Source: a virus. Taken from it: DNA of 31,438 nucleotides. Shown here in pieces: positions 1-31,438 of the stretch. How positions within the stretch are numbered: the stretch's first letter is position 1; each line of letters begins with the position of its first letter. The notes beneath the pieces are model-generated. The model ran no database searches. It was not told the origin of the DNA and saw nothing but the letters and a program-made list of their open reading frames with translations. Both the position numbers and the translations under genes were made by a program. The DNA is taken from the IMG/VR virus record IMGVR_UViG_3300044722_000024, positions 1-31,438 of that record. One strand, 5' to 3'.

Positions 1-219
1 ATGAGACGCGTCGGTATTCTGCATATGCAAGCCGGCGTGGACGCGCTGCACCGTGTCTCGGCTGAGACCGGGATCAAGGTCTTGGTGCGCGCAGGAAAGA
101 AGGGGCGGCTGCTCTGCTTCAATAACCCGGCTGAATGGGAGTTCGCCGAGGAAGGCTTCGAAGCCGAGGAGGCGCGCCCATTCCTCGAAAAGCTCTGGCG
201 CGAGCTGAGCGTCAAGTAA
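1..219 (+). CDS. hypothetical protein, possibly 5'-truncated
   Basis: The frame is open from the first base of the window and encodes 72 residues ending in TAA at 217-219. An internal ATG at 25 is an alternative start. The product is small and mixed-charge, with an acidic C-terminal half (residues about 44-62 are rich in Glu) and a basic patch around residues 30-36. I recognise no family. It lies just upstream of the OB/HD nuclease gene on the same strand, so it is probably the tail of an early phage operon that begins outside the window. Because the window begins at its ATG, I cannot tell whether the frame extends further upstream. Confidence 0.5.
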   Translation: MRRVGILHMQAGVDALHRVSAETGIKVLVRAGKKGRLLCFNNPAEWEFAEEGFEAEEARPFLEKLWRELSVK

Positions 220-299
220 CCCGAATTTTTATGAACCCAACCCACCACCCAAATCAGTCTCATTCTGGAGAGCTCGGACATCATTCCTCCGTGGCTGGA

Positions 300-1277
300 A
301 TGACGACGACCTCCCTCATCACAGTCCTCGGCGAGCACATGCCGACCAATGCGGAACTCCACGTCCAGGTCATCGAGATCGAGCGCAAGGAAACCGCCGC
401 GAGAAAACCTTATGTAAGGTTGAAGCTGAGCGACGGCTCGGCAACCGCTGACACAAGCGTGTGGAGCGACAATCCGGCGTTCGCAATGGTGCTCTCGATG
501 GAGAAGGGCAAGTGCTACGCGCTCGAAGGCACCTTTCACGGCAGCCAGTATGGGCTCGAGAGCAAGAGCTGGCGGCCGCGGTTGCTGGAAGGCGACGAGC
601 GCGCGGCCGTGTTCGCCGGCCCGCCCGATCTGCGCGAGAAGCAGGAGCGGGATTGGCGGACGCTCGGCGAAGCGGTGTCGGGCTGTGAGGATGGCCCGCT
701 CAGGATGCTGGCGCTCCTGCTGCTCAATGAGTGCGCCGAGCCTTACCGTCGCGCTGCTGCGGCGCGGGGCAATCACCACGCGCGGCGCGGAGGCCTCGTC
801 GAGCACGTGTCAATGATGGCTCAAGCGGCCGTCGCGCTCTGCAGCGTGTATCGCGAGCTGCGTCGTGATCTGCTCGTCTGCGCGGTCGTTTTCCACGACT
901 GCGGGAAAATGGTGGAGAATCAATACGAACGCGAAGGCTTCGACATGCCATTCAGCTTTCGCGCGGAGGCTTACGGTCACATCGTCGTGGGGATCGAGAT
1001 GGCGCGCACGCTCTGGCAAAAGCTGCCCGAGGAAGCGCGCCAGGACGAGCTGCCGCTGCACGCGCTCTGTCACCTGATCGCGTCGCATCATGGGTGCCTC
1101 GATTGGGGCTCGCCGGTGGAGCCGAAGATGGCCGAGGCGCACGCGCTGCACTACATCGACAACCTGGACGCGAAGCTGGAGGCGTATCGGCACGGGCTCA
1201 AGACGGGCAAGGCGGTCGCGCCTGGCGTGATCGAGACACCGAATCGTCACATGCGGACCATCCTCGCGCTGCCATGA
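300..1277 (+). CDS. YhaM-like OB-fold/HD-domain 3'-5' exonuclease
   Basis: Counting from the ATG at 300 the protein has 325 residues. Residues about 19-95 resemble an OB-fold nucleic-acid-binding domain, with strands around VRLKLSDGS and a tryptophan-containing strand at 55. Residues about 150-300 form an HD phosphohydrolase domain: GGLVEH with H169, the HD pair H199-D200 in VFHDCGK, SHHG at 262-265, and DNLDAK at 287-292. This OB plus HD order and these motif spacings are those of the YhaM/CbfA family of 3'-5' exoribonucleases, which are about 315 residues long. The frame is open back to 135, and ATGs at 231 and 339 are alternatives. None has a convincing Shine-Dalgarno, so the start is uncertain. 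The stop overlaps the next ATG (ATGA at 1274). Its place before the ParB-like and helicase genes suggests a role in phage nucleic-acid metabolism, which is inference. Confidence 0.8.
   Translation: MTTTSLITVLGEHMPTNAELHVQVIEIERKETAARKPYVRLKLSDGSATADTSVWSDNPAFAMVLSMEKGKCYALEGTFHGSQYGLESKSWRPRLLEGDERAAVFAGPPDLREKQERDWRTLGEAVSGCEDGPLRMLALLLLNECAEPYRRAAAARGNHHARRGGLVEHVSMMAQAAVALCSVYRELRRDLLVCAVVFHDCGKMVENQYEREGFDMPFSFRAEAYGHIVVGIEMARTLWQKLPEEARQDELPLHALCHLIASHHGCLDWGSPVEPKMAEAHALHYIDNLDAKLEAYRHGLKTGKAVAPGVIETPNRHMRTILALP
408..419. repeat. CCTTA-N2-TAAGG palindrome, copy 1
   Basis: Centre TG, extended by one pair to ACCTTATGTAAGGT (407-420). Inside the nuclease gene. Confidence 0.5.
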
Positions 1278-1501
1278 AGAAGGGCACTCAACTTCACACC
1301 CGCGACGGCCGAAAGGTGGGTAATGCGATCGTGACTCGGCGCAAAAGGCATCCGGTGCTCGGGCGGCTGTATGCGATCGAGACGGACTTCGGCAATACCG
1401 CCAAACTGACCCTCAGGGAGCTCCACGAGCTCTTTCACGTGGGCAAGAGAACCAACCTCAAACGCTGGCGGTCTGACCGCGCGAAAATCATCGGTAAATG
1501 A
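1274..1501 (+). CDS. small basic hypothetical protein
   Basis: A 75-residue, strongly basic protein. Its ATG overlaps the stop of the nuclease gene (ATGA, 1274-1277) and its own stop overlaps the next ATG (1498-1501), so it sits mid-operon and is probably translationally coupled on both sides. Lys and Arg are spread along the length with a cluster at residues about 57-70, which would suit nucleic-acid binding. I recognise no family and see no zinc ligands or membrane segment. Confidence 0.65.
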   Translation: MKKGTQLHTRDGRKVGNAIVTRRKRHPVLGRLYAIETDFGNTAKLTLRELHELFHVGKRTNLKRWRSDRAKIIGK

Positions 1502-2331
1502 CGGTTCCTCTTTCTTCCATCCAGCGCGACACGGCCCTGCAAATGCGGGCGAAGCCGCTCGACCTGGGCATCATCACCGAATACGCGGAGGCGATGGAGC
1601 GCGGAGACGTCTTTCCGCCGATCATCGTCTTTGCGGACGATCCGAACATCGAACAGACGCGGCTCTGGCTCGGCGATGGGTGGCACCGCATCGAGGCGTG
1701 TGTGACGCTCGGGCTCAAGACGATCGAAGCGGAGATCCGCCCGGGCGGCCGGCGCGCGGCGTTCCTGTTCTCGCTCGGGGCGAATGACCACCACGGCATG
1801 CGGCGCACGCGTGCGGACAAACACCACGCCGTCGAGGCGGCGCTCGCCGACATGGAGACGCGGCAGTTGAGCGACCGGGAAATCGCGCGGCTCTGCGGCG
1901 TGGATAATAAGACGGTCGCGAAGGCGCGCGAGGAACATCCTGACCTGGCACTGCTCGACACGAAGCGGCGCGGGCGTGATGGCAAGGTCCAGAGCGCCCA
2001 CAAGCGGGTGAGGATTTCCTCACCTGCGCCAGCACCCTTACCTAAGGATGAGGAACTGTCGCCACTGCGGCAATGGGCGCAGAGTCCAGAGGGGCGCGCT
2101 GCCTCGCAGATCAACACCGAGGCGATGGCGAGGATCGGGGCCATGAAAAAGAGTGTGCGGGATTTGTTCGACGCGACGCCCGAAGAGAAGCGCCATCTGT
2201 TCTGCGTCGAGATTTACAAGTTCATCTGCGACCACGATCCGGAGGTCGATGAGATGAACCGCACGGCGCGGCAGGTCGGCAATCCGACCGTTCACAATCT
2301 GCTTACGACCCCCGCCCCCCAAACTGAGTGA
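1498..2331 (+). CDS. ParB-like DNA-binding protein
   Basis: 277 residues. The N-terminal part (about 1-100) resembles a ParB/sulfiredoxin-fold domain, with conserved GDGWHR at 59-64 followed by an alanine-rich helix and the IEAEI strand. A helix-turn-helix follows at about 124-144 (SDREIARLCGVDNKTVAKA). The C-terminal 120 residues are charged and unassigned. In chromosomal ParB the GxxR box and this fold bind CTP; phage ParB-like proteins with this layout are usually annotated only as ParB-domain proteins. It overlaps the upstream gene by 4 bp and the helicase gene by GTGA at 2328-2331. Two palindromes (2007-2024, 2036-2047) lie inside the gene and recur elsewhere in the early region, so they are possible binding sites. 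A role in replication or regulation is inferred. Confidence 0.8.
   Translation: MTVPLSSIQRDTALQMRAKPLDLGIITEYAEAMERGDVFPPIIVFADDPNIEQTRLWLGDGWHRIEACVTLGLKTIEAEIRPGGRRAAFLFSLGANDHHGMRRTRADKHHAVEAALADMETRQLSDREIARLCGVDNKTVAKAREEHPDLALLDTKRRGRDGKVQSAHKRVRISSPAPAPLPKDEELSPLRQWAQSPEGRAASQINTEAMARIGAMKKSVRDLFDATPEEKRHLFCVEIYKFICDHDPEVDEMNRTARQVGNPTVHNLLTTPAPQTE
2007..2024. repeat. 18-bp palindrome GGTGAGGA-TT-TCCTCACC, copy 1
   Basis: Arms of 8 bp, inside the ParB-like gene; 12 bp before a CCTTA-N2-TAAGG site. Confidence 0.6.
2036..2047. repeat. CCTTA-N2-TAAGG palindrome, copy 2
   Basis: Centre CC, inside the ParB-like gene just after the 18-bp palindrome. Confidence 0.5.
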
Positions 2332-3788
2332 GCGATTATCCAGTCGGCAAGATCGTCGAGTATAGGGACGCGGGGAAGAACTCGTTCAATGAGCTGCTGA
2401 GCGTGCGCGCCCTGGAGCGCGTACTGACGATGCGCGCGAAGGAGGACGAGTGGTACGTGTGGGAGGGCAAGGCGTGGATGAAGCGCAGCAAGTCGATGTA
2501 TCTGCCGACTGCGCTCGAAGTACTGCCTCAGAGCGTGCGCTGCGTGCGCCACGCCAAGACGCTGATCGAGCACATGGAGGCGAAGCATCAGATCGCGCCG
2601 GACGAAAAGCTTGCCGGCGCGATCATGTTTGACCCTGCCAGCACGGAGGCCGAGCGGATCGTGCTCATCAACCTCGAAAATGGGACGCTGCGTGTGACGG
2701 CTGAGACGGTCGAGCTCTTGAAGCACGACAAAACACGGCTATTCACCGGCTATCTGCCGACGCCGTGGATCCAGGGGGCGAGCCGCGAGAATTTCATGCG
2801 GGTGCTCCGTGAGGCGCTGCCCGTCGATGCGAGCGGCGTGGCCGAGGGGGTTTCGCTCATGCAATGGTGGGGCGGCTACCTGCTCCTGCCGAACTGTGAG
2901 AAGGAGTTGTTCCTGATCTGCTACGGGCCGAGCGGCACGGGCAAATCGACGATCGCCGAGACGATGTGCCGAGTGCTCGGGGAAGATCCGATGGTGGCAT
3001 CGCTGACTCTCTCGCAGCTCTGCGCCGGCGAGAAGGCTTACAGCCTGCCCAAGCTGCAATACGCGATCGTGAACATGGGCACGGAGCTCGATACCGTGGA
3101 CGTGGAGGACGCGAGTGCGCTCAAGCGGCTGGTGTCGGGAGAGGCAGTCGAGGCGCGCAACATCTTCGGGCGTCCGTTCACGATGAGAACATCGGCCAAG
3201 CTGTGGTTCAACGCGAACGACCTGCCGCGATTCAAGCACGGCACAGACGCCGAATTGCGGCGCGTGCGCTTCCTTCACTTCGACCAATTCCCGAAATGTC
3301 CGGAGTGCGAGGGCAAGGGCTTCATCGAGGACTTCACTTCGGAGAAACCGCCGAAGTGCGAGAAGTGCCGGGGCACGAAGATTTTCCGTGATGCGCGCCT
3401 CAAGGGCTCACAAGGTCTGCTCGCGCAGGAATCCAGTGGCGTCCTCGGCTGGATGGTTCAAGGATTGCAGGACTATCTCGGGGGAATCGAGTGTCCGGAG
3501 GGCGGGGTGCGCAGCAAGCAGGTGAAGGCGCAGTTCGCGGTGAGCAACGATCCCGTGAAGGCGTTCTTCGACTCGGATCTGATCGCCGCCCCGGATGGCC
3601 GGGAGCTCAAGAGCGAAGTCGCAGAACGTTTCAAATCGTTCATGGATCATCGGGGCTTCCCGGGCAAGTCGATCGAGGCGCTATTCCGCGCGCTCTACCA
3701 GCGGTTTCCGTTCATCAAGCCGGTGCGCATCAAGGAAGGCAGTGAATCGAAGCACTATCTCGCCGGGGTTTCGCTGCGCGAACTCTAA
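2328..3788 (+). CDS. SF3-family (D5/P4-type) helicase with inserted zinc finger
   Basis: 486 residues, starting with GTG inside the overlap GTGA. Walker A GPSGTGKST is at 200-208. Downstream come an acidic region around 248-262 and the FNANDLP sensor-like segment at 294-300, then the R-rich ELRRVRF at 309-315. This is the arrangement of the superfamily 3 helicase domain of phage/plasmid D5-like primase-helicases. Unusually, a four-cysteine module (C324, C327, C344, C347; CPECEGKGF then CEKCRGTK) sits between the strand at 315-322 and the helix at about 363-380. The C-terminal 90 residues look like a winged helix. No primase catalytic domain is present in the N-terminal 180 residues, so it probably acts as a replicative helicase or loader with a separate primase. 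It ends the early operon. Confidence 0.85.
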   Translation: MSDYPVGKIVEYRDAGKNSFNELLSVRALERVLTMRAKEDEWYVWEGKAWMKRSKSMYLPTALEVLPQSVRCVRHAKTLIEHMEAKHQIAPDEKLAGAIMFDPASTEAERIVLINLENGTLRVTAETVELLKHDKTRLFTGYLPTPWIQGASRENFMRVLREALPVDASGVAEGVSLMQWWGGYLLLPNCEKELFLICYGPSGTGKSTIAETMCRVLGEDPMVASLTLSQLCAGEKAYSLPKLQYAIVNMGTELDTVDVEDASALKRLVSGEAVEARNIFGRPFTMRTSAKLWFNANDLPRFKHGTDAELRRVRFLHFDQFPKCPECEGKGFIEDFTSEKPPKCEKCRGTKIFRDARLKGSQGLLAQESSGVLGWMVQGLQDYLGGIECPEGGVRSKQVKAQFAVSNDPVKAFFDSDLIAAPDGRELKSEVAERFKSFMDHRGFPGKSIEALFRALYQRFPFIKPVRIKEGSESKHYLAGVSLREL

Positions 3789-3811
3789 GACGCCGCGCTC
3801 GCGGCACGATC

Positions 3812-3850
3812 CGGCAGTTGTTCGAACATACCGAGCAACTGCCGTTCTTT
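3812..3850 (+). terminator. intrinsic terminator after the helicase operon
   Basis: The arms 3812-3824 and 3832-3844 pair over 13 bp (CGGCAGTTG with CAACTGCCG as the outer part, one G-T wobble) around a 7-nt loop. TTCTTT follows at once at 3845-3850. It lies 24 bp after the helicase stop, the expected place for the end of the early operon. Confidence 0.65.
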
Positions 3851-3885
3851 CGTACTTCCTCGGGGAGAGCCGCGCGTTCGCTGCT

Positions 3886-4008
3886 GTTGCGGGCCAGCCG
3901 TTGCAGGGGTTGCAGGGGTTTTCCTGACCTTCTTAAAAATGAAGGAAGTGGTCTCTGTTGGCGCAGCTTAGGTAGCAACTACCCCTGCAACCCCTGTCAC
4001 CCTGCCTT
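3886..4008. repeat. iteron-like 9-bp repeats upstream of terminase
   Basis: GTTGCAGGG occurs twice in tandem at 3900-3908 and 3909-3917, with a degenerate copy (GTTGCGGGC) at 3886-3894. The inverted form CCCTGCAAC is at 3983-3991, followed directly by CCCTGTCAC at 3992-4000 and a partial CCCTGCC. A small hairpin (CCTTC/GAAGG) lies between the two blocks at about 3928-3945. The 355-bp region 3789-4143 contains no convincing gene. Iterons just before a small terminase gene could be a packaging (cos/pac) site or an origin; the sequence does not decide between them. Confidence 0.55.
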
Positions 4009-4120
4009 GGGTGCGCAATCAACCACCACCGTGGACAAGGAATCTCTTTTCCGCAGGGAGAAACAGGTTTCCCTACAAGGGGTGTCACGTCCACTTATGG
4101 GAGGTTTCCAGCAATCTAAG

Positions 4121-4126
4121 TTGACA
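4121..4126 (+). promoter_or_regulatory. TTGACA motif before the small terminase gene
   Basis: 17 nt before the GTG at 4144, with GGGAG between motif and start. The only plus-strand copy seen at a gene start. Confidence 0.3.
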
Positions 4127-4143
4127 GCAACCGGGAGACTGTC

Positions 4144-4908
4144 GTGGACACCCCATCAGACACTCCTGAGCCGTCGCCGGCCGCGCCGATCGCCCTGACG
4201 CCGAGCCAGCTCGCCGGCCACTGGGGCTGCCGTCGCCAGTATGCGTCGCGGTTGATCCAGCGGGGATGCCCGACTGACTCACTGGAAAGGGCGAACGAAT
4301 GGAGGCTCAACAATTCGAAGCGCGGCGTCGGTTTCCGATCGCGAGCTTCAAAGCGCGCGCCAGCGGAAACTCCGGTGAGGAATTCCTCACCTGAGGAAAA
4401 AAATTCCGAGGACTCGGCTCGGGAGGGTGCGGGAGGCGGCGAGCCGCCAAATACTCCTGTTTGGGAGCCTGACGCGATTCTGAGGGGGGTGCAAAGTGCG
4501 CTCGCCAAGGCTCGCGAGGTGGAGGAGGAGGCGCACAGGCTGGTTGCCCAGGCGCAACGCATGAGGGACGACGAGAAAATCGCCATCCGCATCGCCGCCT
4601 ACAACAAGGCACTTGAGGGGCGGCTCAAGGCCGAGGAAAAGTGTGTGGATCTGTTGGAAAAGCTCCAGGTGTTCATCACCATGGACTTCGCCAAGCAGCT
4701 CATGCGGAAGGCGTGGGTGCCGCTGCTGACGCGGCTCCGGTCGGTCCCGATGCGGGCGGGGATCAAAGCCAATCCGCATGACGACGTGCACGCCACGGAG
4801 GTCATTTCGGCCGAGATCGAGGATGCGATCAAAGAGGCTCAAGGCGCGTTTGTGGTCGAAAATCCGAGCTCGCTCGGCTCGGGGGGTGAGGGGGGCAACC
4901 TTACGTAA
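4144..4908 (+). CDS. terminase small subunit (putative)
   Basis: 254 residues from a GTG at 4144, preceded by GGGAG at the right distance (about 4133-4137). Residues about 19-58 look like a winged helix-turn-helix of the Nu1/excisionase type, with a tryptophan in the wing (NEWRLNN). Residues about 112-180 are predicted coiled coil, rich in Ala, Glu, Lys and Arg. The C-terminus is acidic. Small terminases bind DNA at the packaging site and recruit the large subunit, and this gene sits 2 bp before the GpA-type large subunit, which is the main support. Similarity to named small terminases is by layout only. An 18-bp perfect palindrome (4374-4391) is embedded in the coding sequence. Confidence 0.65.
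   Translation: MDTPSDTPEPSPAAPIALTPSQLAGHWGCRRQYASRLIQRGCPTDSLERANEWRLNNSKRGVGFRSRASKRAPAETPVRNSSPEEKNSEDSAREGAGGGEPPNTPVWEPDAILRGVQSALAKAREVEEEAHRLVAQAQRMRDDEKIAIRIAAYNKALEGRLKAEEKCVDLLEKLQVFITMDFAKQLMRKAWVPLLTRLRSVPMRAGIKANPHDDVHATEVISAEIEDAIKEAQGAFVVENPSSLGSGGEGGNLT
4374..4391. repeat. 18-bp palindrome GGTGAGGAATTCCTCACC, copy 2
   Basis: Perfect palindrome inside the small terminase gene. It differs from copy 1 by one central base. Confidence 0.6.
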
Positions 4909-4910
4909 GG
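4899..4910. repeat. CCTTA-N2-TAAGG palindrome, copy 3
   Basis: Perfect CCTTACGTAAGG spanning the small terminase stop codon and the AAGG before the large subunit ATG, so a bound protein or hairpin could touch terminase translation. Confidence 0.5.
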
Positions 4911-6861
4911 ATGGGCGCGATCTCTCCACTCCAGGTCGAGCTCTCGCGGTATTGCTACGACCTGCTCTCGCCCGCGCCCACCATGCAAGTGTGGGAGTGG
5001 GCTGAGGAAAACATCTACCTCAGCGAGCGCACCAGCGCGCTCCCCGGCCGCTTCTCCACGGTCCTCACGCCCTACATCCGCGAGCCGTTGCAGGCGTACT
5101 CGGATAAAAACGTGACGGATCTCGTCCTCTGCTTCGGCACGCAGACGGCCAAGACCACCGTCGTCATGGTCGGCACGGCTTACCGCATCGTGAACGACCC
5201 CACCCCGACCCTGTGGGTGATGCCGAACCTCGACCTGGCCAAGTCGTTCAGCAAGACGCGCTGGCAGCCGATGGTCACCGACTGCAAGCCGCTCGCCGAG
5301 CAGAAGCCTGATGATCGGCATCTCTTCGGCACCACCGAGCAGCACTTCGACAAAGTGACGCTCAACTTCGTGGGCTCGAACAGTCCGTCAAACCTCGCCT
5401 CGAGGCCCGCGGGGCTCTTGAACATGGACGAGACGGACAAGTTCAAGATGGAGTCCGATCGCGAGGCCGGCGCGCTGCAGCTCGCGGAGGAACGCACCAA
5501 GACCTTCGCCTATCCGCTGCGCGTCAAGACGAGCACGCCCACCACGGTCAACGGCGATATCTGGCGCGAGTTCAAACTCGGCGATCAGCGCTACTACCAC
5601 GTCCCCTGCCCGCATTGCTCGCCCAAGATCAAGACCAACCGCAAGCTGCTCATGTGGGATCATCTGACGGCCGAGGAAAGGGAGCTCGTCTCGAAGTCCT
5701 GGATCACGCTCAAGTTCTCCATCGAGAGCAAGGAGCACGGCGATTGCGGCGTCCGCTGGTGGCGCGAGAGCGAGGACGAGGCGAAGACGAACGGCGAGTG
5801 GGACATGGACAAGGTGCGCAAAAACACCTTCTACAAGTGCCAGAACTGCGCCGGCGAAATCTTCGATCATCACAAGCCCGCCATGCTGCGCGCCGGCATT
5901 TGGGTGCCGACGAATACCAACGCAGAACCCGGACGGCGCTCCTACCATCTCAACTCGCTCTACTCCCTGCTCGGCAAGGAGTGCATGCTCGGCGTGATCG
6001 CCGTGAAGTGGCTCCAGACCAAGGGCTCGATGACGAAGCGCCACAACTTCATCAACTCGACCCTCGCCGAGACGTGGGACGACGAGAAGGCCGTGGACGA
6101 CAACCCGATCTTCAAGGAGAGCTACGACAGCCGCGAAATCCTCACGGCCTCGATCGCCGATCGCGTCACCATCATGTCGGTGGACGTGCAGCACGGCCAC
6201 ACCTGGGTGATCGTGCGGCGATGCGAAGCCGAGCAAGGAGAGGCCGAATGGCGAGTCATGGCTGCTCCATGCCGAAAAGGTGATGGGCGGTGTCGAGGAA
6301 CTGCAGCGTATCCAGAGCGAGTATGATGTGCAGTCCAAGCACGTCATTCTCGACGTGGCGCACTTCACCAACACCGTCTCGAAATGGATCGTGGAGAACG
6401 GCTGGCGCGGCGCCTGGGGCGACGACAAGAAGGGATTCATCCACACCGAGCAAAGCGGGCAGCGCGTGATTCGCGTCTATTCGCCGGTACAGTATCGCGA
6501 TCCGCACCTGGGCACGTCCTTCGCCAGCGAGGGCAACGAAAAGGCCCGCTACGTCTTTTGGGCAAACGACCCGATCAAGGATCTGCTCGCCGTCATTCGC
6601 TACAACGAGCCCGTCATCTTCCACGTCCACGCGAACGTGCCGCCGGAGTATCAGCGGCACATGAACGCGGAGATGAAGACGACAAAGCGATCGTTTCAGA
6701 CGAACCGCGTGACCTACTTCTGGAAGCGGCTGCGCAGGGAGAACCACTTGCTCGATGCCGAGTGCATGAACCTCCTGCGCGCACTGCAGCTCGGCTTCGT
6801 GCCGATGCCCGACGAGCAGCCGGCTGCGACGCAACGGACTCTCGATCTGCAGACGGCGTAG
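4911..6861 (+). pseudogene. GpA-type terminase large subunit, split by a frame change
   Basis: The ATG at 4911 follows the small subunit stop by 2 bp with AAGG just before it. The first frame runs to TGA at 6324-6326 (471 residues). Homologous sequence continues in the +1 frame, open from 6211 and ending in TAA at 6859-6861. The joined product would be about 650 residues, normal for the lambda gpA family. The first frame shows an ATPase Walker A-like GTQTAKT at 76-82, Walker B NMDETDKF at 172-178, zinc-ligand pairs C233/C236 and C310/C313, and the nuclease motif SVDVQ at 423-427. The second frame carries WLLHAEKV and ILDVAHFTNTV, the next conserved nuclease segments. The crossover must lie between 6211 and about 6260. 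A one-base insertion (mutation or assembly error) is simplest; programmed +1 shifting is possible but I see no classical signal. Confidence 0.8.
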
Positions 6862-6922
6862 ATTCGACTGTTGGGAAACGACCGAATTCCCCCTCCCTCG
6901 GCTCGCTTTCGGGAACGGACAC

Positions 6923-6957
6923 AAAAAAAGCCCGGTGCGTCGTGAGACACACCGGGC
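6923..6957 (-). terminator. intrinsic terminator for the 6977-7342 gene
   Basis: On the minus strand GCCCGGTG (6957-6950) pairs with CACCGGGC (6937-6930), the stem continues after one mismatch, and it is followed by seven Ts (complement of the A run 6923-6929). It lies 19 bp after the stop of the minus-strand gene. On the plus strand there is no T run after the hairpin, so it would not act as an intrinsic terminator for terminase. Confidence 0.8.
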
Positions 6958-6976
6958 GTGGTGAGGGATTCAGGGG

Positions 6977-7342
6977 TTATTCTTTCAGCAAGCGGAAGCC
7001 GGTCACATAGGGCGCGACGGCGGGCACGTAGGCCCACGGCCGGCCCCGCGTCTGCAGGATGGGGCACATCGCGATGTAGTAGGGCGAGGCCACACTGTGA
7101 AAAGCTTCGACGGCGAGCTCGAAGGCGTCCACCTGGTCGCCGGGGATGGGCTCGCCATCGAGCATGGCGGCGACGGACGGCGGCAGCGTCACCTGATAGT
7201 GGATGAATTCGTCCCAACGCTCGCGCGGGATCTCGCGCAGGTCCACGGGGCCGGGGCCGCCTTCACGGACGATCTCTTCCTCGCTCTCGCGGGCCAGTGC
7301 GGCGCCGCTCTTGTTGGTTTCAAAGTAGTCGGACGAATCCAT
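6977..7342 (-). CDS. hypothetical protein
   Basis: 121 residues, acidic overall, with Glu-rich stretches near residues 19-27 and 43-46. It ends in LLKE before a strong intrinsic terminator on the same strand. There is no signal peptide or membrane helix. I recognise no family. It faces terminase tail to tail, and its own terminator supports independent expression. It could be a phage accessory gene or a host gene; nothing in the sequence decides. Confidence 0.6.
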   Translation of the reverse strand: MDSSDYFETNKSGAALARESEEEIVREGGPGPVDLREIPRERWDEFIHYQVTLPPSVAAMLDGEPIPGDQVDAFELAVEAFHSVASPYYIAMCPILQTRGRPWAYVPAVAPYVTGFRLLKE

Positions 7343-7348
7343 GCAGCT

Positions 7349-7577
7349 TTATCGCACGGGCGAGTGCGGAAATCCGCAGTTAGTTTTGAGAGCTGTCTCT
7401 GCCATCTGGTTGAGAGCTGCCCCGCGGTCACGCTCTGAGCCGTCGCCGATTAGACGCTGGGCCGACACAATAATCTCCTTCTCGGCGAGCGGGCTGAAAC
7501 ACGCAACGACCACCTTCGGCGAATTGCACCCACTCCGACGGGGAATCAAACTCGATGCCAGAATCAATCGTGATCAT
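7349..7577 (-). pseudogene. frameshifted small hypothetical gene
   Basis: From the ATG at 7577 (GGAAAG just upstream) one frame encodes about 30 sensible residues, with EWVQFAEGGRCVFQPA near the end. After about position 7487 the sensible sequence (EKEIIVSAQRLIGDG and onward) continues in another frame to the stop at 7349. The fused product would be about 75 residues and reads as one compact protein: an amphipathic start, an FQP turn, then a strand/helix region. The alternative readings on either side are low-complexity. I take this as a gene broken by a single-base indel, or a local sequencing error. I cannot name its function. Confidence 0.45.
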
Positions 7578-7617
7578 CTTTCCAAATCCAATGACGCGAG
7601 GAATAACGAAACAAGTA

Positions 7618-7678
7618 AGCGATGGCGGCGGCCGAAACGCAGGAGTTGGCAAACGGCGTCCGGCCGCCGCCATTCGCT
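7618..7678. repeat. REP-like long hairpin
   Basis: ATGGCGGCGGCCG at 7622-7634 is exactly complementary to 7661-7673. The stem extends by four more pairs (7618-7621 with 7675-7678) after a one-base bulge, and ACGC/GCGT (7637-7640 with 7656-7659) pair inside the loop. It lies between two small minus-strand genes. The form and intergenic position are those of a repetitive extragenic palindrome; other genomic copies would be needed to prove that. Confidence 0.55.
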
Positions 7679-7698
7679 CCACTGACTGGTTCGGGGAA

Positions 7699-8061
7699 TT
7701 ACGCGGCAGAGAAAACAGCCGCATCGAGCATTCTCCTCAGGTAAGTCTTCAACTTTCCGAAACCTCTATCCCCAATGCAGAAACTGACGTCGATATCTAA
7801 ATCTCGATCCAGCTTCATTGAAGCCCGGTCGCGGGTCAACGTGAGCGAAGCAATCTCCGCTCCTCCATCGCAATCGGTCCCGTCATGCCACTCGATCGTC
7901 GGAGAATCCGGGAACTCGAAATTCCGGCTGATAAGAACATAAGGCGTGCTCCGCTCGGTTATATCCTCACTCTCCCGTACGGTATCAAAGCATACCTGCA
8001 GAATTTCCCCGCCAATCGCGTCGGCGCAACTCACGTACTTAGCTCTAAATGCGAGGGTCAT
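7699..8061 (-). CDS. hypothetical protein
   Basis: 120 residues from the ATG at 8061, with clean coding character. The middle contains an aromatic strand-rich region (FEFPDSPTIEWHDGTD) and the C-terminal part a basic amphipathic helix (LKTYLRRML). It is soluble, has no signal peptide and is acidic. I recognise no named domain. A perfect TATAAT lies 40 bp upstream on the same strand (8102-8107). With its neighbours it forms a small minus-strand cluster between terminase and the IS element. Confidence 0.6.
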   Translation of the reverse strand: MTLAFRAKYVSCADAIGGEILQVCFDTVRESEDITERSTPYVLISRNFEFPDSPTIEWHDGTDCDGGAEIASLTLTRDRASMKLDRDLDIDVSFCIGDRGFGKLKTYLRRMLDAAVFSAA

Positions 8062-8101
8062 AGCTTCCCCGAACGAACCTGCAGCGTCTGGTTATGCGGC
8101 G

Positions 8102-8107
8102 ATTATA
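8102..8107 (-). promoter_or_regulatory. candidate -10 box (TATAAT)
   Basis: A perfect TATAAT on the minus strand inside an AT-rich stretch (about 8100-8135) that stands out from the GC-rich surroundings, 40 bp before the ATG at 8061. No good -35 hexamer sits 16-18 bp upstream. Confidence 0.35.
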
Positions 8108-8129
8108 TATATGCAATAAATTGTTCACT

Positions 8130-8645
8130 CTATCTGTAGACCAGGGTCTTGCCCATCCTGGTAATGGCATCCTCGATGGGCTCCAGCGGCGTGTTACCGA
8201 GGCCAAGCATCGTGTCCCCTTGTTCGAGCGAACTGCGCACGACCAGCACGCGGTGGACGGTTTCGCCGAGGCGGACTTCCTCGACGGCCAGCTCGGTGAT
8301 GCTCTCCCAGGGCCAAAGCTGCATGTGAATCTCGCTGCCAAAATTCTTGTGGCGGTGAATCCCCTTTTCCGTAAGGACGATGACGCACCGCGACGAGGCT
8401 ATCATGTCGGGGAGAAAATAGACAAATAAGCCGGCGAGAGCGGGAGCCACAAAATACGTATACGTCGGCACGCCGAGATCCTTCTTGTGGAGCAGATAAA
8501 AGAACCCCCAGAAGGCCAGGATGAGGACATCGACTACCACGGCAGTGCCGATGGCCGCCCAGACTCGGCTACGGCGCGTGATCGGGGCGACGGACTGCAA
8601 GTAGGCCCGAATGAATTCCACAGGCTCGTCCCATTTGACTTTCAT
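8130..8645 (-). CDS. small membrane protein, unknown function
   Basis: 171 residues from the ATG at 8645; the frame is open up to 8705 but the part before 8645 does not look coding. Residues about 29-53 and 64-85 are hydrophobic helices (VWAAIGTAVVVDVLILAFW and a second rich in Phe, Leu and Ala) separated by a short charged loop. The remainder is a soluble domain of alternating strands (CVIVLTEKGIHRH, RVLVVRSSLE). This two-helix plus PH-like or beta-sandwich layout is common among uncharacterised bacterial membrane proteins. The gene ends just before an AT-rich spacer. Confidence 0.6.
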   Translation of the reverse strand: MKVKWDEPVEFIRAYLQSVAPITRRSRVWAAIGTAVVVDVLILAFWGFFYLLHKKDLGVPTYTYFVAPALAGLFVYFLPDMIASSRCVIVLTEKGIHRHKNFGSEIHMQLWPWESITELAVEEVRLGETVHRVLVVRSSLEQGDTMLGLGNTPLEPIEDAITRMGKTLVYR

Positions 8646-8700
8646 TTGAACAATTGCTCCGAAATGTCGTGATCCCAGCCGCCTAGACATCATGGCTGTA

Positions 8701-10111
8701 TGCAACAGCGAGCGACGTCGAATAAAATGAGTGAACGGCAGGGGGCGGTCCGGGGGAGGAGGACAAAGGGAGTGGGCAGTGCGGCAGCGAGACGTGGGCC
8801 GGGGAAGATTGAGCGGAAATGCGCCCCGGCAAGTCGTAACCCGATTGCCTTGAGCATGAAAAAAGCAAACAACGAAAAGAAAGCCGCCACGCCGGACTCG
8901 CTACTCTTCCTCGGTCTGGATGTCCACAAGGAAACCATTGCCGTGGCCGTGGCCGAGAGCGGGCGCGACGGCGAGATCCGATCCCTGGGCTCGATGAGTC
9001 ACGACTTGCACGCGCTGGAAAAGCTTCTGGCCCGGCTGCGCAAGGCGCACGGGGTGGGCAAGGAGCAATTGCGGGTGGTCTATGAGGCGGGGCCGTGCGG
9101 CTACGTGATCGCGCGGCGTCTGGCGCAACTCGGGATCGACTGCGTGGTGGTCGCGCCGTCCTTGATCCCGAAGAAGTCGGGCGAGCGGGTCAAGACCGAC
9201 CGGCGCGACGCGCTCAAGCTGGCCCGGTTGCACCGCGCGGGAGAGTTGCAACCCATCCTGGTGCCCGCGGCCGCCGACGAGGCGGTGCGCGACCTCTGCC
9301 GGGCACGCACCGATGCGGTCAACGACCTGCGCCGTGGCCGCGCCCAGCTCAAGGCCTTCCTGCTGCGTCATGGGTATCGCTATGGCGGCCAGAGCTCGTG
9401 GACGGAGGCGCACCTGCGTTACCTGCGGGAGCTGGTCCTGGGGCACCCGGCGCACAAGGCGGTGCTGGAGGAAAGTTTGCTGGCCATTACCCAGGCAACG
9501 TAAAGGGTGAGCCGGTTTAGTGAACTGATCGAAGCCAACTACAATCAATGGGAACGCCGGCCCTGGTGCGAGGCGCTGATGGCGCTCAAGGGGGTGCAGT
9601 TACTGACCGCCGTCACCCTGGTCGCCGAGATCGGAGACATCACTCGCTTCCAGCATCCGCGGCAGCTGATGGCCTATCTGGGCCTGACCCCGAGCGAATA
9701 CAGCAGCGGCGACAGCCGGCAGCAGGGGCACATCACCAAGTGCGGCAATGAGCACGCGCGCTGGTTCCTGATCGAGGCGGCGCAACACTACGCGCTCACG
9801 CCGAAAGTAAGTCAGGAGTTATCCAAGCGGCAGGCGCCGGTCAGCCCGCGGGTGAGAGAGATAAGCTGGAATGCGCAGACCCGATTGCACCAGCGCTTCC
9901 GGGCCTTGCTGGCACGGGGCAAGTCGCGACAGAAGGCCATCACGGCGATCGCGCGGGAACTGCTCGGTTTCATCTGGGCGCTGTTGCGCGAACATCGCCA
10001 GCCAGGCTCGGTGCCGCCGCGCGTGCTCCGGGAAAAGCCACGACCCCCGCGCCGCTCTGTGCTGTCCCCGGCCGAGCTGATCGCGGCCTGACCTATGTGC
10101 TCGTGCAACAG
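8701..10111 (+). mobile_element. IS110-family insertion sequence
   Basis: The element is defined by its transposase plus the short direct repeat TGCAACAG at 8701-8708 and 10104-10111, which brackets the gene and is my proposed boundary. There are no obvious terminal inverted repeats, as expected for IS110. The left non-coding part (about 8709-8855) is GC-rich and of the length in which IS110-group elements encode a bridge RNA. I could not fold it, so this is only positional. It sits between a minus-strand host- or phage-like gene and the integrase. Confidence 0.65.
8856..10091 (+). pseudogene. IS110 transposase, interrupted by an in-frame TAA
   Basis: Starting at the ATG at 8856, the N-terminal RuvC-like DEDD domain shows D22 (FLGLDVHKE), E77 (VYEAGP), D115 and D118 (KTDRRDALK). 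The reading stops at TAA 9501-9503 (codon 216). The same frame reopens at once and continues to 10091 with the transposase-20 C-terminal domain: LKGVQLLTA, then GLTPSEYSSG with the expected nucleophile serine region, and a basic C-terminus. The joined length of about 411 codons is normal for the family, so the stop looks like a single nonsense substitution (for example GAA to TAA). The copy is probably inactive unless readthrough occurs. An upstream extension of the frame to 8700 is not needed. Confidence 0.85.
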
Positions 10112-10651
10112 TCCAACAATAGCCGGCTATCGTCGGGGCCATGAACGAGGGGGGAACCACGTTTCCCCCGAACCCCCTCCTCTAGGGGGAACATACACCG
10201 CCTCAAGCTAACTCAACCCCTGCCTAACTACGCCAACTAACTAACCAACCAACCTTCACTCCTCGCCACACCTTGTCTGAGAGCCTGTGGTGCCCCGGTG
10301 GCGGCCAAACTCGCGTGGGTCGTTATCGAGCAGCCATCCGAGCTGACCTCAGAGCCTAGAGTGCGAAGCGGGCCACGATGGAAACATGTCAGGCGCTAAC
10401 CAACGCGCGAATAGCAGCATATCCACCATCGAATCTCCAACCCACCGCCCGCAGGCTGGGTCAGTGGCGGGCGGGTCGGCGCGGCGGGCAGCACAGGCTG
10501 TGACAGCCCGGAGCCGTTCGCTGCAGCGGCTGGTTTGGAAAAACAGAACAATCAAGCATCCATCGGCCTTCGCGGGCCATCGGTGGTTCCTGAATCAGAA
10601 GCGGAATACACATCGGAATGCAACGTTTCGACACGGCGACGCAGGAAAGCC
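10092..10651. other. gene-free region between the IS and the integrase
   Basis: 560 bp without a convincing gene. It holds the IS right end, a 12-bp perfect palindrome ATAGCCGGCTAT at 10119-10130, two adjacent GC hairpins at 10149-10169 and 10173-10189, a low-complexity CTAACTAACC-like tract at about 10205-10255, and short inverted repeats near 10440-10510. An attachment site would be expected close to the integrase, but I could not identify one by eye: no tRNA 3' end and no obvious repeat of a window-edge sequence. Confidence 0.5.
10149..10189. repeat. two adjacent, mutually exclusive hairpins
   Basis: GGGGGGAAC (10149-10157) pairs with GTTTCCCCC (10161-10169). CCCCCT (10173-10178) pairs with AGGGGG (10184-10189). 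The second and fourth arms could pair instead. No T run follows. Confidence 0.4.
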
Positions 10652-11851
10652 ATGCGACGCCGGAGCATCATCACCGTTGGAAAAGACCGCGCCGAGATCA
10701 AAATCTACACGCTCCGCCGGCCCAACGGCGTGGCGTCCTACCAGTGCGCCTGGTATGACCTCGGCAAGCGGCAAACCAAGACCTTCGCCGAGATCGAGAA
10801 CGCGAAGTTTTTCGCACAGCAGCAGACTCTCTCGTTGCGCAACGAAGGGAAACCTGTGGCTGATGCTTCGCTGCGGGATGTGGAGACGCTGTGGGCTTGC
10901 GAATCACGCTCTCAACGGTTCGGGCTGACGCTCGTCGCCGCCTTTGATGAATGGTTCTCGGCCAAGTCGGCGCTGAACGGTGGGTCTATAACTGAGGCGG
11001 TCCGCTTTTACTCCGCGCATCATGCGGGACTGCCGAACAAGCCCTTCAGCTTGGTGGCCGAAGAGTTCTACTCCGCGAAGGAAGCGGCGGGCGCGTCATT
11101 TGTCTATTGCCGGAGCCTTCGCCACTACCTCGCACGGATGAAGAAGCCGCTGGGCGCGACTCCGCTCGCCGACATCACCACGCCGCAGATCGATGCCTAC
11201 CTGCGTTCCGAGGCCGGGAACCACACCACTCGCAACAATCTGCGGCGCATCCTGGTCACCGTCTTCCGGTGGGCACAGAAGCAGGGCTATCTCGCCCAGG
11301 ATCGGAAGACGACGCCGGAGCGCGCCATGACGTTCAGCGGACCGGACACAGCGCCCGAGATTTTCACGCCGGATGAATTGCGGAAGATCATCAAGGTTTG
11401 CCCGAAGAACATGCTGCCGCACGTCGTCATTGGCGCATTCTCCGGGATCCGCTCAGCAGAGATTGAGCGGCTGGACTGGCGCGACATCCTTTGGGATCGC
11501 GGATACATCGAGATCAAGGCTGCCAAGGCAAAGACCAAGGCCCGGCGGCTTGTCCCTCTCCTGCCCAATCTTCGCGGGTGGTTGGAGCCGTTGCGGAAAG
11601 ACGAAGGTCCGGTCTGCCACAATCCGAACACTGCAATTCGGTTGAACTACATCGGAGAGAAGGCGGGCTTTGGTTGGCGGCAGAACGCGCTTCGGCACAG
11701 CTTTGCGAGCTATCGACTGGCGGCGGTGGAGGATGCTGCGAAGGTCGCGCTCGAAATGGGCAACAGTCCGCAAATGCTGTTCAAGCACTACCGCGAACTG
11801 GTTGCGCCCGAAGCCGCAGTAGAATGGTTCGCCATCAGTCCGCCGGCTTGA
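10652..11851 (+). CDS. int: tyrosine recombinase / phage integrase
   Basis: 399 residues from the ATG at 10652, which has AGGAAAG just upstream; the frame is open back to 10535 but that part is not coding-like. Residues about 90-225 are the SAM-like core-binding domain and about 235-390 the catalytic domain. Seen there are R267 in FSGIRSAEIERLDW, a basic KAKTKARR loop at 292-299, NALRHSFASY at 345-354 with R348, and HYREL with the nucleophile Y380. The usual histidines of HxxR and GH-x-x are Asn here (N345, N371). Such enzymes catalyse site-specific integration and excision. It is the only integration gene in the window and lies where the plus and minus gene blocks meet. The last 17 bp overlap the convergent DUF4326 gene. 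Confidence 0.85.
   Translation: MRRRSIITVGKDRAEIKIYTLRRPNGVASYQCAWYDLGKRQTKTFAEIENAKFFAQQQTLSLRNEGKPVADASLRDVETLWACESRSQRFGLTLVAAFDEWFSAKSALNGGSITEAVRFYSAHHAGLPNKPFSLVAEEFYSAKEAAGASFVYCRSLRHYLARMKKPLGATPLADITTPQIDAYLRSEAGNHTTRNNLRRILVTVFRWAQKQGYLAQDRKTTPERAMTFSGPDTAPEIFTPDELRKIIKVCPKNMLPHVVIGAFSGIRSAEIERLDWRDILWDRGYIEIKAAKAKTKARRLVPLLPNLRGWLEPLRKDEGPVCHNPNTAIRLNYIGEKAGFGWRQNALRHSFASYRLAAVEDAAKVALEMGNSPQMLFKHYRELVAPEAAVEWFAISPPA
10832..10845. repeat. TCGTT-N4-AACGA palindrome, copy 1
   Basis: Perfect 14-bp palindrome (centre GCGC) inside the integrase gene, read there as SLRNE. Confidence 0.6.
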
Positions 11852-12137
11852 GGTCATTGCTGACGGAAAGCAGAACATCGGCATGGCAAGGCGCATCGAC
11901 CTTGCACCAACAGGCGAGATTCTTCCCACGCAACTCCGCTTTCGCCCTCATGGCGAGCGCGGCTCCAGCAGTGTCGCTTTTCAGCCATTGAGCGAACGTT
12001 GCGACCGCCTCCTCAGCGGAGCGGTTTTGCTCGATGCGAAATGGATTTCCCCACCGGCTTGAGCGATCCACTTTCACCGTGTTCGGCGGCATCCGCCAAC
12101 CCTTGGCACGAGAGAGCTGCACGCGTTGCGGGATCAT
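11835..12137 (-). CDS. DUF4326 family protein
   Basis: 100 residues from the ATG at 12137. The start PQRVQLSRAKGWRMPPNTV, then RWGNPF in the first half and LACWCKVDAPCHADVL near the end, are the hallmark motifs of DUF4326, including paired cysteines in CWC and PCHAD. The family is common in phages and mobile elements and its function is unknown; the Cys/His residues could bind a metal. The frame is open to 12353 but the upstream part does not look coding. It converges on the integrase with a 17-bp overlap of the 3' ends. Confidence 0.8.
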   Translation of the reverse strand: MIPQRVQLSRAKGWRMPPNTVKVDRSSRWGNPFRIEQNRSAEEAVATFAQWLKSDTAGAALAMRAKAELRGKNLACWCKVDAPCHADVLLSVSNDLKPAD

Positions 12138-12249
12138 GGCTGATCGTAGAGCTAATGCGCCCTGAAGAAATCCAGTCACCCAGATCGGCGCCGGGCGATC
12201 TCGGCAATTCGGTTGCCCGCGCAACGCCGTGCGGACACGATCTAACGAT

Positions 12250-12663
12250 ATGAAGACTTTGTTCACCGCAGAAGCGATCGCCGATGACGGACGTTCGGGC
12301 AGCATCGCCAACCCCGACGGTTTGTTGAATGTCCAGCTCGGCAATCCGCTCAAGCCCGGCGCTGAGAAACGCGGGCCGAGTCCTGAGCTACTCTTCGCCG
12401 GCGCTTATGCGGCGTGCTACCATGGAGCGTTGTTCAATGCGGCGAAGAAACTGGGTACTCCCGCCGAGGGCTCGAAGGTGCGCGCCTTGGTGAGCTTGAT
12501 CGAGGATGACCAGGGCGGCTACCGACTCGCCGTGGAACTGCACGCACAGCTCCCTGGTGTGGACCCCGAGCAGGCGAAACGGGTGATGGAAGCAGCCCAC
12601 GTCACTTGCCCATATTCCAAGGCCCTGCGCGGAGACACTGCTGTGACGCTGGTCGTGGACTAG
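12250..12663 (+). CDS. Ohr/OsmC-family organic hydroperoxide reductase
   Basis: 137 residues from the ATG at 12250. The two redox cysteines are at C56 (AGAYAACYHGA) and C120 (AAHVTCPYSKA), in the contexts typical of Ohr. The SPELLFA motif lies at 44-50 and LAVELHAQLPG at 93-103. Ohr proteins reduce organic peroxides through a Cys-Cys cycle reloaded by lipoyl proteins, and act as dimers in the cytoplasm. The length is normal. It is a metabolic gene between integrase and the tail-coupled glycan cassette, so it is either a moron or a host gene. No MarR-type OhrR regulator is visible nearby. Confidence 0.88.
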   Translation: MKTLFTAEAIADDGRSGSIANPDGLLNVQLGNPLKPGAEKRGPSPELLFAGAYAACYHGALFNAAKKLGTPAEGSKVRALVSLIEDDQGGYRLAVELHAQLPGVDPEQAKRVMEAAHVTCPYSKALRGDTAVTLVVD

Positions 12664-12700
12664 AAGCGGCATCAAACCCGTCTGCCCGCGGATTCGCCAT

Positions 12701-13432
12701 TCAGCTCTGAACCCGCCCTGCCCACTGGCACCCACGTCCGCGCAGCCAGAGGTGGTAGATGGCCTCGTTCTTGAAGTAGGAGTTTGCGTATAGATGCGCT
12801 TGCCGCCCGGCGATCATCGCAGCGATGGCGAAGTGAAGCCGGTCGGTGTGGATGACGCGGTAGTTCGATGCGATGCGCAGGTAGACTTCAGCCGTTGCCG
12901 CGAGGACTGCGGGATCTCCGCAGTTCATGGCGACAGCCGGTTGCTGGCGCTCGCAGTCGTCACGCATGAACCAGCCGACGTCATGCTGCGGCTCATGGAG
13001 TTCGATGGCCGGCGCGTAGGCGAGACCGAGATCGGGCGCAAGCACCGCACGCGGGCAGTATTCGAGGCTGCGGTTTTCGCGTGCGAAGAACAGATCGGCT
13101 TCCAAGTCATCGGGGCCGGTCCAGCTTTGCGGCAAGACGATGAGCGGAACGCCGAGCGCGGTAGCGGCGGCGCGCGCATCGAGACGCGTGAGGCGCGTGC
13201 CGGGATAGAGCGGTCCCATGTTTCCCCCGCCGCCGTAGAAGACGACATCGGGCGTCTCGTCTTTTCCGCAGAGGGTGATTCCGTAGGCGGCGTAGAGCTG
13301 CTCGGCGCCGCGGCGGATGAGCAGATCACCCACGTTGCCCGGCCCCCAGTACTCGCGGGCTTTCGCGCGGCGCCAGCGAGCGAAGACGTGGGCGTAGGCA
13401 GCGGGTTCGAGAATCGGCGCGACGATGCTCAT
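12701..13432 (-). CDS. polysaccharide pyruvyl transferase family protein
   Basis: 243 residues. Family signatures in order: NVGD at 33-36, GGGGN at 67-71, IVLPQS at 98-103, and HTDRLHFAIAAMIAG at 195-209, followed by an aromatic segment with K221. These proteins transfer pyruvate from phosphoenolpyruvate as a ketal onto surface-polysaccharide sugars. At 243 residues it is shorter than many members (300 or more), chiefly in the middle. The ATG overlaps the stop of the GT25 gene (ATGA, 13429-13432), so it is the last gene of a coupled cassette that begins in the phage tail operon. The likely role is modification of a glycan on host or virion; the actual acceptor is unknown. Confidence 0.82.
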   Translation of the reverse strand: MSIVAPILEPAAYAHVFARWRRAKAREYWGPGNVGDLLIRRGAEQLYAAYGITLCGKDETPDVVFYGGGGNMGPLYPGTRLTRLDARAAATALGVPLIVLPQSWTGPDDLEADLFFARENRSLEYCPRAVLAPDLGLAYAPAIELHEPQHDVGWFMRDDCERQQPAVAMNCGDPAVLAATAEVYLRIASNYRVIHTDRLHFAIAAMIAGRQAHLYANSYFKNEAIYHLWLRGRGCQWAGRVQS

Positions 13433-14097
13433 GGGTAGAGATGCTGAACGACCGCAGCGCCGTGAATCTGCCGGCCCTCCGTGTCGTAGTTGCTGTAGGT
13501 GTGACCCGTCAGATCCGACGAACCGAGCGCCTGCCAGATGAGATTCGGAAACGCCGCGTAGGTCGGCAGTTTCTTGTGCAGCTTGGAAAGGAGCACGTCG
13601 TTGAACTGCTCGGCGGCACCGCGACCGTGGCGGTGCCCGCGCATGATCTTCCGCACTTCGAGGTAGGCGCTCGCGCGAAAGGCGACGGCGTGCGTGTCGA
13701 GCGCCCGCGCCACGCGGACGAGTCCGGGGCTCACCGGTCTTGGCGTCTCGAGATGCTGGCAGCCGAAGTAGAAGATTTGCCAATCATCCGGGAGCGAGAG
13801 CGCGGCCACTCGCGCGCGGAACTCCGGATGAAACACGGCGTCGTCTTCGAGCACGAGCAGCGCTGGCGAGCGTCGCCGCTCGGCTTGGCGGATGAGAAAA
13901 CGAAACGAGAGGCTGTTGGCCCGGCGCGCAGTGTCCTTGAATCCGCATGGGTGGCGAAGCGTCCGCGCATCGACGGCGCGAACCCACTCAGCGGCCACCC
14001 CCGCGTCGGCCATGCGAGCTTGGAGCCAGGCTCGGCGATCCTGCCGACGCGGGAGGCTGATGAAGGAGCGATGCGGGAAGACGGCGTTGAGGTCCAC
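13429..14097 (-). CDS. glycosyltransferase family 25 protein
   Basis: 222 residues from a GTG at 14097. The N-terminus FISLPRRQDRRAWL at 12-25 and the following WVRAVDARTL are the start of GT25 (LPS glycosyltransferase) domains. The metal-binding LVLEDDAVF is at 81-89 with EDD at 84-86, and a THAVAF motif follows about 60 residues later. Members transfer galactose or related sugars onto lipooligosaccharide, and in eukaryotes onto collagen. Upstream is a 22-bp gap carrying TTGACG; downstream it overlaps the pyruvyl transferase by 4 bp. It is probably cytoplasmic, acting on lipid-linked or protein-linked glycans. Confidence 0.85.
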   Translation of the reverse strand: MDLNAVFPHRSFISLPRRQDRRAWLQARMADAGVAAEWVRAVDARTLRHPCGFKDTARRANSLSFRFLIRQAERRRSPALLVLEDDAVFHPEFRARVAALSLPDDWQIFYFGCQHLETPRPVSPGLVRVARALDTHAVAFRASAYLEVRKIMRGHRHGRGAAEQFNDVLLSKLHKKLPTYAAFPNLIWQALGSSDLTGHTYSNYDTEGRQIHGAAVVQHLYP

Positions 14098-14110
14098 GCC
14101 GTCCGTGAAG

Positions 14111-14116
14111 CGTCAA
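14111..14116 (-). promoter_or_regulatory. TTGACG motif before the GT25 gene
   Basis: 13 nt before the GTG at 14097, in the only gap of the glycan cassette. Confidence 0.35.
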
Positions 14117-14119
14117 CCG

Positions 14120-15013
14120 TTAGAAAGACGCTGCGATGACCGTCGCGGAGCTGTCGGACGACGGTGCCGTCCCGCAGCCTTGCGAACCTGCGAGGCGCGG
14201 CCACGCCGCGAGGAAGCGCGCATAAGCTTCGGGGAAATCCACTGCAAGCCGAGCCTCCGCTTTGGCGATCCATTTGTCCTCGCGCTTCGCGCCTCCGGTG
14301 AGGTGCGCGTAGCCGGCTTTTGCCACTTGCTTCCGCGTTGGTGCGAGCGGCAAGAGCGTGCCGACCTCGACGCCTACGCGCCGGGAAAAAACGCCGAGCT
14401 GATACTGCTCGACAATCATCGAGGTCGAAGTGCCGTTGAGCGCGCAACCGCGGAACTTCTGCGCGAGATCGAGCCCGGCCCACGCGTAGGCCCGCACGAG
14501 CGCCACGTCGCTTCCGCCGAGCAGGCCGGCATTGTAGGCCGCTCCGCCTGGAGCGAAGCCCGCAAGCGCCTGCGCCGCCTGCATCTCGCGCGAGGTGTAG
14601 TAGTGGGGAAAGTCTGGCGACTGCGCGATCAGCCGATGGCGCGTGAGGCGTTTCGGGAGGGGTTTGAAAAGCAGCACGTCGCTGTCGAACTGCACGAACG
14701 GCCGCTCTTGAAGCGCGCAGGCGACGAGTTTGCCGAGCGCCCAGATGTGCGCGAGTCCTTCCGCGGGCCAATCTTCCAGCGCCGTGCTGACCTGCCCAAA
14801 CGGCCAACCCAAGACCGCAGCGATCTCAGCGCCGCGCTTGTCGGTCACGAACTCCGTCTCGGCAAAGACGCGTGCCGCGAGATTCGCGGCGAGCGTTTGG
14901 ATGAGCATCGGCCCTCGTTGCGCAACGAACATTGGCGTCCGCGTCCAAAGGCTCATTACGCCGCGCATGCGGCTCGGTTGGCGGATGGATTTTTGAGAAG
15001 GTAAATCGCTCAC
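14120..15013 (-). CDS. DxD-containing glycosyltransferase-like protein
   Basis: 297 residues; the start is GTG, overlapping the stop of the nucleotidyltransferase gene as GTGA (15010-15013). FVQFDSDVLLF at 106-116 has the D110-x-D112 pair expected of a GT-A fold, followed about 40 residues later by GGAAYNAGLLGG, a motif seen in GT-A enzymes where Asn/Asp near the acceptor pocket follow DxD. It has no membrane helix. I cannot name the GT family. The coupling to the upstream nucleotidyltransferase and the downstream GT25 gene suggests one glycan pathway. ATGs at 14968, 14956 and 14932 (codons 16, 20 and 28) are alternative starts. Confidence 0.7.
   Translation of the reverse strand: MSDLPSQKSIRQPSRMRGVMSLWTRTPMFVAQRGPMLIQTLAANLAARVFAETEFVTDKRGAEIAAVLGWPFGQVSTALEDWPAEGLAHIWALGKLVACALQERPFVQFDSDVLLFKPLPKRLTRHRLIAQSPDFPHYYTSREMQAAQALAGFAPGGAAYNAGLLGGSDVALVRAYAWAGLDLAQKFRGCALNGTSTSMIVEQYQLGVFSRRVGVEVGTLLPLAPTRKQVAKAGYAHLTGGAKREDKWIAKAEARLAVDFPEAYARFLAAWPRLAGSQGCGTAPSSDSSATVIAASF
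14915..14928. repeat. TCGTT-N4-AACGA palindrome, copy 2
   Basis: Perfect 14-bp palindrome (centre GCGC), inside the DxD glycosyltransferase gene, read on the minus strand as FVAQRG. Confidence 0.6.
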
Positions 15014-15477
15014 AACAGGAAGCCGCCAAGCGGAGGCGCGGCGACGAACCGCGATCCGGCTTGCGGGGTTGTGGGAGGCGGCCTGTCAATCGGGACGAAA
15101 TGCGCGATGCGCTCGACCGACACCGAGAGGTCGAAGGCGCTGCCGTCGCGCCGTACGATCCGGCGAATGACCGCGCCGCGCGGCGCATACGTCATCGGCA
15201 GTCGGCGGCAATTCAGCCAACGGATGCAGAGGTGATACGGATGGTGCCAGGGCAACGCGGCGAAGGCGTGCAGATGCACGGCGCGATCGGTCCGATCCGC
15301 GAGAGCGGCGGCGAAGCGCTCGGCCATGCGCAGCGGCACGGTGACGAGCACGTCGATGTCCGCGGCGGCCGTCGCATCGCCGCGAGCATCGGAGCCGGCG
15401 AGCCCAATGGTCCCGAGCCGATGCTTCGCCGCGAGTTCCGCGATCAAGTCGCCGAGATCAGACGCTGGAGCCTTCAT
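15010..15477 (-). CDS. MNT-type nucleotidyltransferase
   Basis: 155 residues from the ATG at 15477, which lies inside the end of the upstream tail gene (20-bp overlap). The motif GSDARG at 28-33 with D40 and D42 (AADIDVLV) is the G-S-x-x-R-G ... D-x-D signature of minimal nucleotidyltransferases. The next conserved acidic residue could be in VHLHAF or later; I could not place it. Family members modify nucleotides, tRNAs, proteins or antibiotics, and some activate sugars. Position between a tail protein and glycosyltransferases suggests involvement in glycan or nucleotide-sugar chemistry, but toxin or protein-AMPylation roles are equally open. Confidence 0.7.
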   Translation of the reverse strand: MKAPASDLGDLIAELAAKHRLGTIGLAGSDARGDATAAADIDVLVTVPLRMAERFAAALADRTDRAVHLHAFAALPWHHPYHLCIRWLNCRRLPMTYAPRGAVIRRIVRRDGSAFDLSVSVERIAHFVPIDRPPPTTPQAGSRFVAAPPLGGFLL

Positions 15478-16699
15478 CCACAGTTTTGTCGAAGGAGCAG
15501 TCCGGGTCCTGCGTCTCGTTGCTCTCGCTCTCGCCAAACATCCCGAGCGAATCCGGTTGCAGATTGCTCACACCGCCATTGTTCACGTCCACGGTCACGG
15601 AGCCGGGCGGATAAAGGTCGATGTCGCCCTCGGTGTGCGTGCCATCCGGGCGCGTGTCGTTGGTCCAGTGGATGTGCGGCGTGCCTTCGTTCACATCGAC
15701 CGGCGTTTGCTGCGCCGACTTGCCGCTGCCGTTTTCGGGATTCACCGCATACTGGCCATTGACGCTATAGCTCGCGGCGTAGGTGTAGCCGTCCTCGGTG
15801 TCGCCGCTCGGGCCGTCGTGCGTGCATGACTTGTCCTTGTTCATCGTGCCAAACCACGTTGCGCCGAAGATCAGGCAGAACGGCTCGAACTTGTGACTGC
15901 CGCTCCCGTTGTAGTGCGTAAGCGGCGCGTTGCCGGGTGCGCCGTAGTCGGCGGTGTAAGTGATCGTGCCGCCCGGATTGACCGCGACGTTTTTGAACTC
16001 GAACCCACCGGAGTAACCGGGATTGGCGGTGCCGAGCTGGATCGACGGCGTTCCTGGTCCGGAAACGCGCAGCGTCCCGACGCCTGCAGGTCCACCAGCG
16101 ATGGACACGTTCACGTAAGCGGTGCAGGTCTGCGGTGGCTGGATGAAACACGACGGGCCGTCCGGGCTGATGTCCACGAAGACCTCGACGGAGACAGTCG
16201 GCGTATCGGGCTGCGGCGGCTTCGGCGGGCCAGGCGGTTTCGGCGGCACGGGGGGTTGTGGGCCACCGCCGCCGCCACCGCCTGGAGGAAAGCCTCCGCC
16301 ACCGCCGCCGGTGCCGCCACCGCCGCCGCCGGAACCACCTCCCCCGCCAGTGCCTCCTCCGTTTCCGCCCCCGCCGCCAGTGCCACCACCGCCAGAGCCT
16401 CCTCCTCCCCCGCCGCCCGGTGGACGTGGTGGCTCGGGAGGCTGTGGCGGATCGGGTGGATCGGGCGGCTGCGGGCCAACCGGCCACGGCTCATCCGTCC
16501 AATCGTGCGCGAGGAATTCAGCCGCGCCGAAGTCCCACTGTTGCGCGACCCGGCGGTCGTAAGGTTGCGTCTCCCACACCGGCTGCGTGATGAGCCAGAC
16601 GTAGCTCTCGAAGGTGAGCCACTTGCGCCACGCATCGCGTCGAACCGCGGTGCCGCTGCGCGCGAGCGTGCGCGCCTGAAACCAATCGAGCCCGGTCAT
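15458..16699 (-). CDS. Gly/Pro-rich tail-associated protein with Tad2/DUF2829-like N-terminus
   Basis: 413 residues from the ATG at 16699, overlapping the upstream stop as ATGA. Residues 1-70 have the DUF2829 pattern: an alanine/leucine helix, then SGTAVRRDAW at 15-24, a strand-rich middle with WLITQPVW, and AAEFLAHDW at 59-67, matching the family's R-x-x-W and closing DxLAxDW. Residues about 76-94 and 147-164 are proline-rich and 95-146 almost pure glycine with Ser/Thr, a flexible linker (16208-16474). Residues 165-413 are Ig- or fibre-like, with Asn/Gly/Thr-rich strands and a few cysteines. DUF2829 includes Tad2, which sequesters the Thoeris signal. It sits between a baseplate-like gene and the glycan cassette. 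Frame to 16807 exists but is not needed. Confidence 0.65.
   Translation of the reverse strand: MTGLDWFQARTLARSGTAVRRDAWRKWLTFESYVWLITQPVWETQPYDRRVAQQWDFGAAEFLAHDWTDEPWPVGPQPPDPPDPPQPPEPPRPPGGGGGGGSGGGGTGGGGGNGGGTGGGGGSGGGGGGTGGGGGGFPPGGGGGGGPQPPVPPKPPGPPKPPQPDTPTVSVEVFVDISPDGPSCFIQPPQTCTAYVNVSIAGGPAGVGTLRVSGPGTPSIQLGTANPGYSGGFEFKNVAVNPGGTITYTADYGAPGNAPLTHYNGSGSHKFEPFCLIFGATWFGTMNKDKSCTHDGPSGDTEDGYTYAASYSVNGQYAVNPENGSGKSAQQTPVDVNEGTPHIHWTNDTRPDGTHTEGDIDLYPPGSVTVDVNNGGVSNLQPDSLGMFGESESNETQDPDCSFDKTVDEGSSV
16208..16474 (-). repeat. low-complexity Pro/Gly coding tract
   Basis: GGN/CCN repeats coding for a proline, glycine, proline linker within the tail protein. The mirror-image open frames on the other strand are shadows of this composition. 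Confidence 0.8.
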
Positions 16700-17457
16700 A
16701 GCGTGTCGGGGATGAGGTCGCGCGCGACTTCGACCAGGAAGGTGCGCGTAGTGTTGCGCAAGAACGGCGGACCGACCTGCGGCTGGTAGTTGTTGAGCGC
16801 GATCCACTCGAACTCGCCGAGCGCGTTGAACAGCGTGCCCGCATCGGCTTCGTAGTTCGTCAGCGCGCTGGTCAGCTCCGGGCTGTCGAGCTTCACATGG
16901 AGCCGGAAGGCGGTCTGCTCGCCTTCGCCAATCTTCCGCCAGTCGTGGCCGTCCACGAGGATGCTTTCCGGCTCCAGCTCCTTGAGCGCGAACCGCAGCG
17001 CCGCGAGGCTGATATCAGCTACGACGCCGCCTTTGAGGAACGTGATGTGAAAGACGAGATCGTCTCCTCGCTTCGTCCAGAACAGCGGGCCTTTGTCCTT
17101 CACGGTCACGTCGCCGAAGTTCTGCGCATTGAGCGACACCAAATGGGTCAGCAAGTCGATATAGACTTCCAGCACGCCCGACGGCCGCACGTTCCCGCTC
17201 GGCTCGATGCCGAAGGTGAAGATGACGGGATCGCTCACGCCGTCCGCGTTGCCGGCGCGCAATGCGACGACGAACACACCCGGCATGGTCGCGGCGCCGG
17301 AGATTTTGCCGTTGGGCAAATTGAGCGTCAGCCCTGGCGGCAGCGGCGACGCATTCCAGAACGTTGGTGAATTGCTCGCCCACGGCTGAAACGCGAACGC
17401 CTGCCACTGGAGGTAGCCGAGGACGCTTTGCGTGGTGTTGATGACGGGCGCGGCCAT
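16696..17457 (-). CDS. phage tail protein with N-terminal putative Ig domain
   Basis: 253 residues. Residues about 1-85 match the He_PIG-type putative Ig pattern: a tryptophan, then LPPGLTLN, NGKISG and a strand ending in FTFGI. The rest is mixed alpha/beta with many acidic residues and no membrane helix. The start follows the upstream TAA directly (17458-17460) and its stop overlaps the next start. Tail or baseplate function is inferred from the position downstream of the tape measure and the large tail gene. The Ig domain would fit a role in weak carbohydrate contact with the host surface. Confidence 0.6.
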   Translation of the reverse strand: MAAPVINTTQSVLGYLQWQAFAFQPWASNSPTFWNASPLPPGLTLNLPNGKISGAATMPGVFVVALRAGNADGVSDPVIFTFGIEPSGNVRPSGVLEVYIDLLTHLVSLNAQNFGDVTVKDKGPLFWTKRGDDLVFHITFLKGGVVADISLAALRFALKELEPESILVDGHDWRKIGEGEQTAFRLHVKLDSPELTSALTNYEADAGTLFNALGEFEWIALNNYQPQVGPPFLRNTTRTFLVEVARDLIPDTL

Positions 17458-19818
17458 TTATCCGACCTCCGCTTTGGCTTCCGTCATCGACGCGAAGACG
17501 AACCCCTTCGCGCCGCGCACGCTGTTTTCCGTATCGAACTGAATCAGCCGCGCGCGGATGACGAAGCTCGGCGAAGTGGGCGCGACGCTCGCCGCCTGCC
17601 AGGTCGCGTAAAGCAGCCGCTCGGCCGTCAGCACGTTATCGAGAGAGCGTTTGATCGCGGCGCCGAAGTGGTGCTTGAGCTTGAGCCCGCTGACGATGAT
17701 CCGCTGCGCGAGCACCGGCGCGGGTAGCCAGACGATGTTCTCGAGATTCTCGGCCACGGGCGCGGGTGTCGCCTGTCCCGGCGCGCTGCCGACTTCGATC
17801 ACCGCGAGCATTTGCGCGCGGGTGTTCGCCGCGAGGAGTTGGAGCTCCAGATCGAACTGCACCGAGAAACTGCTGCCCGGCTTCCACATCGCGTCGTTAA
17901 TGTGGATGAGGAAAAGCTCGCGCTCGAAATCCATCGGGAAGAACGAGTTCGTCTGCGCGGCGCGAGAGAGCCGATACCACACGCGCCCGTCGCTGCCGGC
18001 AAAGCCGAGCGGTTCGAGATAGCCGCCGCGGCGGCCGAGACCACCGGGCACGAGCAGCGGCGTGTTGGTCGTGTTCTGGAACACGTTGCCCGCGCTCGGC
18101 TCCGGACGTGGTAGCGGCACGGCGATGGGGACGACGGTCGCATCGTGGATCGCGGGCAGCAGCCCCGGAGCCCGCGGCAGTTTGCCAGTCTTACCCTCGG
18201 CGAGTTCCTTCACATTGAAATCCGCCGGCAGTCGCGCGCTGGGAAACACGTCGATGAAGTCCGGGATTTCGATCTCTTGCGGGTCGGCGTTTTCGCGGTC
18301 GCCGAAGAAGTTCGGCGTCGGCAGCAAATCTTCGATGTGTTCGAGCCGCGCGTAGATGCCGGCGAGTGCGTCGAGCAGGCCGACGATCTGCGCGATCGTA
18401 TGAGTGTGCGCGAGGAAGGCGCTGCGGGGTCCCGCCGTCGAGAGAGTGAGTGCGAGGCTGTTCGGTGCCGGCGGATCGACGGTCAGCGGGAAATCGAGCA
18501 CCGCTTCATTCGCACTCGGAATCTTCACCGTGAAGTCCGGGCCGAGCACGAGCACGCGACCATTGCCGATGTTTTGGCGCACGGTGAGGTGGAACGCCTC
18601 GGTGCCGAGATTGTGCGGGAAAGAGAACGACCGCAGCTCGCCATCGCCGAACACCGCGACGTAGTGCTGCACGCCGAAGATGATCTGGTCGGGCGTAAAC
18701 GGGATATAGTCGCGCGGCTGCGGCGGGCGCAGCCAATCAATCGGCCGCACCGTTTCCATTTCCTCCCAGATTTGTTCCCGCACGATCTTCACCGGCTCCT
18801 GGAAGAGCGTGATGATGCGGCCTGGCACCGCGGGGTCAGCGATGTCTTCGCCGTCGTCCACGATCTCGGCCTCAACCTCGAAGGGCACTTCAATCTCCGC
18901 CACGGCCCGCAGCGCCGCCGCCATCTCCGCGCGGTCGAGTGGCAGCGTGACGGTGAGCACGCCCGGGGCGAACGTGTTCACCTCGACGGTGATGAGCGGT
19001 TGCGGCGAGCCGGCGAGATCGCCGATGAATTCGACGTAGGCGTTGTCCGGCTCCGGGTTGGTGGCCTCGAAGCGCTTGCCCTTCTCGAACATCGCGTTCA
19101 GCGCCGCCGCGATCTCGTCCGGGCCGTCATCGATGCCGAGCAGCTTCGAGACGCGATAGTTCCAGCGGAGGAAATACGTGCCGCGAAAGTCTGGCGGCAA
19201 ATGCAGCGCCTGGATCTCGTTGCTCGGCGGCTCCGTCTCGCTGCCGCCATCGCCCTCGCGGATGCGCCGGATGGCGGGCGGCGTCGGCAGCACGCGCTCG
19301 TGGCCGCCGTTGAATGCGAGCGGTGCTTGGATGAGCCGGCACTCGAACCACCAGACGCCGAGCTGCTGGAACTGCCGCACCCGCACGAAAGAATTCGGCC
19401 CGAGTTTGTTCGTGTGAACGTAGATCGGCCACGCGCCTTCCGAATCCGCGCGCGTGGTTTTCGCGACCCACGTTCCCGTCACGGGACTCTCCACGGTGTC
19501 AATGATGCCTGAACCCTGTGCCGCGGTTTTGAACGCATCCGCTGTGGCGTCGAAATTGATCTCCGGCGTATCGGTGTCGCCGATCCAAAGCTTGAACGCA
19601 CCGGAAGTCGCGGCCGTCAGCACCTTGCCGATGCTGGCCCGCAGTGTCCGCACGCGGAGATCACGCTCGCGCAGATCACCGCTCTCACTGCGTTCGTAGG
19701 TCCGCAGCGTGCAGCGCAACTGGTCGCCGAGCACAAACGGCGAAAGCGTCACGGCCCCACCGTCGCGCGAGATGAGCTTGCGCGTGATGAGGTCGGCGTA
19801 GAGATCAAGGTCGCTCAC
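17458..19818 (-). CDS. large phage tail/baseplate protein
   Basis: 786 residues from a GTG at 19818, with TTGACA 13 nt upstream. It is a multi-domain, strand-rich protein without membrane segments. Residues about 180-205 form a charged linker (EGDGGSETEPP), and 345-470 and 560-780 are strand-rich. A helix around SAFLAHTHTIAQIVGLLDALAGIYARLEHI (about 470-500) resembles the short coiled coils that trimerise tail-tip and fibre proteins. I recognise no named family. Size and place, third from the end of the tail block, suggest a baseplate hub or tail-tip protein. Confidence 0.6.
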   Translation of the reverse strand: MSDLDLYADLITRKLISRDGGAVTLSPFVLGDQLRCTLRTYERSESGDLRERDLRVRTLRASIGKVLTAATSGAFKLWIGDTDTPEINFDATADAFKTAAQGSGIIDTVESPVTGTWVAKTTRADSEGAWPIYVHTNKLGPNSFVRVRQFQQLGVWWFECRLIQAPLAFNGGHERVLPTPPAIRRIREGDGGSETEPPSNEIQALHLPPDFRGTYFLRWNYRVSKLLGIDDGPDEIAAALNAMFEKGKRFEATNPEPDNAYVEFIGDLAGSPQPLITVEVNTFAPGVLTVTLPLDRAEMAAALRAVAEIEVPFEVEAEIVDDGEDIADPAVPGRIITLFQEPVKIVREQIWEEMETVRPIDWLRPPQPRDYIPFTPDQIIFGVQHYVAVFGDGELRSFSFPHNLGTEAFHLTVRQNIGNGRVLVLGPDFTVKIPSANEAVLDFPLTVDPPAPNSLALTLSTAGPRSAFLAHTHTIAQIVGLLDALAGIYARLEHIEDLLPTPNFFGDRENADPQEIEIPDFIDVFPSARLPADFNVKELAEGKTGKLPRAPGLLPAIHDATVVPIAVPLPRPEPSAGNVFQNTTNTPLLVPGGLGRRGGYLEPLGFAGSDGRVWYRLSRAAQTNSFFPMDFERELFLIHINDAMWKPGSSFSVQFDLELQLLAANTRAQMLAVIEVGSAPGQATPAPVAENLENIVWLPAPVLAQRIIVSGLKLKHHFGAAIKRSLDNVLTAERLLYATWQAASVAPTSPSFVIRARLIQFDTENSVRGAKGFVFASMTEAKAEVG

Positions 19819-19831
19819 GCCGATCGCCGCT

Positions 19832-19837
19832 TGTCAA
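19832..19837 (-). promoter_or_regulatory. TTGACA motif before the large tail gene
   Basis: 13 nt upstream of the GTG at 19818, in the gap after the 59-residue gene. Confidence 0.35.
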
Positions 19838-19850
19838 AGGACGCGCCGCT

Positions 19851-20030
19851 CTACTCCGCCGCCTTTCGCGCCTCTTCCTCGTCGGGCGTTTCGCGTTCGA
19901 GGCTGAAGAAAAACGGATCGAAGGACTGCCGCTTGTGCGGAAACCGCGGATTGAGCGGCGGCTCCTCAGCGCGCTTCTTCGCCTTCTCCGCCTCGCGCTC
20001 CTGGCGATTGGTCTTCGGGTCTAGCGACAT
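19851..20030 (-). CDS. small charged tail-operon protein
   Basis: 59 residues from the ATG at 20030, two bases after the upstream stop (TAG 20033-20035). It is highly charged: the first half is Lys/Arg/Glu and helix-forming, the last 15 residues are Glu-rich. The middle has PRFPHKRQSFDPFFF, an aromatic patch. I recognise no family. The longer frame to 20258 overlaps the upstream gene and is not convincing. Confidence 0.55.
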   Translation of the reverse strand: MSLDPKTNRQEREAEKAKKRAEEPPLNPRFPHKRQSFDPFFFSLERETPDEEEARKAAE

Positions 20031-20032
20031 AG

Positions 20033-21103
20033 CTAAGTGCTCCAGAAGAGGCCGCGCGCATCGGCTTGGTTGAAGAATGCCCATGCCTCGGCGTTCCGGT
20101 CGTTGATGAAGCTCAGAAGCCCATTGATGATCGGCTGCGCGACACCGCCTGCGAGCGGCAGATCCAGTCCCAACGGGGCCGGGGGAGCTTTCGGAATCAC
20201 GAGGCGGGAGGCGTGTTGCAGATTCCAGAAAACGAAATGCTGCGGGTATGGCGTCCACGTTTCATCAGGCTCGGTGTCCTCGCCTACATCCGGCGGCGAG
20301 ACGATCCACACCGTCGCCATTTTCAGCTCATCGAACTGCGCATCGCCCGCGTTGAGCAGCGTCCCATACATCAGTGCGAGGCTTTGCTCCTCGGGCGGTC
20401 GATACTTTGCCGCGGCACGCAGCTTCGCGCGCCCGCCAGTGCTGCGCAGGTAGTCGTTGAGGAAAACCGTTGAGATGGATTCCGTCTGCGCTTCAAGCAA
20501 CGGATCGTGAAGGTCGATCTGGAGGCGCGTGCCGATCCGTGCTTTCGAGAGCACCACGTCCATTGCGCGGATTTCGCGGGTGCGTGTTTCGTCCGGCTCA
20601 CCTTCGAGCGCACCGGGCTTCGTCACATCGCCGCCTTTCGCGGCCGGCTTCACCCCAAGCTTCTCGAAGAACTTCGGATAGCCCTCGGCCGCCACGGCGA
20701 TGATTTGTCCGGAGAGCGAGGCACTCACGCTGTCCGGCATCAGCGGATTGCGCCAGCCGCCGAGGATGAGATACGGCGCGGGATCGTTGGTCAGCGGCAC
20801 GTCGCGATCCGCGGCGGCTTCGTCCTCCAGCGGTTTTCCATCCGGCCAATCGGCGGGCATGGAGAAGTGAGCATCGCGCCCATTCACGAAACCGGGGCGA
20901 ACGAACGCGCGCCACTCGCCCGTGCCGTCATCCTTGAACTCGTAGCGCGCGTTGATGTGCCACGGATGCCGCCACAGTGCGCTCGCGTCGCCGGAGACGA
21001 TCACTCCGTTGGCCAGCTCCTTCGTTTCGCAACGAAGGCCGCGCAATGGGCGCGCGCGCTTCGCCAGCGCGACGGCTTTGTTCCAGGCATCGGCGGCGAT
21101 CAT
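20033..21103 (-). CDS. phage tail-region hypothetical protein
   Basis: 356 residues, start ATG at 21103 overlapping the upstream stop (21100-21103). Soluble and mixed alpha/beta, with tryptophan-rich strands near residues 44-65 and 300-350 and an acidic linker around 155-172. No signal peptide. I recognise no domain. Its tight coupling to both neighbours and its place after the tape measure suggest a structural tail component. The palindrome at 21022-21035 is in its 5' part. Confidence 0.55.
   Translation of the reverse strand: MIAADAWNKAVALAKRARPLRGLRCETKELANGVIVSGDASALWRHPWHINARYEFKDDGTGEWRAFVRPGFVNGRDAHFSMPADWPDGKPLEDEAAADRDVPLTNDPAPYLILGGWRNPLMPDSVSASLSGQIIAVAAEGYPKFFEKLGVKPAAKGGDVTKPGALEGEPDETRTREIRAMDVVLSKARIGTRLQIDLHDPLLEAQTESISTVFLNDYLRSTGGRAKLRAAAKYRPPEEQSLALMYGTLLNAGDAQFDELKMATVWIVSPPDVGEDTEPDETWTPYPQHFVFWNLQHASRLVIPKAPPAPLGLDLPLAGGVAQPIINGLLSFINDRNAEAWAFFNQADARGLFWST
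21022..21035. repeat. TCGTT-N4-AACGA palindrome, copy 3
   Basis: Centre TCGC. The surrounding arms extend to CCTTCGTT/AACGAAGG (21019-21038). It lies in the 356-residue tail gene, read on the minus strand as RCETKE. Confidence 0.6.
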
Positions 21104-21729
21104 TGCCAGAAGAAAAGCCGCGTCGCCGTCTTGCGGTCAGGGCTGAGGGCCGGGCGATGTTGCAGGTCGGAGAACGTGATTTGGTAGAGATCGAGCTTCT
21201 TGTCCTCGCGCTCGCGAAGCATCGCCAGCGGATACCTTGCGCGGCGGCCGGGCAGCGCGACCGCACCGCCGCTGCCGCCGTGCGAATCGCTCGCCTCGCC
21301 GTCGTCGGTGTTCGGATCTGCGACTTGCACGACTTCGACTTTCTCGACCGACCAATCTTTCTCGCGGCACGTCACCTCGACGCAGATGTAGCCGCGGCCT
21401 TCGTCATCGAGCATCGGCTGGCCGAACTTCAACACCGGCGCCGGTTGGTCGTCCGTGCCCGCGAGCGGCACGTCTTTGATCTTCGCGTCCACACGATTCA
21501 CGGTGCCGGGCCGTATGCTCGCGGCCTCAGTGCCGACGAGCGACACCTGGAAGGGATGCACAAAGTCCGCGCCGTCGCCGACGAACGTGATGATGGTCCC
21601 GTCCGGCATTTCGCGCAGCCGCACACCTCCGCCCGCGATGAGCCGGCACGCGCGCACGGCCGCGCAGAGCTGATTCCAGAGCGTCGCGGTGATCGGCTGC
21701 CCCCGCTTCACGAAGGGCGGCTCGTTCAT
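21100..21729 (-). CDS. phage tail-region hypothetical protein
   Basis: 209 residues from the ATG at 21729, which overlaps the stop of the upstream gene (21726-21729). The first 40 residues are helical and basic (WNQLCAAVRACRLIAGGG) and the rest is strand-rich and acidic, with a GGSGGA linker near 152-157. The N-terminal pattern, a helix followed by glycine turns and VRLRE, recurs in phage structural proteins annotated only as hypothetical. Structural role is inferred from position. Confidence 0.55.
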   Translation of the reverse strand: MNEPPFVKRGQPITATLWNQLCAAVRACRLIAGGGVRLREMPDGTIITFVGDGADFVHPFQVSLVGTEAASIRPGTVNRVDAKIKDVPLAGTDDQPAPVLKFGQPMLDDEGRGYICVEVTCREKDWSVEKVEVVQVADPNTDDGEASDSHGGSGGAVALPGRRARYPLAMLREREDKKLDLYQITFSDLQHRPALSPDRKTATRLFFWQ

Positions 21730-22439
21730 TCGCCACTGCCTTCCAGTTGTGCCTGCCCATACACATCGCGCAGCCAGCCGTTCGGCCCGGAGAGCATGTA
21801 GTCCTCGGTGATCTCGACTGCGTTGCCTTTGCGTTTGATCTTCGGCGCCATCTTCAGCCAGTTCCGCTTCTTCGCAGCGCCGGGAATCTTGAACTGCTCA
21901 ATGCCGGGCGGTTTTTCCACCACCGTGCCGATGCCCCGCAGGATGCCGCTCGGGATGGTGCGCGCAGCGTAGGTTTTGCGGAACACCGCGCCGACCACGA
22001 GCCAGTTGTCCACGCCGAACAATGGGTTCTTCTTCGGCTTCTTGCCGCTGCCGCTGAGCGCCGTCTGCTGTCCGCTCGACTCCGGCAGTGTCTCCGCGAA
22101 CTGCTCTTTCGCGGCGTCCCACGCGTAGCGCGTTTTGAGGGTGTCGAAAAACGGGTGCGTCTGGATCGGGTCTTCGGCCATCGAGGTATCCAGCTCGAAC
22201 GTCACCTGGTCATCCTTGGGCTCGTCAGTCACTCCCTCGAAATGCAGCGTCACTTTGAAGCCGCCGTCGTCTTCCTGCGTGAAGGAGCGCGAACGATACG
22301 GAATCCCGATGCCGAGATTCGGCAGCACGCTCAGCGCTTCGGCGAGTGTCTCGACGAACATCGGCACGTCGATGGTCGCGACGCCGGTCTCGGAAATGCC
22401 GCCTGTGATGCCGGTCGTTGGAAGAGGAGCGGCGGACAT
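21726..22439 (-). CDS. phage tail-region hypothetical protein
   Basis: 237 residues from the ATG at 22439, one base after the tape measure stop. A TTG at 22448 extends the frame but is a weaker start. The N-terminus is Ser/Thr/Gly-rich; residues about 45-75 form strands (PYRSRSF, FKVTLHFEG). A basic stretch at 133-140 and KIKRKGNAVE near 200-210 are lysine-rich. No family recognised. The position straight after the tape measure is that of lambda gpM/gpL-type distal tail proteins, so a tail-tip role is possible. Confidence 0.55.
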   Translation of the reverse strand: MSAAPLPTTGITGGISETGVATIDVPMFVETLAEALSVLPNLGIGIPYRSRSFTQEDDGGFKVTLHFEGVTDEPKDDQVTFELDTSMAEDPIQTHPFFDTLKTRYAWDAAKEQFAETLPESSGQQTALSGSGKKPKKNPLFGVDNWLVVGAVFRKTYAARTIPSGILRGIGTVVEKPPGIEQFKIPGAAKKRNWLKMAPKIKRKGNAVEITEDYMLSGPNGWLRDVYGQAQLEGSGE

Positions 22440-22440
22440 A

Positions 22441-24045
22441 TTAGCCAAAGGCCGGTGTCAGCGTCGGCGTCTTGGCCGGCGGGCGATCAAGCAGTCGCTT
22501 CACGTCGCGGAGCAGGCCGGTCTGCGTCCCGAGTTCGCGCGTCTGCCGCTGCTGCTCGCGGAGCATCGGGTCGCCATTGCTGTAAGCCGCGCCGCCGCCA
22601 CCGATGCGCTGGATCGCGGATACCGCGTTCTTCACGGTCTTCTCCGGCTTGCCTTCGCCGTCATCGAGGTTGAGCTGCGGTCCGGTGGCCTTCTTCGGCT
22701 CCACGTCAGCGCGCGCCTGCGCGGAGACTCTCTCCACCCGATCCATCACGCCGCCGATGCTGTCGCTGAGCTGCGATTCCAAATCGCTCGTGTCGATGAG
22801 CGAACTGCCTTTCTCGAAGCCCTCGCTGAGCGCACTGCCTATGTTTGCAAAGGTCGCGCGCATCCGCTCCGCCGCTCGATCCACTTGCGGGCCGAGCAGG
22901 TCGCCCGCGTCGCCGCGATTATCCTGACCGGCCTCGCGGAAGCCCTGCGCCGTCTCTCGCACAGCCTTCGCGCCGTCGCCGATCTCATCGCCGATGAGCG
23001 GAGTATCCGCGAGGAATTCGAGCAGCTTCGCGACACCGTCCAGGAGCAACGCGACGAAGCCTTGCGCGATGCCCGTGATCGCTTTGCCCATGCCGATCCA
23101 GAAGTCAGCCGAGGTGACGATCTGGAAAAGCGTGATGGCATTCTTTACCGCCTCAACCAGCGCCTGCCAAAGCGCCTGCGCCACGGCCATCAGCGTGCCC
23201 GCGAGAAAGTTCACCGCGTTGGCAAAGGCGATCTTCGCGGAGGTGAAAAGGATGTCGCCGACTTTGCCGTCCGCGAACGCCTGGACGATGAACGCCACCG
23301 CTTCACCGGCCTTTTGCCCCCAGCTCGCGAGGTCGAGCGAGGCGAACTTGTCGAGCAGCGGCTTGAGCACCGGCGCAACCTTCTCCGCCACGCCGACCCA
23401 GAACCCCCGCACCTTCAGTCCGCTCAATGCGAGCTTGTCGCCGACGTCATCGAAGAGCGCTGCATCTTTGGCGAGGATCTGAGCTTGGGAGCCGACCTGG
23501 CTCGCCGCATCGCCGAAGCCATCGGACGAAAAGAGCGAAAGCAACTCCGCACCGCTGCGCCCGAAAATCTCCATCGACGCCGCGGCCTTCTGCGACGGGT
23601 CTTGGATGGTGTTGATCGCCGCACCGAGTGTGCGGAACTGCTCCGCGGGCGTCTTCTTCTTTAGCCCCTCGAGATTGATCCCAAGCTTCTTGATCGTGTC
23701 GTCCGCCGAGCCGCCTTGCAGCGTCTTCGCCATTTTGCCGAACACCGGCCCGATGTCCGCCGCGGACTTGCCTGCGTTGGCGAACTCCTGCTGCAACACG
23801 ACAAGATCGGCTACGGCGATGCCTGTGTTCGCCGAGAGATCATTGAGTTGCCCGCCAACGTCGAGCGCCTGCTTGAAACGGTCGAACCCCGCCGTCACCA
23901 CTCCCGCCGCCGCACGGATGGCAATGAACGCGACGGCGAACTTCGCGATGCGCGATTGCAGCGCGAGCATCTTGCCGTTGATGCGCGCGAGTGCCCCGCT
24001 CAGGCGGCTGTCGTCGGCATCGAATACGGCGGTGGCTTTCGGCAT
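22441..24045 (-). CDS. phage tail tape measure protein
   Basis: 534 residues. The N-terminal 200 residues are helical with the repeated small-residue pattern of tape measure proteins, including a conserved-looking stretch around AAINTIQDPSQKAAASMEIFGRSG (the TMP 'G-R-S-G-A-E-L' region). Several hydrophobic helices lie between about 255 and 365 (VGDILFTSAKIAFANAV, ALWQALVEAV, IGMGKAITGIAQGFVALLL). Coiled-coil and Gln/Arg-rich segments follow. Tape measure proteins set tail length and are ejected into the host. The position after the G/GT chaperone genes is canonical, although a moron and a tRNA intervene. TTGACG lies 14 nt before the ATG. Confidence 0.85.
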   Translation of the reverse strand: MPKATAVFDADDSRLSGALARINGKMLALQSRIAKFAVAFIAIRAAAGVVTAGFDRFKQALDVGGQLNDLSANTGIAVADLVVLQQEFANAGKSAADIGPVFGKMAKTLQGGSADDTIKKLGINLEGLKKKTPAEQFRTLGAAINTIQDPSQKAAASMEIFGRSGAELLSLFSSDGFGDAASQVGSQAQILAKDAALFDDVGDKLALSGLKVRGFWVGVAEKVAPVLKPLLDKFASLDLASWGQKAGEAVAFIVQAFADGKVGDILFTSAKIAFANAVNFLAGTLMAVAQALWQALVEAVKNAITLFQIVTSADFWIGMGKAITGIAQGFVALLLDGVAKLLEFLADTPLIGDEIGDGAKAVRETAQGFREAGQDNRGDAGDLLGPQVDRAAERMRATFANIGSALSEGFEKGSSLIDTSDLESQLSDSIGGVMDRVERVSAQARADVEPKKATGPQLNLDDGEGKPEKTVKNAVSAIQRIGGGGAAYSNGDPMLREQQRQTRELGTQTGLLRDVKRLLDRPPAKTPTLTPAFG

Positions 24046-24059
24046 CGACGCACGCGCGC

Positions 24060-24065
24060 CGTCAA
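24060..24065 (-). promoter_or_regulatory. TTGACG motif before the tape measure gene
   Basis: 14 nt upstream of the ATG at 24045, inside the 38-bp divergent gap shared with the monooxygenase-fold gene. Confidence 0.35.
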
Positions 24066-24083
24066 CTGAGCCTCAATTCAGAC

Positions 24084-24389
24084 ATGATTCTTGAAGTAGC
24101 CATTTTCAATGTTCGGGACGGTGCAAGCGAAGCGTTCGAGGCGGCGTTCCGCGAGGCATCGCCGATCATCGCGTCGATGCCTGGCTACGTTTCGCACGAG
24201 CTGCGGCACTGCATCGAGCGTCCCAGCCGCTACATCCTGCTGGTGCATTGGCGGCGGCTCGAAGATCACACGGTCGGCTTCCGACAGTCTGCGGAATATC
24301 AGCAGTGGCGCGCTTTGCTGCACCACTTCTACGACCCTTTCCCTACCGTGGAGCATTACGGCGAGGCGCTTCTCCCCAATCCCGAGTGA
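24084..24389 (+). CDS. antibiotic biosynthesis monooxygenase (ABM)-fold protein, moron
   Basis: 101 residues from the ATG at 24084. The pattern MILEVAIFNVRDGASEAFEA, a small-residue turn and GYVSHELRHCIERPSRYILL, then a tryptophan and EDHTVGFRQSAEYQQWRALL is the ABM/Dabb-type ferredoxin-like fold. Such small dimeric proteins act on quinones or other aromatics or serve other roles; the reaction here is unknown. It is the only plus-strand gene inside the minus-strand tail operon and starts 38 bp from the tape measure start. It ends 1 bp from the tRNA 3' end. This layout suggests a moron. The longer frame to 23991 overlaps the tape measure gene and is not needed. Confidence 0.75.
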   Translation: MILEVAIFNVRDGASEAFEAAFREASPIIASMPGYVSHELRHCIERPSRYILLVHWRRLEDHTVGFRQSAEYQQWRALLHHFYDPFPTVEHYGEALLPNPE

Positions 24390-24390
24390 T

Positions 24391-24465
24391 TGGTTGCGGA
24401 GGCCGGACTCGAACCGACGACCTCCAGCGCATGAGGCTGGCGAGCTGCCGCTGCTCTACCCCGCG
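24391..24465 (-). tRNA. tRNA-Met (CAU), initiator-like
   Basis: The 75-nt cloverleaf runs from 24465 to 24391 on the minus strand with encoded CCA. Acceptor stem 24465-24459 with 24401-24395, D arm GAGC/GCTC, anticodon stem CCAGC/GCTGG with loop CTCATGC, variable AGGTC and T arm GTCGG/CCGGC with loop TTCGAGT. The anticodon is CAT. The first acceptor pair is a C-A mismatch and the D stem has A11-U24, two hallmarks of bacterial initiator tRNA. The third hallmark, three G-C pairs before the anticodon loop, is absent (pairs A-U, G-C, C-G), and position 37 is G. It lies within the late operon, 14 nt after the stop of the upstream tail gene. Confidence 0.88.
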
Positions 24466-24479
24466 ATTTTCGGGGCCGG

Positions 24480-25145
24480 TTACTTCCAGCCCGCTGCTCG
24501 CAGGGCGCGTGTCAAAAGGAACTCCGCCCGCCGCTGCATCTTCCTTCCCTGGATGTTGATGGCCGACTGGATGCGGCGGTCGTAGGCGTCCACCTTCGTC
24601 ACGTATTTTACCGCGTTGGTGAGGATGATGCGGAAGACGCGGAATGTGTTGATGACCGCGGCGGAGCTACGGGCGGAGCCGTGGCGCGCGACCCACGCGG
24701 GCAGTTTCAAGCCGAGCTTCTGCGCGCCTGCATTCCAGCCGGCGGCGAGTTCGCCGACACGCTTGAGCAGTTCGCGTTTGAGGACACGCAAAGCCGATGC
24801 GTCCACCGGATACGGCTGCTTCAAATTGCGCGGATTGATTCGGCCGGTGTTCGGATCGCGGAGGCGTTTGTGGATCTCCGCTGGGTCGGCCAGCTTCACG
24901 CCTTTCTTGCCAGCTGCGGCGACCATCACGCGGGCGAGATCGGCGATGATGGCGCCCTCGCCGGCCTTCTTCGCTGCGCTGCCGCGCTTGCCCTTCGACG
25001 CGGGCGGCGTGATGGCGACGACTTCCTTCACGAAACCGCGCGCGGCTTCCTCGGCGAGTTCGCGCCGGGATTTCTTCATCTGCGGCGCGAGCGCCTTGAT
25101 GCCGCGCTGGATGGGCTTCAGATCAAAACGCAGGCGTCCGTTCAT
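24480..25145 (-). CDS. minor tail / tail-completion protein (putative)
   Basis: 221 residues, strongly basic, with helices at residues about 1-45 (MKKSRRELAEEAA), 60-75 and 115-150 and a conserved-looking RGF-like start. The pattern resembles small basic tail-completion or minor tail proteins that sit before tape measure genes, but I cannot name a family. The ATG at 25145 overlaps the end of the GT extension frame by 23 bp. The gene is followed by the tRNA. Confidence 0.5.
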   Translation of the reverse strand: MNGRLRFDLKPIQRGIKALAPQMKKSRRELAEEAARGFVKEVVAITPPASKGKRGSAAKKAGEGAIIADLARVMVAAAGKKGVKLADPAEIHKRLRDPNTGRINPRNLKQPYPVDASALRVLKRELLKRVGELAAGWNAGAQKLGLKLPAWVARHGSARSSAAVINTFRVFRIILTNAVKYVTKVDAYDRRIQSAINIQGRKMQRRAEFLLTRALRAAGWK

Positions 25146-25793
25146 TGGGCCTCCAATTGGTCAGCAACGTTTCGAGCTGGTGCGTGGCGGGCGGTGCGAC
25201 CGGCACGGTCCAGACATCGTGCGCCCGCAGCGCGCAGTGCTGGTATTGCAGGAGCCGCGAGAGCGGCAGCTCCCAGAAGATGAAGTGCTCAGACCAAGCG
25301 GTTTCTCGCGCCAGTGTGAAGACGAAACTCGCCGTCCACACCGGCTCGATCAGTTTGGGGGCGGGGTCGGTTCTTTGCCGCTGCCCTTCGGACGCGCAAC
25401 GACTTCGATCTGCGCGGCTTCGATGGCAGTGAGGTTGTTCTCGAGTTGCGCCATCGCGGTGAACATTGCCGTCACCGGCAGCTCCATCTCGAAGGGCAGC
25501 AAGTATTCATCCTCGAATGCCTGGCGATCTTCCCGCGCGAGCTTCACGGCTTTCTTCACCACGTCGAGCGGCTGCGATTGGATGAACAGGAAAGTGGTGA
25601 GTTGCCGCTGCTTGTCGTCGGCGGAGAGCACTTCGACCTGCTCCTTGTCGCCGCCTACGACCATAGTGAGGCCGAGCGCGCGGCAGATTGTAAGTGTGCC
25701 TGCCGAGAAGGGCCGCAGCGTGATTCCGCCGGCTTCGGTCGTGGGCGCGATGAACGTGTCGAGGTTGGTTTGCGTGCGTTCGTCGGTGTTCAT
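25123..25793 (-). CDS. tail assembly chaperone, frameshifted GT-type product
   Basis: Translation of the G-like gene followed by a -1 shift at 25353-25359 reads through the TGA and adds 76 residues ending in TGA at 25123-25125, total 223. The extension (LIEPVWTASFVFTLARE and onward) is rich in aromatics and ends 23 bp inside the next gene. In lambda, gpG and gpGT are made in a fixed ratio and GT bridges tape measure and tube protein during tail assembly. The extension frame has a possible GTG start at 25341, but no ribosome-binding site, which favours frameshifting. Confidence 0.8.
25350..25793 (-). CDS. tail assembly chaperone, G-type product
   Basis: 147 residues from the ATG at 25793, overlapping the upstream stop (25790-25793). 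A helical, acidic protein, with LREDRQAFEDEYLLPFEMELP-like helix in the second half, ending in a proline-rich tail just after the slippery codons. It is positioned between the tail tube candidate and the tape measure gene, as gpG is in lambda. The TGA follows directly after the slippery heptamer. Confidence 0.75.
   Translation of the reverse strand: MNTDERTQTNLDTFIAPTTEAGGITLRPFSAGTLTICRALGLTMVVGGDKEQVEVLSADDKQRQLTTFLFIQSQPLDVVKKAVKLAREDRQAFEDEYLLPFEMELPVTAMFTAMAQLENNLTAIEAAQIEVVARPKGSGKEPTPPPN
25353..25359 (-). promoter_or_regulatory. -1 slippery heptamer C CCA AAC
   Basis: The heptamer CCCAAAC is in the correct zero-frame phase (X XXY YYZ) and is followed immediately by the zero-frame TGA at 25350-25352. 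The -1 frame then continues for 76 codons. Confidence 0.8.
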
Positions 25794-26233
25794 TTTTCGA
25801 GGGCGGTGAGGAGTTCCTGGCGGCGTTCTGGCGTTGCGTCGAAGGGCACGAGCGCGAACCGCTGGCCTTTGCGAATCAGCGCAACGGGAGCCAGTCGCCC
25901 GATTTCCGCCGCGAGCAGGCCCGCGTTGCGGAAGGCGGTCGTAATGTAGGCAAACGGGTGCTCGGCGTTCTGCGTCGTCCACACCGGATCGTGCCAGGCT
26001 TCGATGAGCTTTCGTGCATCATGCTGGCCGCAGATGCTCTTGGCTTTGAGCGTCCACGTCACCAGCCGCCGCTCCACGCCTTCCACCAGTTCGCGCGTTT
26101 CGAGATACGGACAATCGTCATCAAGCGGAATGCCGATGGCCGTGAGCGCGGCCACGAGCCGCAGGAGGTTGAGCGCGTCCGCGTCGGTCTTTACCTCGGC
26201 GCGCAGGATGCAGAGTTGGTCGCCTTTTCGCAT
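25790..26233 (-). CDS. tail-region hypothetical protein
   Basis: 147 residues from the ATG at 26233, 2 bp after the upstream TGA (26236-26238). Mixed alpha/beta, with a cysteine pair far apart (C8, C42) and a tryptophan-rich middle (VTWTLKAKSICGQH). It overlaps the G-type gene by 4 bp. Its place between the tube protein and the chaperone suggests a tail-completion role; no family recognised. Confidence 0.5.
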   Translation of the reverse strand: MRKGDQLCILRAEVKTDADALNLLRLVAALTAIGIPLDDDCPYLETRELVEGVERRLVTWTLKAKSICGQHDARKLIEAWHDPVWTTQNAEHPFAYITTAFRNAGLLAAEIGRLAPVALIRKGQRFALVPFDATPERRQELLTALEK

Positions 26234-26235
26234 AA

Positions 26236-26568
26236 TCAGTTCACGGCCTCCGCCGTCGGGTAGTGTTTGAAGCTGTATTCCCAGCCGTCGAAGTCCTCGT
26301 TGTTCTCGTTCTGCTTCACGTTCGTGATGACCGTGACGCCGCCGTTGGGCAGGCCGCTCACGCCGGGATCGCCGACGCCAGGCACCACGGCGAGCGCACC
26401 GTGGCCCTTGACCGAGCCTTCCGTCATTTTGCGATACGGCTTCACACGGGCGATTTCGCCGTCGCTGCCTGGGAGTTCCTTCACCTGCACGCTGTCGTCG
26501 GTTTCCACCGAATCAATGAGTGTGCCGGCGTGGCGGCTGATGCCGAATTTAACGTCGTTGGCGGGCAT
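26236..26568 (-). CDS. major tail tube protein (candidate)
   Basis: 110 residues from the ATG at 26568. Strand-rich and acidic, with many Gly/Val turns (LAVVPGVGDPGVSG) and an aromatic end (DGWEYSFKHYP). Size, composition and its place before the G/GT chaperone match short tail tube proteins, but no motif proves it. TTGACA lies 13 nt upstream. Confidence 0.5.
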   Translation of the reverse strand: MPANDVKFGISRHAGTLIDSVETDDSVQVKELPGSDGEIARVKPYRKMTEGSVKGHGALAVVPGVGDPGVSGLPNGGVTVITNVKQNENNEDFDGWEYSFKHYPTAEAVN

Positions 26569-26581
26569 GACCTGAAATCCC

Positions 26582-26587
26582 TGTCAA
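26582..26587 (-). promoter_or_regulatory. TTGACA motif before the tail tube gene
   Basis: 13 nt before the ATG at 26568, in the 22-bp gap after the tail terminator-like gene. Confidence 0.35.
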
Positions 26588-26590
26588 CGC

Positions 26591-26995
26591 TCACGCCGGG
26601 CCGAAGCCGAAGCGGTAGCGCAACTTCGTTGCGAAACGAGCCTCGCCTGCCGTGGGTTCGGTGCCGAGCGGCGCATAGCCGTAGATGTGCAGCCGGGCAG
26701 TGGCGTTGATTGCCGTGATGACCGCCGCCCGGCTCGCCAGCGCTGCCCGCACCGCCTCGACGCGCTCGCCGTGCGCCGCTGCCGTTGTGTCGCGCGCCTC
26801 GCTTTCGATGATCACGCCGACCTCTCCACGAAACGCCGTGTCCGAGCCAGCGAGCGGTTCCGACGTGGTGCTGATTGTGATGGCCGGCAACTTGTGATCC
26901 GCGTTGTCCTGGCCGGTGTAGCCATTGATGGCAGCAAGCGCCGGGACGGTCCTCAGCTGCGCGAGCAAGAGTTCGTCGAGAGTGTGATCGAGCAT
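26591..26995 (-). CDS. tail terminator-like protein
   Basis: 134 residues from the ATG at 26995, 4 bp after the upstream stop. The first helix (LDELLLAQLRTVPAL) and the strand ITISTTSEPLAGSDTAFRGEVGVIIES, then a long helix and the final strand ending in FGFGP, follow the pattern of gpU/DUF3168-type tail terminator proteins, which cap the tail tube and contact the connector. Identification is by fold pattern and position only. Confidence 0.55.
   Translation of the reverse strand: MLDHTLDELLLAQLRTVPALAAINGYTGQDNADHKLPAITISTTSEPLAGSDTAFRGEVGVIIESEARDTTAAAHGERVEAVRAALASRAAVITAINATARLHIYGYAPLGTEPTAGEARFATKLRYRFGFGPA
26626..26639. repeat. TCGTT-N4-AACGA palindrome, copy 4
   Basis: Centre GCGA, within the tail terminator-like gene, read on the minus strand as RFATK. 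Confidence 0.6.
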
Positions 26996-26999
26996 GGCG

Positions 27000-27308
27000 T
27001 TAGTCCTCCGGTTCGACGACGAGCACGATCATCGGGAACTGCGGGTGGTCGGTGACGCGCGTGATGCGGTAGGTCGCGCTCTGAAACTCCAGAGTTTCGC
27101 CGAGCTTCGGCCGATCCGCGTCAAGCTCCGAGCGGAGCACCTTCATCGTGCAATCACCCTTCGCCTCGAATCCACCGAGGCCGAGGTCCTGGCTCAACGG
27201 ATTATCGGAGACGAGCGCGTGGAGCGTTCGCCCTTTCCAGACAATCTCCTCGCCCGTGGCGGCGAGAACCTCAGCGAGCGCGGCGGCTTTTTCATCATGG
27301 AGAGACAT
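27000..27308 (-). CDS. head-tail joining protein (putative)
   Basis: 102 residues from the ATG at 27308. A helix at 5-18 is followed by strands (EEIVWKGRTLHALVSD, YRITRV, MIVLVVEP), similar in size and layout to FII-type head-tail connector proteins. The last two strands are the best match. It is the first gene after the capsid terminator and is preceded by TTGACA, so it probably starts a separate expression unit. Confidence 0.5.
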   Translation of the reverse strand: MSLHDEKAAALAEVLAATGEEIVWKGRTLHALVSDNPLSQDLGLGGFEAKGDCTMKVLRSELDADRPKLGETLEFQSATYRITRVTDHPQFPMIVLVVEPED

Positions 27309-27321
27309 GCCGCAGGGCGGC

Positions 27322-27327
27322 TGTCAA
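27322..27327 (-). promoter_or_regulatory. TTGACA motif before the head-tail joining gene
   Basis: 13 nt before the ATG at 27308, between the capsid terminator and the next gene. Confidence 0.4.
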
Positions 27328-27356
27328 AAGGGCCGAGAGCTGCGGCGCGCTGAGCT

Positions 27357-27396
27357 TAAAAACGAAAAGCCCCGCTGCCGTTTCCAGCAGCGGGGC
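27357..27396 (-). terminator. intrinsic terminator after the major capsid gene
   Basis: On the minus strand a 10-bp GC stem (27396-27387 with 27378-27369, loop of 8) is followed by TTTTCGTTTTT. It is 32 bp after the capsid stop. It would separate the highly needed capsid transcript from the tail genes. Confidence 0.85.
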
Positions 27397-27428
27397 TCAC
27401 GCAACCCACCGAAGAATGTCCGCCGCGC

Positions 27429-28322
27429 TTACGGCTTCACGATGCGCTTGAGGCCGGCGGGGATGGCGACCTTGAAGCCGTAGAGGCACTCGACCGTGAC
27501 GAAGATGCGGTTGCTGCTCGTCTCAGTGTAGCGCAGGTAGCCGAAGGTCAGGCCGGTGTCGGGATCGGTGACGGCGCCGGCTTCGTCGTAGTCGGCGACC
27601 GGCATGAGGTAGCGCATCGCCACCGCGAGGCAGCTCGGGTGCGCCGCGAAGCCGACGAGCTTCTCGCCGTTCTCGGGCAGGATCGCAGTCTCGAAGACAT
27701 CGAAGCCGGCGAGGCGGCGGATCAGGCCCTCGACCACGCCGGGTTGCGCGATCGGCGTCATGAAGCTTTTCGCCACGATGTCGTCGCCGAGCAGGTTGGT
27801 GAAGTAGGCGCCATCGAGCACGAGAGCGCGGTCGCTGACGGGCATCTTCGCCACGGCGCACGCCTCGCGGACGGCGAGCACCTTCTTGTAGTTGAAGGTA
27901 GCCGCAGCGAGCGCGTCGATGGCGGGAGCGCCGTAATTGGCATTCGTGATCTCGCTGAAGATGTCCTGGAGAACATCCTGCGCGAGCTGCTTCACCGCGC
28001 TGCCGACGAGCGTTTCGAGCACGTTGAGAGCGGTCTCGGCAGCCTCGCGGGCGGTGACGTGGACAGTCTTGAACTTGTGCCGGTTGAGCTGCACGGGAAC
28101 GACATCAATGGTTCCGTCCGCGGCGTTCGTGTAGCTGCCCGCGAAGTCACTCGCCGGCGACGGAGCGCCCACCACCGGCACGCGCACGGTGTCGAGTTTG
28201 TCCGCCGGATCGGGCGAAAAGTTCGTGGAAAAGGCGCGCATCGGCAGCAACGCAGCCATGAACGGCTGGAGCGCGCTCTGCGCGACCTTGATGTCTTTGA
28301 CGTTGGTCAGTGTATTGGGCAT
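27429..28322 (-). CDS. major capsid protein
   Basis: 297 residues from the ATG at 28322. It shows the order of an HK97-fold coat protein: an N-terminal arm, an E-loop-like strand region (residues about 40-75), a spine-helix-like stretch around HVTAREAAETALNVLETLVGSAVKQLAQDV (about 87-118), and a P-domain with the final strands RIFVTVECLYGFKVAIPAG. The basic end KRIVKP follows. It lies between the scaffold and connector genes and is followed by a strong terminator, consistent with high expression. Confidence 0.8.
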   Translation of the reverse strand: MPNTLTNVKDIKVAQSALQPFMAALLPMRAFSTNFSPDPADKLDTVRVPVVGAPSPASDFAGSYTNAADGTIDVVPVQLNRHKFKTVHVTAREAAETALNVLETLVGSAVKQLAQDVLQDIFSEITNANYGAPAIDALAAATFNYKKVLAVREACAVAKMPVSDRALVLDGAYFTNLLGDDIVAKSFMTPIAQPGVVEGLIRRLAGFDVFETAILPENGEKLVGFAAHPSCLAVAMRYLMPVADYDEAGAVTDPDTGLTFGYLRYTETSSNRIFVTVECLYGFKVAIPAGLKRIVKP

Positions 28323-28334
28323 GGCAGTGGTTGG

Positions 28335-28856
28335 TTATTTAGCGTTGAGGATGAGAGTGCGCTGTTCGGCGGTGAGGCCGCGCCAGAAGGCGGTTTGTTC
28401 GGCGGGATCGCTGATGGCCTTGAACTTCTCGACGAGCGTCGCGGCTTGTGTGTCGCCGCGCGGCGTGACCGGAAGTGGCTCCGCGCTGGCCGCGCCGTAG
28501 CGCTCGGCGGCAATGCGTTCCGCGGTCTTTGCATTGGCTTTGAGCGTTTCCACTTCGCCGGTGAGGACGATGATCTGCTCCTTGGCCTTGGTGAGTTCCT
28601 CGGCGGTCGTGGCGGCCGAAGTGAGTGACTGTTTCGCGGTGGCGAGGTCGCGAGAAAACTGGTCCCGCTGATCGGACAGCTCGCCGTTGGCGAGCGTGAG
28701 GGTTTCCTTGTCCTTGGTCAGCGCAGCGATCTCCTGGCGGTAGCGTTCGTGCTGATGGCCGGCTTCCGGCAGCAGCGATGCGCTGGCGGTGGCGTCGCTC
28801 TCGAACTTTGTGATTCGTGCGAGGGCTTCTTCGAGTTGCTCGTCGATGGTCTTCAT
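28335..28856 (-). CDS. coiled-coil protein, probable scaffold
   Basis: 173 residues from the ATG at 28856. Residues about 1-115 are predicted long coiled coil, with Glu, Gln, Lys and Ala and few breaks (LTKDKETLTLANGELSDQRD). A proline-containing break follows and the C-terminal 50 residues are a helix pair (ATLVEKFKAISDPAEQTAFW) ending in LNAK. The order protease, coiled coil, capsid is that of phage scaffolds, which guide capsid assembly and are removed or cleaved. No named family recognised. Confidence 0.65.
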   Translation of the reverse strand: MKTIDEQLEEALARITKFESDATASASLLPEAGHQHERYRQEIAALTKDKETLTLANGELSDQRDQFSRDLATAKQSLTSAATTAEELTKAKEQIIVLTGEVETLKANAKTAERIAAERYGAASAEPLPVTPRGDTQAATLVEKFKAISDPAEQTAFWRGLTAEQRTLILNAK

Positions 28857-28872
28857 TTGCTCCGCCTCCGCG

Positions 28873-28878
28873 TGTCAA
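28873..28878 (-). promoter_or_regulatory. TTGACA motif before the scaffold gene
   Basis: 16 nt before the ATG at 28856, overlapping the protease stop codon. Confidence 0.3.
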
Positions 28879-29684
28879 CGGACGTGGCGCTCGCGCAGCT
28901 TCGTCAGCGCCTCCGCCCGGCTCCCCACGACGCCGGACGTGAGCGAGTTGTAAGAGGCTTTTCGCCCGCTGAAGCACTGACCTTCCATCACGTCCGGCGT
29001 GATCCGCCGCCCGCGCGCGAGCACGGCAGCTTTGAAATCCGCATAGGTCTCATCGAGCTGCGACTGGAGCCACGCGCGCTGCTCGTCGGTGAGTGAAGTG
29101 CCGACGACGCCGATGCTCTTGTATTTGCCGGCGGCGAACAGCTCGACCTTCAGCCCGGCCTGCTCGAACGCCTTGCTCTCATCGAGCATCGGCATGAGCA
29201 CGCCGATGGATCCGACCCGCGCGCTCGGCGTGGCGAAGATGGCGTCAGCCTGCGACGCGATCCAGTAGGCGGCGCTGCACATCTGCCCGTCCGTGAATGC
29301 GTAAGTGTATTTGGCTTTCGACACCTCCGCGACGAGTGCTGCCAGCTCCGGCGTGCCGTTGACCGTGCCGCCGGGCGAGTCGATGTCCAGGAACACACCC
29401 TGCACGTCCGCACGGTCCCGTGTGGCTACGAGTGCATCGCTCACGGCCTCCATATCCGTCGCATCGAGAAACAGTCGCTCGAAGAAGCCCGGCCGCTTCA
29501 TCAGTGCGCCGTGAACGGTCACGATGCCGACCCCGTTCTCCACGCTCAGCAACTCAGGCTCAGGCGGCTGCGGCGAATCGTCGCGGAAGAGTTCGGTGCG
29601 GCTGAGCGCGCGAAGCATCGCCGCGTGGGCTTCGGGCGTGATGAGCCACGGCTGATAGTGCAGGGCGTGAAGCATGGGAGTCAT
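28875..29684 (-). CDS. S49-family prohead protease (SppA/gpC-like)
   Basis: 269 residues. The S49 landmarks are DIDSPGG at 100-106, the catalytic Ser137 in MCSAAYWIAS, VGSIGVLM at 157-164 and the general-base Lys189 in KYKSIG. A start GVGIVTVHGALM gives the first strand. Such enzymes process the prohead core and coat protein during maturation, as lambda gpC does. It lies between portal and scaffold genes as expected, with an upstream 48-bp gap carrying a palindrome and TTGACA. The ATG at 29675 is an alternative start. Confidence 0.88.
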   Translation of the reverse strand: MTPMLHALHYQPWLITPEAHAAMLRALSRTELFRDDSPQPPEPELLSVENGVGIVTVHGALMKRPGFFERLFLDATDMEAVSDALVATRDRADVQGVFLDIDSPGGTVNGTPELAALVAEVSKAKYTYAFTDGQMCSAAYWIASQADAIFATPSARVGSIGVLMPMLDESKAFEQAGLKVELFAAGKYKSIGVVGTSLTDEQRAWLQSQLDETYADFKAAVLARGRRITPDVMEGQCFSGRKASYNSLTSGVVGSRAEALTKLRERHVR

Positions 29685-29698
29685 GCCCCAGCCGCCGC

Positions 29699-29704
29699 TG
29701 TCAA
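29699..29704 (-). promoter_or_regulatory. TTGACA motif before the protease gene
   Basis: 14 nt before the ATG at 29684, immediately after the palindrome at 29716-29729. Confidence 0.35.
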
Positions 29705-29715
29705 AGGGGGCAGCT

Positions 29716-29729
29716 TCGTTGCGAAACGA
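29716..29729. repeat. TCGTT-N4-AACGA palindrome, copy 5
   Basis: Centre GCGA; arms extend to CTTCGTT/AACGAAG (29714-29731). The only intergenic copy, between portal stop and protease start. Confidence 0.6.
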
Positions 29730-29732
29730 AGG

Positions 29733-31187
29733 TCAGCCCGGCTGGCGCACGCCGGTCAGCGTCGGAGGGTCTTCCGGCTCGCCGACCGCCGGCGTCGCCG
29801 CGATGCCGCCCATTGGCTTCCAAAGCATGTCGATCGGCACGCGGTATTTCTCCGCGAGGTCGAGCAACGCGCGGGCGTTCTGCGCGCGGATCTCCATTTC
29901 CTCTGCGAAGTCCATGCCTTGTTCGGCGAAGTGCTCGCTCAAGGTCTTCAAACCCATCTCCACGTCCGAACGATTCTGCTGCGCCTCGCGGCCCGCATCC
30001 ACGGTGATGCGACGAGGCGTCGTGAACGCCACCTTTGTCCAGTCCTCCTGCTCAGGAAGCTGCCGCGTCGCAATGGCGTCGCCGATGACGAACAGCCACA
30101 CCGGCTTGATGAACCGCTCGATGAGGATGAGCTGACGATACGAGAAACGGCGGTCCGCCTTTGCGACAACAAGCCGCACGCCGGCGCCGCCGATCTTGCT
30201 GGAATCAGCCGCGAACTCGAAAGGAATGTGACCGAGTGCGGAGTCGCGCCGCAGATGCTCAAGGAAGCCAGTGAACGTCGGACTCGGGCGATTCGGCTGA
30301 AAGCTATCGAGCGACTCGCCAATTTTCAGCGCGACAAGTTTGCCGCCGATAATCCTTTGGAGCGCGGCCGGCTCGCTTGGCTTATCCGCGTCGCCGTTCG
30401 CGGGTTTGCCGAGCGAGAAGTCGCCGTCTTCATCGAGTTCACCGCGCTCCGTCTTGAGCACCCGCGCCACGTCGGCGTTGTCTTTGACCGCGTGCTTTTC
30501 CAGCGCGAGCAGCTCCATCTCATCGAGCAGATGATTGGTCGAGTGCTGCAACGTCGGTGCATTGCGCACGCCGCTCGGGCTCTCCGGCTCGAAGACGTGG
30601 AGCACGAGGCTCGCGGGCAGATTGCGAAAGTTCCCGTCGTCGAGCTGCACGCGATAGAAGCTCGGCGCGCCGTAGGCGTCGAAGCCGATGCCGTCCTCCG
30701 TGTCGCTGCGGTCGCAATCATTGATACGATGCGACTCGATAAGCTGCAGACGCGGCAACCGGTCCGCGTTGCGGGTCTTGTGGATGAAATACTCGCCGTC
30801 GATGTCCATTCCCCGGCAAACGAGCGCCTGGCATTCAGCGAAGCAAAAGCGGTTGGTCACTTCGCAACGCGCCGCCCATCGCGCGAAGTACTCTTCGGCG
30901 GCTTTATTCCACTCCGCGTTCGGCGAAAGCGCTTGCGGCTTGATCCCGTCTCCCGTCGCGTAAATCGCCATGTTCCCGACCAACTCCCGCACGAAGCCCG
31001 AGTTCTTGATGAGGTAGCGCGAACGCCGCACCAACTCGCGCCGCGTGCCCGGCAAAAGGTCGAGCTTCGCATTACGCGGCGCAGCCCCGGGCACACGTCC
31101 GCGGCGCGGCGAAGGATTCGCCGACTCGTAAGGCGTCATCCAGGCTCGGGGCAGAATCGCCGAGACCAGTGTGCGCAGCGGATTCAT
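29733..31187 (-). CDS. phage portal protein (lambda gpB family)
   Basis: 484 residues from the ATG at 31187, overlapping the upstream stop (31184-31187). Landmarks: the N-terminal RELVRRSRYLIKNSGFVRELVGN region, which matches the start of the lambda-type portal domain, then RGMDIDGEYF near 125-134, HVFEPESPSGVRN near 197-209 and a long helical region to about 470. The portal is the dodecameric ring through which DNA enters and leaves the head. The position before the S49 protease is canonical. The proline-rich C-terminus is typical. Confidence 0.88.
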   Translation of the reverse strand: MNPLRTLVSAILPRAWMTPYESANPSPRRGRVPGAAPRNAKLDLLPGTRRELVRRSRYLIKNSGFVRELVGNMAIYATGDGIKPQALSPNAEWNKAAEEYFARWAARCEVTNRFCFAECQALVCRGMDIDGEYFIHKTRNADRLPRLQLIESHRINDCDRSDTEDGIGFDAYGAPSFYRVQLDDGNFRNLPASLVLHVFEPESPSGVRNAPTLQHSTNHLLDEMELLALEKHAVKDNADVARVLKTERGELDEDGDFSLGKPANGDADKPSEPAALQRIIGGKLVALKIGESLDSFQPNRPSPTFTGFLEHLRRDSALGHIPFEFAADSSKIGGAGVRLVVAKADRRFSYRQLILIERFIKPVWLFVIGDAIATRQLPEQEDWTKVAFTTPRRITVDAGREAQQNRSDVEMGLKTLSEHFAEQGMDFAEEMEIRAQNARALLDLAEKYRVPIDMLWKPMGGIAATPAVGEPEDPPTLTGVRQPG

Positions 31188-31438
31188 TTCGGCAGATACC
31201 CGCTGACCTTACTCATCGCGACACGACGCGGCTTCCCATAAACCTCCGGCGCGAGCTTTTTCAGGGCACGCTGACATGCCTCGATGATGGCGTGAATCTC
31301 ATCGACCCGCCGCTTTGACACGCTCGACCCCGACTCCGACCACGCCGCCAGCGTGCGTTTCAGCTCCGCCTTTTGCGTGGCCAGAATCTCCTCAACTTCG
31401 GTGATCGTGAATCCGGTGGAGTAGTCGGCGGTCGGCAT
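31184..31438 (-). CDS. gpW-like head-tail joining protein
   Basis: 84 residues, start ATG at the window edge. Two helices: VEEILATQKAELKRTLAAW and VDEIHAIIEACQRALKKLA, joined by a Ser-rich turn, then a basic end (YGKPRRVAM). Size, two-helix layout and place directly upstream of the portal match gpW/DUF6148-type head-completion proteins. As the window ends at this ATG, I cannot exclude a longer start or the neighbouring terminase on the same strand. Confidence 0.65.
   Translation of the reverse strand: MPTADYSTGFTITEVEEILATQKAELKRTLAAWSESGSSVSKRRVDEIHAIIEACQRALKKLAPEVYGKPRRVAMSKVSGYLPK

Follow-up and report, generated by a model that had tools for sequence, protein, structure and literature searches.

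A probable tail assembly chaperone gene with a predicted -1 frameshift in a phage or prophage of Verrucomicrobiota

Making two tail assembly chaperones from one gene by a -1 ribosomal frameshift is a well-known and conserved trick of tailed viruses. IMG/VR virus record IMGVR_UViG_3300044722_000024 contains a short gene whose frame ends on a slippery sequence, and we asked whether this gene is expressed in the same way and whether its products are tail chaperones. The window referred to below is the whole stretch of DNA that was analysed, 31,438 nt in length.

A two-frame gene ahead of the tape measure gene

The zero-frame ORF begins with ATG at 25793–25791 and its 3′ end on the minus strand reads CCG CCC CCA AAC TGA. 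Following a -1 slip, the first codon would be CTG at 25353, and the frame then stays open for 76 codons up to TGA at 25125–25123. Joining the zero frame to the extension in this way gives a predicted product of 223 aa. The extension overlaps the next gene, which starts with ATG at 25145, by 23 bp. The original prediction had given the CCC CCA AAC TGA end, its phase, products of 147 and 223 residues, the 76 codons and the 23 bp overlap, and every one of these proved exact on re-reading. The features of the region are:

26236–26568, minus strand: tail tube candidate, 110 aa, proposed from position only; a conserved neighbour
25790–26233, minus strand: upstream gene, 147 aa, a conserved neighbour whose 3′ bases overlap the chaperone start
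25350–25793, minus strand: zero-frame ORF, candidate G-like chaperone, 147 aa plus TGA, with homologues
25353–25359, minus strand: slippery heptamer C_CCA_AAC in X_XXY_YYZ phase, read from the sequence and present as XXXAAAC in 19 of 19 clade loci
25350–25352, minus strand: zero-frame TGA, which abuts the 3′ end of the heptamer and doubles as nt 1–3 of the spacer
25123–25353, minus strand: T-like extension in the -1 frame, 76 codons plus TGA, supported by pS/pN
24480–25145, minus strand: next gene, 221 aa, a conserved clade neighbour overlapping the extension by 23 bp
22441–24045, minus strand: tape measure protein gene (PHROG 9483, E 1.7e-13; gene order conserved)

The gene order is portal, protease, major capsid, head closure, tube candidate, 147-aa gene, the two-frame pair, 221-aa gene and tape measure, and it is maintained in relatives. 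The original placement, with the tube candidate on one side of the pair and the tape measure gene on the other, holds for the order; neither flank is adjacent, however, as the 147-aa gene (25790–26233) separates the tube candidate from the chaperone gene, and the 221-aa gene, a tRNA-Met gene and a plus-strand ORF lie between the pair and the tape measure gene. The tube candidate matched nothing in Pfam or PHROG. The tRNA-Met(CAT) gene occupies 24391–24465 (minus strand) between the 221-aa and tape measure genes, and beside it is the plus-strand ORF (24081–24389), which carries an antibiotic biosynthesis monooxygenase domain (PF03992). Three relatives (L002, L030 and L031) also have a tRNA-Met gene downstream of the pair; none was found in the other scanned loci, some of which end early. 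This may be a site where cargo lands.

Slippery sequences of this kind are scarce in the window. In 17 genes on the same strand, X_XX(AAA/TTT)N heptamers occur in slip phase at 2 of 4,894 positions, one of them being the chaperone site. The chance of such a heptamer within 11 random codons is 0.007, rising to 0.04 if the protein end is held and the codons are redrawn. Conservation of the site among relatives is much stronger evidence than these odds.

Other parts of the window also hold split or unusual genes. The terminase large subunit gene (GpA, 4911–6861, plus strand) apparently departs from its frame near 6230–6280: the ORF at 4911–6326 covers the ATPase plus the beginning of the nuclease, and 6280–6861 apparently continues in the +1 frame. 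The break may reflect a programmed shift, decay or an assembly error; one IMG/VR scan with the second part returned no relatives. An IS110-type transposase (8700–10091, plus strand) is seemingly spread over ORFs 8700–9503 (PF01548) and 9507–10091. Genes for a DUF6734 protein, a glycosyltransferase-25-like protein (below cut-off) and an OsmC-like protein lie near the integrase gene (10535–11851), at 13429–15013 (minus strand) and 12229–12663 (plus strand), and are probably cargo or host sequence.

Relatives of the pair and the proteins they encode

Searches with the zero-frame protein and then with the extension turned up relatives in IMG/VR and on four genome contigs of Verrucomicrobiota, including ones from Chthoniobacter flavus Ellin428 and a Prosthecobacter MAG. 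The closest clade comprises 19 loci from Verrucomicrobiota phages or prophages, C. flavus among them and several of them near duplicates, which by our own reading represent about eight separable lineages. Both frames are kept in these loci, and in 19 of 19 an XXXAAAC heptamer is followed at once by a stop, as CCCAAAC-TGA, CCCAAAC-TAA, GGGAAAC-TGA or GGGAAAC-TAA. Exchange of CCC for GGG changes the -1 frame residue from P to G, and the homopolymer is retained regardless, as would follow from the need of the slip for a homopolymer. The comparison thus kept both frames and the heptamer, and the homologues that could have counted against a frameshift, lacking one or the other, were sought and not found in this clade.

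A search of 388 genomes across the phylum added nine credible relatives besides C. flavus, together with a tenth hit, L044, that was rejected as a chance match. In-phase heptamers in the nine are CCCAAAC (two loci), GGGAAAG, AAAAAAC (two), GGGAAAC and AAAAAAG (two), and L040 has none. The zero-frame part of the GGGAAAC locus (L042) is short and was not recognised. An abutting stop, invariant in the closest clade, recurs in the distant L038 and L041. With one of the phylum-wide relatives as query we reached a sister clade of 80 IMG/VR loci. An in-phase heptamer is present in 77 of these, AAAAAAG in 75 of the 77, with the zero-frame stop 27 nt further on in most. The other three carry the extension twice; the match in each is the second copy, and the usual junction is present at the first one. 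Duplication of the extension is seen in L071, L073 and L074, where a normal junction and first T copy come before an apparent G-tail remnant and, in a different frame, another T copy that has no recognisable heptamer of its own. A single IMG/VR scan found 127 loci coding for relatives of the extension; scanning with the extension of L037 gave no match, and a tblastn search of 50,697 phage records with the extension as query found none at E 1.

In L040, from a Verrucomicrobiota genome, G and T occupy a single 214-aa frame (reverse strand, 1087–1731) with the same neighbours and no heptamer. This fusion shows that the two parts belong together. Only the long form is therefore expected from L040, barring another mechanism for making the short one.

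Profile searches gave little help in naming the proteins. Both parts and their relatives, scanned against Pfam and PHROG, returned chance-level matches only and no family, lambda G and T (each as a single sequence) had no significant match to the profiles, a PDB sequence search found no match, and Foldseek and VIA-align against the PDB gave no useful one. AlphaFold2 models the first part as mostly helical with a disordered end (mean pLDDT 73) and the extension as four helices (mean pLDDT 78). Tail assembly chaperones, N15 GT included, are among the top named matches of the G model in a Foldseek search of BFVD; the best E of 0.015 is weak. For the T model the top BFVD match, also weak (E 1.2), is a phage Mica tape measure chaperone of 137 aa; a joined gene of the same length in the Mica record is labelled as the frameshift product. 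The extension profile likewise weakly matches the Mica frameshift frame (15.8 bits, motif LA..TGWSE).

These results bear on whether the pair, taken as a true -1 frameshift gene, might encode some other tail protein, such as a tube protein with a C-terminal domain. Frameshifts are used by other phage structural genes too (PMC5009743), and the profiles of known tail chaperone families do not match the pair. This identity is nevertheless quite improbable given the site of the pair just ahead of the tape measure block, the alpha-helical model with its disordered link, and the tail chaperones near the top of the named fold matches. We favour a tail chaperone because of the synteny, the two-frame design, the in-frame fusion in L040 and the weak fold matches taken together.

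A predicted hairpin and the frame that follows it

Beginning 7 nt past the heptamer is a predicted hairpin that had escaped the original prediction:

25310–25345, minus strand: predicted stimulatory hairpin, 11 bp, a bulged C and 5 bp, supported by folding, covariation and synonymous suppression

Its position falls within the 5–9 nt range expected of a downstream stimulatory structure. In the window, the 60 nt past the heptamer fold at -29.2 kcal/mol (z -3.6), and relatives give the same fold with z from -2.3 to -4.1. An alignment of 14 distinct sequences has 93% of cells paired and two-sided changes at 5 of 16 pairs; 0 of 500 shuffles score as high for covariation, and pairing is 39–48% in slid registers. 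Our first count of pairs, on 15 sequences, gave marginal covariation, which became clear with L126–L128 included and without the weak outer 3 bp. Three adjacent stem positions are changed in L126 with all pairs of the 11-bp stem retained, and L021 combines the same 5′ arm with an alternative 3′ arm. A hairpin is also found at 6 nt in the distant L041 (z -4.2). The related genome loci L035 and L036 give z of -1.2 and -2.4, and the three AAAAAAG members of the sister clade that were folded (L045, L079 and L112) have no such hairpin (z -0.7 to +1.1).

Two other stimulators were considered and rejected. A pseudoknot between the hairpin loop and a downstream GAAAC is not kept, as the loop is GAGTTTC or GAGCTTC while GAAAC is constant. 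Shine-Dalgarno-like letters upstream (AAGGA-like) are present in some relatives and absent from the window.

Past the hairpin, the -1 frame of the closest clade has a pS of 0.48 and a pN of 0.039, and pN is the higher of the two values in both other frames. The extension thus evolves as a protein in the -1 frame only. Over its codons 1–16 synonymous divergence falls to 0.09, which points to a second constraint acting at the level of RNA. Values of pS and pN for the zero frame upstream of the heptamer, and the nucleotide-variability rows, are inflated by ungapped linker indels and were not used.

The same stretch bears on whether the extension could be a separate gene, translated by coupled re-initiation beyond the TGA; one possible start is the -1 frame GTG of "VWT". 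That GTG lies six codons into the -1 reading, and a stop close to a possible restart would suit such coupling. We consider it very unlikely. The GTG is buried in the hairpin stem with no Shine-Dalgarno-like sequence ahead of it, and the residues K, L, E and P that precede it are kept with synonymous third-position changes (CTG to CTA, ATC to ATT). The CCC or GGG homopolymer before AAA is also kept, which re-initiation would not need, and both parts share one frame in L040. A chance overlap, or a sequencing error splitting one gene of the in-frame kind seen in L040, has negligible probability and is on the comparative data already refuted by the recurrence of the same split and motif in many independent contigs, cultured and uncultured, and by the covarying RNA structure.

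Proposed mechanism and comparison with known systems

Two-frame expression as a tail chaperone gene is the account that best fits these observations. With a probability of about 0.88, comparative sequence evidence leads us to read the locus as a tail assembly chaperone gene of a long-tailed Verrucomicrobiota phage or prophage, producing a 147-aa G-like protein and, by -1 slip, a 223-aa GT-like protein. The G/GT-type frameshift of the original prediction is thereby supported by the relatives. Counting against this reading are the missing family match, the weak fold E-values, the weakness of XXXAAAC heptamers in E. coli, the shiftless L040 and the intervening 221-aa gene. Most ribosomes would terminate at the TGA to give the G-like protein. 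The hairpin 7 nt downstream would slow ribosomes, and a minority would slip back on C_CCA_AAC, with Pro-tRNA re-pairing from CCA to CCC and Asn-tRNA from AAC to AAA, to yield the GT-like fusion. By analogy with lambda (PMC5009743), many G-like and few GT-like copies would cover the tape measure protein and bring in tube subunits.

How the presumed slip rate is set may differ between the clades. In E. coli, X_XXA_AAG heptamers are efficient; A_AAA_AAC and G_GGA_AAC, although IS elements use them, are weak (PMC4066793). The suggestion that a CCCAAAC heptamer directly abutting the stop might raise the shift ratio finds no support, XXXAAAC heptamers being of low efficiency in that host (PMC4066793). 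Since XXXAAAC is weak in E. coli and the three folded AAAAAAG members of the sister clade have no such hairpin, the hairpin probably compensates for the weak heptamer and supplies efficiency; bacterial hosts differ in their tRNAs. The abutting stop, a fixed trait of the clade, may matter in some way other than raising the ratio. A tentative idea, which we rate as rather doubtful, is that weak XXXAAAC, abutting stop and hairpin form one ratio-setting unit, in which the hairpin compensates or the A-site stop itself promotes or gates slipping. If the stop did act in this way, the short-to-long ratio would be coupled to release-factor supply.

With this locus the conserved tail-chaperone frameshift would also include phages of the phylum Verrucomicrobiota, few of which have been studied, and a protein family outside Pfam and PHROGs gains a probable function. 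The sister clades provide a natural contrast between a weak heptamer with hairpin and abutting stop and a strong heptamer without such a hairpin, which makes phage tuning of the G:GT ratio directly testable.

The closest parallel in design is lambda gpG/gpGT (slippery GGGAAAG), which likewise has a two-frame chaperone gene ahead of the tape measure gene, a -1 slip close to where the first frame ends and an extension overlapping the next gene. The likeness goes further in the sister-clade locus L050, where the extension and the tape measure gene are immediate neighbours, like T and H. Unlike lambda, the window has an XXXAAAC site with an abutting stop and an additional 221-aa gene before the tape measure gene, and lambda as a single-sequence query has no detectable sequence relation to the pair. 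The clade of the window also has a conserved downstream hairpin; shifts of certain tailed phages are said to occur without stimulators (review PMC5009743, citing lambda work), and predicted hairpins are present in some other phage clusters (PMC4066793). A second parallel is the P2-like pair of Burkholderia phage Mica (CPT_Mica_022/023). Mica is contractile-tailed and has no heptamer in common with the window, and its first part is annotated as PF10109, to which the window protein has no match. Its annotated tape measure chaperone and frameshift product nevertheless adjoin the tape measure gene, and the latter, the top fold match of the T-like extension, has the motif "LA..TGWSE..Il" in common with it. 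Signals of the IS-element and dnaX type serve other genes and products, and differ in that the zero-frame stop of the window abuts the heptamer. They resemble it in pairing a slippery heptamer with a stem-loop a few bases downstream, and in IS elements low-efficiency AAAC heptamers are likewise in use (PMC4066793).
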